From assembly GCA_938023035.1 (NCBI GenBank), contig CALIDI010000049.1, positions 1-64,000 on the forward strand: a stretch of DNA of 64,000 bases. The letters are read 5' to 3'. The position numbers and the translations under genes were made by a program. The notes beneath the pieces are model-generated. The model saw nothing but the letters and a program-made list of their open reading frames with translations. It was not told where the DNA came from and ran no database searches. This document shows positions 1 to 64,000 of this stretch, piece by piece; within the stretch, counting starts at the first letter, position 1; every line of letters begins with the position of its first letter. Origin of the DNA: an uncultured Leptolyngbyaceae cyanobacterium. Its GTDB lineage: Bacteria; Cyanobacteriota; Cyanobacteriia; Leptolyngbyales; Leptolyngbyaceae.

Positions 1-136
1 ATGGCTTCTAGTGCAACTTTAGCTTTGAATTCGGCACTGTGTTGTTTGCGCTGCATCGACTTTCCTGTCTCTGTAGTATTACTAGGTTTGTTGACAGCGA
101 CTCTATCTTATTCCTCTGTCCAGTTTTCGGGGTACA
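1..136 (-). mobile_element. Left end of an IS3-family insertion sequence, cut by window edge
   Basis: Read on the minus strand, an ATG at 56 opens a frame MQRKQHSAEFKAKVALEA that runs off the window. This is the typical start of the OrfA helix-turn-helix protein of IS3-family transposases. About 80 bases upstream the sequence TGTACCCCGAAAACTGGACA (136 down to 117) looks like an IS3-type terminal inverted repeat, which begins with TG and often contains a GGACA stretch. The element therefore seems to end near 136 and to abut the rfbF remnant directly. The other end and any target duplication lie outside the window. The OrfA match is by recognition of the protein start; the exact terminus is inferred. 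Confidence 0.75.
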
Positions 137-591
137 TCATAGAGTTACCAGTTCGCCATGGGCGCAGTGAAATGCCAGCAGGTCATGAAGATTGATATCT
201 GAAACTCCATCTCCCCAAGTGAGCATAAAAGTTCCGTCACCGACATAGGGAGCAAGTCACTTGATGCAGCCATCAGTATTCGTTTTAATACCTGTATTAA
301 TGAGATTAACTATCCAGTCTAAGTAGTATCGATTATAATTCTTAACTTCACTGTTACGAAGACTGATCGTTAGATCGCTATTCAGCAAAAATGGTTGATC
401 ATATATTTCTTAGTGACTTCTGCTTTATATCCCAAAGCGATTGCGAAATCATTAAATCCATAGTGGAAGTAATACCTCATAATCTGCCACAAAATTGGCT
501 TGCCGCCGACTTCGACCATTGGCTTTGGCTTAGTTTCATTTTCTTCTGAAAGGCATGAACCCAATCCTCCTGCAGAGATTGGAACCTTAAT
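137..591 (-). pseudogene. rfbF: Decayed glucose-1-phosphate cytidylyltransferase, interrupted by IS3 element
   Basis: The enzyme makes CDP-glucose from CTP and glucose-1-phosphate for deoxysugar synthesis. The minus strand from 588 reads KVPISAGGLGSCLSEEN, a degraded form of the nucleotide-binding KVVILAGGLGTRLSEE start, followed by KPKPMVEVGGKPILWQIMRY. The normal start codon is replaced by ATT. A one-base loss in a T run (A run at 387-391 on the plus strand) shifts the frame; the next frame continues FLLNSDLTI and, after an in-frame TGA at 257-259, TWGDGVSDIN and LLAFHCAHGELVTL. The match then stops where the IS3 terminus starts. The product cannot be made. I am confident of the family because both halves align with known RfbF motifs in order. 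Confidence 0.82.
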
Positions 592-1120
592 ATATCTTTT
601 CTTAGACTTATATGTCAGGTTAATTTGCTTACTATCAAATATGCTATGAATAGTTGACTACTACCCAACCAGATCGGAATCAGGTTTTCCAGAAGTTCTA
701 CTAGGACTTCATTAAAAAAACACATAAATCTCTGACTTTTGTAGGGATTTCCTTAGACTGAAGGCCTGAGGGGTTTAGCGTGGACGCGCAAGAACATAGC
801 GGGCGTAAAGGGCTAACTCCGTGTTTTTATGGTGAAGCTTCAGGTTTAAAATCTTCATGCCTTAAGGGGGCAGCGGGTTAATCTTGACCAGAGAACATGG
901 CTAGGGTTGTTTTGCAGCGATAGGAGACGCAAAGCTGTTGGGAGTAAACTCGATTAAACTCGATTAGGAGATTCGGTATTGTTCTGCAAAACCCTTTGGA
1001 CAACTTCTAATTGTTATTTACAAGTTGTTACTTACAGGTCAAGATTTACAACAATTTCAAAACGATTTAAACAACGACACTTCGGACGGTTTTTGTGACA
1101 ATCCTTCTCTACTCCTGAAA
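592..1120. other. Intergenic stretch without recognisable gene
   Basis: About 530 bases between the rfbF remnant and the small basic protein. It is AT-rich at both ends and has no long reading frame, no clear RNA gene and no repeat shared with the rest of the window that I could see. Confidence 0.5.
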
Positions 1121-1345
1121 TCATTTGCAATTTAATTGCGCCTGGCGACTTATCAAAAAGTTAGGGGAGACATGATTGCCTCCCCTTGAGTTATCTGGTT
1201 GGTTCGAGTTGTCTTGCTGCTTCAGCTTATTTCGCAAGGTCTGCATTTGTTTGCGGCGTTGACGCTGGCGGGCAGAACCGCCCTTGCCTTTGCGGTTACG
1301 TCCCTCACGACGAGGCGACTCCCACCGCTTTAGTTGTCGTGACAT
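1121..1345 (-). CDS. Small highly basic hypothetical protein
   Basis: A 74-residue protein very rich in Arg, Lys and Gln, beginning MSRQLKRWESPRREGRNRKG. The first 45 residues are strongly basic and probably helical, resembling nucleic-acid or ribosome-associated small proteins, but I recognise no family. A good ribosome site (AAGGA, about six bases upstream of the ATG) supports a real gene. It is transcribed away from ictB. It could be a small RNA-binding protein; this is only inferred from charge. The C-terminal 25 residues are less biased and may be poorly conserved. Confidence 0.5.
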   Translation of the reverse strand: MSRQLKRWESPRREGRNRKGKGGSARQRQRRKQMQTLRNKLKQQDNSNQPDNSRGGNHVSPNFLISRQAQLNCK

Positions 1346-1554
1346 GTTTTTTCCTTAACCCTAGCTCTAGGGTAGCCTGCATTTTAAGAAATGTCAGGGT
1401 AGACAAAACTAGTAGAAGTTTCAGTGTGGGAACGATCGCAGGGGATGCTAGGGGCGTTGCCGGCTCAGGCGATTCAAAATGCCCGTTGTGATTTCGGGTG
1501 ATTGAAAGGGGATGTTCTAAAATGGCAAGAGTCTTTTGAACTGCGATCGCCCCT

Positions 1555-3003
1555 ATGGATGCAAATGGCCTCTGGCAAAACCTGACTCTGGTAACCGTTC
1601 CCTTTCAGCAGTGGCGCAGTGCCAGTTTCATGCATCGGTTGCTGGCTCCCCTGCGACAATGGCGACAGGGAAGTGTGCTGCTGACAGAGTGGGCCGACCT
1701 GATTGGGGCTGTGCTGGCTAGTTTAGTGTTTGCCTTAGCCCCCTTCATTAACAACACTTACACCGGGATTTTGTTGGGTCTGTGTGGGGTGTACTGGCTC
1801 CTGCTGACCCTTTCTGATGGGGAACCCGAAGGCGTGGGAGTGAGCAATCACTGGGGGCGATCGCCCCTTTCTACCCCAATCCATGCCTTGGTCACTCTAT
1901 ATTGGGGAATCTCTGCCCTGGCGATGGCGCTTTCTCCTGTGAGGCGGGCGGCTTTTACCGGGTTTACGAAATTGACCCTATACCTGTTGCTCTTTGCCTT
2001 GCTGGCACGGGTGCTGCGATCGCCGAAAATTCGTTCCTGGATGATTGCCCTCTATTTACATCTGGCCTTGCTGGTGAGCGCCTACGGCTGGCAGCAAAAG
2101 ATCTATGGAGTAAAGGCTCTGGCTACCTGGGTAGACCCGGAGTCGCCCCTGGCAAAAACCACCCGCGTCTACAGCTATTTGGGAAACCCCAATTTACTCG
2201 CTGGTTACATCCTCCCAGCAGTTGTTTTCAGCATCATGGCCCTGTTCGTCTGGCAGGGTTGGTTGAAAAAAGCTCTAGCCCTAACCATGGTTTTGGTCAA
2301 TGGGGCGTGCTTGTTTTGGACCTACAGTCGCGGTGGCTGGATTGGGATTCTCTTTGCCTTGCTGGCACTGGCAGGTTTACTAATTTACTGGTGGAGCATT
2401 TACCTTCCTGAAGTTTGGCGCAGATACGCCCTACCTCTGGGAGTGGGTGGCATGGGGTTACTTTTTGTCTTGGCCGTTGTGGCTGTTCCAACGCTGCGCG
2501 ATCGCTTTCTCAGCATCTTTGCTGGGCGGGGCGATAGTAGTAACAACTTTCGTATCAACGTCTGGCAGTCAGTGATTCAAATGATCAAGGATCGACCAGT
2601 ATTAGGCATTGGCCCTGGCAACAACGCCTTTAATCTGATTTATCCCCGCTATCAACGCACGCGCTTTTCAGCTCTGAGTGCCTACTCCATTCTTCTGGAA
2701 GTCGCTGTTGAAACGGGCATCATCGGGTTAACTTGCTTTATCTGGCTGCTGTTTGTCATCTTTGGCTTGGGCTGGCAACAGCTAAACCGGCTGCGACAGG
2801 CGGGGAATCGTCAGGGCTTTTGGTTGATGGGGGCGATCGCGACAGTGGCCGGGATGTTGGGCCACGGGCTGGTAGATACGGTGCTGTATCGTCCCGAAGT
2901 CAATACTCTGTGGTGGCTAATGATTGCTCTCGTGACCGGTTTTTATGCTCAGGCAACGGGACAACCCGTCACCCAAACCGACGCTGAATCACACATTCTT
3001 TAA
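1555..3003 (+). CDS. ictB: IctB-family polytopic membrane protein (O-antigen-ligase fold)
   Basis: A 482-residue membrane protein with about ten to twelve hydrophobic segments. It carries the Wzy/O-antigen-ligase signature in its central part (SYLGNPNLLAGYILP, then WTYSRGGWIG, and RINVWQSVIQMIKDRPVLGIGPG). This pattern and length match cyanobacterial IctB. IctB was first described as linked to bicarbonate accumulation, but its biochemical role is disputed, and it is formally a member of the O-antigen ligase/polymerase family, so a glycan role is also possible. It starts at an ATG just after a HIP1 site. The ABC permease gene starts two bases after its stop, so the two are probably co-transcribed. 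Confidence 0.88.
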   Translation: MDANGLWQNLTLVTVPFQQWRSASFMHRLLAPLRQWRQGSVLLTEWADLIGAVLASLVFALAPFINNTYTGILLGLCGVYWLLLTLSDGEPEGVGVSNHWGRSPLSTPIHALVTLYWGISALAMALSPVRRAAFTGFTKLTLYLLLFALLARVLRSPKIRSWMIALYLHLALLVSAYGWQQKIYGVKALATWVDPESPLAKTTRVYSYLGNPNLLAGYILPAVVFSIMALFVWQGWLKKALALTMVLVNGACLFWTYSRGGWIGILFALLALAGLLIYWWSIYLPEVWRRYALPLGVGGMGLLFVLAVVAVPTLRDRFLSIFAGRGDSSNNFRINVWQSVIQMIKDRPVLGIGPGNNAFNLIYPRYQRTRFSALSAYSILLEVAVETGIIGLTCFIWLLFVIFGLGWQQLNRLRQAGNRQGFWLMGAIATVAGMLGHGLVDTVLYRPEVNTLWWLMIALVTGFYAQATGQPVTQTDAESHIL

Positions 3004-3005
3004 CT

Positions 3006-4184
3006 ATGGCGCTTTCTCTACGTGATCTGTGTGCCCTCACCTATCAGGCCCTGAAAACGAATCTATTGCGCTCTGCATTGACTACCCTGGGCATGTTTAT
3101 GGGGGTGGCCGCTGTCACGTCAACTCTGCATGTGAAAAGCATTAGCCAGGCCGTAATTGCCGCCGAACTCGCCGAGCGGGATGCGCCCCAGGTGGGAATT
3201 GGGGTTACCTGGGTGCCAAATCGCGATCGCTCCCCCTTTCGGGCTGAGGAAATCGAGTTTCTCCGTCCCCGGTTGCCAAAACTACGATCGATCGCGGCAG
3301 TGAACTGGGGCGGAACCGTGGCAGTAACCTACCAGGGAAAAGAAGCAGATCCTTCCCTGTTGGCCGTGTCTAAGGAATTTCTTAAAAATGATGGCTATCC
3401 GCTCGTGGCCGGGCGTTTCTTTACGGATGCCGATTACACCGGGTTTCGTCCTGTAGCAGTGATTGATGAATTTTTGGTTCATCGCCTGTTTGAGGGCAAA
3501 AATCCCTTGGGTGAACGGATTTATATAGATGGCAACCCTTATAACATCGTCGGCATCTTGCCAACCAAAAAAACGACTGGCGAACCGAGGGGGCTGATTC
3601 AAATTCCTCTAGCGATTTATAGTGCCATTAGCGGCGATCAATCCGTTGATTCTATCCAGGTCGCGCCCCATGACCTGCGGGATCTAGAAGAACTGGGTCA
3701 GCAGGCAAAAGCATTGCTTCAGCAGCAACGTCCTGATCGACGTCTGTGGGATTTTAATAACGCCAAAGACATTTTCGCCAAGCAAAAAACTCTGGATATG
3801 GCCGCTCAAGCACTCACAGTCGTAGCGGTCATATCGCTTTTGATTGGGGGCGTGGGCATTGCCAATGTGATGATTGCCTCAGTCACCGAACGAACGCCTG
3901 AAATTGGTCTGCGCCGGGCGATCGGGGCCACCAAGCAGGATGTTATGCTGCAATTGATTCTGGAGGCGGCTAGCTTGAGCTTGATTGGAGGTACCCTTGC
4001 CCTAGTTAGCATTCATGGGTTAACTCTGGTCGTCGCGGAACAGTTCGATCTGCCTTACCAGTTTGAGTTTGATACGGGGGCGATCGCCCTGGGTTCTGCT
4101 CTGATGGTGGGCGTTACAGCCGGATTGCCACCCGCCTTGCGCGCTAGCCAACTCGACCCGATTAGAGCACTGCGGTCGGAATAA
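3006..4184 (+). CDS. MacB/FtsX-type ABC transporter permease
   Basis: A 392-residue protein with the MacB layout: one N-terminal membrane helix (about residues 20-42, SALTTLGMFMGVAAVTS), a large extracytoplasmic domain of about 220 residues, and three C-terminal helices forming the FtsX domain (from ALTVVAVISLLIGGVGIANVM). The cytoplasmic motif RTPEIGLRRAIGAT is typical of the family, as is the C-terminal PALRASQLDPIRALR. Such permeases work with a separate ATPase to drive mechanotransmission across the envelope, often with an HlyD-type adaptor. Neither partner is adjacent here; the gene follows ictB by two bases. The substrate is unknown. Confidence 0.87.
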   Translation: MALSLRDLCALTYQALKTNLLRSALTTLGMFMGVAAVTSTLHVKSISQAVIAAELAERDAPQVGIGVTWVPNRDRSPFRAEEIEFLRPRLPKLRSIAAVNWGGTVAVTYQGKEADPSLLAVSKEFLKNDGYPLVAGRFFTDADYTGFRPVAVIDEFLVHRLFEGKNPLGERIYIDGNPYNIVGILPTKKTTGEPRGLIQIPLAIYSAISGDQSVDSIQVAPHDLRDLEELGQQAKALLQQQRPDRRLWDFNNAKDIFAKQKTLDMAAQALTVVAVISLLIGGVGIANVMIASVTERTPEIGLRRAIGATKQDVMLQLILEAASLSLIGGTLALVSIHGLTLVVAEQFDLPYQFEFDTGAIALGSALMVGVTAGLPPALRASQLDPIRALRSE

Positions 4185-4345
4185 ACCACTGGCAGACGCT
4201 TTGGTATAGCGATTGAGGCAAAGGATATGACGCGATCGCTATATTTTCCGGCAATTCCCTAAAGAATACCGATTAATCAGGCTATAAAACGAAGGCAAGC
4301 TTACTCAGCATTAGGATTGCAAGGGACTGAAAACCTAAGTGCTTT

Positions 4346-4395
4346 ACTACAAAGACACGGAAAACACCGAGAAATAGCTCTGTGTCTCTGTGGTC
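4346..4395. repeat. Imperfect palindromic repeat (CACAAAGACAC type)
   Basis: The left arm CTACAAAGACACGGAAAACA and the right arm CTCTGTGTCTCTGTGGTCAA form an imperfect inverted repeat around GAGAAATAG. Similar ACCACAAAGACAC...GTGTCTTTGTGGT palindromes are scattered in many bacterial genomes. Here it lies between the convergent permease and ferredoxin genes and could act as a transcript end. I see no second copy in this window. Confidence 0.5.
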
Positions 4396-4422
4396 AAGTT
4401 TCAGCTTATAGAACCCTGATTT

Positions 4423-4908
4423 CTAAGCTTCCGTTGTTTGCACAAAATAAGCCCCAATGTTAAAGCTGTTGGTATCTTCAATTTGTTTGAGCGTCGAGCG
4501 GGTAATCAACTTGCCGGCCTCGACCAGTACCTTACCCGTAATCGGGTGCAGCAAATCTTGCTCAGCCCGCCGGCCAATTAAAGCCTCAACATCCTTCAAG
4601 GAGTTGATATACATCCCTGGCGGTAACTCAACCACAACGCCATTGCCCATCACCCGTGCCTGACAAGCCAAGCGAGAATTGGGCTTACAGGTGGTGATCA
4701 CCTCTAAAGTGCGCTGTTCTCGCCGGTTAATCGGGGTCAGGGCCTCCATCCCCTCCTTCACATAGATATGGCAGGTGGCACACATCCCTCTACCGCCACA
4801 CTCTTTCAACACATCTAAATCCTTATTCAACAGCACCGAAAGCAGGTTGCTGTTAGTCGCGATCGCAGTTTCCTGAGCGATCGGTTCTAGCCGAACAATC
4901 TTAGCCAT
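4423..4908 (-). CDS. 2Fe-2S ferredoxin-like protein (Slr0148/Fed5-like)
   Basis: A 161-residue protein with a plant/adrenodoxin-type 2Fe-2S domain. Four candidate cluster cysteines are seen in KECGGRGMCATCHIYV (about residues 37-46) and in the pair CKPNSRLAC (about 74-82). A C-terminal extension (LLHPITGKVLVEAGKLIT) distinguishes it from PetF. This layout resembles Synechocystis Slr0148 (Fed5), whose gene belongs to a cluster linked to photosystem II assembly. It lies 62 bases downstream of the 285-residue gene on the same strand, and the two are likely an operon. The electron partner is unknown. The resemblance to Slr0148 is from memory and should be checked by alignment. Confidence 0.8.
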   Translation of the reverse strand: MAKIVRLEPIAQETAIATNSNLLSVLLNKDLDVLKECGGRGMCATCHIYVKEGMEALTPINRREQRTLEVITTCKPNSRLACQARVMGNGVVVELPPGMYINSLKDVEALIGRRAEQDLLHPITGKVLVEAGKLITRSTLKQIEDTNSFNIGAYFVQTTEA

Positions 4909-4970
4909 ACGCAGTTCCTTAAGGAGTGGGATTACAGAACGATAAAAATGCGGGGAAGATCGGCATCGGG

Positions 4971-5828
4971 CTAAGCCGGAAAGAGCAGTGCCCTCTGCTC
5001 AGCCGTTAGGGCTTTTTGTTGTACCAGGGTAGGAAAGTCTCGCATCACAATGGCACACCGCTTCACAAAGGCCGCAACCCAAGTTTGCACCCATTTCTGG
5101 GCTTCTAGGCTCAGCCGTTGCTGCGGATCTGGGGTGAGGGCCAAATCCAGGCTAAATTGAGCATCGCGCCCAATTTGTAAGTAGGGCAAAAGGTCTGGAG
5201 TAGGCCGGGTCGATTTCCAATAATTAGTGATGACATGGTTTCCCAAATACCCAGTGGTAAACTGGCTGAGTTGATTAAGTGCTGCCTGCATCTGCTTGAG
5301 AGTGGGCAAGCCCGCAGTAGCTATCTCTGGGCCAGGTAAGGCCGCACCATTGTCTACAGCGGCCACGATCGGTGCGGGGGGCAGAGCCAACTCGGGTGCA
5401 GAAACAGTCACCCCTACGGCAGGAGTGGTCGTTTGATAGGCAGCACCCGATAACGTTAGGCTGCCCGCAATTAAACGAAAAGTCGCGATCGCGTTCGTAA
5501 TATCTTCCTCTAGAGTTGCTTTTAGGTCTTTAATAACTCTTAGGTATTCTGCTGCAATCAAATCACTGTGAGTCAGCACAAGTAGCACAATCCCACGCTG
5601 CAACTTGTAAATGTAAGCACAGTGTCCACTAAACTGAAACTCAAAGGCATCAAAACCTTCGGGAATTGTTTCAATCACCTGTAAAATGCCTTGTGCTAGA
5701 GCTTCCTTCTGCTGAAAGTTGAGGAAACGATCAACTCCACAAAAATAAGGACGCGATCGCCCATCCATCAAGGCCAGCCCGACAATGCCAGGTAAGGTTA
5801 AAAATGCTTGAACAGCCTCCTGTTGCAT
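4971..5828 (-). CDS. Conserved cyanobacterial protein with roadblock-like N-terminus
   Basis: A 285-residue soluble protein. The first 110 residues (LTLPGIVGLALMDGRSRPYF and later GHCAYIYKLQRGIVLLVLTH) have the spacing of a Roadblock/LC7-type alpha-beta domain. A low-complexity Ala/Pro linker follows (about 125-175), then a helical C-terminal domain (about 185-285). It is the first gene of a probable two-gene unit with the 2Fe-2S protein and is divergent from rbcR, with about 190 bases between them. I do not know its function. The ferredoxin neighbour suggests a role in redox or photosystem assembly, by association only. Confidence 0.65.
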   Translation of the reverse strand: MQQEAVQAFLTLPGIVGLALMDGRSRPYFCGVDRFLNFQQKEALAQGILQVIETIPEGFDAFEFQFSGHCAYIYKLQRGIVLLVLTHSDLIAAEYLRVIKDLKATLEEDITNAIATFRLIAGSLTLSGAAYQTTTPAVGVTVSAPELALPPAPIVAAVDNGAALPGPEIATAGLPTLKQMQAALNQLSQFTTGYLGNHVITNYWKSTRPTPDLLPYLQIGRDAQFSLDLALTPDPQQRLSLEAQKWVQTWVAAFVKRCAIVMRDFPTLVQQKALTAEQRALLFPA

Positions 5829-6015
5829 AGATGATTAATTTACGTTGCAAGATGAGCGATAGTTGGCAGATTGCTGGAGACTCATATAGTTGCCTATGTT
5901 ACGTTTTCTGTCTGAAGGGAGTAAATGTACCGTCGGGTGTGTGAATGACATAGTTCTGAGCAAAACGATTTTAAACGATTCGTCTCAGGCTCTTTAACTT
6001 TGCAGGTTTAACAAA

Positions 6016-7101
6016 ATGTCTGACCTTCCTTTTACGCTAGACCAACTTCGGATACTTAAGGCAATTGCGGCTGAAGGTAGCTTTAAACGGGCTGCCGATA
6101 GCCTCTATGTGTCGCAGCCCGCTGTTAGTCTACAGGTGCAAAACCTGGAACGCCAACTGGATGTGCCTCTTTTTGATCGAGGCGGGCGGCGTGCCCAGCT
6201 CACTGAAGCCGGCCATTTGCTCTTAAGTTATGGAGAAAAGATTCTAACGCTATGTCAGGAGACATGTCGGGCAATTGAAGACTTGCAAAACTTGCAGGGT
6301 GGCACTTTAATTATCGGCGCAAGCCAGACAACAGGCACTTACCTGCTCCCTCGCATGATTGGGTTATTTCGTCAAAAATACCCCGATGTAGCGGTTCAAC
6401 TGCATGTGCACTCAACTCGACGCACCTCCTGGAGCGTTGCCAATGGGCAAATTGACTTGGCTATCATTGGCGGCGAAGTTTCTCCAGAGCTGCAAGATTC
6501 TTTAGAAATTATTCCCTATGCTGAAGATGAACTTGCACTAATCCTACCGGTGAATCACTCCCTGGCTCGACAAGAGGTGATTCAAAAGGACGATCTTTAT
6601 AAACTCGGGTTTATTGCTCTCGACTCCCAATCGACTATTCGCAAAGTGATTGACCAAGTATTAACCCGGTCGGGTATCGAAACCCGACGACTCAAGCTAG
6701 AGATGGAGCTAAATTCGATCGAGGCTATTAAGACCGCTGTGCAGTCTGGGTTGGGGGCTGCGTTTGTCTCGACAACGGCGATCGAAAAAGAGTTGCAGAT
6801 GGGGATGTTACATCGCGTTAAGATTGAGGAGTTAGTCGTTAAGCGGATGCTATCGGTGATTACCAACCCCAACCGCTATCGCTCAAAAGCAGCCGAGGCA
6901 TTTTGTCGGGATATTTTGCCACAGTTTTCCGCGCTTCATGCCGCTAGGATAGAACAGTACCAGGTAGAGCAAGAACACCCAGAGCAAACCAGGGCATCTT
7001 CCTCTAGCGGAGTCAATGGTGTGAGCCATGCTTCTGGCGGCACAGCCACCAATCGCACCATTCAGGGTTCTCATCTGGTATCGCCTGAATTTGACGCTTA
7101 A
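6016..7101 (+). CDS. rbcR: LysR-type regulator of RuBisCO genes, RbcR/Ycf30
   Basis: A 361-residue LysR-family regulator. The N-terminal winged helix (residues 5-65, [35 protein letters not shown]) and the effector domain (from about 95, [12 protein letters not shown]) match the cyanobacterial/plastid RbcR (Ycf30, Synechocystis Sll0998) closely over most of the length. Residues after about 315 are a low-complexity tail ([20 protein letters not shown]) and look poorly conserved. RbcR activates rbc operons and responds to metabolites of the Calvin cycle and photorespiration. A kinase gene starts 16 bases after its stop, so the kinase is probably co-expressed. The 190-base divergent region upstream would hold the promoters of both sides. 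Confidence 0.92.
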
Positions 7102-7117
7102 ATGGCATAGCCAACCT

Positions 7118-8653
7118 ATGGATCTCTGCTGCACACGTCCTGGTTGCCAGAAGGTCAACTCCTTCCCTGATCTCGATCAGCCCGATCTGATCAAGTCGGT
7201 GCCGCAGAAGTACTGTACAGCCTGTGGGATGCCACTGATCTTAGCAGGGCGATACTTGCCGCTGCGCTTGTTAGGTCAAGGAGGCTTTGGTGCTGCTTTT
7301 TTAGCCCGCGATCGCCACACTCCGGGAATGCGCCAATGTGTTGTTAAGCAATTTCAGCCATCGGGGAACCTGACCCCCCAGCAATGGGCGATCGCCCAAG
7401 AGCTATTTGAGCGCGAAGCCGAAGTTTTAGAAAATTTGGGGAATGCCCACCCCCTTATCCCCGATCTCTTTGCTTTTTTTGAGCTATCGCTGTCAGGAAT
7501 GCAACCTGGGAAAAACGACCAGTTTTTTTACCTGGTGCAGGAGTTCATTGATGGCGAAGATCTCGAGGACATGATGCAAACACGGGGGCCATTTTCTTCA
7601 GCAGAGGTGATGGATATGCTGCTGGAAATTTTGCCCGTGCTCACCTTTGTCCATGAGAATGGCACGATTCATCGAGATATCAAGCCCTCGAATATCATGC
7701 GACATCGCAATGGCCACTACTACCTGCTTGATTTTGGGGCTGTGCGGCAGGTGGCCAAGGGAGGAAACCACTCAACGGGCATCTATTCAGAAGGGTTTGC
7801 CCCCCCCGAACAAGTGGCAGGTGGCCAAGTTTATCCCTCAACAGATTTGTATGCCCTGGCGGTTACTTGCATTATGCTGTTGACTGGCAAGCAACCCTCA
7901 GAGTTGTACGATAGCTATACCAATACCTGGCGGTGGCGATCGCAGGCAACCCAGGTAACAGAGCCACTGGCAACGGTGTTAGATCGCCTGCTGCTATCGC
8001 CTCCGAGTGCTCGGTATCAATCGGCAGAAGAAGTCCGGCTGGCCTTGCAAGCACAGGGGCTGCCTCCACCTCCTGCTCCTCGCCCTGTGTCAAAGGCCAC
8101 ACAACCGCCATCGCCGCCAATCACCCTTCCCCAGCCGCCCGTTGGGGCGACACCAGGAAATCCACTGGCGACTTCTCTACAGCCAGCTATTCCGGCTCCG
8201 GTGCAGCCACTCCCAGGAGGAAGTGGGCAGTCTGCGTCTGGCCAGCCGGCTCCTACTCCTCCGGCTTTTGCCCGGCGGTCGAGGCTACGCCCCTTTTCTT
8301 TGCTAGAACTGCTGGCCAATGCAGGCTTTTGGGGGTTTGAGAGTTGTCTATTGGCGATCGCGAGCTTTAGCCTGCCACTTCCGATACCGGCCAGTGCGGC
8401 CCTATGGCTACTGTTATCAGCCTTACTGGTACTGTTACAATCGCGGCGGGTGATTGAGCGCGAAGATCTGGCGATTTTGGCGGGGCTAACCCTGGGAATG
8501 GTTGTGTTGATTGCGCCCTTGCGCCAACTGTTAGCCGCGAGTAATGCCCCCCTGCTCTCAGTGGTCATGTTCGCGGTTTTAACTGGGCTAGGAGCAATCG
8601 CTACGACGGCCTTGTTTCAGTTGATTTATCGAGGGCTAAGGCACTTCTTTTAG
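7118..8653 (+). CDS. Membrane Ser/Thr protein kinase with N-terminal four-cysteine zinc ribbon
   Basis: The ATG at 7118 gives a 511-residue protein that begins MDLCCTRPGCQ; an earlier in-frame ATG at 7028 lies inside rbcR and is less likely. Cysteines near the N-terminus (CTRPGC and CTAC) form a probable zinc ribbon. The Hanks-type kinase domain spans about residues 45-310: GQGGFG loop, VVKQF lysine, IHRDIKPSN catalytic loop and LLDFGAV metal loop are intact. A Pro/Gln-rich linker (about 315-400) leads to three or four C-terminal membrane helices. It lies in a probable operon with rbcR. SpkB-like kinases of cyanobacteria also carry an N-terminal Cys motif. Substrates cannot be deduced. Confidence 0.88.
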   Translation: MDLCCTRPGCQKVNSFPDLDQPDLIKSVPQKYCTACGMPLILAGRYLPLRLLGQGGFGAAFLARDRHTPGMRQCVVKQFQPSGNLTPQQWAIAQELFEREAEVLENLGNAHPLIPDLFAFFELSLSGMQPGKNDQFFYLVQEFIDGEDLEDMMQTRGPFSSAEVMDMLLEILPVLTFVHENGTIHRDIKPSNIMRHRNGHYYLLDFGAVRQVAKGGNHSTGIYSEGFAPPEQVAGGQVYPSTDLYALAVTCIMLLTGKQPSELYDSYTNTWRWRSQATQVTEPLATVLDRLLLSPPSARYQSAEEVRLALQAQGLPPPPAPRPVSKATQPPSPPITLPQPPVGATPGNPLATSLQPAIPAPVQPLPGGSGQSASGQPAPTPPAFARRSRLRPFSLLELLANAGFWGFESCLLAIASFSLPLPIPASAALWLLLSALLVLLQSRRVIEREDLAILAGLTLGMVVLIAPLRQLLAASNAPLLSVVMFAVLTGLGAIATTALFQLIYRGLRHFF

Positions 8654-8867
8654 TAGCATCGCCATAGCCACCTGCTAGGGGCAGGGGTGCAGTTTTTTTA
8701 ACCCTAGCGGGAAGCAGTGCTCCCTTCATTTTCAAGAATTCTTTGAGCACCCCGGCAATCCTTAGTGGAACCCCTGGCGGGTGGCAGCGCCCCCTTCCCC
8801 CCTCATAGACTCAGTCATTGGGCATAGCTATAAATCCGGAATTTAATCGACCGCCGCAGTGTAGCGG

Positions 8868-11800
8868 TTAACCAGGAACTTCAGCTTTCACGGGCAATAG
8901 CAAAACGAATTCGGTTCCTTGCCCAAACACTGACTGCAACTGAATCGAGCCACCATGTTTTTCTTCCACAATTTGCCGGGCGATCGCCAGTCCCAAGCCT
9001 GTCCCCTTGCCAACCGCTTTCGTCGTAAACAGGTGGTCAAAAACCTGGGCTTTCACAGTCTCCGTCATCCCCGTGCCGTTATCAGCAATGCTGATTCTTA
9101 CCTGGTTAGGGGCACTCAGCTCTGTACAAATCGTAATCGTGGGAACATAGGTCGTTTCGGCATCAGCCCTGATTTTTTGCGGTAAAGCTTCTTCTAGGGC
9201 ATCAATCGCATTCGCCAGCAGGTTCATAAAGACCTGGTTTAGCTGCCCTGCAAAGCAATCGACCAGCGGCAAATCGCGATAATGCTTAGACACCACGATT
9301 TCTGGACGGCATTGTGAGGCTTTTAAGCGATGCTTTAGGATCAACAAGGTACTGTCAATGCCCTCGTGCAAATTAAACGGCACCTTATAGTCTTTATCGG
9401 CCCTGGAAAAGGTGCGCAGACTGGTACTGATGTCTCGAATCCGCTGCACACCCAACTGCATGGACTCCAGTAGCTTGGGTAAATCGGCTCGAATATAGTC
9501 CAGCTCAATCGCCTCAATTTCGGCTTGCACATTGTCACAAGGCTCAGGATAGGCTTGCTGGTAACAATCAATTAATCCCATCAGGTCATTAATATAGTCT
9601 CTAGCAGGGGTCAAATTGCCGGCAATGAAGCCAACGGGATTATTGATTTCATGGGCTACCCCCGCCACCAAGTTACCTAAGGCCGACATTTTTTCATTCT
9701 GCACCAGTTGCAGTTGGGTCTGTTGCAGATGCTCAAGGGCTGCTTGGGCCTGCTGATAGAGGCGGGCATTTTCCAAGGAGATGGCTGCCTGCGTACACAA
9801 GAAGTTGAGAATCTCGACGCGATCGCTGGTGAAGGCACCCGTGATTAAGTTGTTCTCTAGATACAAAATGCCGAGCAACTTAGCCTGGTACAGCAGCGGT
9901 GTACACAACAGGCTTTTGGGCTGCCGACTGAGAATGTAGGGATCGGCCATGAGGGCCGGATGATCAACAGCATTGATGACCACCGCCGGCTGAAGGCTAT
10001 GTTTGACAGTGTGAATCAAAGAAACAGGCAGATCGGGGTAATCGGTCAGGGGCAGAGATTGGAGCAACGCTGCCGGCTGGTCAACATGACTGATGGCCTC
10101 AATCACCAATTCAGCCTCTTTGACCAACAACAAGACACAGCGATCAGCTCCGGCATTCTCAGACACAACCTGAAGGAGTTTCGCGATCAGTTTATCCAAC
10201 TGAATCTCACTCGACAAAGCCTGGGAAGCTTTGATCACCGTGGCTAAATCAAAATCATCCGAGCAACTCGCACTGGAGGTGGATGATTTTCGGCTGGTAG
10301 AGGGCCGCGTCCGCGCGCCACTCAAGGGATGGTTCATTTGAGATTGCCCAAAGTGGCTAGACTCGCTGATGGCAGATTCACTAGCCAAGGCCGAGTTAAC
10401 TAAAGTGGGGTAGCGGCTTTCTAAATCCTTTACCTTCGCAGTCGCCCCCCACCGCACATAGCCGTAGTAGGCGTTGAGCAAATAGTCTTGAGCAACCCTG
10501 GGTTTGCCCCATTCCAGGAAGAACCGAGCCGCCAGTTCGTTAGCCAGAGCGGCTTCGTTGAGGTAGCCATGCTCGTTTGCAAGGGCGATCGCCTGATCAT
10601 AGGCGGCGATCGCCGCCACTTTATCGCCTAGCACCCGATAGCGCTCTGCTTCGACAAGCTGGAATTTGTGGGCGTAGTTCATGGGGGCGTGGCTGGCCCA
10701 CTCTGCCATAGCGGCCTGGTTCGTCGCGACTTTTTCCAGGGTAGCGGCCCACTCCGGCTGATTTGCCCCATCCGCACTTGATCGGCCTTGCGGGGTTAAC
10801 AGTGCTAGACAAACCAGCGAGTCATAAAAGTTATAAACCGATCCCAAGACGAACGCTGCGCCACTATCAACATAATCTGCACAAATCTTGGCGTAGTTCG
10901 TTGCTTGTTTGACCTCACCCAACAGGTAATAGACCATCAGGCGGCTGATCGCAAACATAAAAACCGTTGTGCGATCGTTCGCATTTACATAGTAATCCAG
11001 CAATGCGGCATCACTATAGTCTGGCTCATCCCAGCCAATCGGCGGCTGAGACTGGCCCATAAGCTGCAAAATCGCCCAACGAAAGACCTCATTTTTATGG
11101 AGGATAGCGGTCTGTTTCACCCCATCCATAATCTGGCTATAGTTGGCCATTTCCACTTCCAGTTCGGGCAGATTGCGGCTAGCCATGAGGGAATGGCAAC
11201 CATACTGAAAGGAAGAACGGGAAGCATACTCAAAATCCCCAATTGCCATGCCGCTTTGATAACTCTCCAGCAAGGGTTTAAGGGTCTGGTTGAGGTGCTC
11301 TTTACGATGGCGAATAAAGACATTAAAGGCAAAGATAGTCTTGGCCTCAAAGGCTCTAGCGTCAAACTTTTCCAGGAGTTGCAGAGCCAACTGGCCAAAT
11401 TGATAGCCGGTTTCAATATCACCGACAATGCCCGCCAATACCAGACCATACCAGGCATAGGAGGAGGCAGAAACCGCCGCATTGCCATATTCTACCAGCA
11501 GCTTAACCTGCTGTACGGCTAGCAACTGGGCGACGGCAGGGGCCGCATTATAGGCGCTGGTCATCGCACTGGACATCAGCGTTACGGCGGCTAAAATCCG
11601 CTGATCGATCAGCTCTGGCAAATTAGCTAGGGCCAGGGGCGATCGCGCTTCGCCCAATGCCGTTGTTTGCTTCTGTAGCTGTTGCTGCAACGCCGCCTCG
11701 TGGCGCTGCAAATCGGCAGGGGTAGGCTGGGCTGGCAACCCAAAACCCAACAGTTCCAAAATTTCGAGGGTGGTCTCAACCGCTTGTTGCATGGCATTTT

Positions 11801-14396
11801 GGGCTGCACAAGCCTGAATCTTAATTTCATAGACTTTGACCTGATCCAACACGGTTCTGGCCTGGTGCAAAACCACCTGAGCCAGTTGGGTCATTGTGTC
11901 AAAATCGCCACTTAAGTAGGCCACTTCTGTGGCCTCTTCAAACAGCGCCAGGGTCAGCTCATACTGGTTTTGCCAGCTATCGAGGGCCAATAATTTACGG
12001 CCAGTCGTACAATAATTGGCCGCCGCACTGTATGCTGTCGCATGCTTGGCCCTACGCGCTGCCAGTAGGTTGAGGCGGGCCAACTCTTCCCGCTCGGTCG
12101 CAGTGCAGATTAGCTCCAGCGACACATTGAGCTGATTCACCAGCTCAAAAATCCGGTCTTCTCTGCCCGATTGGCTGGTGTGCTGTAACAACCGCTGCCC
12201 AATCCGGTAATGGGTTAGGGCTCGCTGCTCAGGGTGAATCAGGGAATAGGCCGCCTGCTGCACCCGATCGTGGAGAAACTTATAGGTAACGGCAATGGAT
12301 TCTGTAGGGTAAGGGGGAGGGGCGATCGCTCGATTCAAATCTAAAACCAGGCCAGTAGCTTTACTGATGTCAGATTGAAAAAATTTATATACCTCATTTT
12401 GGGGCAGCACTAAGCCTTCCCGCAGCGATCGCCACAGGTCAGCCGCCGTCTCGGCCTCTGACTTACCATAGACAATCGCCAGAGTTGCTAAATCAAATTG
12501 ATTGCCGATACAAGCCGCTAATTGCAACACCATCTGGGTATCTGCCGGCAGTTTTTGCAACTGCAACGCCATAAACTCAACCACATCATCGGTTAGAGCT
12601 AGCGATCGCACCTGGGCGACATCACACTCCCAATAGTTACCGGCCCGATTAAAGATAATGTGACCGTCTTCGTGCAGCGCCTTAAGAAACTGGGTCAGAA
12701 AAAATGGGTTGCCTTGAGTTTTGCCCATCACCAGTTCGGTTAAGGGTGCCGCCAGATCCAGCGAGCAACTGAGGGTATCAGCAATCAGTTGGTTAACAAA
12801 CGCGATCGGCAGAGGAGCCAGAGTAATTGTATTAATCGGGGTAGCCGCTGCCGCAATCTCCTCTAAAGTCAGCAAGAGTGCATGGCCGGGTGTGACTTCG
12901 TTATCTCGATAGGCCCCAATAAACAGAAGATGACGCGTCTCCACTGCCCCCATTAGCTGCTGCATTAGCTTAAATGACGTGGGGTCAGCCCACTGGAGGT
13001 CATCAATAAAAATAACCAGAGGATGTTCGGGTGCTGCAAACACCTGTATAAAGCTGCACAGCAAGCGGTTAAAGCGATTTTGAGCCGCGCTACCGCTTAA
13101 ATCCGGCACTGGGGGTTGTGTGCCAATCATCTGCTCCAGTTCTGGAATCACCTCAACTAAAACCTGGCCATTTTTGCCTAACACCTGCAAAATCTTCTGC
13201 CGCCAGCCCTCTAGTTGGGCATCACTCTCACTCAAGAGCTGTGCCATCAAGTCTCGCAACACCTGCACAAAAGCAGAGAGGGGAATATCTCGCTGAAATT
13301 GGTCAAACTTGCCCCGAATAAAGTAACCCCGTTTCTTGACAATCGGTTTGTGGACTTCATTCACAACCGCGGTTTTACCAATGCCAGAAAAACCGGCTAC
13401 CAGTATCATCTCTGCCCGCCCTAGGCTGACCCGCTCAAAGGCATCAAGCAAGGCTGTTACCTCCGCTTGCCGACCATAAAGCTTTTCAGGAATAAGAAAC
13501 CGATCACACCGATCCTGCTGAGCTAATTCAAAGGGCTGAATCTGGCCCGTCGCTTGAACTTGCTCCCAACAAATCTGCAGATCATGCTTTAACCCCAGCG
13601 CACTTTGATAGCGATCTTCGGCATTTTTTGCCATCAGTTTAGCCACAATGGCAGAGACCACCCCTGGCACGAGGGGGTTGACTTGCTCAACGGGGGTCGC
13701 CATCCTAGCAAGGTGGGCATGCACCAATTCCATTGGGTCACTGGCTTGAAACGGTAACACACCCGTCAGCAATTCGTAAAAGGTCACTCCAAGAGAATAA
13801 AAATCGCTGCGATAATCAATCCCTCGGTTCATTCGCCCCGTTTGCTCAGGCGACAGGTAAGCCAGGGTACCCTCTAAGACGTTAGGGTTCTGAATTTCCT
13901 GGGTTTCTCTTGGCAGCAGCGAAGAAATCGAAAAGTCAATGAGCTTGACTTGTTTCGTTTCGGGATGAATCAAAATATTGGCAGGTTTAATGTCTTTGTG
14001 AATAATACAGTGTTGATAAAGCTGGTGCAGCACATCTGCCAATTGTAGTGCTATCAGCAAAAATGCGCTCAGACCAAGGGGGTGACCCTGGGCAAAACTT
14101 TTGAGCGAAATCCCCCCAAAGTCTTCCATCACCAGAACGTAGCCGTTACCACAGGCTTCCAGACTATAAAACTGAATGACTCCAGGTAAGTTTAGATGTT
14201 TGACGATGGCGTACTGGTTGCGAAACTGCATTAACTCGCCAAACGTGGGGGTTTCTTTACGCAACAGTTTCAGAATAACCGATTTTCGATCTGACACTCT
14301 TACTGCTCGATAGACTAGGGTTCTAGAGCCTGCATAAAGCGGTTCGAGGATCTGGTAACCTGCTAGTGAAATGCTTTCGGTTATTACAGTTGCCAT
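8868..14396 (-). CDS. Giant hybrid signalling protein: Ser/Thr kinase, AAA ATPase, GAF, histidine kinase (HstK type)
   Basis: An 1842-residue protein with four modules. Residues 12-270: Ser/Thr kinase (ILKLLRK lysine, HKDIKPANILIH loop, LIDFS in place of DFG). Residues about 305-560: predictor AAA ATPase with Walker A GFSGIGKT and Walker B-like VIFIDDLQWADP. Residues about 600-1330: long helical TPR-like region. Then a GAF domain (about 1400-1540) and a histidine kinase with H-box MSALGNLVAGVAHEINNP, N-box NQVFMNLLANAIDAL and G-box GKGTGLGLAI. This architecture is the HstK family known from Anabaena and other multicellular or complex bacteria. The stand-alone location gives no clue to the signal. 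A response regulator partner is not adjacent. Confidence 0.92.
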   Translation of the reverse strand: MATVITESISLAGYQILEPLYAGSRTLVYRAVRVSDRKSVILKLLRKETPTFGELMQFRNQYAIVKHLNLPGVIQFYSLEACGNGYVLVMEDFGGISLKSFAQGHPLGLSAFLLIALQLADVLHQLYQHCIIHKDIKPANILIHPETKQVKLIDFSISSLLPRETQEIQNPNVLEGTLAYLSPEQTGRMNRGIDYRSDFYSLGVTFYELLTGVLPFQASDPMELVHAHLARMATPVEQVNPLVPGVVSAIVAKLMAKNAEDRYQSALGLKHDLQICWEQVQATGQIQPFELAQQDRCDRFLIPEKLYGRQAEVTALLDAFERVSLGRAEMILVAGFSGIGKTAVVNEVHKPIVKKRGYFIRGKFDQFQRDIPLSAFVQVLRDLMAQLLSESDAQLEGWRQKILQVLGKNGQVLVEVIPELEQMIGTQPPVPDLSGSAAQNRFNRLLCSFIQVFAAPEHPLVIFIDDLQWADPTSFKLMQQLMGAVETRHLLFIGAYRDNEVTPGHALLLTLEEIAAAATPINTITLAPLPIAFVNQLIADTLSCSLDLAAPLTELVMGKTQGNPFFLTQFLKALHEDGHIIFNRAGNYWECDVAQVRSLALTDDVVEFMALQLQKLPADTQMVLQLAACIGNQFDLATLAIVYGKSEAETAADLWRSLREGLVLPQNEVYKFFQSDISKATGLVLDLNRAIAPPPYPTESIAVTYKFLHDRVQQAAYSLIHPEQRALTHYRIGQRLLQHTSQSGREDRIFELVNQLNVSLELICTATEREELARLNLLAARRAKHATAYSAAANYCTTGRKLLALDSWQNQYELTLALFEEATEVAYLSGDFDTMTQLAQVVLHQARTVLDQVKVYEIKIQACAAQNAMQQAVETTLEILELLGFGLPAQPTPADLQRHEAALQQQLQKQTTALGEARSPLALANLPELIDQRILAAVTLMSSAMTSAYNAAPAVAQLLAVQQVKLLVEYGNAAVSASSYAWYGLVLAGIVGDIETGYQFGQLALQLLEKFDARAFEAKTIFAFNVFIRHRKEHLNQTLKPLLESYQSGMAIGDFEYASRSSFQYGCHSLMASRNLPELEVEMANYSQIMDGVKQTAILHKNEVFRWAILQLMGQSQPPIGWDEPDYSDAALLDYYVNANDRTTVFMFAISRLMVYYLLGEVKQATNYAKICADYVDSGAAFVLGSVYNFYDSLVCLALLTPQGRSSADGANQPEWAATLEKVATNQAAMAEWASHAPMNYAHKFQLVEAERYRVLGDKVAAIAAYDQAIALANEHGYLNEAALANELAARFFLEWGKPRVAQDYLLNAYYGYVRWGATAKVKDLESRYPTLVNSALASESAISESSHFGQSQMNHPLSGARTRPSTSRKSSTSSASCSDDFDLATVIKASQALSSEIQLDKLIAKLLQVVSENAGADRCVLLLVKEAELVIEAISHVDQPAALLQSLPLTDYPDLPVSLIHTVKHSLQPAVVINAVDHPALMADPYILSRQPKSLLCTPLLYQAKLLGILYLENNLITGAFTSDRVEILNFLCTQAAISLENARLYQQAQAALEHLQQTQLQLVQNEKMSALGNLVAGVAHEINNPVGFIAGNLTPARDYINDLMGLIDCYQQAYPEPCDNVQAEIEAIELDYIRADLPKLLESMQLGVQRIRDISTSLRTFSRADKDYKVPFNLHEGIDSTLLILKHRLKASQCRPEIVVSKHYRDLPLVDCFAGQLNQVFMNLLANAIDALEEALPQKIRADAETTYVPTITICTELSAPNQVRISIADNGTGMTETVKAQVFDHLFTTKAVGKGTGLGLAIARQIVEEKHGGSIQLQSVFGQGTEFVLLLPVKAEVPG

Positions 14397-14847
14397 GCCA
14401 GGTGCGCTCTGTCAATTATTCTTTACGAGAATGTTTTTGGCTATTGCCCTTACCCAGAATGCCCATGATTGGGGACTAAGTCGCATTCAGTTCAGGTTAC
14501 TTTCTACTTTTCTCAAGGTTTTAGCAAGATCGCACCCATGGATAACAGAGACATATATGTCTTAATCCTATTTTGAAACCCCATGACCCGAAGTGTTGTA
14601 CATCTCAGTTTTGGAGTTAAGGGATAAAACTTTCAACCACTGCCTGGTCAGAATTTTTTAGCGTTATCAGTTGTCGGGTTACGTTGAGAGGGGTGTAGCG
14701 ATCGCAGCAGCGGTCATCGCTGGGGGCAAAGTACTTACCAGGAGTCTCAGCCAATGCTGTCAAACCAGAGCAAATGCACTCAATCAACCCAATTAGAGGC
14801 ACAATAGGGAACGACGTGCTTGAAAGGGTGGCCGCCAGTACAGCAAG

Positions 14848-15003
14848 GCGGAAATTTCTGGACTCGTCTCAGCCACCCGCATCTCCTTTTCTTGAATGCC
14901 CGCTAGGGCTATGTCCCTGCTCCTAGCGAGGCAGACGGGAAACTAGATCGAAGCCCTTCTCCCGCGTTGGGAGGGGGGTGGGGGTGAGAGCAAACAGACG
15001 AAT
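14848..15003 (-). repeat. Dispersed palindromic repeat family 1, copy 1
   Basis: The left part AAATTTCTGGACTCGTCTCAGCCACCCGCATCTCC and TTTTCTTGAATGCCCGCTAGGGC is nearly the reverse complement of 31800-31912. The right part contains the short palindrome CTTCTCCCGCGTTGGGAG followed by GGTGGGGGTGAGAG, the core seen in the other copies. Confidence 0.7.
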
Positions 15004-15078
15004 GCCTTCGTCCAATCGTGTTTCGTCAGAGCAATTTTATCGGTCGCAGACCCTCAAAGTTTAGCCCTCATTACCTTT

Positions 15079-15118
15079 CTGGCACTCAGTTACCTCTCAA
15101 ATCTCATTTGATAACCCA
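15079..15118 (+). repeat. Forty-base repeat shared with 18306-18346
   Basis: Same motif as the copy upstream of gdhA. This copy ends nine bases before the ATG of the ABC ATPase gene, so it may contribute to its leader. Confidence 0.6.
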
Positions 15119-15126
15119 CTAGGCAT

Positions 15127-16107
15127 ATGACGGATGGTGCTTCTCAAACAACGGATCAAGCGGTCGTGGACTTGCCAGCCGTGGTTGAAACCCATGAGTT
15201 GAGTAAAGTTTACCGTACTGGGTTTTGGCTTAACCAAAAGGTGACATCTCTGAAGGCTTGTACCCTTAGGGTGACCCAGGGGGAAACTTTTGGGTTGCTA
15301 GGGCCAAACGGGGCGGGTAAAACGACCCTGCTGAAAACCTTGCTGGGAATTACTCGTCCCTCTAGTGGCAGCGGCACTGTTTTAGGCAAACCTCTGGGCG
15401 ATCGCGGGGTCAAGCAGCGCGTGGGCTATCTACCAGAGAATCCCTATTTTTACGACTATCTCACGGGCTGGGAAATGGTACAGTTTACAGCCGGTTTATT
15501 CCAGATTCCAGCAGCGGTGCAGCGTCGTCGCATTCCAGAGTTACTCGATCTGGTCGGTTTGGCCCAGTCAGCCGCCAAGGGTAAACAATTGCGGCGATAT
15601 TCTAAGGGGATGCTGCAACGGGTTGGGATGGCCCAGGCACTGATTAATGACCCAGAGGTCGTGTTTCTAGATGAGCCGATGTCGGGGTTAGATCCCTTGG
15701 GACGTTACCAGATTCGGGAAATTATTCAATCACTCAAAGCCCAGGGTAAGACAATTTTCTTCAATAGTCATGTGCTGTCAGATGTGGAGCGCATTTGCGA
15801 TCGCGTCGCAATTTTAGCCCAGGGCGAACTGCTGTGCATCGGTTCCTTGCAAGAGCTGTTGGGAAAAGCCGATACTTATTTTGTGCGGGTGCGGGGTGGC
15901 AACCCAACGGTGCTCAAGCAGCGCGTCGCCGACCTCACCTTTGATGAGGGCACTTGGCAGGGCCATTTGATGGGGAGTCCTCAGGATTTTTTGGCAAGCC
16001 TGCACTTAATGGGTGGCCAATTGGTTTCTCTAGAGTTGGCGCGCTCTTCCCTAGAAGAGTTCTTTGTCGATCAACTCCGACAGCGCGGTATTCTCGTGAG
16101 TAGTTAG
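15127..16107 (+). CDS. ABC transporter ATP-binding protein, CcmA/NatA type
   Basis: A 326-residue ATPase. Walker A is GPNGAGKTT (about residues 59-67), the signature is YSKGMLQRVGMAQAL in place of canonical LSGGQ, Walker B is VVFLDEP, and the switch histidine is in FNSHVLSDVERICDR. The C-terminal 90 residues form the accessory domain usual in this drug/lipid/Na+ exporter subfamily. There is no adjacent permease; the TVP38 gene follows by about 20 bases and may be co-transcribed. The ATG at 15127 follows the repeated 40-base motif. Substrate unknown. Confidence 0.88.
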   Translation: MTDGASQTTDQAVVDLPAVVETHELSKVYRTGFWLNQKVTSLKACTLRVTQGETFGLLGPNGAGKTTLLKTLLGITRPSSGSGTVLGKPLGDRGVKQRVGYLPENPYFYDYLTGWEMVQFTAGLFQIPAAVQRRRIPELLDLVGLAQSAAKGKQLRRYSKGMLQRVGMAQALINDPEVVFLDEPMSGLDPLGRYQIREIIQSLKAQGKTIFFNSHVLSDVERICDRVAILAQGELLCIGSLQELLGKADTYFVRVRGGNPTVLKQRVADLTFDEGTWQGHLMGSPQDFLASLHLMGGQLVSLELARSSLEEFFVDQLRQRGILVSS

Positions 16108-16127
16108 GCCACACCCTGGCAAACTCT

Positions 16128-16784
16128 ATGAAAAAGGCACAGCCAATTTTATCTGGGTTGCTGGTTTTGGGGCTTGGGGCCGCCATTGTCTGCTTTACCC
16201 CGATCCGCCTATTGTTTGACCAGGCACAACTGAGTCACTATTTGGAAACCCATGCACGCTGGGCCGCTGTTTTATATCTGGGCATTTTTGTGGGAGCCAC
16301 GGTTTTAGGCTTTCCTGGCAATGTGTTAACCATCGCGGGAGGGGCGGTGTTTGGCCTGGAGTGGGGCATTTTGCTCTCCCAATTGGGCGCAACCCTTGGG
16401 GCAGTTGGGGCCTTTGGTGTTGCCCGCTATCTGCTCCATGGCTGGCTGCAGCAGCGGTTTCAACATCACTGCCTCTGGCAACAGGTGAATCGAGCGATCG
16501 CCCAACGACCTCTGAGAACGGTCTTAGCCAGCCGGATTAGCCCTCTTGCTCCTTTTAGCCTGGTAAATTTTTTGTTTGGGCTAACCGCTATTGACCTGAG
16601 AACCTATGCAATTGGCACTTTTTGGGGAATTTTGCCCCTAACGGTGGTGTATACCTGGCTAGGGGTAAGTGGTAAGACCATGCTCAATGGAGGAAATCGC
16701 TTGCCGCTGATCTTGGCCTTGAGTTCCCTATCCCTATTAGCACTGCTACCCGGCTTCCGACGGCGATCGCGGTCAAGCCCTTAG
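16128..16784 (+). CDS. TVP38/TMEM64 (DedA-related) membrane protein
   Basis: A 218-residue polytopic protein with an N-terminal membrane helix and the VTT/SNARE-associated core: GFPGNVLTIAGGAVFGLEWG (about residues 64-83), a reentrant-loop segment, and LASRISPLAPFSLVNFLFGL (about 141-160). Proteins of this fold act as lipid scramblases or transporters at bacterial and organelle membranes. It follows the ABC ATPase by 20 bases. Its physiological substrate is unknown. Confidence 0.85.
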   Translation: MKKAQPILSGLLVLGLGAAIVCFTPIRLLFDQAQLSHYLETHARWAAVLYLGIFVGATVLGFPGNVLTIAGGAVFGLEWGILLSQLGATLGAVGAFGVARYLLHGWLQQRFQHHCLWQQVNRAIAQRPLRTVLASRISPLAPFSLVNFLFGLTAIDLRTYAIGTFWGILPLTVVYTWLGVSGKTMLNGGNRLPLILALSSLSLLALLPGFRRRSRSSP

Positions 16785-16879
16785 GCTTGGGGCGGGTGTC
16801 AAGCCCTCTATCGCTCTGGGAAATTTGCAATCGCAGGGCCAGAGAACAGTACCGTCGATAGGCGACGATTTTCTTGAGC

Positions 16880-18181
16880 CTACTCTGAGGCGCATTTGTG
16901 GTTCACGTAGTAATCGCGGGTTCCTTTGGCGCTGATGGCATCCCCCAGGCGACTGAGGGCATGAACATACCCGGCAGTGCGCAGATCAATCCCCAGATGT
17001 TGAGCGATCGCCCAGATTTGCTCCGCTTCGTCTACCATGCGTTGCCGTAACCGCTGGTGAATTTCGTCAATCGTCCAATACAGGCCACTCCGGTTTTGCA
17101 CCCACTCAAAGTAGCTGACAGTAACCCCACCGGCATTCACTAAAATATCTGGAAAAACATAAATACCCTTCTGATTCAGAACTTGATCCGCAGCAGAGGT
17201 AATTGGCCCATTGGCCACTTCATAAATGAACCGGGCCTGGATTTTGTTGGCATTAGCTTCGGTAATCTGATTTTCCAGGGCCGCTGGCACCAAAATATCG
17301 ACATCTAGCTCTAGCAACTCAGCATTGGTCAAGACCAAATCCGCCGTTGTATGGCACACTGTATCATCGCAGTACATCGCCTGAATGCGGCGGCTAGATT
17401 CCTTAAACTGGCGAACACTGGGGATATCTAGCCCTTGGGGAGAATAAATCCCTCCCTGGGAGTCGCTGACAGCAACAACCCGATAACCGGCATGAAACAA
17501 TAAATCGGCCAGAATTCCGCCTGCATTCCCAAACCCCTGAATCGCGACGGTCGTCTCTTGGGGAGCGCGATCAAATTTGGGCATCATTGCCTCAATCACA
17601 TAGAAGGCCCCCATGGCCGTGGCACTCTCACGTCCCAGGCTACCACCCATTGTCACTGGTTTGCCGGTCACGACGGCTGGCGAAAACTGACGCTTGATGA
17701 TGCTGTACTGATCCATCATCCAACCCATCACCATCGCGTTGGTGTAAACATCCGGTGCCAAGATATCGACATCTGGCCCAATGAAGTCGGCGATCGCATC
17801 AATATAGCCTCGACTCAGCCGTTCTAACTCCATGCGGGAGAGTTCCTTCGGGTTAACGGTAATTCCCCCCTTTGCTCCCCCAAACGGGAGGTTCAACGCT
17901 GCGCACTTAAAAGTCATCCAAAAAGCTAGGGATTGAACCTCATCCAGAGTGACATGGGGATGATAACGGACGCCTCCCTTACCAGGCCCACGGGTATCGT
18001 CGTAGCGCACCCGGTAACCTTGAAACACCTTGAGGGAGCCATCATCCATGCGCACGGGAATTGAGACCGTCAAGCTCATTTGGGGATACTTGAGCGACTC
18101 TACGGCATCCTCAGAAATGGTGGCGTATTTTAAGGCTCGTTCTAAGCGTTGGCCCGCATCAGCCAGGAGTGAATCTGTCAT
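16880..18181 (-). CDS. gdhA: Glutamate dehydrogenase (Glu/Leu/Phe/Val family)
   Basis: A 433-residue enzyme that interconverts 2-oxoglutarate plus ammonium and glutamate. The catalytic lysine region LPFGGAKGGITVNP lies at about residues 96-109, the substrate pocket at KCAALNLPFGG and DILAPDVYTN, and the Rossmann motif GFGNAGG at about 213-219. Length is typical of hexameric bacterial enzymes. The ATG at 18181 has a fair AGGA ribosome site. Cofactor choice (NAD or NADP) cannot be set by eye. It is convergent with the TVP38 gene, 95 bases away. In cyanobacteria GDH is auxiliary to GS/GOGAT, mostly in late growth. Confidence 0.95.
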   Translation of the reverse strand: MTDSLLADAGQRLERALKYATISEDAVESLKYPQMSLTVSIPVRMDDGSLKVFQGYRVRYDDTRGPGKGGVRYHPHVTLDEVQSLAFWMTFKCAALNLPFGGAKGGITVNPKELSRMELERLSRGYIDAIADFIGPDVDILAPDVYTNAMVMGWMMDQYSIIKRQFSPAVVTGKPVTMGGSLGRESATAMGAFYVIEAMMPKFDRAPQETTVAIQGFGNAGGILADLLFHAGYRVVAVSDSQGGIYSPQGLDIPSVRQFKESSRRIQAMYCDDTVCHTTADLVLTNAELLELDVDILVPAALENQITEANANKIQARFIYEVANGPITSAADQVLNQKGIYVFPDILVNAGGVTVSYFEWVQNRSGLYWTIDEIHQRLRQRMVDEAEQIWAIAQHLGIDLRTAGYVHALSRLGDAISAKGTRDYYVNHKCASE

Positions 18182-18305
18182 CGCAACATCCTTTTTCTCT
18201 CAGTAGCATGGCTGAGCAACACTGGGTGCAATGCCAGTAGACAAGGGTTCTGTGAGAGGAATTTTGAGGGTCTGAGACCAAGCACAACTGAACCCTCGTC
18301 CCCTT

Positions 18306-18346
18306 TTGGGCACTCAGTTACCCCGCAAATCTAATTTGAACCCCCC
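18306..18346 (+). repeat. Forty-base repeat shared with 15079-15118
   Basis: GGCACTCAGTTACCCCGCAA then ATCTAATTTGAACCCC at this site matches GGCACTCAGTTACCTCTCAA then ATCTCATTTGATAACCC at 15079-15118. The similarity extends a little upstream (ACCCTCGTCCCCTTT against GCCCTCATTACCTTT). Two copies only were seen. Confidence 0.6.
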
Positions 18347-18401
18347 CCGGTCAGAGCCGTGTTGGTGGGATCGAATGAGTCAATGAGGGGGTAACGTTTG
18401 T

Positions 18402-18480
18402 GCGGAGGCAGGATTTTGTCCGAGTAGCTGCGACTTGAGGCGTCAGGGCCACCAGGCGGTAGACCGTTAAAACCTCCTCT
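18402..18480 (+). repeat. Dispersed repeat family 2, copy 1
   Basis: Contains GGAGGCAGGATTTTGTCCGA, GCTGCGACTTGAGGCGTCAG and GGCC, matching copies at 23671-23779 (inverted) and 52651-52730. The inner CGACT-TG-AG(T/G)CG is palindromic. Confidence 0.7.
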
Positions 18481-18714
18481 AACTGCGCACGGCCATAACC
18501 CGTTCAGAGCTGGAATTGAGGTGAAATTTCAAATTGATCTGCTTGATCTGCATTGCTGTTGCTCTGCTCTCCATTGTGCCCAGAGCAGGGGGGGTTTTTA
18601 GTTAAATCACCTCCCAGAAAAGGCAAAGAAATATCTCTACTTTTCAAGAAAAATAGAGATTTTGTATCTTAAGCTACTAAGCATGTTAAGGAAGTCATCA
18701 CAGAAGGCGATCGC

Positions 18715-19899
18715 TCAAAGGCAAGCCAATGCCCCTTGTGCAGATAACACCTGTTGCCGTGCCCACTGGTCTGCGGCCAGGATATCTTCTAAGGTGGGGT
18801 CGGGACGATTATGCGCATGATAGCGATCGCAAGTTTGCTCAATCAACCGGGGAATATCCAGGAAGGCGATTTTTTCTTCTAAAAACAGCGCAACGGCCTG
18901 CTCATTCGCTGCGTTCAACACTGCTGGCAAACAACCCGCCGCTCGTCCAGCGGCATAAGCCAGTTGCATACAGGGATATTTTTGATGGTCAGGTTCACGA
19001 AAGGTCAAAGTACCGACCTTCACCAGGTCAAGGGGTTCCCAATCGGTATACAGCCGCTCTGGGTAAGAGAGAGCATAGAGCAAAGGCAGCCGCATATCAG
19101 CCCAGCCTAATTGGGCCAACATCGAGGTATCCTGCACCTCAATCAGAGAATGAATAATACTCTGAGGATGAATCACAATATCAATGTGGTCATAATCCAA
19201 CCCAAACAGGTAGTGAGCTTCAATTACTTCCAGCCCTTTGTTCATCAAAGTGGCAGAATCGATGGTGATTTTGCGCCCCATCGACCAATTGGGATGTTTC
19301 AGTGCATCGGCCACGGTGACCTGCGCCAGCTTTTCTACAGGTAAATCGCGGAAAGCCCCCCCCGAAGCGGTGAGTAAAATGCGCCGTAACCCATCGGCGG
19401 GGACTCCCTGCAAGCACTGAAAGATGGCTGAATGCTCTGAATCAGCCGGCAACAGTTTGACTCCATGCGCTTGCACCAAGGGCAGCACCACTGGCCCCCC
19501 GGCAATGAGGGTTTCTTTGTTGGCTAGGGCAATGTCTTTCCCCGCTTTAATGGCGGCGATGGTGGGCAGCAAGCCGGCACAACCGACGATGCCAGTCACC
19601 ACGACATCGGCGGCAGCAAACCGGGCGACCTCAATCACACCCTCTTCACCTGCCAAGAGTATCGGTTGGGGGTCAAGGTCGGCGATCGCCGCTTTGAGTT
19701 CGGGTAGTTTAGCGGCTTCACAAATGGCGGCCATTTCGGGGCGAAACTGCCGGATTTGCTGAGCCATCAACTCCACATTACGACCTGCCGCCAGTGCCAC
19801 TAAGCGAAACTGATCGGGATGACTTGCCACAATATCAAGGGTTTGAGTCCCAATGGAGCCGGTTGAACCGAGGAGGGAAATTGCTTTCACGATCGCCAC
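18715..19899 (-). CDS. dxr: 1-deoxy-D-xylulose 5-phosphate reductoisomerase
   Basis: A 394-residue enzyme of the MEP isoprenoid pathway that converts DXP to 2-C-methyl-D-erythritol 4-phosphate with NADPH and a divalent metal. The NADPH-binding [16 protein letters not shown] is at the N-terminus; the metal and substrate motifs [47 protein letters not shown] are intact in order. The start is GTG at 19899 or GTG at 19890; the second gives the more usual N-terminus VKAISLLG. Isoprenoids supply carotenoid, phytol and quinone side chains. The gene is single, with no obvious operon partner. Confidence 0.96.
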
Positions 19900-20042
19900 G
19901 CTACGCTTACGCCTCCCCTATCTTACGATTTGGTGGCACAAACCTTAAGTAATTCTGATGAAGCCCAGGGGAAGCGCTGCTATTCGGCCCACTTACAGCA
20001 GATCAGATAGTCAAACAGTTACCCTGCACTCAAACAGGGCCT

Positions 20043-21140
20043 TTACCGCGATCGCCCCCAGAGGCGTTTCACTTCTTCTAACACGGCTGTATTCGGGGTT
20101 GGAACCACCTGCCCTGACGGATTAACCTCTACACCGGGGATATTTTGACTCCAGGGGCTACCGGGCACCAACTGCACATCCACCCGACTCACCACGGGCC
20201 GAAACCCAAATTGCACAAAGACTGCTTGCTGTTCGGGTTGGGTCAAAAAATCCAAAAACTTGCGAGCAGCATCGGCAGTGCGACTATTGACATTACGGCG
20301 GGCGATCGCAGCGGTGGAAACCGTTTCAATCGTGGGGTTGAGGTAAAAAACCTGGTAAGGGCTGCCCTTACTGGCACTAGCCTGTTGCCACCGATGCAGG
20401 GCAATACTTTCATAAACCGTTGCCACATCCGCATCATTTGGCCCCCGACTAATGAATTCTTGCAGAAGAATGTCGGTCGAGCGGGGTGGATTGTAGACTG
20501 ACTTATGCACCAGACTAAACAGAGACTGCACCGGCGGTGTCGCTAAATCGCCAGGGTTCAGCGGGCGGCCTCCCAGCTTGGCCTGTCCCCATAAAGCCAT
20601 CGTCAGCTGGCCGCTGTTGGAGCGTTCGGGGTCAGTCATCACAAAGTCAAAGCTTCCCCACTCCGGCTGGCCTCCAAGGGCACTCCAGTTTTGCCTCTGC
20701 ATCGCCTGCTCAATGCGTTCCCAACGAAACTTGCCATCAGGAAACAGCACCCGCGCCCGTTCTGGCCAGGCCACTGCCACTATCTGGGTTTTGGCCACAG
20801 GGCGGGGGGCGTCGTAAAACGCAGGTTCGCCATTCTGCGTTTGCCAGCGCTGGCTGAGTTCCTGCAAGATTGCTCCATTCGCTGGAATCAGCACCGTTGG
20901 CTGAAAGTCGTTGCGCTCGTTGAAGTAGCGATCGGCTACTTCTTGAGAACCTTGAAACTTTAGATCGACCTTAATGTTGGGATTTTGCTGCTGAAACTGA
21001 TTCTGCAAAGCCATGAGTGGTTCTTGCAACTCTGTCCCTGCGACGACGGTGATCGTGCGACTCACTCCTGGTAAGGGTACATAGGCCAACCCCAGGGCGG
21101 CGGCAATGATGCCCAATGAAGTCACTATTTTTGTATTCAT
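20043..21140 (-). CDS. Periplasmic solute-binding-like protein (third gene of VWA operon)
   Basis: A 365-residue protein with an N-terminal membrane anchor or signal segment (residues 5-28), then a type II periplasmic binding fold: ITVVAGTELQEPLMALQNQF near the start, MTDPERSNSGQLTMALWGQAKL in the middle, AARKFLDFLTQPEQQAVFVQFGFRPV near the end. The latter resembles molybdate/sulfate-type binding proteins. The ATG has an AAGGA site 6 bases away. It lies 14 bases downstream of the coiled-coil membrane gene. No ABC permease or ATPase is near, so it may bind a ligand or protein rather than feed a transporter. Confidence 0.8.
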   Translation of the reverse strand: MNTKIVTSLGIIAAALGLAYVPLPGVSRTITVVAGTELQEPLMALQNQFQQQNPNIKVDLKFQGSQEVADRYFNERNDFQPTVLIPANGAILQELSQRWQTQNGEPAFYDAPRPVAKTQIVAVAWPERARVLFPDGKFRWERIEQAMQRQNWSALGGQPEWGSFDFVMTDPERSNSGQLTMALWGQAKLGGRPLNPGDLATPPVQSLFSLVHKSVYNPPRSTDILLQEFISRGPNDADVATVYESIALHRWQQASASKGSPYQVFYLNPTIETVSTAAIARRNVNSRTADAARKFLDFLTQPEQQAVFVQFGFRPVVSRVDVQLVPGSPWSQNIPGVEVNPSGQVVPTPNTAVLEEVKRLWGRSR

Positions 21141-21154
21141 CGGTGTTCCTTGTG

Positions 21155-21883
21155 CTATCCCTTGTACACCAGTAAATCCACGTTTTCTTGAAATAACTTC
21201 AGCTCATCGCTGAGGGTTTGCAGTTCTTCCGTTGCCGCTGCATCCTGAAGATTGGCCGTGCGGAGTTGATTTTGCATGGATTGCAATACCCCTGCCGAGT
21301 CGAGGATCAGGCGTGATAAGCTAACAACCTGAGCTTGCCGGGCATCCTGACCTTGTTTTGCTAGTTGAATATTGCGCTCTAAACTCTGGATGAGCTGACG
21401 CAATTGGTCTTTCGCTGCGCCATCGTTTGTGTTATGCAGTCGCATCTGGGCGGTGGTAAGTTGTTTCTGCAGGTCGGCTACTGCAAGCAGCGAATCCTTA
21501 CCTTGCAGCCGGCGGGCAAGCTGGTCAAGTTTTTCCGGTAGCTCTAAGGCGCGATCGCAGGCAAACTGCACCGTCGAAAGTATCTCCATCTGCATCGAGC
21601 TGGTCAGTAACCGACTGGCCTCAGCCCGCAGTTCAGTCGCCTTTTCGGCTAAGGCTTTGGCTTGCTGCTTGACCCCCAGTAGCTCTCGCTCTAGTTCTGG
21701 ATTATCCAGGTTAAGCCGCTCTGGCTCCCTGGATTGCAACAACACCGCTCCGGCGGTTGCCACAATGGCTGAGAGAGGCAAAATGACTGCACTGGGCAAG
21801 TTCGCAAACCGAACTCCTGCCACTAACAATAGGCCACCAGCGGCAACGGCGAAGGGATAGTTGAGAGGGTTCACGAGTTTCAT
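21155..21883 (-). CDS. Coiled-coil membrane protein (second gene of VWA operon)
   Basis: A 242-residue protein with two N-terminal hydrophobic segments (about residues 8-26 and 28-48) and then about 190 residues of almost uninterrupted heptad-like helix (for example LERELLGVKQQAKALAEKATELRAEA). Its ATG lies three bases after the stop of the upstream VWA gene, and the GGAG ribosome site lies inside that gene's last codons, so translation is probably coupled. No enzymatic motif is present. It may tether or scaffold the two binding proteins encoded on either side. I recognise no named family. Confidence 0.72.
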   Translation of the reverse strand: MKLVNPLNYPFAVAAGGLLLVAGVRFANLPSAVILPLSAIVATAGAVLLQSREPERLNLDNPELERELLGVKQQAKALAEKATELRAEASRLLTSSMQMEILSTVQFACDRALELPEKLDQLARRLQGKDSLLAVADLQKQLTTAQMRLHNTNDGAAKDQLRQLIQSLERNIQLAKQGQDARQAQVVSLSRLILDSAGVLQSMQNQLRTANLQDAAATEELQTLSDELKLFQENVDLLVYKG

Positions 21884-21886
21884 CCC

Positions 21887-23614
21887 TTAAAACTCCACTT
21901 GAAGATTAGCCATGACCTGGGCGATCGTCGCCGGATCTCCCTTAGAGTAGTAGCCCCCATTTAACTCTGCAATGGTTTTCAGTGCTTGGGGGTTAAATTC
22001 GCCCTCACCCCCATAACCAATGGTGAAAAAGGCAATGCGCTGAGCGTTATCGGATGAGAACCCGGACTTTCTCAGTTCTTCGCCCAACTGGTTCAGGCGA
22101 ATCCCCGATCCCTCATCCATGCCATCGGTTAGCACAAGAACCGCATTAATCGCATCAGGACGCAGATTTTTTTGCAGCCAGTTGCGGGCAGCCAAGCTAG
22201 CATCATAGAGCCGGGTACCGCCCCGCGCCTCTAGACTGCTGATGTAGGCCAACCCCTGTTCCTTACCCTGAGGGTTACCCTCGATCACAACGGGTTCCCC
22301 AATATCTGAGCTAAAACGAATTAGGGCAACCCTTTCCTTTGGTCCCAGGTTCTCAATGTAGGTCTTTAGGGTGCTCTGTACCGCTGTTAATTTATTCCCT
22401 GTCATGGAGCCAGAAGTATCCACTACAATCGCTACCAGGGATGGCTTTTTCGTCACTTCTTGCCAGGATTTCAGCATCGCATCCACCACTTCAGGGCGGG
22501 GCGGACGGTAGGAATCATAGGCAGGCTGAGGAGTGACCCCATTTTCTGGGGTGAACTTCGCTCCTAAATCTACCCCCGGTACGCCCGGTCGTAAGCCCAA
22601 GTTAACAGCTATTTCCTGGGCTGCGGGCGATCGCAAAAACTCAATGACCTGCTCAGCAGCTTTTTTCTCCTCGGCACTGACCCAAGGCGCATTAGGCAAA
22701 ATTGCCCGCATATTAGAGGAAAACGTCGCCTTAGGATAAACCGCCTCATAGCGGGCCTGCCCCGGTTGCAGGTTGCTATTCGCCTCAATCACCGAAGATT
22801 CATAAACTGAACCCATCGAGGCCCAGAAGGGGCCATTTTGCACCATAGCTTTGGCCAAAGAAGTGGTGGAAACACCATAGCGCGTCACCTTCTTCTGAAT
22901 TTGCTCAATTTGGGGCTGGTATTTCTTCACATCCTCTAGAGTCAGTGCCTCCGGACGCTTTCCCGAAACCGAAGCATACTGGGCCACCAAGGTTTGCAAA
23001 CCAGAGTTAGAGCGAGTCGGAGCCGTATGAACGTAGTGAACCGTCAGCGGTGGGCTAGAAGGCTCCATATCCCGATGAGTTTTGGCATTTACCAAAGGCT
23101 TAAACGGGTCAGGTAATTTGCGCAACCCAGCAGCGACATCCGATTGCGCCATAAACACCATGGGACTGTTGACCAGCAGCGGTGCCTCGGTAATATCAGG
23201 AATATAGTTTTGCCCAGGGAACAGTTGATTCATCTCATAGGCCAACTGACTCTGGTAAATTTCCCCATCCACCGAAATCAACACCGGAAATTCCGGGGAA
23301 TCAGCGGGCAGTGTTCCGGCTTTTAATTGCTGGGCTAAGCTTAAGGTTTTATTCACCACATCTCCAGTGCCCAAAGCTTCGCAGGTGATGTAAAAGCGTT
23401 TGCCATCATCCAGCTTAGGGCCTTGCTGGTTAAACTTCTCAGCCGCCTGAGCGCAAAACTGGTGCAGCGCACTACCGACCAGTAACTTCGCTTCAAACCC
23501 CTGAGGCGCACCGTCAGGAGGAGAGCCAACAGGCCTGCAGGCCGTGAGTAAAAGCAAGCCGAGGGGCAGAAGGCGCTGTGGAATCAACAGGCAAATACGA
23601 GATCTCATAGGCAT
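21887..23614 (-). CDS. Lipoprotein with solute-binding-like and von Willebrand A domains
   Basis: The ATG at 23614 starts MPMRSRICLLIPQRLLPLGL, followed by the lipobox LLTAC; a GTG at 23671 would add 19 residues but lies at a repeat border. The mature protein has a binding-protein-like domain (about residues 40-385: YVHTAPTRSNSGLQTLVAQY, VIEFLRSPAAQEIAVNLGLRPG) and a C-terminal VWA domain (about 395-575) with an intact MIDAS: VVDTSGSMTG, GGTRLYDA, LTDGMDE. VWA domains bind proteins through a metal. It is the first gene of the three-gene operon. Function unknown. Confidence 0.85.
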   Translation of the reverse strand: MPMRSRICLLIPQRLLPLGLLLLTACRPVGSPPDGAPQGFEAKLLVGSALHQFCAQAAEKFNQQGPKLDDGKRFYITCEALGTGDVVNKTLSLAQQLKAGTLPADSPEFPVLISVDGEIYQSQLAYEMNQLFPGQNYIPDITEAPLLVNSPMVFMAQSDVAAGLRKLPDPFKPLVNAKTHRDMEPSSPPLTVHYVHTAPTRSNSGLQTLVAQYASVSGKRPEALTLEDVKKYQPQIEQIQKKVTRYGVSTTSLAKAMVQNGPFWASMGSVYESSVIEANSNLQPGQARYEAVYPKATFSSNMRAILPNAPWVSAEEKKAAEQVIEFLRSPAAQEIAVNLGLRPGVPGVDLGAKFTPENGVTPQPAYDSYRPPRPEVVDAMLKSWQEVTKKPSLVAIVVDTSGSMTGNKLTAVQSTLKTYIENLGPKERVALIRFSSDIGEPVVIEGNPQGKEQGLAYISSLEARGGTRLYDASLAARNWLQKNLRPDAINAVLVLTDGMDEGSGIRLNQLGEELRKSGFSSDNAQRIAFFTIGYGGEGEFNPQALKTIAELNGGYYSKGDPATIAQVMANLQVEF

Positions 23615-23670
23615 GACCAGATTGGTGTTGGGAAAGACAAAAGGTGACCAAACTGTTTCAAGTATTCCCA

Positions 23671-23779
23671 CCTGTGGAGGCCTACCTTTGGGGGGCTAGA
23701 GAATGTTTTAGAAGCCAATCTCCGAGTAGCCCTGACGACTCAAGTCGCAGTGATACGGACAAAGCCCTACCTCCACAGG
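23671..23779 (-). repeat. Dispersed repeat family 2, copy 2, with perfect 10-base terminal inverted repeats
   Basis: CCTGTGGAGG at 23671-23680 is matched by CCTCCACAGG at 23770-23779. Between them, on the minus strand, lies TTTGTCCGTATCACTGCGAC then TTGAGTCGTCAGGGCTAC, shared with 18402-18480 and 52651-52730. The element sits immediately upstream of the VWA lipoprotein gene and may carry or disturb its promoter. Confidence 0.72.
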
Positions 23780-24009
23780 TTATAGAAAGCTCCAGTTGGG
23801 TAAAGCCCGCATCGGCAGACTTGGATTCCTCTTGTCGCGGTTTTCACCGCTGAACCCTCTTTAAGCCACTCTTGGTCTAGCTTCTCATTGTTTCGGCTAA
23901 CTTCAGCGAGATGCTCTGGGTTTCCCCAAGACTAACTGGCTGAGCCTAGACAAAGTGAATAGGATTTCAGGAACTCCTTACTCCTGATCTACACAGCTAA
24001 TGCCCTTGC

Positions 24010-25023
24010 CTACGGACAATCGCTCCCACAACATTGACGTTGACACAGTAGAAGCGCAAACCAGGACTTTGGATCTGTCCAGGTGGCAAGAGGTTGAAGA
24101 GCGTGGGACTCTAGATCGTTAGAGAGCGTCGGCAAATGAAATTTGCGGGAGATTTCTGTCAAAATCACCTCCCCAGGTTCGAGAGAAACTTGCACTTTTA
24201 ATTGCGTTAGCGTTACCGTCTGAGTGCAATGACTGCGCAAATACATCTCAATTTGGTGAGCTTGGACGTTATACGGTGCCCAATGGTCAAACCGCTCTGG
24301 AACAAAGTCACCCCCAAAGCGACGATTCAGATGGGTGAGAATGTTGCGGTTGAAGGCAGCAGTGACCCCTAACTTATCATTATAAGCCGCAGTGATAATC
24401 GCCAGATCCTTTTGCAAATCAACCCCTAACAAAAAGAATTCCCCTGGTGTAAGTGCCTGCTGAATCTGGGTAAGGAAGCGATCGCACTGGTTGGGGTCAA
24501 AATTACCCAGGGTGCTGCCCAGAAAAATGAGCATTCGGTTATCCATCCCCCGGGGAGGTAGCTCAGCCAGAGCCTGGTCATAGGTGCCCGCCAGCCCGCA
24601 AACGCGCAACCGGGGATATTGCAACAGCAAGCGTAAGGCGGCCATACGGAGCATGCCTGCGCTGACATCAATCGGGCAATACTGCATCTCTGATTGGAGC
24701 TGACTGTAGGCATCTAGCAGTAGCCTGGTTTTGCGCGAGCTGCCACTGCCTAGTTCTACCAGCTCACAGGCACCCGTTAAAGCCGCGATTTCAGTAGCGT
24801 ACTCCTCTAGAATGGCCTCTTCGGTGCGGGTAGGGTAGTATTCCGGCAGGTCACAGATTTGTTCAAATAACTCTGAGCCACGATCGTCATAGAAGTAACG
24901 ACAGGGCAAAGTTTTGGGAATCTGTTGCAAGCCCATCACCACATCTTCTCCGGCTGGGGTTTGCTCTGCTGGAGCAAGGGTAATCCAGCGTAGACGGGCC
25001 GTTTCTGTTTGCTCAATCCCCAC
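24010..25023 (-). CDS. egtD: L-histidine N-alpha-methyltransferase, ergothioneine pathway
   Basis: A 337-residue SAM-dependent enzyme that trimethylates histidine to hercynine. Typical segments are LPCRYFYDDRGSELFEQICD (about residues 37-56), YYPTRTEEAIL, the SAM motif ELGSGSSRKTRLLLDA (about 90-105), FLGSTLGNFDP, and AAFNRNILTHLNRRFGGDF. The GTG start is supported by AGGAG eight bases upstream. The usual partner EgtB is not in the window, so the pathway would need it elsewhere. Ergothioneine is a thiol antioxidant common in cyanobacteria. Confidence 0.93.
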   Translation of the reverse strand: MGIEQTETARLRWITLAPAEQTPAGEDVVMGLQQIPKTLPCRYFYDDRGSELFEQICDLPEYYPTRTEEAILEEYATEIAALTGACELVELGSGSSRKTRLLLDAYSQLQSEMQYCPIDVSAGMLRMAALRLLLQYPRLRVCGLAGTYDQALAELPPRGMDNRMLIFLGSTLGNFDPNQCDRFLTQIQQALTPGEFFLLGVDLQKDLAIITAAYNDKLGVTAAFNRNILTHLNRRFGGDFVPERFDHWAPYNVQAHQIEMYLRSHCTQTVTLTQLKVQVSLEPGEVILTEISRKFHLPTLSNDLESHALQPLATWTDPKSWFALLLCQRQCCGSDCP

Positions 25024-25354
25024 AATTTAGACTCCTAACTACCACTTGGATTACCCTAACAGGTAGGGTCACCCAGTTAAGGTTAAGCTTTGGCTATATC
25101 TAACGTTTTGGATTTTAGACGTGTGGTGAGTTTAACGAACGATAGCCCTTGCCATAAGGGATAGGGCACCTTGGCATTCATAAACCCGTGTCGCGCAGTC
25201 TTTATGATCCTATATTCCTATCCCCTATTTCTTGTCATATATTCGCGATTCTGGATAGCAACAGTTTTGCAACGCTAGGCGTTCAATCGGGTATCTGCTA
25301 CATCCATTGTGCAAGCGAGTTTCACCGCAAAGCTCAATACATCGCAATAGTCTA

Positions 25355-25522
25355 GACACTTTTGCACCATACCACCCTCATCCCCGTTGCTTGAATACCC
25401 GTCCAGGCGATGCCCCGGCTGCGCATGCCCTGCGGTCTTCTCCCAAACTTGGGCAGAGAAACCAGATCAAAGTCTCCTCCCCTTCCTTGGGCAAGGGATT
25501 TCGGGTAAGGGTCAAAACTGAC
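25355..25522 (+). repeat. Dispersed palindromic repeat family 1, copy 2
   Basis: Starts GACACTTTTGCACC, contains CCCTCATCCCCGTTGCTTGA, ATACCCGTCCAGGCGATGCC, the palindromic core TTCTCCCAAACTTGGGCAGA, ATCAAAGTCTCC, and ends GGGTCAAAACTGAC. The ends are imperfect inverted repeats of each other. Part of it matches, inverted, 33205-33260. Confidence 0.7.
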
Positions 25523-25622
25523 AACGTGGCAAGTCTCTATTCTGTATCCTCTCTTCTCGTTACCAACAGTGAAACATCACGTCTCGTCGCCAATTTTTCA
25601 GAGTTCTCCTGAGGCTATTGCA

Positions 25623-25651
25623 ACAAAAAAAGGGTAGTCTAGGCTACCCTT
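25623..25651 (-). terminator. Rho-independent terminator of the DUF1517 gene
   Basis: On the minus strand, AAAGGGTAGCCTAGACTACC then CTTT forms a nine-base-pair stem with a short loop, followed by a run of T. It lies 66 bases after the stop of the DUF1517 gene. Confidence 0.85.
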
Positions 25652-25716
25652 TCACCAACAAGCTGGAAGAATCTTCTCAACGCTAGGAGAAGTTATCAAA
25701 ATACTCTCCTCACCCT

Positions 25717-26676
25717 TTAAATCATGCGCAAACCGGAGTATTGCACCAGCATATCTTCGCTACTGAGAACATCGCCCTCAGCTTGAGGAGTCCATAGCAC
25801 TTCTAGAGCCAGCAAGCGATCGCTCGGTACCCCGCCTAACTGTTGCAGCGCCTGACGCAAATCAGCTTCACTGGTAATTGCGGGTAACTTGAGGTCACCT
25901 TCAACAGCAGCCAAAATCGTGACCACAATGTACTCACCAGGTTGCTCCGCCACCACCTCAGCCAGTTCGCCGCCCGCACCTGCAAGCACTGCTTTCGGCT
26001 CGACCTGACGCAACTGATTATTGACGTTTGAAAGCGTTTCACCCGTAAACTTGCTGCGCTCTGTTAAAGCCATACGATTAAACTCAGCCTCAGCTAGAGC
26101 TAATCGAGAAGATTGGGTGCTGGCACCAGCATAAACCCAGTACTCGGGATGGCGTAGCAACGCTAGGGAGGTTTCCTGCAACACATCCGCTAATCCCTCG
26201 CTGGAGCTAGTATCCGCTTTGAGGGCTAACTTGTTGAGGTCAGCCTGCAACTCACGGGCATTAGCTAACAGCCCCACCTGCAACTTTGTCACACTCACGG
26301 TTGGGTTTGACGTGCTGTAACCCAGCTCATCTCCCCCTTGAGCACGACGGAAGCTCTGGAACAAAAAGCTGGCAATCATGAGAAAAACCAGCAGGCCAAA
26401 CAGACCGCCCCCACCGACAAAGAAAACGGGTGAAGGGAAGACAAAGGGAAAGCCAATGCCTCCACCCGGATAGGGGTAATAGCTGCCCCCACCTGGAGCT
26501 GGAGAATAGGTACGGGGCATTGGGCGAGCCGGAGCGCGGAAAGACCCACCACCAATACGTCCGCCTCCTGCGGCCAGGGCAGGGCTGGCAGCCCCCACCA
26601 TCAGCGTAACGACTAGGGCGATCGCCAGCAGGGGTTTGAGGAAGCGTTTCATCAAAGAAGCCAATATTTTTTGCAT
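25717..26676 (-). CDS. DUF1517 membrane protein (FLAP1-like)
   Basis: The ATG at 26676 gives about 319 residues; a longer frame upstream has no signal-like N-terminus. Residues 1-36 form a signal or anchor segment ending ALAAGGGRIGGGSF. A Gly/Pro/Tyr-rich region precedes a second membrane helix (GGGGLFGLLVFLMIASFLF). The rest is the DUF1517 domain (VSVTKLQVGLLANARELQ, then LLRHPEYWVYAGAS, and EYIVVTILAAVEGD). DUF1517 is shared with the plant thylakoid protein FLAP1, linked to acclimation to fluctuating light. By homology it probably faces the thylakoid or plasma membrane. Exact role in cyanobacteria is not settled. A clear terminator follows. Confidence 0.85.
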   Translation of the reverse strand: MQKILASLMKRFLKPLLAIALVVTLMVGAASPALAAGGGRIGGGSFRAPARPMPRTYSPAPGGGSYYPYPGGGIGFPFVFPSPVFFVGGGGLFGLLVFLMIASFLFQSFRRAQGGDELGYSTSNPTVSVTKLQVGLLANARELQADLNKLALKADTSSSEGLADVLQETSLALLRHPEYWVYAGASTQSSRLALAEAEFNRMALTERSKFTGETLSNVNNQLRQVEPKAVLAGAGGELAEVVAEQPGEYIVVTILAAVEGDLKLPAITSEADLRQALQQLGGVPSDRLLALEVLWTPQAEGDVLSSEDMLVQYSGLRMI

Positions 26677-26965
26677 AGTCTTGACCCAGATGCTTATGAC
26701 AGCTTGGCTGTCGTTCAAACCACAACCAATTCTGGATGGTTCTGAGTCTCTGCGCTGTCGTTGGAGGCAAGACGCCTTTCGACCGCGTGGGCAAATCACC
26801 AATCAGAATGGTTCATTTCTCTTCGTTAAGAGTTGTATATTTGGTTTCATTTCTACTTTAACGTCTCTGCCCTTGCTTGCCTATCTGCCAATGCCCGGAG
26901 CAGGTCGTGAATGCCGTACCCTCCCCATAGATTTTTCCCAAGCACTCCGCGATTTCATTGACTCT

Positions 26966-27616
26966 TCACAACAACCCTCGTACTAAACCAACATAGACTC
27001 CCTCAATTACCAAACTCTCAGCACTGACTGAAATCGGAGAATAGTTTGGGTTAGCAGGCCGGAGGATGATTTGCTCCCCTTCCTGGCAAAAATACTTTAG
27101 CGTTGTTTGGGTCTCTACCCGGGCGGCAACAATCTGCCCAGACTTCACCGCCTGTGGGTCAAACTCCTGGCGCAAAATCACTACATCTCCATCCGCGATC
27201 GCAGCCCCAATCATACTATCTCCTTGCACTTTTAAGGCAAAGTGTTGGGCAATTTGCTGACGCGATCGATGGGCAAAGTAGGGGAGACTAGTCACATCAA
27301 TATAATTTTCTACACCTTCGTTGACAAAGGTTTCTACCAAACCACCTGCCGCGATCGCCCCTAAAATAGGCACGCGCCCTAAGCGAGGACAGCAAATTTG
27401 AATTGAACGGGCGCTTCCCTCTGGCCAGGTAATATAGCCGAGATCGCGCAGATCATTCAGTTGAACCCGCACTGTATTTTTAGAGCGATACCCCATCGCC
27501 TCAGCCATTTCTTCATAGGAAGGCACACAATGTTGGGTGTAGATTCGATCTTCTAACCAGTCTAAGAGGCGTTGCTTTTTAGGGGAGAGGGGTTGCATCA
27601 TGTAAGCGCAGAGCAT
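26966..27616 (-). CDS. lexA: LexA-type repressor
   Basis: A frame of 216 residues; the likely start is one of two ATG codons at 27601 and 27598, giving 210 or 211. The N-terminal winged helix is SPKKQRLLDWLEDRIYTQHCVPSYEEMAEAMGY. The autocleavage domain keeps the scissile Ala-Gly in GAIAAGGLVE, the serine in VQGDSMIGAAIADGD and the lysine in QTTLKYF. It should therefore still be cleavable; some cyanobacterial LexA proteins have lost these residues. Targets in cyanobacteria include SOS, carbon or redox genes. A possible operator overlaps the first ATG (27610-27623). Confidence 0.93.
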   Translation of the reverse strand: MLCAYMMQPLSPKKQRLLDWLEDRIYTQHCVPSYEEMAEAMGYRSKNTVRVQLNDLRDLGYITWPEGSARSIQICCPRLGRVPILGAIAAGGLVETFVNEGVENYIDVTSLPYFAHRSRQQIAQHFALKVQGDSMIGAAIADGDVVILRQEFDPQAVKSGQIVAARVETQTTLKYFCQEGEQIILRPANPNYSPISVSAESLVIEGVYVGLVRGLL

Positions 27617-27623
27617 TTGTACT
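27610..27623 (-). promoter_or_regulatory. Candidate LexA box (autoregulation)
   Basis: On the minus strand AGTACAAATGCTCT resembles the cyanobacterial SOS box RGTACNNNDGTWCB, with one mismatch in the right half (GCTC for GTWC). It overlaps the upstream-most ATG of lexA and lies just in front of the ATG pair at 27601/27598, which fits autorepression. Based on consensus by eye only. Confidence 0.4.
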
Positions 27624-27948
27624 ATATATTAAGGCATTTTCAAGCGAATGGCACGAAAAGCCACTCAATTTTTTGCCTAAAGTCCCCCCTGATGCGCTCT
27701 AAGCTACACAGCAGTTTCCTATCGAGAATCCCTCAACCCCTTGCGCCTAGCCTGACCAGCGACCACCCCAAGATAGAAGTCGTAGCTAGCGTGGGTAACT
27801 CCCACACAGAACTGGCCGAGCCATCTTCACTGGTTTCAGGTCTCTGGGCGATCGTGGCCTCTACAGGGGTGATATTCGTACCAACCTTAATTGGCTGATA
27901 CTGCTTCGCTTCATACCGCCACCCAAGGAAACTAATCTCAGGCGCGCG

Positions 27949-29415
27949 CTAACGGGCTGGCGCCAGAGTCTGAACGGTTAAGACCTGAGGGGGTGTAGAG
28001 TCAGGAGGGTAGAGAAAATCAACCTGAACTAATCGGCGATCGCCGGGTCGCATAGTGAGTGTAATCAGAGGTTCCCCTTCCTGCCCCCGCATTTGCACCA
28101 GGTGAACAAAGCGCGTTCTCGGAAGCCCCTCATCATCGGTGTAGCGCAAACGCACAGGACCACGAAAAAAGACCCGCTGTTCCGGAGGTTTGACAAACAG
28201 CAACCCCGCCGCCCGGGCATCATCCTTTAACGGAGTTTGCATCAAAATGGCAACCGACTGGGTTTGTCGGGAGGGGTTCAACAGTGGCAATGTCAGACTG
28301 TACTGAACTCCATAATTGCCATTTGCCTGGTAAGCCGTATCAGGGTAACGCACCGCCATTCGCGCACTTTGAATCTGAGCCGTCCCAAACGTGCCCCGGT
28401 ACAGAGTACTCAACCCATAGGAGAAGGCGCGCCCTGGCGATGGAATCGTGAGGTAATCAACCTTAGGGTTGTCTGTCAAGTTAGCCTGCCACTGGGAGCC
28501 AATCGCCACTCCAGCAACCCGGCCATAAGTAATTCGAGCAAAATTGCCAACCTGCGCAACTGGCGTGGGCGGCACATCTCGTGGGCCTGACAAATTACCC
28601 CGCACGAGCAGATCCTGCCACTCCTCCAAGGTAGGAGGGCGCTCTCCTCCGTTATCATTGGAAGGCGCATACATCGCCAGATTTGCCATGTACAGAGGCC
28701 CACTACTCCATAGCCGTAACAAAGTACTGCGCCCGTTAGAAGTCGGAGTTACCGTACCAGCCGGGATAGGTAGATTCATTAGCATTCGAGCCGTTCCTGG
28801 TGGAATCTCCATCAAAGGCAACCAAAGCCCCTGGCGTCGCCCCCGCAAAATATCGTTTACCACACGACTACCGGGACCAGAGAAAACGGTGCCCAGTGGA
28901 TCTTCCTTATAGGAGGGAAGATCGATAAAAATCGCATCAGGACGGGTCAGATAGCTCGCTCCCTGCAAAACTTCTAGCTTGACCGGCTCTAGCGTTGGGT
29001 TATAAACAATCACCCCTTGAAACAGGCTGCGCGTCTCGTTAGCGTTTCTAGCCCTAGAGATGTGGTGAGAAAAGAAATCAAACCGACCTTGAAAGGGATA
29101 GTTCAAGTGAGCATTGGGGTATAGCTTGCCCGCTGGCGGAAAGGTGGATAGCAATATCCCTTCCGTTTGCACAACCTCTGGGCTATTACTGTTAAAAACA
29201 GGCACCTCATCTAATCGGCCCGGCAGGGGGCGCACTTCTTGCGGACGAAAAATTTCCAACGGTTGTAGAGACTCCTGCCCAGAAAGACTAGCCTGAGGAG
29301 GCATCACTTCAACGGGTGGAATCACTCGTTGCGGGGCAGGGGCGGGCTTGGGAGGTAACAGTGGAGCTGAAACAGTTGTTTGAGCAAGGGTAAGGGTAGT
29401 GAGCAGCGGTAACAT
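27949..29415 (-). CDS. DUF3370 secreted protein
   Basis: A protein of about 488 residues from the ATG at 29415, with a hydrophobic start (MLPLLTTLTLAQTTVSA) and a long Pro-rich linker (about residues 18-60). The rest is the cyanobacterial DUF3370 domain (RPQEVRPLPGRLDEVPVFNS, YPFQGRFDFFSHHISRARN, LGTVFSGPGSRVVNDILRG). The frame continues upstream to a TTG at 29538, and the true start is uncertain. It is expected to be exported. It could be a cell-surface or periplasmic beta-rich protein. The function of the family is unknown. Confidence 0.8.
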   Translation of the reverse strand: MLPLLTTLTLAQTTVSAPLLPPKPAPAPQRVIPPVEVMPPQASLSGQESLQPLEIFRPQEVRPLPGRLDEVPVFNSNSPEVVQTEGILLSTFPPAGKLYPNAHLNYPFQGRFDFFSHHISRARNANETRSLFQGVIVYNPTLEPVKLEVLQGASYLTRPDAIFIDLPSYKEDPLGTVFSGPGSRVVNDILRGRRQGLWLPLMEIPPGTARMLMNLPIPAGTVTPTSNGRSTLLRLWSSGPLYMANLAMYAPSNDNGGERPPTLEEWQDLLVRGNLSGPRDVPPTPVAQVGNFARITYGRVAGVAIGSQWQANLTDNPKVDYLTIPSPGRAFSYGLSTLYRGTFGTAQIQSARMAVRYPDTAYQANGNYGVQYSLTLPLLNPSRQTQSVAILMQTPLKDDARAAGLLFVKPPEQRVFFRGPVRLRYTDDEGLPRTRFVHLVQMRGQEGEPLITLTMRPGDRRLVQVDFLYPPDSTPPQVLTVQTLAPAR

Positions 29416-30189
29416 GAGCAACTTAGCAGAAAACTCCCAAAAAACAGGTGAACAAAAAATAAATTGTGTCCAAATCCAGACCAATCCTCCCGGATTAACG
29501 GTCAGAACGTTAGCTTGCACTCCTGTTAGGATTCCCAAACACCCGATGAGCTAGCCTTTCTGGAGAGCAAGCTGGACTTCTCACCAAGAATGCGGAAGTC
29601 TAACTATCGCTAAAGCTCTATCTTTTGGAAAAACGACAGACTTTGAAGAACTAGGTCTGGTTTACGTTCAGGTCATCAACCAACAGGTACTTAAGCAGAT
29701 TTGAACACTTTATTCACAGTAATACCTACCTTTTCCGCAGGGTTTAACCAGAAAAAGGCAAAATCGAACCTAATCCAACCCAGAAGAGATGACTGGCCCG
29801 GGCTAGTTTACAACTTGTCAGCTAACGATGGTTTCAGTTTGAACAATACTCATTGAATAACTCAAACTCAATTAGTTAATGGATGATACAGGGAAGTGGG
29901 CGCTTTTACCAAAAAGATGGGCTTCATCCTGTTTTTGATTACAAGACAATAAAAGATTGCTTGAACTTCTGATTCTAAGGCTCTCTACCGTGCCTTCAAA
30001 GGAGCCTAAAGGTCAAATTAGGAGATGTGCCACGATCGCTTTACTGACCAGTAAGACCTAGTAAAACGCTGTTCACGTCAATGCGTAAAGCCAGACCGAA
30101 CTTAGCAAAGGCTCCGTTGCTAGAGCTATAGACACAATGTTTTCCCTTAGTCAGGAAGCTGAGGACAAGACCAAGTACCTCGTTGATTG

Positions 30190-30330
30190 ACAACACTTTT
30201 TCGCTGGCGGCTGGAAGCCGCGCCTACAGATGCAAAACCCGCGCAGGCAGCTTTTCGGTAAGGGTAGAGAGGCAGCGCCCGACTTTGTTGATGTCGCAGC
30301 GGTTTCAACCGCTCGGTGCCCAGGTTTTGT
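30190..30330. repeat. Degenerate cyanobacterial GCGGTTGAAACCGC-type repeat
   Basis: TCGCTGGCGGCTGGAAGCCG, AAAACCCGCGCAGGCAGCTT and AGCGGTTTCAACCGCTCGGT occur in order. Similar units with GCGGTTGAAACCGC palindromes flanking a CCCGCCTGCGCGGG segment are scattered in many cyanobacterial genomes. This copy is partly eroded. Confidence 0.5.
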
Positions 30331-30432
30331 CAGTCAATCAGAACCAAGTACTCAACCGTCATGCTGACAGGCTTTCTGACCTGCCTTCACCTGTTTTTCA
30401 TGGCGATGGGGGTAGCTCTGGCTTGAGAGTGT

Positions 30433-30575
30433 GTCACCTTCGCAGGCTCCCATCCCCCAGCCTTTCTCCCAGTTTGGGAGCAGGAGAGCCGAGCCACCTC
30501 AAAGTCTCTCTCCCAGTTTGGGAGAGGGATTAGAGCAATCCGGGCATACCAGAAAAGGGGGAGGGCAAAAGTGAC
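30433..30575 (+). repeat. Dispersed palindromic repeat family 1, copy 3 (best preserved)
   Basis: Starts GTCACCTTCGCAGGCTCCCA and ends GGGGGAGGGCAAAAGTGAC; these ends are imperfect inverted repeats. Inside are two CTCCCAGTTTGGGAG palindromes separated by AGCCGAGCCACCTCAAAGTC. About 143 bases. Confidence 0.78.
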
Positions 30576-31020
30576 ATGCCTCCTCTAGCTTGGATTGAAA
30601 ACCCTTCTCAAAACAGAAAATCAAGGATAACTTCCTACGATGGATCCATCAGCGTCACCCAATGTCATGACTTCACCCAATATTCCAGTATTTGCGAACA
30701 ACGACAGACCGAACTTAAGATTAGCCTTGAGGAAGATGTCTTTTCGGCACTAATAGCTTGAAGCAATTCATTTAAAGACAATGTTGGGGGTTGACGGGGC
30801 AGCCCCCACGTTCCCTTCTGATGATGAAATACACCGAACTACTTAGTGAAGTCTGGCATGATTCAAGACTGGGTAAGTTGACATTTTCAGCCAATTGAAT
30901 GACCGAGTAATGACTTGTTCAGGAAAAAATATTTAGGCAGGCATTTGTCCTATCAACCCTCTCTTAGCGGCGATATTCTCAATTAAAGTCGGCGTAGGTT
31001 AAAAGAATTCAAGAAAGCGT

Positions 31021-31122
31021 GTCACCTTTGCAGGCCCTCATCCCCTAGCCCCTTCTTCCAGTTTGAGAGAAGGGGAGCCGAGACCGCCAGGCATACCAGA
31101 AAAGGGGGAGGGCAAGAGTCAC
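31021..31122 (+). repeat. Dispersed palindromic repeat family 1, copy 4 (short form)
   Basis: Starts GTCACCTTTGCAGGCCCTCA, has a single core TTCTTCCAGTTTGAGAGAAG and ends GGGGGAGGGCAAGAGTCAC. It lacks the middle part of copy 3, about 40 bases shorter. It ends just before the psbP stop codon. Confidence 0.72.
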
Positions 31123-31134
31123 GTGCACCCGAAT

Positions 31135-31674
31135 TCAATCTACCTGAAAAGATTGAACCGACTCTCTAAGCAAGCCTTGCATCTTCTCCCAACGATCTTC
31201 AGGGGTAGAGGCATTGAAGGTGTAAAGTTTACCGCGATTGACTGCCACACTGGCAAAGTTGTGCCGCTTATTGCCGTTGACATCAGTGGCATACTCGAGA
31301 ATGTAGTAGATTTTACCAGCGGCTTCCTTTTCTTCTGCGGTGACGAGTTCTGCCTTACGTCCTGAGTCTGGAGGGGCGATCGCGCTCGTCGCCAAACGAT
31401 AACCCACCTCGCCAGGAGTACCGAGATCACGCAAGGTTTTGCCGACCGCTACAGGATTAATCACCACGCTGACATTTTCTGTCTGCTGAATGATGTCATG
31501 AAACACCACATCCGCCCCACTGCTAACCTGAACAGGCACCCAGCCATTAGGGTAAAGAAACTTATAACCATCTGTACTATCAATAAAGCTCTTCATGCCC
31601 GCTCCGGGTGCTACACACCCTTGCAAACTCAGGCTGATGATGCATACCAGTGCAACAATGATGCGCTTTAGCAT
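31135..31674 (-). CDS. psbP: PsbP-like lipoprotein of photosystem II (CyanoP)
   Basis: The ATG at 31674, with GGGAG ten bases upstream, gives 179 residues. A lipoprotein signal MLKRIIVALVCIISLSLQGC puts the lipidated Cys at about residue 20. The mature part has the PsbP fold: DSTDGYKFLYPNGWVPVQVS, DVVFHDIIQQTENVSVVINP, LGTPGEVGYRLA and GKLYTFNASTPEDRWEK. CyanoP binds the lumenal side of photosystem II and is thought to help assembly rather than being a core oxygen-evolving subunit. The gene is alone between repeats. Confidence 0.92.
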   Translation of the reverse strand: MLKRIIVALVCIISLSLQGCVAPGAGMKSFIDSTDGYKFLYPNGWVPVQVSSGADVVFHDIIQQTENVSVVINPVAVGKTLRDLGTPGEVGYRLATSAIAPPDSGRKAELVTAEEKEAAGKIYYILEYATDVNGNKRHNFASVAVNRGKLYTFNASTPEDRWEKMQGLLRESVQSFQVD

Positions 31675-32001
31675 TTCTAGAGGGTCTCCCATCTTAAACT
31701 CAATCCGCAGACATAAAAAGCGTTACTTCTCTTCATCTTCCCACCTCCTGAGACGCTTATCGCCATTAGCCCAAAATTTTGCCGGTTGTCCTAGTAGACG
31801 AAACCATCAGTCTGGTTACCCTCTCCCTGCCCCCTTGATGGGAGAAGAAACCTGGCCCTGACAGGCATTCAAGAAAGGGGGATGAGAGTGGCTGAGGCGA
31901 GTCCAGAAATTTTTGCCATCCAGTACCAGTAAAGTCCAGCCCATCAGACACCGGACAATACAGCCCAACTGAACCGATTGCCTTTGCACCTGGCGTTTTG
32001 A
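31675..32001. other. Divergent promoter region of psbP and ABC permease with a repeat
   Basis: About 330 bases. It holds a family 1 repeat copy (31800-31912) and must carry the promoters of psbP and the sugar permease. I cannot assign promoter boxes with confidence. Confidence 0.5.
31800..31912 (+). repeat. Dispersed palindromic repeat family 1, copy 5
   Basis: Contains TACCCTCTCCCTGCCCCCTT, GGCCCTGACAGGCATTCAAG, AAAGGGGGATGAGAGTGGCT and GAGGCGAGTCCAGAAATTTT. Reverse complement aligns well with 14848-14960. Confidence 0.7.
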
Positions 32002-33054
32002 ATGCCGCAGAGTTGTAGGAATACTCTAAAAAACTTTGAGATAACCCTAACAATTAGGCGAACGGTACCGCTATCTTATGAAAAAGCCCCTGCCAGTCAA
32101 GTGAAAAAGTCTGTGTCAGTTAAACGCTTTCTCTATGAACGGCCTGTCAATCAAGGAGTAGGTTGGCTATTTTTGACTCCAGCGCTGCTACTCTTGGGTC
32201 TTTTTGTGTTTTACCCAATTGCTGACTTGGTGTATCTCAGCTTTACGGCGGGTAGCTTTACCCGGGCTGGTGTACATTTTGTAGGGCTGCGAAATTATGT
32301 GCGCCTGTTACTTAATCCTGACTTTTGGCAAGTTTTGGGCAACACCCTTTTCTTTACCGGGGCAACCGTGATTCCGAGTTTAGTGCTTTCTCTGGGGCTA
32401 GCAGTGTTGCTCAATCAGGCGATCGCGGCGGCAAAACGTCCCTGGCTCACCCTGCAAGACCTTCTCCGCACAGCCTACTTTTTGCCCTCGGTTACCTCGC
32501 TCGTTGCCGTTGGGTTGGGCTGGCGCTGGCTGTTTCAAACCGATGGGCCGATCAACCAGGCACTACAGTCCTTGGGCCTTGCTCCGATTCCCTGGCTCAG
32601 TAGCCCGGTCTGGGCGATGCCGGTCTTGATTTTGCTTAGCATCTGGAAGCAGTTGGGGTTTAACCTGGTGGTATTTTTAGCGGGGTTACAAACAATTCCC
32701 AAAAATCGCTATGAGGCAGCAGTACTCGACGGGGCCAATGCCTGGCAGCAATTCTGGCATATCACGCTACCCGGCTTGCGCTCGACCCTCATCTTTGCCA
32801 CAGTGACAACTGCAATCTTTAGCTTGCGCAGCTTTGAGCAAGTTTATGTAATCACTGGGGGAGGCCCACTTAATACGACCAATTTGCTGGTCTATTACAT
32901 CTATGAACAGGCATTTGCCCAGTTTGATTTTGGCTATGCGGCAGCCGCCGCCACCATTTTGCTGATTATCACCCTGGGCTTTGTCTGGCTCCAACTCCGC
33001 GATCGCCCCACCGCCGAAGCATCCCCATCGTTCCCAATCATCCGTCGCACGTAG
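32002..33054 (+). CDS. Sugar ABC transporter permease, MalF/UgpA type
   Basis: A 350-residue (or about 317 if the GTG at 32101 is used) inner-membrane permease with six membrane helices starting at GWLFLTPALLLLGLFVFYPI. The EAA loop, which contacts the ATPase, is YEAAVLDGANAWQQFWHITLPGL. The family takes up sugars or glycerol phosphate with a second permease, an ATPase and a binding protein. None of these partners lies next to it, so the system is split over the genome, as is common in cyanobacteria. The first 30 residues of the long form are not typical, and the start is unsure. Confidence 0.87.
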   Translation: MPQSCRNTLKNFEITLTIRRTVPLSYEKAPASQVKKSVSVKRFLYERPVNQGVGWLFLTPALLLLGLFVFYPIADLVYLSFTAGSFTRAGVHFVGLRNYVRLLLNPDFWQVLGNTLFFTGATVIPSLVLSLGLAVLLNQAIAAAKRPWLTLQDLLRTAYFLPSVTSLVAVGLGWRWLFQTDGPINQALQSLGLAPIPWLSSPVWAMPVLILLSIWKQLGFNLVVFLAGLQTIPKNRYEAAVLDGANAWQQFWHITLPGLRSTLIFATVTTAIFSLRSFEQVYVITGGGPLNTTNLLVYYIYEQAFAQFDFGYAAAAATILLIITLGFVWLQLRDRPTAEASPSFPIIRRT

Positions 33055-34301
33055 TGTCGAACATCAACCGATAACCTCTCAACAATCGGTATGCATTGGG
33101 TTGCTAAATTCGCCCTCACCCGTTCCCTCTCCTAGGCCCCGGCACTCACGAATGGGGTTTAGAGAGACTTTGAATCTAACTCGCCTGTGCCCATTTTGGG
33201 AGTACATGGCAGGGCGTGCGCAGCAGGAGTATCGCCTTGACGAGCATTCAAGCCAGGGGGATGGAGAGCTTTACGCTTCCCGCAGGGTGGGGTAACTCGT
33301 AAAAGTGGAATGCCTCGTATATTCAACCGCCAATGCTGAGTCAGCTTTCTACGCAACACCTTATATTCATTACACCTCGGCAACCACTCTAAGTCCGACT
33401 TTCTCGATTGAGCTTGTCATCGATACAGGTTTCACTGATCGCCTACATCTGCCACCTCAATAAGCCTTTGTCAGAGATCCCAGATAATGAGCTTAAACCC
33501 TGCCAAATAACGCTTTTAGCCATCGAACCCATACCATGTTAAGATTAACCTCCGAAAGGTGAATTAAGATTTTGATAGGTCTGCAATCCTTCGAAGTTTA
33601 ACTCATTGAAGTTTATCTCATTAAACATTTATTTTTCTCCTAAAAATGTAAAGACTTCAGTCTAACAAGACCTGATGTAACTACTGATACTTTTAGCTGG
33701 TATCTTTACCAGACGCTTTTGAAAAGAGTTTACGCACCATTTAAAAAAGCCTGTTTATTGATGAATTATGTATAGATTTCATACAGGAGTTAGAGCCACT
33801 CGAACCATGTTTGATACTCTTCGAGAAGAGTACGACAATCCATTAATACGGTGGCTGCGGTGAGTTTTTTACATGCTGGGTATAGTGCTCATAGCCTCTG
33901 GATTTTACCAAAGTGAACCCTCCAGAAGCAAAAGGCTTTCTGCGTTTATGGTGATCGGTCGAGTTCATTGTTGAGACAACCTGACCTTTTGAGTTGTTTT
34001 GGGAATGGGAAACGTAGCACAAACTAATCTTCTCCATCATTAATACAAGTAAGCAGTTAATTGTTCACCCATCGTACTTTGTAAAAAGCGATAGAAGTGT
34101 ATGGATTCAGGAACTTACTGCTTGATATTTAGCATTTTCATTAGGTTATGGATATAAAAGAGTTTTCTGCTTAGAAGGCATTGTATCTCTATGGTTCTCT
34201 AGCGGATGAAAGACTTCTGAAAACGTATCTACAGAGTCTCTTAAGAATATTTCAACTCAATATCTTGATATCCCTTACCTAATGTTCATCTGGAGCTAAG
34301 C
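33055..34301. other. 1.25 kb intergenic region, one repeat, no gene
   Basis: Contains family 1 repeat copy at 33105-33300. The rest is AT-rich with frequent stops in all frames. A 65-codon minus frame at 33843-34040 has no recognisable features. The promoter of the polysaccharide locus should be at the right end. Confidence 0.55.
33105..33300. repeat. Dispersed palindromic repeat family 1, copy 6 (diverged)
   Basis: CGCCCTCACCCGTTCCCTCT, CAGGGCGTGCGCAGCAGGAG, TATCGCCTTGACGAGCATTC and AAGCCAGGGGGATGGAG. The last three segments align with the reverse complement of 25380-25440. Internal CTTCCCGCAGGGTGGGGTAA is typical of the ends. Confidence 0.6.
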
Positions 34302-35714
34302 ATGATAGCAGAAAAAGAGAGTAATCAATCTTCTTGGATGACGAATCACCGCCAACTTTCATTATTCAACCCGGAAGCAACCACACCACTATCAAAACTT
34401 CCCAATGCAAGTTTTCCCGACTCTGCAACACATTTGGCTGCTGTGATCCGTCAGATACCTGGAGAAACCCAGTCTGCTCGACCAGGATGGAAATGGCAAC
34501 GCATCGGAACGGGTATCTTTTTTACTGCTTTGGGTGGTGCCGCGATCGCATTTGGGGTAAATTCTGTTCTTTATCGCTGGCGTCATTTAGTCATTGATCA
34601 TGGGATTTTGAATGGCCGTACTGTCTCACTCCAAGCTCCGATTGATGGCAGCTTAACAACGTTTTATGCCCGTCCTGGTATTGCAGTTAGACAAGGACAA
34701 GCACTGGCCTTGATTCAAAACACACTACAAACGGATCAAAAAGAAACCCAAGCTGTTTTAGAGCTGGATGGGGAGGTTGCTGCCTACTCTGCGCAGCTGG
34801 TGGCCGCTACTCAGTCGCTGGCTCTATTGCAGCAACAACTTCAGGAATTAGAAGGCCAGAATCGGGCGGTTCAGTCTGTCGATACGACTCTGCAAACCAA
34901 GCAGGTGACTGAGCGTCAAGCAGCGGTTGAGGCCGCGATCGCAAAGACAAAAGCCGCAGATATGGAATTAAACCGCTATCGTAGTCTCGCTGCGGCAGGG
35001 GTCATCTCCCGCCAAAGGGTGGATCAAGCAGAACTGGCAGTGGCCGCTAGTAATGCCGAAGTGAAACAAGCGCAGGCAGCTCTGGCTGCGGCTCAAACGA
35101 GTCTAAAGGCTGCTAGCCAGGGCATTAGCAGCCAAACTCCCAAGATTAATCTGCTAGAGCAACAACGCCGCCTACAGCAAGCCATTCAGTCTCAAACAGC
35201 ACTGATCAGCACCTTGACAACTCAGCTTCAAAATCGCCGCCAACAACAGCAGCAAGCACGGGGTCGCCAGCAGGGCTTGAAGGAGCTGACTGTCAGCGCT
35301 CCCTTTTCAGGGGTGATTTACCGCACCTACCAGGAAACTGGAGAGCAGGTAAATCGAGGGCAGCCGCTTGTCAGCCTCCTAGATTGTCAGAGTGTGTGGG
35401 TCGAGGCAGTTGTTACGGCGGATGAAGCCGCAAATATTGACCTGCAGCAGCCCGTTTTGGTTCATCTGACGGGTTTTGCCCAGCCCTTAGAGGGACGAAT
35501 CGATCTCATCCAACCCTTGGGACAGAGCCAGATTGGCAATCTTACTCCTGACTCGTCGGTGCAAGCGATCGCCCCAGTGATTCCACCTTCCCTGAGTGGG
35601 CAAACCGTTAAGCGGGTCACGGTACGCGTGCCGCCGCCGCCCCAGCACACCAACCCCCAAGAGTTCTGTGGAGTGGGGCAAACCACGCGCCTGAGCTTTC
35701 GCCGAAAAGGATAG
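34302..35714 (+). CDS. HlyD/Alg44-like envelope adaptor of the polysaccharide locus
   Basis: A 470-residue protein: about 65 cytoplasmic residues, one membrane helix (GTGIFFTALGGAAIAFGVNSVLY, about residues 68-90), a biotinyl/lipoyl-like half (SLQAPIDGSLTTFYARPGIAVRQGQALALI), a long coiled coil (about 145-335, Gln/Ala-rich), then the second half (LTVSAPFSGVIYRTYQETGEQVNRGQPLVSL). This is the HlyD membrane-fusion layout, as in Alg44 or EmrA. GGAG precedes the ATG. The GT2 synthase gene begins 287 bases downstream, so it probably links polymer synthesis with passage through the periplasm. Confidence 0.82.
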   Translation: MIAEKESNQSSWMTNHRQLSLFNPEATTPLSKLPNASFPDSATHLAAVIRQIPGETQSARPGWKWQRIGTGIFFTALGGAAIAFGVNSVLYRWRHLVIDHGILNGRTVSLQAPIDGSLTTFYARPGIAVRQGQALALIQNTLQTDQKETQAVLELDGEVAAYSAQLVAATQSLALLQQQLQELEGQNRAVQSVDTTLQTKQVTERQAAVEAAIAKTKAADMELNRYRSLAAAGVISRQRVDQAELAVAASNAEVKQAQAALAAAQTSLKAASQGISSQTPKINLLEQQRRLQQAIQSQTALISTLTTQLQNRRQQQQQARGRQQGLKELTVSAPFSGVIYRTYQETGEQVNRGQPLVSLLDCQSVWVEAVVTADEAANIDLQQPVLVHLTGFAQPLEGRIDLIQPLGQSQIGNLTPDSSVQAIAPVIPPSLSGQTVKRVTVRVPPPPQHTNPQEFCGVGQTTRLSFRRKG

Positions 35715-36001
35715 CCCCACTGTCCAAATTGCAACCCCAACTAGGAAGACCACAAAACCTACATCAATCTGGGCGTCTCAAGTCAGAGATATAGCCGCAG
35801 CCAACTGATTGAGGAAAGGGTGCAGAGGTAGAACCCTCCAATAAACTCACCAATCTGGCTAACTGATTGCGGGCAAGGAGGTTCTGAAACGTTCCCACAG
35901 GCCAATCAACACAGTATCCACTCTTGATTAACCCATCCCAATTAGCCGGATTTTCTTCAAATATTCCTCAAAGTTGACCCATCCCCCTATCAAAACATCA
36001 T

Positions 36002-38200
36002 ATGGCTAGTACTGCGAAATCCCGTTTGTGTAAACTGAGCCATCTTCAGCCCAGCCTGAATTTCGGCTTACTGATTTTGCTGATGATAGCTGCAAGCATG
36101 GGACTGCTCTGGCTGCGTCAAGGCAACCTTGATAGCATTTACCTGTCAGAAATTTTTACGCTGGGTGCAATTGGCCTCTGGCGTTGGTCTTGGTTTGGGG
36201 TACAAACGCTGCGATCGCGACTTTATGAGCATGTTTTTTTTCCTCGGATGCGGCGCAGAGCAAACACCATCCCAATTGAGCAACTGCCACCTGTCTGCCT
36301 TTTGGTGCCCACCTATCAGGAAAAAGCCTGGATCAGTGAGCGCGTTTTTCGGGTGATTGCCCAGGAAGCCCAAACGCTGCCCCATCCCATCACACTGCTG
36401 GTGACTAGTGGCAGCGAGGCTGAAAATGCCGCCATTCGAGCTGTTTTAGAGGCAACCGATCCAGGTTTACAGCATATTCACTTGATTCAAATGGTGCAAA
36501 CTGGTGAAGGGAAGCGCAAAGCCATGGCAGACGGCCTGCGGGTCTTGGCTCAGCAACATTTGCCGGCTAATACCATCGTGGCTCTAATGGATGGTGACTC
36601 AGAACTAATCCCCGGAACCCTGCGCCGCTGTCTCCCATTTTTTTGTTTGTATCCCAATCTGGGAGCCTTAACGACAGATGAGCTACCAGAAGTTCACGGT
36701 TCTTTCTGGTTCTCAGAATGGTTTCACTTACGCATGGCGCAGCGGCATCATCATATGTGTGCCGTTGCCCCCAGCCATAAAGTTACCTGCCTAACGGGTC
36801 GTTTTTCCCTATTTCGGTCTGAGGCAACCTTTCACCCGGAGTTTATCAACCAGCTAGAAAATGACATGCTGGAGGATTGGTTATGGGGCAAGTTTAAGTT
36901 TCTCTCAGGGGATGACAAAAGTACCTGGTACTGGTTGTTAAAGCACCGCTACGATATGCTCTATATCCCCGATGTGATTGTTTATTCGATTGAGACGATT
37001 ACTGGCTCCCTCTGGCAACGTGCCTATCAAAATATGCGCCGCTGGTATGGCAACATGCTGCGTAACAGTGGTCGGGCGATCGCCCTTGGGCCTCAAAAAA
37101 CCGGCTGGTTTATCTGGTTTGTTCTAATCGACCAAAAAATCAGTATCTGGACTCCCCTACTCACTCCAGGATTCTTACTGCTCTGCCTCCTTCAGGGGCG
37201 CTGGCTCGCCACTGCCATCATCGGTTGCTGGCTGATGCTGACCCGGCCCCTTGCCTTGATGATTTATTTCATCCACTTTAAGCAGCGGGCTTCCCATCTC
37301 AAGCTCCTCCATTTTCCCCTACTACTCATCTCCCAATGGGGAGCTTGCCTGGTCAAAATCTGGACACAAACCAACCTGGCCCAGCAACGCTGGAGCAACC
37401 GGGGAAACCAAAAGATCTCAGCCGAGGGCAAAGGGGTGGTGCGTCTCATCAAGGTAGGAACCGCCCGGTTCCTTTATCTCTCTGGGTTGGTGGGGTTCGC
37501 GGTTGTTTTAAGCTCCCTATCGGGCAATATCCATCCGCTGAATGACGCGACCCAAGCCTGGTGGAGCCAGCAGATGAACCGCCAGCCGGAAACAATCGTT
37601 ACGATTGAGGCGATCAACTATGGAGTCATCCCGAATGATGATGTTGATGATGCGCTTGCCATCACACAACTCATTCGCAGCTTGCCCAGCCAGGGAAAGA
37701 TTCAGATAATACTACCCCCTGGCACACTAGAGTTGCGGCAGCCCATCGAAATCAACCGTAGCCATACCATTCTTCGGGGCGCAGGAATTGACCGCACCAT
37801 CTTGCAAGCCTACCTTGTACCAACATCAGAAGTGGCGCTGATCAAACTAACACCAGAGCCTGCATCAGCTAGGCTAGCTGGCTTTAGAGACCGTTTAGCC
37901 AGCCCCAACCCGAGCGTTCATCACGAGGCCTCGTCAATGTTGCAAGCCGTAGAGTTGTCTGGCTTCACGTTGCGTCAAAGTTCTCCCAGTTATCAACCTC
38001 AAGCCAGGGTCAATGGCATTTTCCTGCAACAAGCCGAGCAAATCACACTGAATCATCTGCGCTTTGAGCAGGGAATTCGCACCGCGATTGAGCAGCGATC
38101 AAGCCACCAGGTGACAGTTGAATACGTGGTAGATGAACAAAACCAGAACCCAGACTACTCGGTCATGCTGGAAACGCCTTCAGAAAACCCTGGGAGTTGA
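36002..38200 (+). CDS. GT2 polysaccharide synthase fused to pectate-lyase-like beta-helix
   Basis: A 732-residue protein. Two N-terminal membrane helices; a processive GT2 domain (about residues 95-350) with VPTYQEK, the DGDSE metal motif (about 198), TDE, LEDWLWGK and the QNMRRW product motif (about 343), as in Alg8, BcsA and hyaluronan synthases; then several membrane helices (about 375-510); finally an extracytoplasmic segment from about 535 (AINYGVIPNDDVDDALAIT, then ILRGAGIDRTILQAYL) with the cap and first coils of a right-handed beta-helix. The beta-helix part is only about 195 residues and may be incomplete. The following 257 bases contain open but shifted frames that might be its decayed end. 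The fusion is unusual; see findings. Confidence 0.85.
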   Translation: MASTAKSRLCKLSHLQPSLNFGLLILLMIAASMGLLWLRQGNLDSIYLSEIFTLGAIGLWRWSWFGVQTLRSRLYEHVFFPRMRRRANTIPIEQLPPVCLLVPTYQEKAWISERVFRVIAQEAQTLPHPITLLVTSGSEAENAAIRAVLEATDPGLQHIHLIQMVQTGEGKRKAMADGLRVLAQQHLPANTIVALMDGDSELIPGTLRRCLPFFCLYPNLGALTTDELPEVHGSFWFSEWFHLRMAQRHHHMCAVAPSHKVTCLTGRFSLFRSEATFHPEFINQLENDMLEDWLWGKFKFLSGDDKSTWYWLLKHRYDMLYIPDVIVYSIETITGSLWQRAYQNMRRWYGNMLRNSGRAIALGPQKTGWFIWFVLIDQKISIWTPLLTPGFLLLCLLQGRWLATAIIGCWLMLTRPLALMIYFIHFKQRASHLKLLHFPLLLISQWGACLVKIWTQTNLAQQRWSNRGNQKISAEGKGVVRLIKVGTARFLYLSGLVGFAVVLSSLSGNIHPLNDATQAWWSQQMNRQPETIVTIEAINYGVIPNDDVDDALAITQLIRSLPSQGKIQIILPPGTLELRQPIEINRSHTILRGAGIDRTILQAYLVPTSEVALIKLTPEPASARLAGFRDRLASPNPSVHHEASSMLQAVELSGFTLRQSSPSYQPQARVNGIFLQQAEQITLNHLRFEQGIRTAIEQRSSHQVTVEYVVDEQNQNPDYSVMLETPSENPGS

Positions 38201-38457
38201 GGCTGCCGACTATTTGCGATCTATCGATGGCAATCCTACTGCAAGCAGGCAGTCGATCCAGCGTCTGCCCCATTCAAACTTGTAATCAATGGATGCTGCT
38301 CTGGCGATCGCCGTGCCTTCAGTCGTTAGGCAAATTAGGTAACCAACTTCCAGAAGGCTTGAGGCTTTGTCCGCTTAGACCGCTTCCCAACGGACTGATT
38401 CAGGCCCTCACCTCTTGGCTCTATGGGAAAACATTTTACGCTCTTTGGGAGATACCT

Positions 38458-39354
38458 ATGACTTTTGGGTTTCGGCAACTTCTGCTGACTTTACTCACGA
38501 CGGCAGGTTTGGGGTTGCTGTGTCACAGCGACCAGCCCAGCGTTGCAACGGCTTTCCAGCCGTTGGGTTCTGTTTCGTCTAACCGTAATAGCGCCATGAG
38601 CCGACTTGCCCAGACGGGCAGTCTCCAACTTCTCTGGTCAAACCGGTTTCAATCGGCAAATTGGCAATCCCAGTGGCAGGTGCAGTCCCAGGGAAAGTGG
38701 GGCATGCAGAATCTCCGAGTCTTGTCTGAACCGCAGGGAAAGTATACCCAATTTTTACGCACCCTTTATCCAAAGGGATCGGCCAGTCCTGCTGTAACTC
38801 GGCAGCAGGGCACACCAGTTGGGGGTGGACAGTTCTATGCCAGCCTTGGCATTAGCCCCCGTGATGCGTTGCGCCTCAGCTATGCGGTACGCTTTTCAAG
38901 CAATTTTGACTTTGTCAAAGGGGGAAAATTGCCGGGTCTGTTTGGGGGAACGGCAACGAGTGGGGGCGCAGTCCCGGATGGAACCAATGGAGTCTCGACT
39001 CGCTACATGTGGCGAGCCAACGGAGTTGGCGAGGTCTATGCCTATCTTCCCGGTGCTAGCGATTACGGGGTTTCTCTTGGTCGGGGCAACTGGCGGTTTG
39101 TTCCGGGCCAGTGGCACCAGATTACGCAGGAGGTCATACTCAATCAGCCGAACCAAAAGAATGGAAGGGTTCGAGTCTGGTTCGATGGTAAGTTAGTGCT
39201 CGACGAACGCGAGCTGCTATTCAGAACCAGCGATCGCCTAAAGCTCGAAGGTATCTTTTTCTCCACATTCTTTGGTGGCAATGATACATCCTGGGCTAGT
39301 CGTCGTAATGTGACTGTTGATTTTGCCGACTTTAAGGTTTGGGCGATTCAATAA
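38458..39354 (+). CDS. Polysaccharide lyase family 14-like secreted protein
   Basis: The ATG at 38458, behind a GGGAGA ribosome site, gives 298 residues; a longer in-frame opening from 38197 lacks a plausible start. Signal peptide: residues 5-25 (QLLLTLLTTAGLGLLCHSD). The lyase core contains LSYAVRFSSNFDFVKGGKLPG (in part), GTNGVSTRYMWRANGVGEVY, WRFVPGQWHQITQEVILNQP, RVRVWFDGKLVLDER and FFSTFFGGNDTSWA, which are the PL14 signatures (alginate or glucuronan lyases). It follows the GT2 gene and probably trims or releases the exported polymer. Confidence 0.83.
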   Translation: MTFGFRQLLLTLLTTAGLGLLCHSDQPSVATAFQPLGSVSSNRNSAMSRLAQTGSLQLLWSNRFQSANWQSQWQVQSQGKWGMQNLRVLSEPQGKYTQFLRTLYPKGSASPAVTRQQGTPVGGGQFYASLGISPRDALRLSYAVRFSSNFDFVKGGKLPGLFGGTATSGGAVPDGTNGVSTRYMWRANGVGEVYAYLPGASDYGVSLGRGNWRFVPGQWHQITQEVILNQPNQKNGRVRVWFDGKLVLDERELLFRTSDRLKLEGIFFSTFFGGNDTSWASRRNVTVDFADFKVWAIQ

Positions 39355-39361
39355 ACTACCC

Positions 39362-39901
39362 CTACGCGAGGCGCTTTTCTAGATATTGCCCAATCATTTT
39401 TTGTTCGCCTGCATAGGAAATAATGGTCTGGCGGGTACGGTAGCGGCTACCAATCAGTTTCAGCTCTTCTTCAAAGACAGAGCCATTATACTCTGTGCGG
39501 AGGCAAAGGGTTTGAGGATGGGTGAAGCTAAAGCCAGCCGTAACCGGTTTGGGTGTCGCAAAACCGCGATCGCGATAGAGTACAGTACCGAGAGCACCAA
39601 AGAGGGTAACCCCTTGCGATTGGCTCCGCTTAGAAACGGAGTCTTCACTGACCCACTCAACCTCAGCCCCACAGGTCAATACTTGGTCTGCCGCTAACTG
39701 GTGTAGCTGGGCAAGATGAATTAATTCTGAACTGCCCTGGGGCAAAAAGCGGATCGACAAATGACTCACAACCTCTTTCGTGGTGCCAGCGGGCAGGGTG
39801 TAATAGCGCCGCTCAGACAACCATTGACCGGCTGATTGTTGAAAAAACTCACTAATTAGTAAAGTAGCCGCCTCTGGGGCCAGTTGGTTTTGAACAGTCA
39901 C
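39362..39901 (-). CDS. CpcS/CpeS-family phycobiliprotein lyase
   Basis: About 179 residues from the GTG at 39901, which has AAGGA ten bases upstream; a TTG at 39910 is possible. The family fold is a lipocalin barrel that attaches phycocyanobilin to phycobiliprotein cysteines. Seen features are FFQQSAGQWLSERRYYTL, the inner strand TLFGALGTVLYRDRGFA, LCLRTEYNGSVFEEELKLIG and YRTRQTIISYAGEQKMIGQY. The last piece is closest to the CpcU/CpcV type in my memory; the subtype is not certain. It is convergent with the lyase gene, seven bases away. Confidence 0.75.
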   Translation of the reverse strand: MTVQNQLAPEAATLLISEFFQQSAGQWLSERRYYTLPAGTTKEVVSHLSIRFLPQGSSELIHLAQLHQLAADQVLTCGAEVEWVSEDSVSKRSQSQGVTLFGALGTVLYRDRGFATPKPVTAGFSFTHPQTLCLRTEYNGSVFEEELKLIGSRYRTRQTIISYAGEQKMIGQYLEKRLA

Positions 39902-40153
39902 AGAATTCAAATCCTTACGAAGATGAGAGAGTAGGAAAGCAGCAGCCCTAGTGGTCGCTCAAAATGGGCTGTAACTTTTCTTAATACTAGCAGAGCCGTC
40001 AAGGGTGGGGGAGGTGGATTGGCTCAAGCAGATTTTGCTTCGATTACGCTCGCCAACTTCAACAAAAGGGCTGTGGGAGAGATCCTAAATCAATTCGTTA
40101 AGGGCCGCAATGGGGCGGCTATAGTTGAGTAGCAGCCTGGGAGAAGACAGATT

Positions 40154-40732
40154 GTGGAAGGTAGGTTTCAGCAGAACAGCCCCGGATGGCAAATTTACTT
40201 GTTGGGTAAGCGCATGGGTGAGGCCATTGAGGCCTTTTTTGCACCCGCACGAGATTTCAATCGACCCAATTGGGAATTACCTGAGTGGTTGGCGCAGTTG
40301 TTTTTCTGGGCTGTGGTAACGGTTTTAGTGCTGTGGCTGTTGTGGCAGTTGTACCAGCGATTACGCTCCTACCTGAATGCGGCGATCGCCCCGATAACAC
40401 CCGCCACTGTAGTGCCTCAAGCGACTCCCAGCCTAACAGTTCATCAATGGTTCGGGCGATCACAACTCCTAGCCAATCAGGGCAATTATCGCGAAGCTTG
40501 CCGTTCCTTATACCTAGCGCTGCTGCAACATCTCGATGAAACCAGGCAGATCCCGCAACAAAGTAGCCGCACGGATGGGGAATACCGCCAATTGTTGCAA
40601 GCTAGGCCCCAAGCGCCCCTTTACCAGATCGTGCTCGATACCCACGAGCAACTGTGCTTTAGCCAGACAGAAGTTTCTGCGGATACTTTTAAGCGTTGTC
40701 AGCAAGCCTCCCAGGAGGTCATCCAACCATGA
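40154..40732 (+). CDS. DUF4129 membrane protein
   Basis: A 192-residue protein from a GTG with GGGAG about 10 bases upstream. One membrane helix (LAQLFFWAVVTVLVLWLLWQLY, about residues 45-66) and a cytoplasmic C-terminal domain (SLTVHQWFGRSQLLANQGNYREACRSLYLALLQHLDET), the DUF4129 signature. It is the first gene of the DUF4129-DUF4350-MoxR operon; its stop overlaps the next start (ATGA). Such operons often include a DUF58 protein and a transglutaminase-like protein, which are not here. Confidence 0.83.
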   Translation: MEGRFQQNSPGWQIYLLGKRMGEAIEAFFAPARDFNRPNWELPEWLAQLFFWAVVTVLVLWLLWQLYQRLRSYLNAAIAPITPATVVPQATPSLTVHQWFGRSQLLANQGNYREACRSLYLALLQHLDETRQIPQQSSRTDGEYRQLLQARPQAPLYQIVLDTHEQLCFSQTEVSADTFKRCQQASQEVIQP

Positions 40733-41844
40733 GGGGAACCAAGCGATCACTGTGGGTAGGGGGCCTATTGGTTCTGACCCTATTTCTAGTCAGTCTGGTA
40801 TCTGGAGCAGGCAGTGGTGGGGCACAACGCGGCTCAACCTATGGTCGCGGCCCCGATGGCTATGGAGCCTGGTATGCCATGATGGAGCAGCGCCAAGGGG
40901 TTTCGATTCAGCGCTGGCAAAAGCCCCTAGATCAGTGGTTGGCAAAAGGGTTGGGCGATCGCCGCACTCTGTTGCAGATCAACAGCGGGAGCGATTCCCT
41001 GTTGCCAAGCAGCTCTTTCCGAGAGTGGGTCAGAAACGGCAATACCCTTGTGCTGCTAGGGGTGAATGCGCCCGTCACACCCGTACCCTTTCGCCAGAGA
41101 ATCAACCATCCCGCTGGCACAGTGCTGATTGAGACGCGCCGTCGTGCCACGAAAGTCGATGGCCTTCTCAAGGACAGTGCTGGAGCCGTCGTTTGGCAAG
41201 AGTCTCTCGGCTCCGGAAAAATCATCTACGCCTCCACACCCCATCTGGCAGCCAACGCCTATCAAGGACAGGAAGGTAACTTTGAGTTATTAGCACAAGT
41301 GGTGAGTGACTCCGGTGCCCCCATCTGGGTGGATGAATATCTCCACGGTTATAAAGATCGAGAAACCATTAAACAAGAATTGGGAGAAGAAAATTTATTC
41401 TCCTATCTAGCCAAAACGCCTCTACTGCTAGTCGGCATCCAGGCCGTTGTGATGGTGTTGCTTGCTGTTCTGGGGCAGCGGCGGCTAGGGCCACCGGTTG
41501 AACTCATCCCACCCCCTATCGATAACAGCACGGCTTACATTACAGCAATGGCGCAGGTCTTGCGTAAGGCTCAATGTAGCGAGTTTGTCGTTGCAACGAT
41601 TAGCAAGGCAGAGCGTCAGGCAATTCAGCGGGCATTGGGTTTAGGAACCGATCCCCTCTCCAATGAGGAACTTTTAGCCGCTTGGACGCAACAAACCTCC
41701 CGTCCTGAGACAGAATTAAGAATGGTGCTGAACCTCGCCGAAAAGCCGCGATCGCTCGATGAAGTTAAACTTATCCAGTGGTTGCAACGGCTACAAGCTG
41801 TTCGCCGCTGGTTGCCCCATTCTGTTAGAGGCCTTCGCCCATGA
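40729..41844 (+). CDS. DUF4350 membrane protein
   Basis: A 371-residue protein starting at the overlapping ATGA at 40729. N-terminal helix LWVGGLLVLTLFLVSLVSGA; soluble DUF4350 domain (YGAWYAMMEQRQGVSIQRWQ, WVRNGNTLVLLGVN, GSGKIIYASTPHL); a second helix at about 240-260 (LLLVGIQAVVMVLLAVLGQRR); and a helical tail. It lies between the DUF4129 and MoxR genes with four-base overlaps on both sides, showing tight translational coupling. Function unknown. The family is part of a MoxR-linked membrane complex of unknown job. Confidence 0.85.
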   Translation: MRGTKRSLWVGGLLVLTLFLVSLVSGAGSGGAQRGSTYGRGPDGYGAWYAMMEQRQGVSIQRWQKPLDQWLAKGLGDRRTLLQINSGSDSLLPSSSFREWVRNGNTLVLLGVNAPVTPVPFRQRINHPAGTVLIETRRRATKVDGLLKDSAGAVVWQESLGSGKIIYASTPHLAANAYQGQEGNFELLAQVVSDSGAPIWVDEYLHGYKDRETIKQELGEENLFSYLAKTPLLLVGIQAVVMVLLAVLGQRRLGPPVELIPPPIDNSTAYITAMAQVLRKAQCSEFVVATISKAERQAIQRALGLGTDPLSNEELLAAWTQQTSRPETELRMVLNLAEKPRSLDEVKLIQWLQRLQAVRRWLPHSVRGLRP

Positions 41845-42791
41845 ATGACCTGACGCCTGCCTTTCACCGCCTAGCACATCATCTGGGAAAGGTCGTTGTC
41901 GGGCAATCCGACCTGATTCGCGACTTGCTCGTCGCGCTCTTATCGGGCGGGCATGTCATTTTGGAGGGGGTACCAGGAACCGGCAAAACCCTTCTGGTGA
42001 AAGTGCTGGCTCAATTAATCCAGGCCGATTTTCGTCGGGTACAATTAACGCCCGATATTCTGCCCTCCGATATTTTGGGGGTCAATATTTTTGACCAGGC
42101 CACCCGCAACTTTGTCTTGAAAGCAGGCCCCGTCTTCTCAGAGGTGCTGCTGGCCGATGAAATTAACCGCACCCCACCCAAAACCCAGTCTGCTTTACTA
42201 GAAGCGATGGAGGAGCAGCAAGTCACTCTGGATGGCGAAAGCCTTCGATTGCCGGATCTGTTTTGGGTGATAGCCACGCAAAACTCCCTGGAGTTTGAGG
42301 GTACCTACCCTCTGCCAGAAGCCCAGTTAGATCGGTTTTTGTTTAAGTTGATTGTGGGTTACCCCGACTCTCAGGCCGAACGACAAATGCTGTTAAATGC
42401 CCAGGCTGGGTTACAAACCAAGCGCTTGGATTTGGTCAACATCAAGCCGGTGCTATCTGTAGAGCAGATTCTGACAGCCCGCCAACTTGTACGCAAGGTA
42501 CAGGTGGCCGACTCTCTGCTTGATTACCTGCTTGCTCTAGTGCAGCGATCGCGCACAACCACCGATCTAGCCCTGGGAGCTTCGCCCCGCTCTGCGGTAG
42601 CCTGGCTCCAGGCAAGCAAAGCCCGGGCATGGCTAAATGAGCGCGACTATGTTACCCCAGATGATATTAAGGCGATCGCCCCAGCTATCTTACGTCATCG
42701 CCTGATTTTGCGCCCAGAGGCTCAACTCGATGGGCTACAGATTGAAGGGGTAATCCATAGCCTCTTAGGGCAAGTACCGGTTCCCCGCTAA
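41841..42791 (+). CDS. MoxR-family AAA+ ATPase
   Basis: A 316-residue ATPase with Walker A LEGVPGTGKT (about residues 38-47), Walker B LLADEINRTPPKTQSALLEAM, sensor 1 WVIATQNSLEFEGTYPLPEAQLDRF and the C-terminal lid (ALGASPRSAVAWLQASKARA). MoxR proteins act as chaperone-like loaders in maturation of complexes with VWA or DUF58 proteins. The neighbouring operon lacks both, but a VWA protein occurs at 21887-23614. Start overlaps the DUF4350 stop (ATGA). Confidence 0.93.
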   Translation: MNDLTPAFHRLAHHLGKVVVGQSDLIRDLLVALLSGGHVILEGVPGTGKTLLVKVLAQLIQADFRRVQLTPDILPSDILGVNIFDQATRNFVLKAGPVFSEVLLADEINRTPPKTQSALLEAMEEQQVTLDGESLRLPDLFWVIATQNSLEFEGTYPLPEAQLDRFLFKLIVGYPDSQAERQMLLNAQAGLQTKRLDLVNIKPVLSVEQILTARQLVRKVQVADSLLDYLLALVQRSRTTTDLALGASPRSAVAWLQASKARAWLNERDYVTPDDIKAIAPAILRHRLILRPEAQLDGLQIEGVIHSLLGQVPVPR

Positions 42792-43487
42792 AAGTTCTAC
42801 CCCTGTTCAGGCTTCACCTGATCTCAATCGAATTAAAAGTGATCGAATTAAAATGTTGGGTGAGATTGAACAGTCGCATTCGCAACACTAACGGGAACCC
42901 ACTCATTTGTGTAAGACCCTGGAATGTGTAAGACCCTGGAAGTCATCCTCGCACAGGTGGCATCCGACGGGTGCATATCACTTATGCCCCACCCTTTGCT
43001 GGTATGCCCGGAAAGCTTTAATCCCTCTCCCAACTTAAGAGAGAGACTTTGAGATGGCTCGGCTCTCCTGCTCCCAGTTTGGGAGCAGCGGCTGGGGGAT
43101 GAGGGCCCACAAAGGTAACATACTCCCGTATCCGACCCTCTATGGCGGTAGCTTGCCATCTGAAACACTCCTGTTCTCGTCCCATCAAAGCAGCGAAAGA
43201 TAAAGCCGAACTTCTAAAGGCGTTACAAGAAACAAAAGCAAACCTAGATGGCGATCGCAAACGTTCACGACACGCTCAAAATGTGCAAACAAACGCTGAA
43301 ACTTCGTCAGTTGAATTCGCTTGCGACTTTGGTAAAAGTTAGCGCCTTGATTAGCCTCCCCCTAACCTCGCCAACTGCCCTAACAGCACATCTGGGAAAA
43401 GGATCTGTCATTCGCTAGGATTTGACGGCATACTGAAAACAGGCAAACCTGCAATTGGCAGATCTGCAACAAAGGTAACTCGCGACT
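42792..43487. other. 700-base intergenic region with one repeat
   Basis: Contains family 1 copy at 42977-43119. A 66-codon plus frame at 43142 has no family features. The promoter of the DUF3172 gene should be at the right end. Confidence 0.5.
42977..43119 (-). repeat. Dispersed palindromic repeat family 1, copy 7
   Basis: Inverted relative to 30433-30575 and highly similar over the full length: CCTTTGCTGGTATGCCCGG, CCCAACTTAAGAGAGAGACT, TTGAGATGGCTCGGCTCTCC, TGCTCCCAGTTTGGGAGCAG, GGGGGATGAGGGCCCACAAA. Confidence 0.78.
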
Positions 43488-44090
43488 ATGAAACGCAAAC
43501 CCAGAAATCCAGACTACTCCTACAATCGCTCCTACGAGCGAGAACGGGATTATGATGACTTTGCCGCCCCCGAACCAGAACCAAAGAAAAAAGCAAATGG
43601 GCTGTTCTCCTTTGGAGCCACATCCCTGGCCATTCTGGCGGGCATTTTTATCCTGGGTATTGGCGTTGGTATCGGCTTTTACTCCGTTGCTAGCAACTCC
43701 ACCGCAGGCAACCAAATTGATAACAGTATTCAACTCGAAAGCAAACTCGCCGACCCTCAAACCTGTGTGCAATTTGGAGCCGCCGCGATCGTGATGGATA
43801 CACGCGTGTTTGTGACACTGAAACCCTTAAATGTATACGTCTCACAGCCAACCACACAACCCGGCTGCGTGTTGCGTAGTAGCAACTGGTCGATTCTAGA
43901 ACAGCGGGGTCTGCTGAACAGCACCAAAGTACGAGATTGTCGTAACCGCCTCAACACCTTTGGTTTTACTGGCCCATTGGATAATACCGCCCAGATTGAT
44001 TGTATTTACCAAAATGATGCTGCCAAAAATCTGTTCCTAAACCAGCCTGGATCGGGTGGCACAATCGCCCCTGAAAACGAGAAATTCTAG
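43488..44090 (+). CDS. DUF3172 protein, single-pass
   Basis: A 200-residue protein: about 35 charged cytoplasmic residues, one membrane helix (TSLAILAGIFILGIGVGIGFYSVAS, about residues 45-69), and a small extracytoplasmic domain with four cysteines (TCVQFGAAAIVMDTRVFVTL, GCVLRSSNW, RDCRNRLNTFGF, IDCIYQND), which could form disulfides. This layout is the cyanobacterial DUF3172 family. Function unknown. It stands alone between repeats. Confidence 0.82.
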   Translation: MKRKPRNPDYSYNRSYERERDYDDFAAPEPEPKKKANGLFSFGATSLAILAGIFILGIGVGIGFYSVASNSTAGNQIDNSIQLESKLADPQTCVQFGAAAIVMDTRVFVTLKPLNVYVSQPTTQPGCVLRSSNWSILEQRGLLNSTKVRDCRNRLNTFGFTGPLDNTAQIDCIYQNDAAKNLFLNQPGSGGTIAPENEKF

Positions 44091-44142
44091 AACTTTTCCC
44101 ATCCCCACAGGAGCTTCACTGCTGGACAGAGTGCGAGAACCT

Positions 44143-44278
44143 GTCACCTTTACAAGCCCTCACCCCCCTTCCTGCTTTCAGGTTAAGGAAACAGGCGCTG
44201 AGCCATCTCAAAACCCTTCTCCCAAGTTGGGAGAAGGATTTAGGGGGAGAGAGATTTAGGGTGAGGGCAAAAAGTAAC
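44143..44278 (+). repeat. Dispersed palindromic repeat family 1, copy 8
   Basis: Starts GTCACCTTTACAAGCCCTCA, has core CTTCTCCCAAGTTGGGAGAA and ends GGGTGAGGGCAAAAAGTAAC. It follows the DUF3172 stop by about 50 bases; the rest of the gap to 44462 has no gene. Confidence 0.74.
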
Positions 44279-44462
44279 GCGCCTCCTGGGGCACCCGCTC
44301 GTAACTCTGCCCAGTTCACTGTTATCTATTATGCCCATGACATTCGCCCGGCACCTGCTTGATAGCCCCCGACAGTCAACTTTTTAACACTGTTGCATTC
44401 GGGGTTATTGACGCCTTAACCCTGCCCTAATTGATCTAGATGCAAGCGATAAACTTACACGA

Positions 44463-44693
44463 TTAGCCTTCATCCGTTTGGATTTCAACTAGCTTTATTC
44501 GAGAAGACAGTCCAGATTTAATCACAACCTTTGATTTAGGCACACCAAAAAACTTTGCTAGCAGCTGAATCAACTCTTCATTTGCTTTCCCATCAACAGG
44601 AGAAGCCTTAAGGTATGCTGTCAAGCTACCATCTGACTCGGTAACAAGCTGTTGCTTTTTTGAGTTGGGCTTAGCCTTAATTTGCTTCTTCAT
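44463..44693 (-). CDS. UPF0235 (DUF167/YggU) protein
   Basis: A 76-residue protein. [20 protein letters not shown] and [16 protein letters not shown] are the DUF167 signatures. Its ATG overlaps the stop of the upstream ccmK frame (ATGA), so translation may be coupled. The fold is small alpha/beta with unknown role. Co-localisation with a carboxysome gene is unusual. Confidence 0.85.
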
Positions 44694-45006
44694 CTCACTT
44701 GTGAACTAAATCGAAGGACGGCATCGGTATAGCAAATAGGCAATACATACTCCAGATTTTCACTAGGGCGAGCAATAATGTGGGTTGATAGCACTTCACC
44801 TCCATTCACTCGCTTCACAGATGCAATGCCTGCGGTTAAAGAAACCTCCACAGCAGAGACATCTCCGCGAATAATCACAGTGACACGACCACTACCAATT
44901 TTTCATACCCTACCAGGGTCACTTGAGCAGCCTTGACCATGGCATCGGCAGCCTCAACAATTGCAGGGAAGCCCTGCGTCTCTAACATCCCCACTGCAAT
45001 TGACAT
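44690..45006 (-). pseudogene. ccmK: CcmK-type carboxysome shell protein, split by one-base frameshift
   Basis: Start ATG at 45006 with GGAG site gives [20 protein letters not shown], then [16 protein letters not shown], the BMC shell hexamer start. The frame fails at an A5 run (plus-strand T5 at 44899-44903). With one extra A it would continue [16 protein letters not shown] and then [20 protein letters not shown] and [18 protein letters not shown]. The shift halves the protein to about 42 residues. The gene is not in a ccmKLMN operon; the downstream UPF0235 gene overlaps its end. It may be a real mutation, a sequencing error, or a slippery site. The C-terminus FSSQVR is short. Confidence 0.87.
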
Positions 45007-45379
45007 ACTCTTCTCCGATATCTTTAATTAAATGTTTCTTACTGTTTACAAATATCTGACAATCCCATCGCTGCTGACAAACACTACTAATCATGTCAGG
45101 CTTTTAGTTCAAATCCCACCAAGCATCCACTTTCAATTGATGAGAGTTGATTAGTAGCTTGCGGCAGAAATCATTCAACTTTCCAAGAAGTCTTAAACAC
45201 AGATACACTAAAAACTTATCACTTTGAATTTTGAGCTTCACACAGAAATACTAATACTAACTCACCGATTCAGGAAGATTGCCGCACCGATACACTCAGC
45301 CTCTTTTCACTTTGAGTTTGCTATTTTGAATTCCGCATAGCGGCACTAGCTTACTTCTAATCATTCAACCAACTGAGAC
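45007..45379. other. 370-base intergenic region, nothing recognised
   Basis: AT-rich gap upstream of ccmK and downstream of the ArsR gene. It must carry the ccmK promoter. I see no reading frame, repeat or hairpin of note. Confidence 0.5.
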
Positions 45380-45700
45380 TCATTCCAGCTTTTCCAGAGC
45401 ATCTCGCACATCGACCAAGTGATTATTAAACACCTCCAGCGCCGCATCTAAAATCTTAAAGATAGCGGGGTCACGAATTGAGTAGAAAACGAAGTTACTT
45501 TGCTTGCGACTCACCACAAGATTTCGACTTCGTAATACGGCAAGCTGTTGAGAGATAGAAGATGGCTCAATCTCCAGCCATTCTGCAATTTCATTCACAC
45601 TGCGTTCTCCAACTCGCAAGGTATCTAGAATCTGAATCCGCACAGGATTAGACAAAACCTTAAACAAATCAGCTTTAAAGTGGCTTGGCTTAAAGGGCAT
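45380..45700 (-). CDS. ArsR/SmtB-family repressor
   Basis: About 106 residues from the ATG at 45700 (a TTG at 45712 is also possible). Winged-helix core: FKVLSNPVRIQILDTLRVGE, then VNEIAEWLEIEPSSISQQLAVLRSRNLVVSRKQSNFVFYSI. The usual metal-binding CxC of ArsR or the alpha5 metal residues of SmtB are not obvious: the protein has no cysteine. It may sense something other than soft metals, for example redox state or a metabolite. It lies near the carbon-related genes and could regulate them. Confidence 0.85.
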   Translation of the reverse strand: MPFKPSHFKADLFKVLSNPVRIQILDTLRVGERSVNEIAEWLEIEPSSISQQLAVLRSRNLVVSRKQSNFVFYSIRDPAIFKILDAALEVFNNHLVDVRDALEKLE

Positions 45701-45914
45701 CTGAGTATCCAAGTATCTTTAAGAAATCTGCGGTTAAACTAATACTACACCATCTAAGTAATTCTACTTTTCTAAAAAATCTGACTTCAGAAAGCATGAG
45801 ATAGGTCAACACGCATCCTCATCCAAGTCATTTATCAAACTATCTTTTAGTAGCACCCTCAATTCCGATGATTTTCCTAGAATCAAAACTTAAAATTATG
45901 GACTTGAAATCAGT

Positions 45915-46763
45915 TCATTTATTCAGTTGGCCTTGATAAGCCTTGTGTTGAACTTCTACTTGTCTTAGTCGATCTAAAAATTTTGAAATCGTGATAGTAC
46001 CATTATCAAAAGTGGTTAATAGGGGTTGAGCACAAACACTCTCTGAGCAGCCCTTTGCATGACTTTTATATTGGCTTAGAACCTCTGGATCGACGCGCTG
46101 ACTCGACTCGTTAGAAATAATGACAATTTCTGGCTCGCAGTAGTTGAAAATCTCTGAACAGTAGCTTTCTGACCGCCCATGATTCGCTGCAACGAATATA
46201 TTAACATGGCGCAAATAGCTCCGAAAATCGTCATGCTTAAGAAGAGCACGCCACCCATCAATCTCTAAATCACTGGGAAATATCATCCTAATATCTCGAT
46301 AGGTCACAAATGTAACCAAACTAAGATTATGGGCATCTTGAAAGTCTGGATAGCTGTTCCAAAAAAAGGCGAAGTCAATTCCATGAATTTTCATAGCTTG
46401 ACTATGCTTGAACTGATTGGAGCCTTGATTAGCTACAAGTACATTACTCAATCGTTGGCTTGCTACCTCTAATTCATGAAACTGACTAGATGTTAACGAA
46501 GGGTTGGCTACCAGAAAATGAACGGCCAGGCCATCAATCAGTGCTTGCCTTAAAAAGTCAGAAAGACCCGCTAAATGCTCTTTCCCATAGGCAGGAACAA
46601 TTAGACAGTCAAGAGATGTACAACGCTGTTGCGACAGGTAACAGGAGGGACTAAACCCATTGCGATGATTGTAACCAAAATCAATCAAAATCGTATGATG
46701 ATCAGCCGTACTAACCGCTGCACAGAATCCTTGTTCCACATCGAAAATCTTGATATCTAACAT
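45915..46763 (-). CDS. ComEC-like metallo-beta-lactamase-fold protein lacking metal motif, copy B
   Basis: A 282-residue protein with GGGAG ahead of the ATG. The fold start IKIFDVEQGFCAAVS matches DVGQG of ComEC-type MBL domains, as does VNIFVAANHGRSESYCSEIF (usual HHGS) and EIVIISNES. The HxHxDH motif is replaced by PAYGKEHLAGL; only scattered histidines remain. It is therefore probably not a metallohydrolase of the usual kind. It is a tandem paralogue of the next gene (FAFFWNSYPDFQDAHNLSLV against LSFFWNTYPEFLDFSNLSLV). Function unknown. Confidence 0.75.
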   Translation of the reverse strand: MLDIKIFDVEQGFCAAVSTADHHTILIDFGYNHRNGFSPSCYLSQQRCTSLDCLIVPAYGKEHLAGLSDFLRQALIDGLAVHFLVANPSLTSSQFHELEVASQRLSNVLVANQGSNQFKHSQAMKIHGIDFAFFWNSYPDFQDAHNLSLVTFVTYRDIRMIFPSDLEIDGWRALLKHDDFRSYLRHVNIFVAANHGRSESYCSEIFNYCEPEIVIISNESSQRVDPEVLSQYKSHAKGCSESVCAQPLLTTFDNGTITISKFLDRLRQVEVQHKAYQGQLNK

Positions 46764-46924
46764 TGGTTACTCCCACAAAACAAATTTTGGCTCAATCTCA
46801 GATGTTCTTCTAAAATGATTTCAATACCACGAGAGTTTCATAAACATTGAAAGAGGCTAATCTACTACTTCACCAACAAGCCATACAAAATTTCTAGGGC
46901 AGTTTTTAATTATAAAAATAGTTT

Positions 46925-47794
46925 CTAAATTTGGTAAATTTCGGCAGGATGTAACTGATAGGGACTCGCCCATTCGCTAATGACCTGTACTAAGCGATCC
47001 ATGGTTTGATGAATCGTAATCATTCCAACTTTTCGAGTTATCAGCACCCGTGATTTTCCTATCCCCATTCTGTGAAATTTTTGCATTTGGCGTTCATATT
47101 GGCGGAGAATAATGAGAGAAGGCTGATCGAGATCGCAACCCGAAATAATTACTAAATCAGGCTGACAATAGTCAAATATTGCTGCACAATAGCCATCTTG
47201 CCTTCCATAATTTGAGGCAACCAACACATTGACCCGACCAAGTTGGTCACGAAATCGCGCATTTCGCAGAAGCATTTGCCAACCTGGAGTTTTCAGGTTT
47301 CCAGGAAAAAGAATGCATCCCCCTTCAAAGGATACGAATGTCACCAAACTCAAATTTGAAAAGTCAAGAAACTCTGGATAGGTATTCCAAAAAAATGATA
47401 ACTGAACCTCTTCAAGCTGAATTGTTCGCTCCACAGAACTAAAGCGCTGGCAGACATCTCGCAAAAAATTGAGCGCTTTTTGAGTACGAAAGTTCCGAAC
47501 AAGCAGTTCCGCTAAACTCTCCTCATCAATAGAGGGGTTCCCTAGAAGATAATCAATCTTCAAACAATGACTCAGCGAATACCCAATCAGCTCAGAGAAA
47601 CCAGCAAGACTTCCTTCTACAAAGGTTGGCATAACCAGGTAATCAAGCCGACGAATTGCCTGATTCTGTAAATATTGAGTTGGGTGGAACCCGCGGCAGG
47701 AGTGATATCCACAATCAATTAGAATTTGGCGATCGCCAGCTTGCACAGCGGCACAGAAACCATGATCGACATCAAAAATTCTAACCTTGAGCAT
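46925..47794 (-). CDS. ComEC-like metallo-beta-lactamase-fold protein lacking metal motif, copy A
   Basis: The ATG at 47794, with GGAG about nine bases upstream, gives 289 residues beginning MLKVRIFDVDHGFCAAVQ; an upstream ATG at 47923 adds 43 residues without family match. Compared with active enzymes, the metal motif is replaced by PTFVEGSLAGF and the later HHG by SNYGRQDGYC. Both proteins keep CxxD-type region ILIDxGY. The gene lies 160 bases upstream of copy B on the same strand, so both may be expressed together. I cannot assign a role. Confidence 0.75.
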   Translation of the reverse strand: MLKVRIFDVDHGFCAAVQAGDRQILIDCGYHSCRGFHPTQYLQNQAIRRLDYLVMPTFVEGSLAGFSELIGYSLSHCLKIDYLLGNPSIDEESLAELLVRNFRTQKALNFLRDVCQRFSSVERTIQLEEVQLSFFWNTYPEFLDFSNLSLVTFVSFEGGCILFPGNLKTPGWQMLLRNARFRDQLGRVNVLVASNYGRQDGYCAAIFDYCQPDLVIISGCDLDQPSLIILRQYERQMQKFHRMGIGKSRVLITRKVGMITIHQTMDRLVQVISEWASPYQLHPAEIYQI

Positions 47795-48813
47795 CTGGCA
47801 ACTCCAATCAAAAACATCTATATGACGCAGGCTCAACTCAAAGCCCTTCTCTTTTTCACAAATCAGGCACTCTGTTGAAAGACCTGGACAATGTGACATT
47901 CCGAGTGCATCCCAGTTTTGCAAGTTTGCCCAGGATTGACAGGAGCAATTGCCGACTTAGCAAATACAGCCTCATGAGAGACAACAGAGTTACATCCAAT
48001 TTAAAAACCGAGCGTAGTGTCTGACTTCGGCGCGAGAAGCGAAATAGGCCAAACCGATACCTTGAAAGCTTGCAAGATAACGAATTATCCACCAGCAGCA
48101 ATCGGCATACTCATTAGGAGTTCAAAGACCACTAGAGAAAAGTCCGATCATTTCAACCTAAACCTTACTGAAACTCAAACCTTACTGAAGTTCAGACTCA
48201 GAGCCTGCAGAAAAGCAGCCGACTTCGAGACAACCTCGGTTCAGTTCCATTGCAGCAGCAAGAACCCTACAGGCAGATATCGGACTAATCGAGTACCCAC
48301 AGGAAAAGGCGTTGCAACCGAAAAGATGGAAACATCTCAACAGATTTCACTTGCCACACCCTAGCATGAGTGCTAGCTTATATGCAAGACTTTGCAGATT
48401 TATAGATTCAAAGATAGTCAAGTACAAAAGCTTACAAATTTTGATGCGCTCTTCAGATCTAGTCACTTCAAGACAGCGTGATTCGAATCGCTGCCAAATA
48501 TGCCGAGAATTCAAATTCTCAGACCCACCACAGTGACGTAAACCCATGCCAATAGACTCACTCATGCGGGGTTAAAGCCCTTTTTCTTGAGAAAGAGCGT
48601 TATTGCTATGGGGTCAGCGAAAAATTTCCTGGGGCGAATCACCACCGATTCGCTTGCTATTGCCCCCTGACCCGGTACAGCCAGCTCATAGTAAGCGCAC
48701 ATCCACCGGGTTAAACCATAGCAGAGCGAGCAGACGCTAAACCTTGAAATCGTTTGCACTCAAGTCCGTAAACCTGTTTGGACCAAAAATATTAGGGAGG
48801 TTGTTTCAATTCA
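47795..48813. other. 1 kb intergenic region without clear gene
   Basis: Between divergent copy A and the SulP gene. Frames at 48017-48364 (plus) and 48562-48759 (minus) carry no recognisable domain and no good ribosome site. No repeat of the two families was found. The SulP promoter and GGAGG site (about 48795) are at the right end. Confidence 0.5.
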
Positions 48814-50502
48814 ATGGTATTTGTCAGCAAATTCAGGGCTAATTGGTCTACGAGGTTAGAACATCTATTCCGCCACTGGCGCGGAGACCTAGCCGGCGGG
48901 CTAACTGCGGCTGTTGTCGCCTTACCCCTGGCATTAGCATTTGCAGTTGCCAGTGGTGTAGACCCCCAAGCAGGTCTCTACACGGCAATTGTTGCAGGTA
49001 TCATCGCGTCGATCTTTGGCGGTTCGCCTGTGCAAATTACAGGGCCAACAGGCGCGATGGCCGTTATCCTAGTGGGAATTGTTGCCAAATACGGGATTGA
49101 AAAGGTCTGGATCGCCGGAGTAATGGCTGGCATGCTCCAGGTAGCATTCGGAATCGCTAAACTCGGCAGATTAGTCAAGTTTATCCCTTACCCTGTAACC
49201 GCTGGTTTCACCAATGGCATCGCCGTCATTATCTTTTGCGGGCAGTTAAATAACTTTCTTGGTTTACAATTACCTCGCAGCGAACATTTCCTGCCCGGGT
49301 TGTGGCAAACCCTCACCCATCTAGAGGGAGCTAACTGGGCTGCAATGGGGCTTGCCACAACAGTAATTGTCACCAAGCTATTTTGGACACGCATCACCAC
49401 AGCCATACCGGCATCCCTAATGGGGTTGATCGTGGCAACAACCCTTACCGCCCTTTTTCATCTCCATGTTCCGACGATTGGTGCCATTCCCCAATCGTTG
49501 CCTTTACCCCAGGCCATTCATCATTGGAATGATTTTGGCCTGATTCGAGAACTGATTAATTCAGCCTTGGCGCTAGCTGCCCTAGGCAGTATTGAATCGC
49601 TCTTATCAGCGGTCGTGGCCGATGGTATGACCGTTAGCGAAAAGCACAACAGCGATCGCGAGTTAATTGGGCAGGGTTTAGCCAACATGGTAGTTCCATT
49701 CTTTGGTGGGATTCCGGCAACTGGTGCGATCGCCCGCACGGCTGTCAATGTGAGATCAGGCGGCAAGACTCGCCTATCTGGAGTAATCCACGGCATTACC
49801 CTGGCTCTCATCGTCCTTGCACTCGCACCCCTTGCTGCACAGGTACCCCTGGCGGCTCTAGCGGGTATTTTGATGGTAACCAGCTTCCGCATGATTGAAT
49901 GGGAGGCCATTGGTTTATTGCTACGAGCTACCTATTCTGACTTTGCTGTGATGATTCTTACCTGGATGGTGACCATTTTCTTTGACCTAGTACTCGCAGT
50001 CGAAGTCGGCCTCATTGCCGCCGGGGCACTATTTATTAAGCGCATGAGCGATTTGAACCTAGCAAGAATTCCTGAGACAGAAGCCTTTCCACCAGGGGTT
50101 CCTCTGGAACTCAGCAAACAAGTTGCGGTTTATCGGGTAGATGGCCCTGTCTTTTTTGGGGCAGCCGAGCGATTTGTCACCTTTCTGCGAGACGAGCCAG
50201 AGGTAAAGTACTTGATTTTGCGGATGCGATTTGTCCCTAATATTGACACAACTGGCCTCGTAGCATTAGAAGATATTTGTCACGACTTAAAACGCCACAA
50301 TTGCCGCCTTTTACTAACGGGTTTACAGCCAGAAGTCCGCGCTCTGCTACAACGTAGCGGGCTACTTGAAAAAGTCGGCCAAGAAAATTGCTTTGAAACA
50401 ACTGATGCAGCTATTTATTCCCTTGCGACTCCAACCAAGGATCATCCTGTTCATATTGGAGAACAGCAGTCCTTGGAAGAACTAAGCAGTGCCAGCAAGT
50501 AA
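48814..50502 (+). CDS. SulP-family anion transporter with STAS domain
   Basis: A 562-residue membrane protein. SulP core: WRGDLAGGLTAAVVALPLALAFAVASG (residues about 23-49), QITGPTGAMAVILVGI, YPVTAGFTNGIAVIIFCGQL, then SIESLLSAVVADGMT and GGIPATGAIARTAVNVRSGG. A C-terminal STAS domain (about 430-545) contains VDGPVFFGAAERF and PNIDTTGLVALEDI. SulP proteins in cyanobacteria carry bicarbonate (BicA, Na+-dependent) or sulfate; the sequence alone does not decide. The next gene is a carbonic anhydrase homologue, which favours bicarbonate by context. GGAGG lies about 13 bases before the ATG. Confidence 0.9.
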   Translation: MVFVSKFRANWSTRLEHLFRHWRGDLAGGLTAAVVALPLALAFAVASGVDPQAGLYTAIVAGIIASIFGGSPVQITGPTGAMAVILVGIVAKYGIEKVWIAGVMAGMLQVAFGIAKLGRLVKFIPYPVTAGFTNGIAVIIFCGQLNNFLGLQLPRSEHFLPGLWQTLTHLEGANWAAMGLATTVIVTKLFWTRITTAIPASLMGLIVATTLTALFHLHVPTIGAIPQSLPLPQAIHHWNDFGLIRELINSALALAALGSIESLLSAVVADGMTVSEKHNSDRELIGQGLANMVVPFFGGIPATGAIARTAVNVRSGGKTRLSGVIHGITLALIVLALAPLAAQVPLAALAGILMVTSFRMIEWEAIGLLLRATYSDFAVMILTWMVTIFFDLVLAVEVGLIAAGALFIKRMSDLNLARIPETEAFPPGVPLELSKQVAVYRVDGPVFFGAAERFVTFLRDEPEVKYLILRMRFVPNIDTTGLVALEDICHDLKRHNCRLLLTGLQPEVRALLQRSGLLEKVGQENCFETTDAAIYSLATPTKDHPVHIGEQQSLEELSSASK

Positions 50503-50721
50503 CCCCAATCCAGATCGAAGCCTATTACTTTTCCCTTCGATAAACTTTAGGGCTGGGCTTACATCAGGCCTGAATCCGATTACTGAAGTGATTTCAAATA
50601 TTCTATTTATTCAGGAATTGGGTTAACCAAAACCCGATAACAGCAGTAGTGACAACGCACCCGCACCTAACTTGCTCATTAAAAAGTATGCTAGAAAAAC
50701 CAAGCTACCTTACTAGAACTC

Positions 50722-51306
50722 ATGCAAACAGATTCCATTATTCATCAGTGTCAGGCAAGCAATTGTTTGGCTTGTCAAACCCATCATAAAGATCGACGCT
50801 GGTTTCTCAAAGGCAGTCTTTCAGCCATGGTCTTTACCATGCCCTTGCTCTGGAAACCAGGCATCGCTATGGCGAGCCGTAACCAGGCAAAAGCTCTAGT
50901 ACTGAGTTGTATCGACTTTCGTTTTATCGAAGCAGAACAAAACTTCTTATCTTTAAGCCATTTAGAGAAACAATATGATTGGACAGCTTTAGCAGGAGCA
51001 TCTCTTGCTATTTCAGGCTTTCCACACACAGCGGAAGCTGAAGTATTTTGGGATCAACTTGCGCTCTCACGACAACTCCATCAGATTGAGAAAGTCATCA
51101 TTCTTGATCATCAGGATTGTGGCGCCTTTGCTAGTAAAATTGACCCAAACTTGAGCCAAAATCCCCAACAAGAACAACAGGTTCATATCAAGTATTTAAG
51201 TCGTGCCTATCACGCAATCCATCAACGATATCCAGAGTTAGCGGTTGAGCTATATTTTGTCACTCTCGATTCTGAGTTTCGCCCTGTTTCACCTATTCAA
51301 CTCTAA
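50722..51306 (+). CDS. Tat-exported beta-carbonic-anhydrase-like protein
   Basis: A 194-residue protein. The N-terminus has a twin-arginine signal, DRRWFLKGSLSAMVFTMPLL (RR at residues 25-26), ending near GIAMA. The mature part keeps beta-CA zinc ligands and the dyad: C63-x-D65-x-R67 in LVLSCIDFRF and H130-x-x-C133 in IILDHQDCGAF. It interconverts CO2 and bicarbonate, if active. The 219-base gap after the SulP gene leaves open whether they share a transcript. Cyanobacterial EcaB is another periplasmic beta-CA, but this sequence looks like a separate, shorter group. Four extra cysteines lie before the signal (C10, C15, C18), which is odd for a Tat leader. Confidence 0.8.
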   Translation: MQTDSIIHQCQASNCLACQTHHKDRRWFLKGSLSAMVFTMPLLWKPGIAMASRNQAKALVLSCIDFRFIEAEQNFLSLSHLEKQYDWTALAGASLAISGFPHTAEAEVFWDQLALSRQLHQIEKVIILDHQDCGAFASKIDPNLSQNPQQEQQVHIKYLSRAYHAIHQRYPELAVELYFVTLDSEFRPVSPIQL

Positions 51307-51604
51307 AACACTCGAAGTAATGGAGCATTTGGAATCAGAATAAAAGTTAACTATGATTATTTAGTAACCTTGAAGTTCTGAAAATTATATCAAGAGTAAA
51401 AAGTATCTGGGCCATTCTTTCAAGGGCAACCTAAAGGAGCTAATATAGCAAGCCTGCACGAATCATGAAAATCCTTAGGGTAAATATCTCACCTGCACGA
51501 GAAAAATCCCCATCCTAGCTGCTTAGTGGTGCAGAGAAGTCTTGAAAAACTTGCTATGGGTAGATTCTCAAATGAGCTAGGGCTAGTTTGAAGGGGGTGA
51601 TGTC

Positions 51605-51745
51605 ATGCATCGTCAATGGCAATACCATTTGCATCAATGGGTACAACCCAAAGCCCAACGGCATCTCCAAGGTTTTGCTGAAATGCTGGCGGCGATAACG
51701 AATCAAGAAACTGATATTCGCCGCTGTATCAACTTGTTAGATGGA
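51605..51745 (+). mobile_element. Possible transposase N-terminal scrap
   Basis: An ATG at 51605 begins MHRQWQYHLHQWVQPKAQRH LQGFAEMLAAI, which resembles the N-terminus of a cyanobacterial DDE transposase group. After about 35 residues the frame runs into the mazF remnant and the match is lost. A GGGGG TGATG leader precedes it. Recognition is from memory and weak. Confidence 0.35.
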
Positions 51746-51749
51746 GCGG

Positions 51750-52018
51750 CTAGAGATATAAAACTGTTCGTAAGCCCTCATCTATCTCCTCCTGTAAGTA
51801 GTCTGGGAGCGAACCAATATGCTCAACCAAAAACGTCTTATCAATTGTGATAATTTGAGAGACATTTATAACGGAGTCTCTCAACAAACCTGATATTTCA
51901 CGAGGTAATAGTACATTACCTGGTGCCTCTGCCAACTGAATATTTGAAGTGATAGACGCTATCCAGGTTCTGAACCGACAGGATCAGTTAGGTTCGCCCA
52001 CTAAATTTCTCCCCGATA
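51750..52018 (-). pseudogene. mazF: Broken MazF-type toxin
   Basis: MazF toxins are ribonucleases. On the minus strand RGEI-stop-WANLTDPVGSEPG is the start of MazF with the first conserved Trp codon changed to TAG. Then about 75 bases coding the RRPV core are missing, and ITSNIQLAEAPGNVLLPREI and later VINVSQIITIDKTFLVEHIG continue to the normal C-terminus EEIDEGLRTVLYL. The start codon is also lost. The deletion removes catalytic residues, so the toxin is dead. Confidence 0.85.
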
Positions 52019-52020
52019 TG

Positions 52021-52257
52021 TTACCGATCCTCGTGAGGCAAAGACATAAACTGCATTCTTACCATTACTGGAGCAAGTTTAGAGGACTCTGTAGCATAAA
52101 CTTAGTTCAACTTGAGCAAGATTTGATCACGGTTGTGCCTTTTCAGGTATGCCTCCAGTGCTTTTGTATAAAGCTCACTGCGCGACACTCCCATTTGCTG
52201 AGCAAGTGCTTCGGCCTGTTCAAAAACTGAATCTGGAAGCGAAATGGCAGTTTTCAT
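52021..52257 (-). pseudogene. mazE: MazE-type antitoxin with premature stop
   Basis: From the ATG at 52257 the protein reads MKTAISLPDSVFEQAEALAQ and QMGVSRSELYTKALEAYLKR, the ribbon-helix-helix domain of MazE-family antitoxins, up to residue 51. A TAA at 52102-52104 (probably from CAA) then interrupts the frame, after which VYATESSKLAPVMVRMQ and a normal end HEDR-stop (52021) follow. The DNA-binding part survives; the toxin-binding tail is cut off. It lies directly upstream of the mazF remnant. Confidence 0.85.
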
Positions 52258-52284
52258 AGCGGCCTTAGCTTCAAGTTCTATTCT

Positions 52285-52317
52285 TTGGTTATACCAAAAT
52301 TATACCAAAGTTATAAG
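52285..52317 (-). promoter_or_regulatory. Probable mazE promoter/operator with repeated TTTGGTATAA
   Basis: On the minus strand TTTGGTATAA occurs twice in tandem (ACTTTGGTATAATTTTGGTATAACC), containing TATAAT-like -10 sequence and short inverted halves. It lies about 30-60 bases upstream of the antitoxin ATG, where an RHH autorepressor would bind. Confidence 0.5.
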
Positions 52318-52439
52318 AACGAGTACACTTGGATACCAGCAGACAGGCTCTCTGTGCGTCCCAAGAACGTTGTTGAACAAAAGAGGAATTGCGGATAGGA
52401 GCGCAGGGTAAGTTTTAATCACCCCAATCAAAACCTACC

Positions 52440-52610
52440 ATGAAACCTCAATACCGCATCCGCAGATGGTCTGAAGCAATGAGGAAGTCTCACCTTTTAG
52501 ATCGATGAATTCGCGCTGGGGTAATGGATGGACCCGTATTTGAGTGAAAAGCCAGGAGCCTCAATTGACTATAGCGATTTGGCAATCCTGATGATAGGAG
52601 TCCGAGTCTG
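52440..52610 (+). mobile_element. IS5-family transposase N-terminal remnant
   Basis: ATG at 52440 opens MKPQYRIRRWSEA, the usual start of IS5-family transposases (RIRNWxEYN). A frameshift and stops follow, and another frame continues IDEFALG-stop-WMDPYLSE KPGASIDYSDLAI, matching the family's next segment (YSDLAI). The match ends where a new repeat (GAGTCTGCCGTC) begins. The remnant is inactive and lies between the mazE promoter and repeat family 2. Confidence 0.65.
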
Positions 52611-52650
52611 CCGTCGCAGACTTCACCTAACTGGAGTCTGCCGTCACTGT

Positions 52651-52730
52651 CGGAGGTAGGGTGTTGTCCGTATCGCTGCGACTTAAGTCGTCAGGGCTGC
52701 CGGGAGATGGTTCGTTAGACATCCTCTTAG
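52651..52730 (+). repeat. Dispersed repeat family 2, copy 3
   Basis: CGGAGGTAGGGTGTTGTCCG, TATCGCTGCGACTTAAGTCG and TCAGGGCTGCCGGGAGATGG match copies 1 and 2. Just upstream GGAGTC(CGA)GTCTGCCGTC appears twice (about 52599 and 52632), an additional short direct repeat. Confidence 0.72.
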
Positions 52731-52803
52731 ATTAATCTGAAATTCTAGCGTTGCACTTATCAAAGTGGCATGAGAGAAAAGTAATTTTTAGCCTGCCAGG
52801 TGA

Positions 52804-53028
52804 TTACTGAAATAGAACCATTAAGCCTGCTAGGGCTGTCAAACTTTTTGATTCTCCAGTAATAACCTTTGTAATAGCAATTCTGGGATACCGACGATGC
52901 TCCAAGGTGAGTGCATCAATCGGTTCAGACTTCCAGAAAGTTTGTTGGAAATGAGAGGGGCTTTTGTCTTCTTCTTTCACCCAGAAGCCAGAGGTAGGGG
53001 TTGAATCAAAGGTGGCAATCTGCCTCAA
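52804..53028 (-). CDS. Hypothetical reading frame, doubtful
   Basis: A 74-residue frame (TFWKSEPIDALTLEHRRYPR, then AITKVITGESKSLTALAGLM) with plausible composition but no recognised family and no clear ribosome site. The open frame extends upstream of the ATG without a stop for at least 18 codons, so it may be part of a decayed larger gene. Confidence 0.25.
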   Translation of the reverse strand: MRQIATFDSTPTSGFWVKEEDKSPSHFQQTFWKSEPIDALTLEHRRYPRIAITKVITGESKSLTALAGLMVLFQ

Positions 53029-53185
53029 CCCTGTTTGATTGAGATGTTTGCAAAATCCGGCAGGCTCTAATCAAAGAAGGGGTCGGCGATCTGGTTCTTT
53101 TTTTAGCAGCTCAGGTAGAGTCATTGGAATGACTCGCTCTTTTTGGAGTTCTTGAAATCGTTACTCTTCATTTTAAGGCGTTCTC

Positions 53186-55060
53186 ATGCATAGTGCGTTT
53201 ATTACCCAGATCGGCAAATTTTTACCGGGTGATCCTATTACCAATGATGTGATGGAAGATTATCTAGGAAAAGTCAATCATCGACCATCTAAGGTGAAAA
53301 ATCGAATTCTTAAAAGTAATGGTATTCAACAACGTTACTATGCCTTAGATAAGTCCCAGCAATCGACTTGTTTGAATAGTGAAATGGCCGCTGCTGCTGT
53401 TCGAGATACCCTGGCTCAGGCCAATCTTGACCCGGGAGCCGTTGACTTGCTATCAGCAGGAACGACCTGGGCGGATCTTTTAGTCCCCGGTTTTGCCAAT
53501 ATGGTTCACGGCAAATTACCTGAACTTTCTCCCCTAGAGGTGATGACTAGTATGGGGGTTTGTTGTGCGGGTGTTGGCGCATTAAAATATGCGGTTTCTC
53601 AGATCAAGTTAGGAGAAAAGCAGCGGGCGATCGCCGTTGCCTCTGAACAACCCTCTCGCTTATTTAAACATACTCACTTTGAAGCGGAAACTCGGATTCA
53701 ACAGGGTGACAGTCTAAGCTTCGATACCGAATTTTTGCGCTGGATGCTATCGGATGGAGCTGGAGCTTGCCTGATCCAAAATCATCCCAATTCAATGGGA
53801 ATCAGCCTCAAAGTTGAGTGGATTGAGCTAATTTCCCACGCCAATGCTTATCCTGTTTGCATGTATGCGGGCGCTCAGGATGAAACCGCTAAAAAAAGCT
53901 GGATGCATTACCCGTCCTACAAGGATGCCGCTGAAGCTGGGGCAATTAATCTGCGGCAGAATATTCGACTATTAGATAACGTTGTTAAGTTAGGGGTGGA
54001 GGGCTGGTTACGCTTGATCGAGGCTGGACGAGTGAACCCCGATGATATTGATTGGTTGTTGTGCCACTATTCTTCTCACTTCTTTAAGGGCAAAATTGTT
54101 GAGCTATTGGATAAAGCAGGTTGTCTGATTCCAGAAGAGAAGTGGTTCACCAATCTCTACACCCGTGGCAACACTGGTTGCGCCTCAATCTATCTGATGC
54201 TGGAGGAGTTGTTTCACTCGGGCAGGTTGCAGCCAGGACAGAAAATCTTTTGCTTTGTTCCTGAAAGTGGCCGCTTTACTGCTGCTTACATGCTGTTGAC
54301 CGTCGTGGGGAGTGAACTCACAGCCTCCACAAACCTGGCAAATCAAACACCTCACCAGATCGAGCCGCTGCTCCACCCCCCGCTGTTGCCTGAAACCGTT
54401 ACAACGGAACCTGCTTCGGCCTATTTGCTACGCAATCTGGCCCTCGTCTGGTTGGAGTTTGAACGTAAGTTGCAGTCAGTGCCCTTGATTCGCAAGCTGC
54501 ATCGCGGAGAGTTTACTTTAGAAGATTACAAAGCGTTGCTCCGCAATCTGTGGCCTCAGGTGGTAGATGGAGCACGCTGGATTGCCCGCGCCGCATCAAA
54601 TATGACCGATTTTCAGTTGCGCTCAACCTTCATTGGCCATGCCAAAGATGAACATCGCGATTTCCAAATGCTAGAGCGAAACTATGTAGCCGTGGGCGGC
54701 CAGCTCGAAGAGATTACTCAGGCGGAGAAGAATGTGGGGAGTGAGGCATTATCGGCGTTTATTTTTCATCAGGCCTCGCGGGAAAACCCAGTGGATTTGA
54801 TTGGCAGTATGTTCATCATTGAGGGTTTGGGTAACAAGTTGGCGGGCAAATGGGCTGCGCAAATCAAAGCTCAGCTCGGCTTACAGGATGAGCAAGTCTC
54901 GTTTTTGGGTTACCACGCCGTCAATGATGAATCCCATCTGGGTAAGTTAGAAGCACTGGTGCATGCCGAGTGGATGACTACCGCGATCGCCCAGCGCATT
55001 CTCAAAACGGCGCAGGTCACGGCCCGTCTTTATCTGCTTCAGTTAGAGGAAGTGCAGTAG
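53186..55060 (+). CDS. Ketoacyl synthase III fused to heme-oxygenase-like di-iron oxidase domain
   Basis: A 624-residue fusion with an AAGG site at the ATG. Residues 1-380 are a thiolase-fold KAS III: active Cys in SMGVCCAGVGAL (about 128), His in LLCHYSSHFF (about 292) and Asn in RGNTGCASIY (about 328), the C-H-N triad. Residues about 410-624 form an all-helical domain like TENA/UndA-type heme-oxygenase-like oxidases: HAKDEHRDFQM (about 485), FIIEGLGNKLAG (about 545), and HAVNDESHLGK (about 577) supply E/H/D ligands for an iron centre. An acyl product could be condensed and then oxidised on one protein. The product is unknown. A membrane protein gene follows; see findings. Confidence 0.83.
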   Translation: MHSAFITQIGKFLPGDPITNDVMEDYLGKVNHRPSKVKNRILKSNGIQQRYYALDKSQQSTCLNSEMAAAAVRDTLAQANLDPGAVDLLSAGTTWADLLVPGFANMVHGKLPELSPLEVMTSMGVCCAGVGALKYAVSQIKLGEKQRAIAVASEQPSRLFKHTHFEAETRIQQGDSLSFDTEFLRWMLSDGAGACLIQNHPNSMGISLKVEWIELISHANAYPVCMYAGAQDETAKKSWMHYPSYKDAAEAGAINLRQNIRLLDNVVKLGVEGWLRLIEAGRVNPDDIDWLLCHYSSHFFKGKIVELLDKAGCLIPEEKWFTNLYTRGNTGCASIYLMLEELFHSGRLQPGQKIFCFVPESGRFTAAYMLLTVVGSELTASTNLANQTPHQIEPLLHPPLLPETVTTEPASAYLLRNLALVWLEFERKLQSVPLIRKLHRGEFTLEDYKALLRNLWPQVVDGARWIARAASNMTDFQLRSTFIGHAKDEHRDFQMLERNYVAVGGQLEEITQAEKNVGSEALSAFIFHQASRENPVDLIGSMFIIEGLGNKLAGKWAAQIKAQLGLQDEQVSFLGYHAVNDESHLGKLEALVHAEWMTTAIAQRILKTAQVTARLYLLQLEEVQ

Positions 55061-55307
55061 TCATCTAGCGGGCTTGCTAGGAGAGCTTCCTCCCAGCAAA
55101 AAGCAATTCTGTAGGTGTTTTGAGGGTTTTTGTTCGCTCAAAACCATCCTGGCAGGCTCGTTGTTTGCAAACAGGGAGCGCTTTGACAGATGGCAAATCA
55201 GCGATTGCTCCTGCCAAAACCTGGTCTGCTGTCGGGCGCGGCCTCCTTATTTTTGTTCTAAAGTTGACTCGAGTTCTATCACCCCCCGCTTTTTTGCTTC
55301 CAGATCT

Positions 55308-56198
55308 ATGACAACCCCCCCTCGCGATCGGCGTAACCCTAATCATTGGGAAGCCCTCTATTTTGACCAGGCCATTCCTGTTGACCCCATTGCCAAAGCT
55401 TATATGGTGCGTGATCTGCAAAGCTGGACGCGGGCCTATCTGCTCATTCCGATTAAGCTCATTGCGAACCTACTGCTAGCCCTAATTATGACCGTGAAGC
55501 GGCTGCTCCCCTTTCAATTCAGCCACTACTGGTTGATGCACCACACAGCCGCTTGGTTTCTGCAAACCTTTGTCTCACCAGAAGCCTGTTACCTGATTGT
55601 GCGCCACATCTGTCTTGGTTCCAACATTGTCAACTTTTTGGTTGATAATGGGCCTGATCCCACCATTGAGAAATCGAAACTGTATCCGCGTACAGTCGCA
55701 GATCTGGCAGATAACGCTTTTCTTGAACATGATCTGATTCTGTATAACTTTGTGCTGGACTATGCTGCTGCTCAGCGCTCTAATCCGACTTGGTTTCAGC
55801 AGGTTCCCAAACAGACCCTGAACTTTAATAGTATTCAGCCCGTTGAGATCGATATTGATTGTCGGCGACGGCATTGGCTCCAGGTTTTAGATCTAGAATC
55901 GGCGATCGAGCTGTTCAAGGTTTTCTATTCCCTCTGCCTGACCAGCGATGAGTTTGAGCGGGCTGTGCTCTCGCTAGAATTTGATGAAAATTTTGGCTGC
56001 TACTTTAGTCAGATTACCGGTGACTATGATTGGAACCACGTGATTAGCAATCGCCATCCGCTGGCACCTGAGAGTCCCTTTGCGGCAGCTCGCAACCTGT
56101 TGCTACATGGCATCACCACCGAGTACCTCCATCGCTATCTTGAACTGCGCAAGGCAGCCGCAGGGGTTAACCCGGTCAAGACGATTCCGAGCGATTAA
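55308..56198 (+). CDS. Hypothetical membrane protein next to the KAS III-oxidase fusion
   Basis: From the ATG at 55308, 296 residues; an earlier opening at 55074 has no family features. It contains one or two hydrophobic stretches (LIPIKLIANLLLALIMTVKRLLPF, about residues 43-66, and a weaker one near 100), then a soluble helical part with HLVRHICLGSNIVNFL-like segment, FLEHDLILYNFVLDYA and YDWNHVISNRHP. Several conserved-looking His/Asp/Glu residues might bind metal, but I know no family with certainty (it may be DUF6999). It follows the fusion gene by 247 bases on the same strand, so it is a probable partner. Confidence 0.62.
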   Translation: MTTPPRDRRNPNHWEALYFDQAIPVDPIAKAYMVRDLQSWTRAYLLIPIKLIANLLLALIMTVKRLLPFQFSHYWLMHHTAAWFLQTFVSPEACYLIVRHICLGSNIVNFLVDNGPDPTIEKSKLYPRTVADLADNAFLEHDLILYNFVLDYAAAQRSNPTWFQQVPKQTLNFNSIQPVEIDIDCRRRHWLQVLDLESAIELFKVFYSLCLTSDEFERAVLSLEFDENFGCYFSQITGDYDWNHVISNRHPLAPESPFAAARNLLLHGITTEYLHRYLELRKAAAGVNPVKTIPSD

Positions 56199-56462
56199 CT
56201 TACCACTCAGCAGAATTCAACAGGCAAAGTACAAAACTCTCAGTGCAGTTGTGTTTCAGGCTTCCTGAACCGCCGGTTGATTACCGCCGTGGCCTACTAG
56301 GTTAAAAGCGTCTCCAGAGCAAAACCGCTTTAACACGCTGTTAGCCAGGGCCGCATTACTCGCTCATGGGGATGTTTTTAGCAGCTTGAAAGCTCAAATA
56401 GAGCCGGTTGCATCCTAAGCTTTCTCACCAAAGCTATAATTTACGCTCCTTCATGAGCATGG

Positions 56463-58692
56463 ATGGGTCAACCAGCCGCAATGAATCACTCCAGCCAGTC
56501 AAAACCGTCCTTTCTGATTGAAAGTGCACCGACTCCAATTTACCAGCGCATTACAGCCGGCTACCGGGATGCACTGATCAAACATGGCTATCCAGCCATC
56601 TATTTTGCACCTGATCAATTTCCTGATGCTTCTAGTGCGTTTCACTCTCTTCGAGAGCAACTAGAGGCTGTCGATTATATTTTGGTTTTTGATAACTCAG
56701 AATTTTTGCTTAGCTCCTCAGAAGAGGTTGATAGATGTGTATTTGAACAGTCAACAGCAGCACTTATCTTCATTCATCATGACAATATTTGGAGTAGTTG
56801 TGCCTATGCTCAAAAAAGGCAACGACCCAGTTATCTAGCTGCCTGGCGTCGGGTCAATTCCAAAAGTCTGCATTTTTGTATTGAGTATTCGAATTATCTT
56901 GACTTACGGAGACTGGGGCTGACTCATGTGTTTCCTTTTTTCCATGCTTCTCAATTTGCACTCGATCGCGTCGTGCAAAGTCCTGTCTATGATCTTGCAT
57001 TTATTGGGCACGTCTTGCCTAGGTTTGAAGTTGGCTTTCACTATTTGCAGCAGTTTCCTTACCGCCATCACATCGCGGCTAATTTTTGGTCTCGGTGGAC
57101 CGATCTGTCAATTAAGCTGGCCCCCTTCGCTTTACGCCGCTCAAACTGGAGAGCCAATGCAGGGGGCTGATTATGTCTCTGTCAGAGGCACTTACCAATA
57201 TGCCTTGAGTATTTTGGCGACCAGTTTTCGGGGTGAGTTGCTAAGGTTGATTACGCCGGAAGTGGCGATCGCCATTTTTGGCGGCGACCCTAGTTACCTC
57301 TCTGGCGCTCCTGGCAATCAAGTGATTGAGCAAGCCAATATCACCTATTTTGCCCCCACAGCTACTCCCGAAGCCAGTCAACAGGTGTATGCTCAGGCGG
57401 CAATTAATCTCAACATTACAGGCATTCATTTTGATGACGCGCTGAATAACCGGGTTGTGGATGTAGGGGCCGCTGGTGGGTTTATTTTGACTGATTGGCG
57501 CGATGATTTGAAAAACCTGACTTCAGTCCATCAAGAAATTTCCTACTGCACAATTGAGGAATTAAATCAGAAGATCATTTACTACTTGCGACATCCAGCC
57601 GAGCGGCGGGCGATCGCCGAACAATTGCATCAGGATGTTTGCCAAAAACGTACCTATGATCAGGCTGTGGCTTATATCTTTTCAAAATTAACGGCAATGA
57701 CAACCCCTCATTCCTCAGAGGTTGTCTACGTCGATTTAGGCTGCGGTGCCCATAAGCCTCAGGGGTTTGTCGGCGTGGATGTGGTTCTAGGGCCTCAGGT
57801 CGATGTAGTGGCCGACTTAAATCAAACCTTTCCCTTTCCAGATAGTAGTGTGGATGTTATCCGGGCCTTTGATGCGATTGAACATTTACGCGATCGCATC
57901 CACACTATGAATGAAATCTGGCGGATTGGCAAACCAGGAGCCGAGGTGTATATTCGCGTACCTTCTACCGATGGGCGAGGGGCGTTTCAAGACCCTACCC
58001 ATGTCAGTTTTTGGAATCTGAATTCGTTTCAGTACTACTGTGTCGAGTTTCCCGCCTATCTGGAACTTTGCCATAGCTATGGCTTTCAAGGTGCGTTTCA
58101 CCTGGTTTCTCTAGAGCACGAACCAGAGGCACCGGATCAGGTGATCCAAATTCGGGCCGTTTTACAGGTGATTAAACCCGTACCACAAAAAATCGCTCAA
58201 TCGGTCGATTTACCTGTCTTTCATCTTCGCGCCCTGAACTTGATCATATTTCCCGACTGGCAGCAACCAGAAGAGTCTCTCTACGAAGAAGTCGCCGCCG
58301 TTTTGCGGGCGATCGCCCAGCACCCAGATTGCGCTTCCATCCTGTTATTAGTCAACCAGAGCAACTTTCCTGAGGATGCAGAAGCCAGCCTGGAGGAGAT
58401 TTTTGCCAGCATCGTATTGAATTTATTTTTATCAGAAGGAATAGATGTTAGTAGCAGTGGGATAGAGATTCAATTCGTTCCAGCTTTGACCGCAGTCGTC
58501 GCTGAAGTCTTGAGCCAGCAACAGGTGTACCGCATTCCCCTGGCGGCAGAGAATCTGGCAGACTTGCCCCAAGGGGAGATCTCTGCTTTTAGGGTTTGGA
58601 CCTTGGCTCAACTGGAGCACCTGCGAGCCAATCAGCCATCCAGTGAGGCCACCCGGTGCCCTGGTAAAGATTTACCAAACCCCACCGTTTAA
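56463..58692 (+). pseudogene. Glycosyltransferase-methyltransferase fusion split by a frameshift
   Basis: Frame one (56463 to 57170) codes a CgeB-like glycosyltransferase N-half (DYILVFDNSEFLLSSSEEVD, VFPFFHASQFALDRVVQSPV, YDLAFIGHV). It stops just after a G5 run at 57162-57166. Without one G the reading would continue ADYVSVRGTYQYALSILATS in the next frame: C-half of the GT (INLNITGIHFDDALNNRVVD, GAAGGFILTDWRDDL), then a SAM methyltransferase (VYVDLGCGAHKPQGFVGVDVV, FDAIEHLRDRIHTMNEIWRI, VPSTDGRGAFQDPTHVSFWN) and a C-terminal domain of about 130 residues. The parts align well as one 740-residue protein. Mutation or sequencing error cannot be separated. It could modify a surface glycan; GH38 follows. 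Confidence 0.8.
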
Positions 58693-58752
58693 CTGAACCG
58701 TCCTCCGTTTCCACAAATCATAAGCACTCGGAACTTCCGTCTATCATGAAGG

Positions 58753-61700
58753 GTGAAAACTGCAATCCAGGACTGTTTTGTGTCGCCTTCCGATTCATTA
58801 ACTGCGGTCACGATCGCCCGTTTGCGCAGCCTCAGTCAAGTGAGTGTACAGGCGGGCTGGCGTTACTATGACGGCGACCTAGCCGTTACCGAAGCCGTTA
58901 CCCCCTCTCACTGGGTGCGTTGGCCCCTGAGCCAAGTCAATGCACGCGATCACCACCCCTGGGCCAAGGGCGGCGTAGTGCGTTGGTTTACTCAAGTCCT
59001 CACGGTGCCTGCTGAGCGAGGAGGTCACCCCCTGGCGGGGTTAAGCCTGCGGCTGGCACTGCTCTGGTGGGCCCAGGAAGCCCAGATTTATGTGAATGGT
59101 CAGCTTGTGCAAGAGGGAGATCTCTTTGATTGCCAGCCTCGCATTCTCTTGAGCCGAGGGGTTCAGCCAGGAGAAACCTTTGCGATCGCCCTGCGGCTAG
59201 TCAGCCCCGGTCATGATGACGGTGCCTTGATGAAATCGCTCTGTCACTACGAAGCGCCTACTCCGGCCCATCCCCTGGAGCCTAGCTTTGTTGCCGATGA
59301 ACTGGCCGTATTGCAAAGCTATTTAGCACAGTTTGAAGCGGAAAAGCTGCCCCTGCTAGAAGCGGCGATCGCTCACCTAGACTGGTCAACCCTTACTGAG
59401 GCACAGTCCTTGGCAGCGTTTCACCAATCCCTAACTGACCTACGCCAGACCCTACACCCTCTGGCAACTCCAATCAAGCAACGGTGCATTCACCTCTTAG
59501 GTCATGCCCACTTGGATATGGCCTGGCTCTGGACATTAGATGAAACCTGGAAAGCGGCAGAACGCACCTTTTCCTCGGTGCTCACCCTACAGCAGGAATT
59601 TCCCGATCTGACCTTTTGCCACTCTACCCCCGCCCTCTATGAATGGATTGAGCAGCATCGCCCAGAACTATTTGCCGCCATTCAAACCCAAGTGAACCAG
59701 GGAAAATGGGAAGCCATTGGCGGGCTATGGGTTGAGCCAGAGTTAAACCTCATCAGTGGCGAGGCAATCGCCCGACATATTCTCTACGGACAACGCTACT
59801 TTCAAGCAAAGTTCGGTGCTATTAGCCGCTTTGCCTGGTTACCTGACACCTTTGGCTTCCCCTGGCAATTGCCCCAACTCCTCCAACAGGGAGGCATCGA
59901 CTACTTTGTCACCCAAAAACTGCGCTGGAACGACACAACCCAATTTCCCTACGAGTTGTTTGAGTGGCAGGCCCCCGATGGCACCCAAATCCTGAGCTTG
60001 ATGTCGGCTCCCATCGGCGAGGGGATTGATCCTGTCAAAATGGCATCCTATGCCTGGCAATGGGAGCAAAAAACTGGTTTGCCGATTTCGCTATGGCTTC
60101 CCGGTGTCGGCGATCACGGCGGTGGCCCTACCCGCGACATGCTCCAGATCGCCCAGCGCTGGCAGCGATCGCCCTTCTTCCCGGAGTTGCGATTTACCAC
60201 CGCCGCCGCCTACTTACAAGCACTTACGGCACAAGCGCTTACCACATCAGAGACTCCTGGGGTTTCTGCCATTGCCCCGGCATCCCCTGTTTCTCGCCCT
60301 CTGCCCATCTGGAATTCGGAACTCTATCTGGAATTTCATCGCGGTTGCTATACCACCCATGCCGATCAAAAGCAGGCCAACCGCCGAGCCGAAGCTCTCC
60401 TTTACCAGGCAGAACTGTGGTCGGCGATCGCGACGATTGCCACCGGGGCAACCTACCCCAAACAGACCCTGGAACAAGCCTGGAAGCACACCCTACTCAA
60501 CCAGTTCCACGACATTTTGCCAGGTTCCTCCATTACCAGCGTTTTTGTCGAAGCCAATGCGGCCTGGAAAACGGTAATCGCCTCCACAACCCAGGTTTTA
60601 AAGAACGCCCTGGAACAAATCGCTCACACCATTCAGCGACCAGCGGCTCCTTCTCCAGAAGCGATCGCCCTGATTGTTTTCAATGCCCTTAACTGGCCTC
60701 GTTCAGAGGTGGTTTGCTATCGGCTGCCTACCGCCATGACTGTGCAACAGGTCTACGACACTTCTGGGAAACCGCTCGCCTTTGCTCAAACCCAGCCCGA
60801 TGAACTGCTGTTTATGGCCGCCGCCATTCCCTCAATCGGGTATCGGGTCTTCTGGCTAGAGGGGCAACCCACACCCCCTTCCTTAACCTCCGTTGCAACA
60901 GCACCTCCCTACGTGTTAGAAAATGCCTTCCTTCGAGTCGAGGTAGATGCCGGGACGGGTAATTTGACCCGCCTCTTTGACAAACAACAACAATGGGAAG
61001 TTTTCAAAGGCGCAGGCAACCAACTCCAGGCTTTTATCGACAAAGGCCAATACTGGGATGCATGGAACATTGACCCCAACTATGCAGCCTACCCCCTCCC
61101 GCCGCTGGAGCTAAAAGCCATTGCCTGGGTCGAACAGAATCCGCTGCGATCGCGGCTGCGGGTGACCCGCCAACTGAACCAGTCCACATTCGTCCAAGAC
61201 TATGTGCTAGAAGCCCAATCCCCCCTGCTCAAAATCGACACCCAAGTCACCTGGCAAGAAAATCATATCTTGGTCAAGGCCACCTTTCCCTTAAACCTAG
61301 AAGCCGACTTTGCAACCTACGAGATCCCCTGCGGTGCCATTCAACGCCCAGCCAATCCCCAAAGTGAGGCCGAAAAAGCCCAGTGGGAAGTACCAGCCCA
61401 GCACTGGGCCGACATCAGTGACGATCACCATGGAGTTAGCTTGCTAAATGACTGTAAATACGGCTATGACGCAACTTCTAGTCAGTTACGGCTAACGCTC
61501 CTGAGAGGAACGAACTGGCCCGACCCGGAGGCCGACCGGGGTGTTCACCACTTTACCTATGCGCTTTACCCCCATAGGGGTAATTGGAAAACCGCCCAAA
61601 CGACGCAACGAGGCTACGAACTTAACCTGCCCCTAGAAGTTGTCGCCGCTCCCCCAGAAGCCCTCTCAAGAGAAATCGCTTTGCCACCCGAACATTCATT

Positions 61701-61959
61701 GCTGGATTTAGGCAGTGATCACCTGGTACTCATGGCATTGAAGCAACTGGAAGAAACTGAGGGGTGGCTTCTACGCTGTTACGAGTGCCAGGGTGAAGCA
61801 ACCCAGCTAGCGCTAGCCAAAAACCCGCTTCATCTTAAGGTACAAGAGTGGCTTAACCTGCTAGAGTGCCCAACTCGTTCTAGCGACTCTAGGGAAGAAA
61901 GCATTTTCATTCGCCCTTGGCAGGTCGCGAGCTTCCGACTCTCACCCGCGCCCGATTAG
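58753..61959 (+). CDS. GH38 alpha-mannosidase
   Basis: A 1068-residue glycosidase from a GTG start (weak ribosome site). N-terminal carbohydrate-binding-like domain (about 1-230), then the GH38 catalytic domain: zinc motif [15 protein letters not shown] (about residues 248-262), nucleophile in [16 protein letters not shown] (about 360), and [16 protein letters not shown] (about 582). Beta-sandwich domains follow ([20 protein letters not shown]). The protein acts on alpha-mannose-containing glycans. No export signal is seen, so it is cytoplasmic. It lies 60 bases after the glycosyltransferase gene, and its stop overlaps the convergent psbN stop by four bases. Confidence 0.93.
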
Positions 61960-62087
61960 TCCTCGTGATCTTCAAAGGGATCGTTCAGATTTTTCGCCGG
62001 AGGACCAAAAGCCGTGTAGATGGCATAACCGGTAATGCCCACCAGCACGGCACAGATAGAAATATTAAGAGCTATTGCAGGTTCCAT
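61956..62087 (-). CDS. psbN: Photosystem II assembly protein PsbN
   Basis: A 43-residue protein, [20 protein letters not shown] then [20 protein letters not shown] and HED. This is PsbN: one membrane helix and the conserved FGPP...DPFEDHED tail. It is needed for assembly of the PSII reaction centre, not as a subunit. It is divergent from psbH, as in most cyanobacteria and plastids. Its last three bases overlap the end of the mannosidase gene. Confidence 0.96.
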
Positions 62088-62171
62088 AGGTGCGATAAAA
62101 ATTATGAGTACGTTACCCCTATAATGTTACAAAGCATCAACATTTCTGTCGAGATTGGAGTAGGTGACTTC

Positions 62172-62366
62172 ATGGCACAGCGGACTCGGTTAGGAGATAT
62201 CCTTCGCCCCCTCAATTCTGAATACGGTAAGGTCGTTCCCGGCTGGGGAACGACGCCTTTAATGGCTGTCTTCATGGGCCTGTTTTTGGTCTTTTTGCTC
62301 ATTATTCTGCAAATTTATAATTCTTCTATCCTCCTAAACGACTTCACAGTGACTTGGGGCGGTTGA
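62172..62366 (+). CDS. psbH: Photosystem II reaction centre protein H
   Basis: A 64-residue protein beginning [20 protein letters not shown]. It has one membrane helix ([23 protein letters not shown]) and ends TVTWGG. The phospho-threonine extension of plants is absent, as in other cyanobacteria. A GGAG site precedes the ATG at 62172. PsbH stabilises CP47 binding. It is divergent from psbN with 84 bases between, and a terminator follows. Confidence 0.97.
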
Positions 62367-62399
62367 GTTTTTGGTTGAATGGTGATTTACCTCGTTCTT

Positions 62400-62421
62400 C
62401 CCGGCTTGCCCGGGTTTTTTT
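62400..62421 (+). terminator. Rho-independent terminator of psbH
   Basis: CCCGG-cttgc-CCGGG stem and loop at 62400-62414 followed by seven T. It lies 33 bases after the psbH stop. The remainder of the gap up to the tatA start holds no gene. Confidence 0.82.
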
Positions 62422-62671
62422 AGTGCTTATTTACGCCCTGGCAATACACACTCAGATTAGGACAGCATTGAGTGTTGCTCCCTTTGTAATATGAGCTAGA
62501 TCTTTCTATTGCCCAAATGTCTTAACCTATTCGCGTCGTACCATCGCAGCAATGGCTCTGGTTTGGCATTGGTTGGCGTTGAGCCATCTTCTGATGAATT
62601 CGTCTGATCAAAGCGCTGAGTTAGGATGTAGGGTAGAGGCAGTTACTTGTGCGATCGCAGGAGACAGCACC

Positions 62672-63022
62672 GTGAACTTTTTTGGAATTGGCTTACCAGA
62701 AATGGTTCTCATTTTGGTCGTAGCGCTACTCATTTTTGGCCCGAAAAAGCTGCCAGAAATTGGCAAAAGCTTAGGTAAAGCCATTCGTAGCTTCCAGGAA
62801 GCATCAAAGGAGTTTGAAGAAGAATTTAAGCGCGAGGCCGAGCGCATCGAGAAAACCGTCAAGGATGAGCCGATGCAGGCAACCCTGGAAAAACCGGCCC
62901 AACCTGTTTTAGCGGCAAGTGCGAGCGACGCGATTACCCCCGACCTGTCCCAATCAGAAAATGCGGCAGAACCCCAATTGACTGACTCCCTTACAGAATC
63001 CAGTGAGGCTACCCATTCCTAA
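62672..63022 (+). CDS. tatA: Twin-arginine translocase subunit TatA/TatE type
   Basis: The GTG at 62672 with AGGAG nine bases upstream gives 116 residues, starting VNFFGIGLPEMVLILVVALL. One membrane helix is followed by the FGPKKLPEIGKSLGKAI amphipathic helix, then a charged tail (EFEEEFKREAERIEKTV) and an acidic low-complexity end. It forms the Tat pore for folded proteins. An upstream ATG at 62552 would add a non-typical leader and is rejected. The exported carbonic anhydrase at 50722 is a candidate substrate. Confidence 0.94.
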   Translation: MNFFGIGLPEMVLILVVALLIFGPKKLPEIGKSLGKAIRSFQEASKEFEEEFKREAERIEKTVKDEPMQATLEKPAQPVLAASASDAITPDLSQSENAAEPQLTDSLTESSEATHS

Positions 63023-63107
63023 TTTAGACCGCAGTTCAGGGAACATGAAACCCAGTCGCACTCAGAATTTTTCATGTTGCATTCTGAATTCCGCGTAGCA
63101 CTGCACG

Positions 63108-64000
63108 CTATTCCAGGATCGGAATCGTGAAGTAGACCATGGTTCCGACTCCCATCTGAGATTGCATCCAAATGCGGCCACCATGATGTTAAACAATTTT
63201 TCGACAGGTGGCCAAACCAATGCCCGTACCAGGATAGTTTTTGGCAGACTCAGTGCGCTGAAAGATTTCAAAAACCCGTTCAATGTTATGGGCTTCAATT
63301 CCAATGCCGTTGTCACTCACCTCAAACAACCAGTAGTGGGTTTGTAGTGTGGCTGAAATTTTTACCTGTGGAGTTATATCTGGTCGTACAAATTTAATCG
63401 CATTGCTAATTAAATTTTGGAACAGTTGAATCAATTGGGGCTCGTTTCCCATAATCTGTGGAAGGTTATCATAGGTTAAGACCGCTTGCTTTTTCGTGAT
63501 CGCACTTTGGAGATCACTGCTGACCTGGTGTAACAATCGATTACAGTCAACCGGTTGAAGCTCTTGGTAGTCTCCCCCAACGCGGGCATAAACTAGCAAG
63601 TCTTGAATCAGGCACTGTATTCGACTACCGGAATCATGAATTCGATGCAGATACTCTCGAATCGTTACATCGGGATAATCTTGATACCTTGCCTGAATTA
63701 ACTGAGTAAATCCGGTAATACTTTGTAAAGGCTGCTGCAAGTCGTGGGAGACGATATAGGCAAATTGTTCCAGATCTCGATTTGAACGAGTCAGCTCATG
63801 GTTTTGCACGACCAGTTGCTGTTGCAGTCTTTGAATCCGCAATTGATGTTCAATTCGAGCCAAAACTTCAATTTCTTGGAAGGGCTTGGTCACATAGTCC
63901 ACCCCCCCAACAGAAAAAGCTTTCACTTTATCTAACGCATCATCCAGCGCGCTGATAAAAATAACAGGAACTTCAGAGGTTGTTGGATTCGCTTTTAAGT
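63108..64000 (-). pseudogene. Response-regulator/histidine kinase hybrid with internal stop, cut by window edge
   Basis: Running off the right edge, the minus frame begins with the end of a receiver domain (VPVIFISALDD, VDYVTKPFQ), a linker coiled coil, then a HisKA domain (FAYIVSHDLQQPLQSITGFT) and HATPase (NEPQLIQLFQNLISNAIKFV, DNGIGI, GTGIGLATCRKIV). A TAA at 63189-63191 stops it directly after KIV, where kinases normally read E/QHHGG; HHGGRIWMQSQMGVGTMVYF and TIPILE-stop (63108) continue after it. The lost tail is about 27 residues, the last strands of the ATPase fold. Activity could be lost or merely lowered. Confidence 0.85.

Follow-up and report, generated by a model that had tools for sequence, protein, structure and literature searches.

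A three-gene cyanobacterial operon encoding two binding-type proteins and a membrane-anchored coiled coil is most likely a TelA-less form of the TelA/SBP/VWA operon

What role might two proteins of the solute-binding type play when the operon that encodes them contains neither a permease nor an ATPase? The question is raised by three genes in a 64,000-nucleotide stretch of DNA from an uncultured Leptolyngbyaceae cyanobacterium (contig CALIDI010000049.1; the whole stretch is referred to as the window), in which GCGATCGC sites, which we take to be the HIP1 motif, are frequent. The genes, here called A, B, and C, all lie on the minus strand in the order A-B-C, at the coordinates assigned by a first-pass annotation of the window, with 3 bases separating the stop codon of A from the start of B and 14 bases separating B from C.

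Gene A (21887–23614) encodes a lipoprotein of 575 amino acids, counted from an ATG, with an N-terminal solute-binding domain and a C-terminal VWA domain. A program-made list of open reading frames gives an alternative GTG start (21887–23671, 594 amino acids), and the ATG at 23614 is preferred over the GTG at 23671. From this ATG the signal peptide ends in the lipobox LTAC (23537–23548); of 51 A sequences, 40 have a strict lipobox pattern, and a looser version with the cysteine in place can be seen by eye in 7 of the remaining 11. The solute-binding domain (22550–23449) matches SBP_bac_8 (Pfam, E = 6e-23) and carries at residues 221 to 224 an SNSG motif that is identical in 51/51 A proteins. 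The VWA domain (21926–22435, E = 1e-14) has a complete MIDAS, formed by D418, S420, S422, T486, and D516 in the numbering of the 594-residue form. When alignment columns are checked, these residues are identical in all 51 aligned cyanobacterial A proteins and are present at equivalent positions in all 83 non-cyanobacterial A proteins, which supersedes regular-expression counts of 33/51 and 73/83; the low cyanobacterial count reflects variation of the middle G of GGT among the cyanobacterial sequences.

Gene B (21155–21883, minus strand) encodes a 242-amino acid protein of no named family, in which a two-helix membrane hairpin precedes a coiled coil. Hydropathy places the transmembrane hairpin at residues 6 to 44 (21752–21868), with hydrophobic segments at residues 6 to 24 and 26 to 44, and two such segments are found within the first 80 amino acids of 54 of 59 B sequences. 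The residue between them, R25, is an invariant arginine, and because it sits in the loop between the helices, charge alone does not settle the orientation of B. Searches of Pfam and NCBIfam gave no family above cut-off for B, and XpaC (Halogen_Hydrol) was not listed at E ≤ 1 in the Pfam scan, in which HMMER filters can drop weak matches. The plasmid records held no match to B, the PDB yielded a single match at chance level, and PADLOC returned only weak coiled-coil matches.

Gene C (20043–21140, minus strand) encodes an N-terminally anchored solute-binding protein of 365 amino acids (SBP_bac_11, E = 3e-25), in which hydropathy identifies a transmembrane helix at residues 5 to 23 (21072–21128). 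It has in common with the solute-binding domain of A an SNSG motif, at residues 174 to 177 (20610–20621), which is invariant across 15 aligned C proteins. Since A is a lipoprotein and C is anchored in the membrane, the binding domains of both are expected to face the periplasm. Three loci, all from one family (L050, L055, and L056), inform the placement of B, for in them B and C are one protein: the junction reads RR, then a hydrophobic helix, and then the usual PLPG or PIPG of C, so that the helix of C is retained. Because the binding domain of C should be periplasmic and the junction holds a transmembrane helix, the coiled coil of B is predicted with good confidence to lie on the cytoplasmic side. 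The first-pass annotation had described two binding-like proteins, one with a VWA domain, together with a coiled-coil membrane protein, and this is confirmed; its description of A as a lipoprotein with an intact MIDAS likewise agrees with the LTAC lipobox and the full set of five MIDAS residues.

Of 291 genomes sampled from the cyanobacterial class, 63 gave a match in a search with B, and all 63 neighborhoods were covered, as 62 loci (L031–L092) and the window. In 45 of the 62 loci the three genes share one strand and run A-B-C, and in 3 others the B-C fusion follows A. Five loci have A-B without C downstream, two of these near contig ends; one, at a contig end, has B-C only, and B stands alone in 8. 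The arrangement is conserved across distant genomes, which excludes chance as its source. Profile searches over the 291 genomes (cut-offs of E ≤ 1e-60 for A, E ≤ 0.001 for B, and E ≤ 1e-40 for C) detected A in 60, B in 64, and C in 62, with B and C both present in 60/60 genomes containing A; the corresponding Fisher values (p ~1e-58 and ~1e-60) ignore shared ancestry and are not to be read as probabilities. B occurs without A in four genomes (G193, G273, G049, and G285) and C without A in two (G285 and G045); among these exceptions B is fragmented in G049 and shortened in G273, C is partial in G045, and the G285 genome is incomplete. In Cyanobacteria, then, A, B, and C are kept or lost together. 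Genus g30 includes six genomes (G016, G035, G063, G085, G096, and G106) in which all three are present and unlinked, on separate contigs or far apart, and a seventh (G049) with only fragments of B; the retention of A, B, and C while scattered in this genus means that neighborhood alone does not explain their co-inheritance.

A was also found in 19 of 244 genomes in a further sample from the phylum, which partly overlaps the first. In a tree of A the 51 cyanobacterial rows are grouped with support of 100/100, some families clustering and others being dispersed; with 12 forks left open and long outgroup branches, the tree is compatible with, and does not prove, an old presence in Cyanobacteria followed by repeated loss. 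Clustering of the neighbors in the 62 loci revealed no fourth recurring gene, only lineage-specific sets, the largest of which spans 12 loci joined by single linkage. Among the local associations, in the g30 loci (L053, L054, L058, L059, L060, and L061) B is apart from A and C and adjoins a gene for a chorismate-binding enzyme (6/6), and a CbiQ-type transport gene is also near B in 5/6 (by clustering, with Pfam names from L053 and L060). Family f24 has four loci (L046:4915-7350, L062:2282-4589, L066, and L069) in which a TrkA-N domain protein is encoded close to B, and in G193 and G273, where A and C are missing, B is still beside a TrkA-N gene, as if it were a remnant of loss. In L073, L074, L078, L087, and L049, A or C is split, shortened, or interrupted by a stop, reflecting either decay or sequencing errors.

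The first domain of A and C both have the periplasmic type-2 binding fold, the same fold as the binding proteins of sulfate, molybdate, and ferric ABC importers. Orphan binding proteins are common, and one reading of the operon would be that A and C are solute-binding proteins for a permease encoded elsewhere, with B as an accessory anchor, such that the three form an uptake module unlinked from its ABC transporter; an ABC ATPase open reading frame does lie ~3.9 kb from the operon (15127–16107). We consider this unlikely. That reading frame is on the opposite strand and, by eye, two unrelated genes intervene, while inspection of the open reading frames of the operon itself found no permease or ATPase. 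A motif scan detected an ABC-ATPase-like open reading frame anywhere in only 5 of the 62 loci, the nearest at 1.2 kb, the strict partner is B and not a permease, and both the VWA domain and the linkage to TelA in other phyla, described below, are foreign to importers. Compared with the binding proteins of ABC importers, A and C are encoded without a permease or ATPase, are membrane-anchored, and are paired with VWA and coiled-coil proteins.

The nature of the ligand is less easily approached. The model of C (pLDDT 86.9, built with 33 C-like rows from outside Cyanobacteria) has sulfate-binding proteins as its top structural matches (Z = 27.4 and 27.1), with a thiamin-binding protein tied (Z = 26.6) and ferric, polyamine, and sugar binders slightly lower. 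The model of A (pLDDT 79.8) matches ITIH4 and other VWA domains, and also sulfate, ferric, and polyamine binders. Because the type-2 fold is broad and other binders score close to the sulfate ones, these matches are only a hint of ligand class, and we suggest an oxyanion-like ligand for A and C tentatively. By sequence, the nearest PDB entries to the profile of C are molybdate/tungstate binders (7tav, E = 8e-8). This proximity, together with the use of VWA/MIDAS domains in metal insertion machines, would accommodate a chaperone or assembly device in which C and the VWA lipoprotein would load an envelope protein with a metal or anion cofactor that they hold, B serving as the anchor. Such a role seems improbable, given that no cofactor-synthesis gene recurs beside A-B-C among the neighbors of the 62 loci and that the AAA+ partner usual for VWA proteins of this kind is not linked to A-B-C.

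Action on VWA proteins is a general property of MoxR ATPases, one of which is encoded within the same window, on the plus strand at 41841, which led the first-pass annotation to name it as a conceivable partner acting on the VWA domain of A. This gene follows a DUF4129 gene and overlaps the end of a DUF4350 gene, forming with them a cluster of its own 18 kb from the operon and on the other strand. MoxR should reside in the cytoplasm, whereas A, which carries the VWA domain, is a lipoprotein, and MoxR is not a recurring neighbor in the 62 cyanobacterial loci. With nothing tying MoxR to A, the partnership is rejected, and we regard a MoxR-VWA system here as extremely improbable. The remainder of the earlier proposal, that the operon is an envelope device not engaged in transport, has fared better: no permease or ATPase is near apart from the single ATPase reading frame, the three-gene order that it suggested examining is conserved, the three genes are co-inherited, ABC-ATPase-like reading frames are rare around them, and homologs beside a full ABC transporter, sought as evidence against it, were found by the motif scan in none of the 62 cyanobacterial loci. 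What that proposal overlooked is a counterpart outside Cyanobacteria, the TelA operon.

Searching plasmid records with A revealed SBP-VWA proteins in several phyla. The annotated gene order in Sphaerotilus and Variovorax is a hypothetical protein (~375–380 amino acids), a toxic anion resistance protein, the SBP-VWA protein, and a second hypothetical protein (~210–226 amino acids). An alignment of three SBP-VWA proteins from the plasmid records was then used to scan genome contigs; in the best 80 of 99 loci, a set biased to Burkholderiales, a C-like protein, TelA, A, and a hairpin protein are all present in 68, and singly TelA is found in 72, the C-like protein in 76, and the hairpin protein in 78. 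Since the HMMs were grown on the same loci over three rounds, these counts describe the consistency of the operon and not independent detection. TelA was identified as PF05816 by Pfam in 5/5 scanned loci. The TelA-linked SBP/VWA operon occurs in Burkholderiales, Lysobacter, Acidobacteria, Deinococcota, and others.

Judged from their profiles, A and C are homologous to proteins of this operon. HHalign aligned C with the profile of the TelA-linked C-like protein over 309 columns (98.8% probability, E = 5e-17); C scores 127.0 with the C-like profile and 111.3 with the domain of A from outside Cyanobacteria, a modest margin, and A scores 126.8 with the outside A profile and 33.4 with the C-like one. 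The two operons have in common the A and C counterparts, a small membrane-hairpin protein, and the invariant MIDAS, whereas the cyanobacterial operon lacks TelA, differs in gene order, and has the B-C fusion in one lineage. B resembles the hairpin protein in architecture with no detectable sequence homology: the best HHalign match between the two (E = 0.005, 17 columns) is not convincing, and a comparison exploring B as a distant TelA likewise gave nothing convincing. TelA was not found in the source genome and exceeded the cut-off in 0/291 genomes of the cyanobacterial class, the three sub-threshold matches all being in genomes without A, and TelA as a hidden partner in Cyanobacteria is rejected on these searches. 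We therefore do not file A-B-C as a full member of the TelA operon, TelA having been sought and not found and B giving no convincing match to the hairpin protein; most likely it is a TelA-less variant of this little-studied operon, which is widespread in other bacteria. Among CC-licensed literature, judged by titles and the starts of abstracts, no paper on the A-B-C operon was found.

That A, B, and C form a physical complex appears very probable, and on balance we lean toward the three encoding a single trans-envelope receptor-scaffold related to the TelA/SBP/VWA operon. In such an assembly the hairpin of B would sit in the inner membrane with its coiled coil in the cytoplasm, and A and C would recognize a small oxyanion-like ligand or some envelope molecule that bears one. 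Through a metal ion, the MIDAS of A could hold on to C, or to a different envelope partner, at an acidic group, and the binding signal may pass by way of the helices of C and of B into the coiled coil of B, which would act as a sub-membrane scaffold and fill the position that TelA has in the related operon. This stand-in role is assigned from position and architecture, as B has no detectable homology to TelA or to the hairpin protein. TelA has been linked to resistance to envelope antimicrobials in an account from Listeria (PMC11765107) and has been proposed in another to be part of sub-membrane structures (PMC7824862). In light of these two accounts, the output may well be envelope protection under chemical stress, a role that they suggest and do not establish; we hold a function of A-B-C in envelope stress at somewhat short of an even chance. 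The more specific reading is one that we hold as doubtful, namely that A-B-C is a TelA-independent transmembrane receptor whose two different binding proteins, of which one bears a metal-dependent adhesion domain, cooperate by way of a cytoplasmic coiled coil with a hairpin anchor and not through a kinase, chemoreceptor, or transporter, and that it is old in Cyanobacteria and was lost as a unit in most lineages. TelA, a tellurite-resistance protein, has a known link to envelope stress without a clear mechanism, and the wide operon adds a fixed set of three partners, of which two are periplasmic binding proteins, while the cyanobacterial genes show what persists when TelA is absent. With fixed TelA partners on the one hand and a TelA-less version on the other, a ligand-sensing role of the whole group becomes directly testable.

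Other systems offer partial comparisons. The Ter/TelA stress systems (TerD, TerC, TerF VWA, and TelA), as outlined in PMC7824862, also combine a VWA protein with sub-membrane parts and a proposed role in envelope protection, though that account places the TerF VWA protein among the sub-membrane parts, whereas A is a lipoprotein. In Actinobacteria, SBP-VWA genes of Miltoncostaea and of Streptomyces plasmids are followed by a gene for a protein of 264 to 271 amino acids, and these records have no separate C-like gene or TelA annotated adjacent. The A protein of Miltoncostaea shares 34% identity across 64% of the query, and the small protein of Miltoncostaea has, by eye, a hairpin and then a helical part; in sequence, the actinobacterial small protein is only weakly linked to B (E = 0.007, 20 columns). 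A MAG titled Synechococcaceae (L165) carries a TelA-type operon, unlike the 291 searched genomes, and is possibly mis-binned. In Thiodictyon (L096:1-4396) a phosphate transporter operon is found 5.5 kb away from the SBP-VWA gene, several unrelated genes separating the two, and on a Variovorax plasmid (L100:14214-21137) the TelA operon lies ~2 kb from annotated components of the Wadjet anti-phage system.

What the first reader, a model, noticed from the sequence alone, without database searches (positions are those of the whole stretch)
34302..39354. Alginate-like polysaccharide locus with a synthase-beta-helix fusion
Three genes in one direction code an HlyD/Alg44-like adaptor, a GT2 synthase with QxxRW-type motif fused to an extracytoplasmic beta-helix, and a PL14-type lyase. 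In Pseudomonas the synthase (Alg8), adaptor (Alg44), epimerase (AlgG, beta-helix) and lyase are separate genes. Here the beta-helix is attached to the synthase and would sit at the exit side. That suggests a cyanobacterial polyuronate (or related) secretion system. No c-di-GMP PilZ domain was recognised in the adaptor.
Basis: partly seen in the sequence, partly recalled or inferred. Interest (0 to 1): 0.65.

Follow-up and report, generated by a model that had tools for sequence, protein, structure and literature searches.

The report
Cyanobacterial alginate-type polymer synthesis and export
Three neighbouring cyanobacterial genes encode a relative of the bacterial alginate polymerase with an extra outward-facing domain, a tunnel adaptor and an alginate-lyase-family enzyme, which suggests that scattered cyanobacteria make a seaweed-like acidic polysaccharide with machinery that had been thought missing from them.

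Summary
34302-39354 carries an HlyD adaptor, a GT2 synthase fused to a C-terminal beta-helix, and a PL14 lyase. The interpretation (alginate-like polyuronate secretion) is supported and extended. The GT2 belongs to the Alg8 family: its profile scores genuine alginate-operon Alg8s at 342-377 bits, and the same genome's other synthase-like GT2s under 6. The module recurs in 31 cyanobacterial loci. In 386 cyanobacterial genomes the synthase occurs in 6 and PL14 in 8, including all six. In four related operons a GDP-mannose 6-dehydrogenase (AlgD) sits between adaptor and synthase. In seven, the adaptor carries a degenerate EAL domain (catalytic Glu replaced by Lys), which would replace the PilZ domain of Alg44; the window's adaptor groups with these but lacks it. 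The beta-helix is modelled confidently, lies on the periplasmic side and resembles alginate epimerases, but shows no conserved catalytic residues, so it is more likely a guide or docking domain. AlgE and AlgF are absent; export is probably through TolC. The window's genome lacks AlgD and has only a UDP-glucose dehydrogenase, so its polymer may be glucuronan rather than mannuronan. No chemistry is known. New variant of a known kind.

The parts
34302..35714 (+). HlyD/Alg44-like periplasmic adaptor (co-polymerase), 470 aa; short cytoplasmic N-terminus, one TM (about 68-90), long coiled-coil hairpin; lacks the EAL domain found on seven relatives
   Evidence: Pfam HlyD_3 2.6e-16; hydropathy and no EAL remnant upstream; 35-44% identity to adaptors of five other loci; hhalign to genuine Alg44 over the C-terminal 118 columns, prob 83%, E 8.7e-6
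36002..38200 (+). Alg8-family GT2 polymerase (residues 1-506) fused to a periplasmic short right-handed beta-helix (residues about 533-711)
   Evidence: Pfam, Alg8 comparison, tree, models, charge bias of loops
37559..38197 (+). C-terminal beta-helix domain as modelled alone (residues 520-732)
   Evidence: AlphaFold2 pLDDT 85.1, pTM 0.81; Foldseek and VIA-align matches to the pectin-lyase-like beta-helix superfamily, including AlgE4, AlgE6 and 8ja4/8jaz alginate epimerase/lyase
38458..39354 (+). PL14 family polysaccharide lyase with signal-peptide-like N-terminus, 298 aa (annotated ORF opens at TTG 38197)
   Evidence: PF21294 6e-61; 5gmt alginate lyase 4.8e-27; invariant GGKLPG, S-x-R and Y-A-Y residues in six loci

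Best explanation
A synthase-dependent polyuronate secretion machine of the Alg8/Alg44 type. The Alg8-family GT2 polymerises an activated uronic acid in the cytoplasm and threads the chain through its own membrane channel (inferred from family). The fused beta-helix hangs on the periplasmic side, directly at the exit, and most likely holds or steers the emerging chain toward the adaptor rather than editing it. The HlyD adaptor bridges to a TolC-type outer-membrane channel encoded elsewhere in the genome, in place of AlgK/AlgE. The secreted PL14 lyase takes the place of AlgL: it clears or trims polymer. In related loci the adaptor's cytoplasmic side carries a degenerate EAL domain, predicted to be a c-di-GMP receptor doing what PilZ does in Alg44; the window's adaptor lacks it. 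Where AlgD is in the operon the donor is predicted to be GDP-mannuronate; in the window's genome only a UDP-glucose dehydrogenase was found, so UDP-glucuronate is the likelier donor. Shown here: gene content, family assignments, fold, co-occurrence, motif loss. Inferred: polymer identity, export route, c-di-GMP binding, role of the beta-helix.
For: Alg8 family: a profile of the window GT2 and five relatives matches the seven Alg8s from AlgF-bearing alginate operons at 342-377 bits, while the own-genome GT2s sampled score below 6 bits; 54 invariant columns shared with genuine Alg8, including GKR, DGD, LTGR, GDDK and RW-GN. Uronate link: PL14 in 25 of 31 loci beside the synthase, in three more elsewhere in the genome or as a remnant; 6 of 6 synthase genomes among the 8 PL14 genomes of 386, hypergeometric 6e-12, not corrected for kinship. 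AlgD between adaptor and synthase in L010, L011, L027, L034; best PDB match of the two tested (L011, L034) is P. aeruginosa AlgD at 395-410 bits against 231-242 for UDP-glucose dehydrogenase; these four form one clade (87/93). Adaptor as Alg44 counterpart: EAL-HlyD in seven cyanobacterial loci, catalytic EGVE Glu replaced by Lys in 7 of 7; PilZ-HlyD next to the related alphaproteobacterial synthase L044. TolC route: outer-membrane efflux genes beside planctomycete relatives, one full-length OEP (two repeats) in own genome, AlgE absent from six module genomes but found in both alginate-operon controls. Beta-helix.
Against: No polymer, expression or mutant data. AlgD is absent from the window's genome and from most module-bearing genomes, so the donor is not fixed. 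TolC is unlinked in cyanobacteria. Gaps of 287 and 257 bp separate the three window genes, so a single transcript is not shown. The beta-helix superfamily is structurally promiscuous, so resemblance to epimerases is not specific.
Confidence: 0.78

Rival explanations
1. The same machine, but the window's organism makes mannuronan/alginate proper, with GDP-mannuronate supplied by a dehydrogenase missed in the draft genome or by a non-orthologous enzyme.
For: The Alg8 family uses GDP-mannuronate where tested (established knowledge); four relatives keep AlgD in the operon; the genome is 95.9% complete in 62 contigs.
Against: AlgD is missing from the window genome and most module genomes searched, too many for assembly gaps; the AlgD loci form one nested clade, so the window belongs to an AlgD-less lineage.
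Confidence: 0.25
2. The fused beta-helix is an active C5-epimerase or lyase, that is, AlgG joined to Alg8, editing the chain as it emerges.
For: Fold matches include AlgE4, AlgE6 and an alginate epimerase/lyase over 164-165 residues, Z 13.7-14.8; position at the exit side.
Against: Over 25 sequences the invariant residues are all in the N-terminal cap and first coils (D27, D30, D31, L38, L52, P53, G55, R67, G74 of the domain); later coils show no conserved Tyr, His, Asp, Lys or Arg, and L032, L033, L035, L036 lack most of the later coils. The epimerase modules matched are far longer (targets of 374-480 residues).
Confidence: 0.1
3. A neutral beta-glucan (cellulose-like) or mannan synthase, with the PL14 gene serving a different, neighbouring function.
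For: Cyanobacterial cellulose uses the same layout of synthase, HlyD and TolC plus a hydrolase (XcsABC; PMC12430437).
Against: Own-genome synthase-like GT2s score under 6 bits with the family profile while Alg8s score over 340; no PilZ on the synthase; the linked degrading enzyme is of a uronate lyase family, not an endoglucanase; AlgD in four operons.
Confidence: 0.1
4. A decaying, horizontally acquired locus in the window's strain (adaptor without its EAL domain, no AlgD) that no longer makes polymer.
For: Patchy distribution, 6 of 386 genomes; no EAL on the window adaptor although its nearest relative in the tree, L037, has it; a lone PL14 and a PL14 remnant in other genomes.
Against: All three reading frames are intact and every shared Alg8 invariant residue and the PL14 invariant residues are kept; a whole clade of 17 loci also lacks EAL yet keeps the module.
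Confidence: 0.07

Closest known systems
Pseudomonas/Azotobacter alginate synthase-dependent system (Alg8, Alg44, AlgK, AlgE, AlgG, AlgX, AlgL, AlgD)
   Same: Alg8-family polymerase (32-35% identity over 420-470 residues, shared invariant motifs); membrane-fusion-type co-polymerase; dedicated uronate lyase; AlgD in some operons
   Different: C-terminal beta-helix on the synthase; adaptor with long HlyD-type hairpin and EAL or nothing instead of PilZ; PL14 instead of PL5 AlgL; no AlgE or AlgF found; TolC-type export inferred
Cyanobacterial cellulose system XcsA-XcsB(HlyD)-TolC with XcsC endoglucanase
   Same: Layout of GT2 synthase, HlyD adaptor, unlinked TolC and a linked degrading enzyme
   Different: Synthase belongs to the Alg8, not the BcsA/XcsA group; no PilZ on the synthase; degrading enzyme is of a polyuronate lyase family
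LapD/FimX-type degenerate EAL c-di-GMP receptors
   Same: EAL domain with lost catalytic base and non-consensus loop 6, on a membrane protein that acts in the periplasm (in relatives, not in the window)
   Different: Fused directly to an HlyD export adaptor of a polysaccharide synthase; no GGDEF or HAMP domain
AlgE4/AlgE6 and other pectin-lyase-like beta-helix enzymes
   Same: Right-handed beta-helix fold with the NDGxDD N-terminal cap of PF12708
   Different: Much shorter, no conserved catalytic residues in the later coils, tethered to the polymerase

Membership tests
Alg8 polymerase family | Sequence relationship to Alg8 of genuine alginate operons, clearly above other GT2 synthases | tested here: met
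   342-377 bits for seven Alg8s against below 6 bits for own-genome GT2s; shared invariant motifs; in the tree Alg8s and the cyanobacterial group are neighbouring well-supported groups, not one clade
Canonical (Pseudomonas-type) alginate system | PilZ domain on the Alg44 adaptor | tested here: not met
   No PilZ in the window adaptor; EAL in seven relatives
Canonical (Pseudomonas-type) alginate system | AlgE outer-membrane porin (PF13372) | tested here: not met
   0 of 6 module genomes; positive in both alginate-operon control genomes
Canonical (Pseudomonas-type) alginate system | AlgF acetylation factor (PF11182) | tested here: not met
   0 of 6 module genomes; the model rings in 21 of 398 Pseudomonadota genomes
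Canonical (Pseudomonas-type) alginate system | GDP-mannose 6-dehydrogenase AlgD | tested here: not met
   Absent from the window genome; present in the operon of four relatives
Canonical (Pseudomonas-type) alginate system | Product is poly-mannuronate/guluronate | not testable with these tools
   Needs polymer analysis
Polysaccharide lyase family 14 | PL14 domain over cut-off and conserved active-site region | tested here: met
   PF21294 206 bits against cut-off 27; 5gmt alginate lyase 4.8e-27 with GGKLPG, SxR and YAY aligned, invariant in six loci. The catalytic role of these residues is recalled, not checked in a paper
Cyanobacterial cellulose synthase (BcsA/XcsA) | BcsA-group GT2 with C-terminal PilZ | tested here: not met
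   No PilZ; own-genome synthase-like GT2s unrelated at profile level
Mannuronan C5-epimerase (AlgG/AlgE) for the C-terminal domain | Right-handed beta-helix fold | tested here: met
Mannuronan C5-epimerase (AlgG/AlgE) for the C-terminal domain | Conserved catalytic residues in the central coils | tested here: inconclusive
   No invariant Tyr/His/Asp/Lys/Arg after the first coils, but the epimerase catalytic residues were not superposed
Degenerate EAL c-di-GMP receptor (related adaptors only) | EAL domain lacking the catalytic base of the EGVE motif | tested here: met
   Lys in place of Glu in 7 of 7; rule for inactive EAL in PMC12900916
Degenerate EAL c-di-GMP receptor (related adaptors only) | Binds c-di-GMP | not testable with these tools
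   Needs a binding assay

The most novel reading that the evidence does not exclude
Scattered cyanobacteria make an alginate-type polyuronate (mannuronan where AlgD is in the operon, glucuronan elsewhere) with an Alg8-family synthase that carries its own periplasmic chain-guiding beta-helix, switched by c-di-GMP through a degenerate EAL domain fused to an HlyD adaptor instead of PilZ-Alg44, exported through TolC and trimmed by a PL14 lyase.
Probability: 0.45. Interest if true: 0.75.

Novelty: new variant of a known kind. Interest (0 to 1): 0.62.

Why it matters
A phylum-wide survey found no Alg44 architecture and no AlgF or PL5 lyase in cyanobacteria and concluded that their synthases must work with other partners (PMC4594306). 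This module supplies candidates for those partners: an EAL- or unadorned HlyD adaptor, a PL14 lyase and, in some, AlgD. It predicts which cyanobacteria make alginate-like polymer, suggests a further kind of c-di-GMP input for exopolysaccharide synthases besides PilZ and degenerate GGDEF, and offers a photosynthetic source of polyuronate with defined genes to test.

Tried and rejected
Single-sequence scan of genome contigs gave no relatives; the alignment-based scan did. Single-sequence PDB search of the synthase found nothing useful. An EAL remnant upstream of the window adaptor: none. A fused AlgG epimerase: not favoured because no catalytic residues are conserved and several orthologues lack the later coils. 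Cellulose synthase: rejected by profile scores. Search for a paper on PL14 active-site residues (AkAly30) found none in the library; the paper on Alg8/Alg44 membrane topology is not held. The C-terminus was therefore placed by loop charge and the five-helix statement for Alg8 in PMC8461298. No paper describing this three-gene module was found in nine searches; that library is partial. Alginate has been reported chemically from a Synechocystis isolate, with no biosynthesis genes of that isolate found in the passages read (PMC10629183).

Full report
OBSERVATION. Pfam assigns the first to the HlyD adaptors, the second to Glyco_tranf_2_3 with a sub-threshold match of its C-terminus to PF12708 (pectate-lyase/epimerase-like beta-helix), and the third to PL14 at 6e-61. 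The PL14 ORF opens at a TTG that overlaps the synthase stop, but the ATG at 38458 is followed by a signal-peptide-like stretch and is about where relatives begin. The 'QxxRW' motif is not strict here: the segment is QNMRRW, and what is conserved is RW(Y/S)GN, as in Alg8.

A CONSERVED MODULE. The synthase occurs once in the window's genome and in 6 of 386 cyanobacterial genomes spread over several families. In all six, the adaptor and the PL14 gene are neighbours. PL14 itself is found in only 8 of the same 386 genomes, and these include all six; the chance of that is 6e-12 if genomes were independent. A second scan brought 28 cyanobacterial matches, three of them already seen from the other collection; counted with the window, L010 and L011 they make 31 distinct loci. 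PL14 lies beside the synthase in 25 of 31; in two more it is on another contig, in one it is a 37-residue remnant on the same contig, and in three the contig ends.

IT IS AN ALG8-TYPE SYNTHASE. Alginate operons were located through their AlgF gene in 398 Pseudomonadota genomes, fetched, and searched with the profile of the window synthase and its five relatives. Seven Alg8 proteins matched at 342-377 bits; the own-genome GT2s of five other loci (regions, among them three of 820-856 residues of cellulose-synthase-like size) scored under 6 bits. The window protein and Alg8 are 32-35% identical and share 54 invariant columns in an eleven-sequence alignment, among them GKR, DGD, LTGR, GDDK, PD, RW-GN and DQ. 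Alg8 ends just after the last membrane helix; the beta-helix is appended exactly there.

URONATE PRECURSOR. In L010, L011, L027 and L034 a nucleotide-sugar dehydrogenase lies between adaptor and synthase. For the two tested, the best solved relative is GDP-mannose 6-dehydrogenase of P. aeruginosa (1mfz, 395-410 bits, nearly full length), well above UDP-glucose dehydrogenases (231-242 bits). These four synthases form one clade (87/93). The window's genome and nearly all others searched have only more distant, UDP-glucose-dehydrogenase-like proteins (one genome, G386, has an unlinked intermediate one at 333 bits). So a polyuronate is well supported for the family, mannuronate for one clade, and glucuronate is the default guess for the window's strain.

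THE ADAPTOR AND c-di-GMP. In seven cyanobacterial loci the adaptor has an N-terminal EAL domain (Pfam 2e-48 and 3e-54 for the two scanned). In 7 of 7 the catalytic glutamate of the EGVE motif is lysine, and loop 6 departs from consensus; by the published rule such domains are predicted phosphodiesterase-inactive (PMC12900916), the state in which EAL domains can act as c-di-GMP receptors, as in LapD (PMC3032553). The deepest cyanobacterial branch (L026) and the sister of the window (L037, 98/96) both have EAL-HlyD, so the window probably lost it, though the tree is midpoint-rooted and cannot by itself tell gain from loss. No trace remains upstream. In the alphaproteobacterial relative L044 the gene after the synthase is a PilZ-HlyD protein. 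The C-terminal part of the cyanobacterial adaptors aligns with genuine Alg44 (hhalign probability 83%, E 8.7e-6).

THE BETA-HELIX. Modelled alone it is a confident right-handed helix (pLDDT 85.1, pTM 0.81); the full synthase model agrees. Structural matches are the pectin-lyase-like superfamily, among them AlgE4, AlgE6 and an alginate epimerase/lyase over about 164 residues at Z 13.7-14.8, in company with many other sugar enzymes and phage tailspikes. Loop charges (positive at 66-96, 333-383, 425-436, 458-484; neutral or negative at 37-47 and 507-532) place it in the periplasm. In 25 sequences only the N-terminal cap and first coils are invariant, and four orthologues lack most of the later coils. 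L044 carries a related, longer beta-helix on its synthase (hhalign E 2e-7). I therefore read it as a chain-guiding or docking domain, not an epimerase.

EXPORT. AlgE is missing from six module genomes while both control genomes have it. Planctomycete relatives L042 and L045 have a TolC/NodT-type outer-membrane efflux gene beside adaptor and synthase, and L041 and L042 also carry a PL14-like gene. The window's genome has one OEP protein with both repeats and one weak partial match. A TolC route is the simplest reading and matches the proposed cyanobacterial cellulose system (PMC12430437).

NOVELTY. The 2015 phylum-wide survey found no PilZ-HlyD protein, AlgF or PL5 lyase in cyanobacteria and inferred different partners (PMC4594306). 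I found no description of this module in the papers searched; the library is incomplete. It is a variant of a known kind, not a new kind. The main gaps are chemistry, donor and c-di-GMP binding.

Noticed in passing
window 30466-30564 and 42987-43085; 14838-14940 and 31824-31926; 30540-30579 and 31087-31126: Dispersed repeats, 76-90% alike, flanking the locus on both sides; they create spurious ORFs sharing the peptide LGAGEPSHLKVSL.
   Followed up: no
window 39362-39910 (-): CpeS-like phycobilin lyase gene (PF09367 2e-39) convergent with the PL14 gene; unrelated to the module.
   Followed up: no
L044:7673-10390 and 10294-12024: Alphaproteobacterial Alg8-like synthase fused to a longer beta-helix (905 aa in all), followed by a PilZ-HlyD gene: the fusion is not confined to cyanobacteria.
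   Followed up: partly
L045:405-1838: Free-standing beta-helix protein (Beta_helix, NosD, PF12708) about 8 kb upstream of a planctomycete synthase locus with TolC-type and HlyD genes.
   Followed up: no
L147:8208-9104; L148:4931-7948: Lone PL14 orthologue without synthase in one cyanobacterium, and a 1005-aa protein with a C-terminal PL14 domain in another.
   Followed up: partly
G401:C53:9615-9704 (contig of L034): PL14 remnant of 37 residues downstream of an AlgD-bearing synthase: lyase apparently lost or broken there.
   Followed up: no
L026:6954-9800: EAL-HlyD adaptor of 948 residues, much longer than the others, on the deepest cyanobacterial branch.
   Followed up: no
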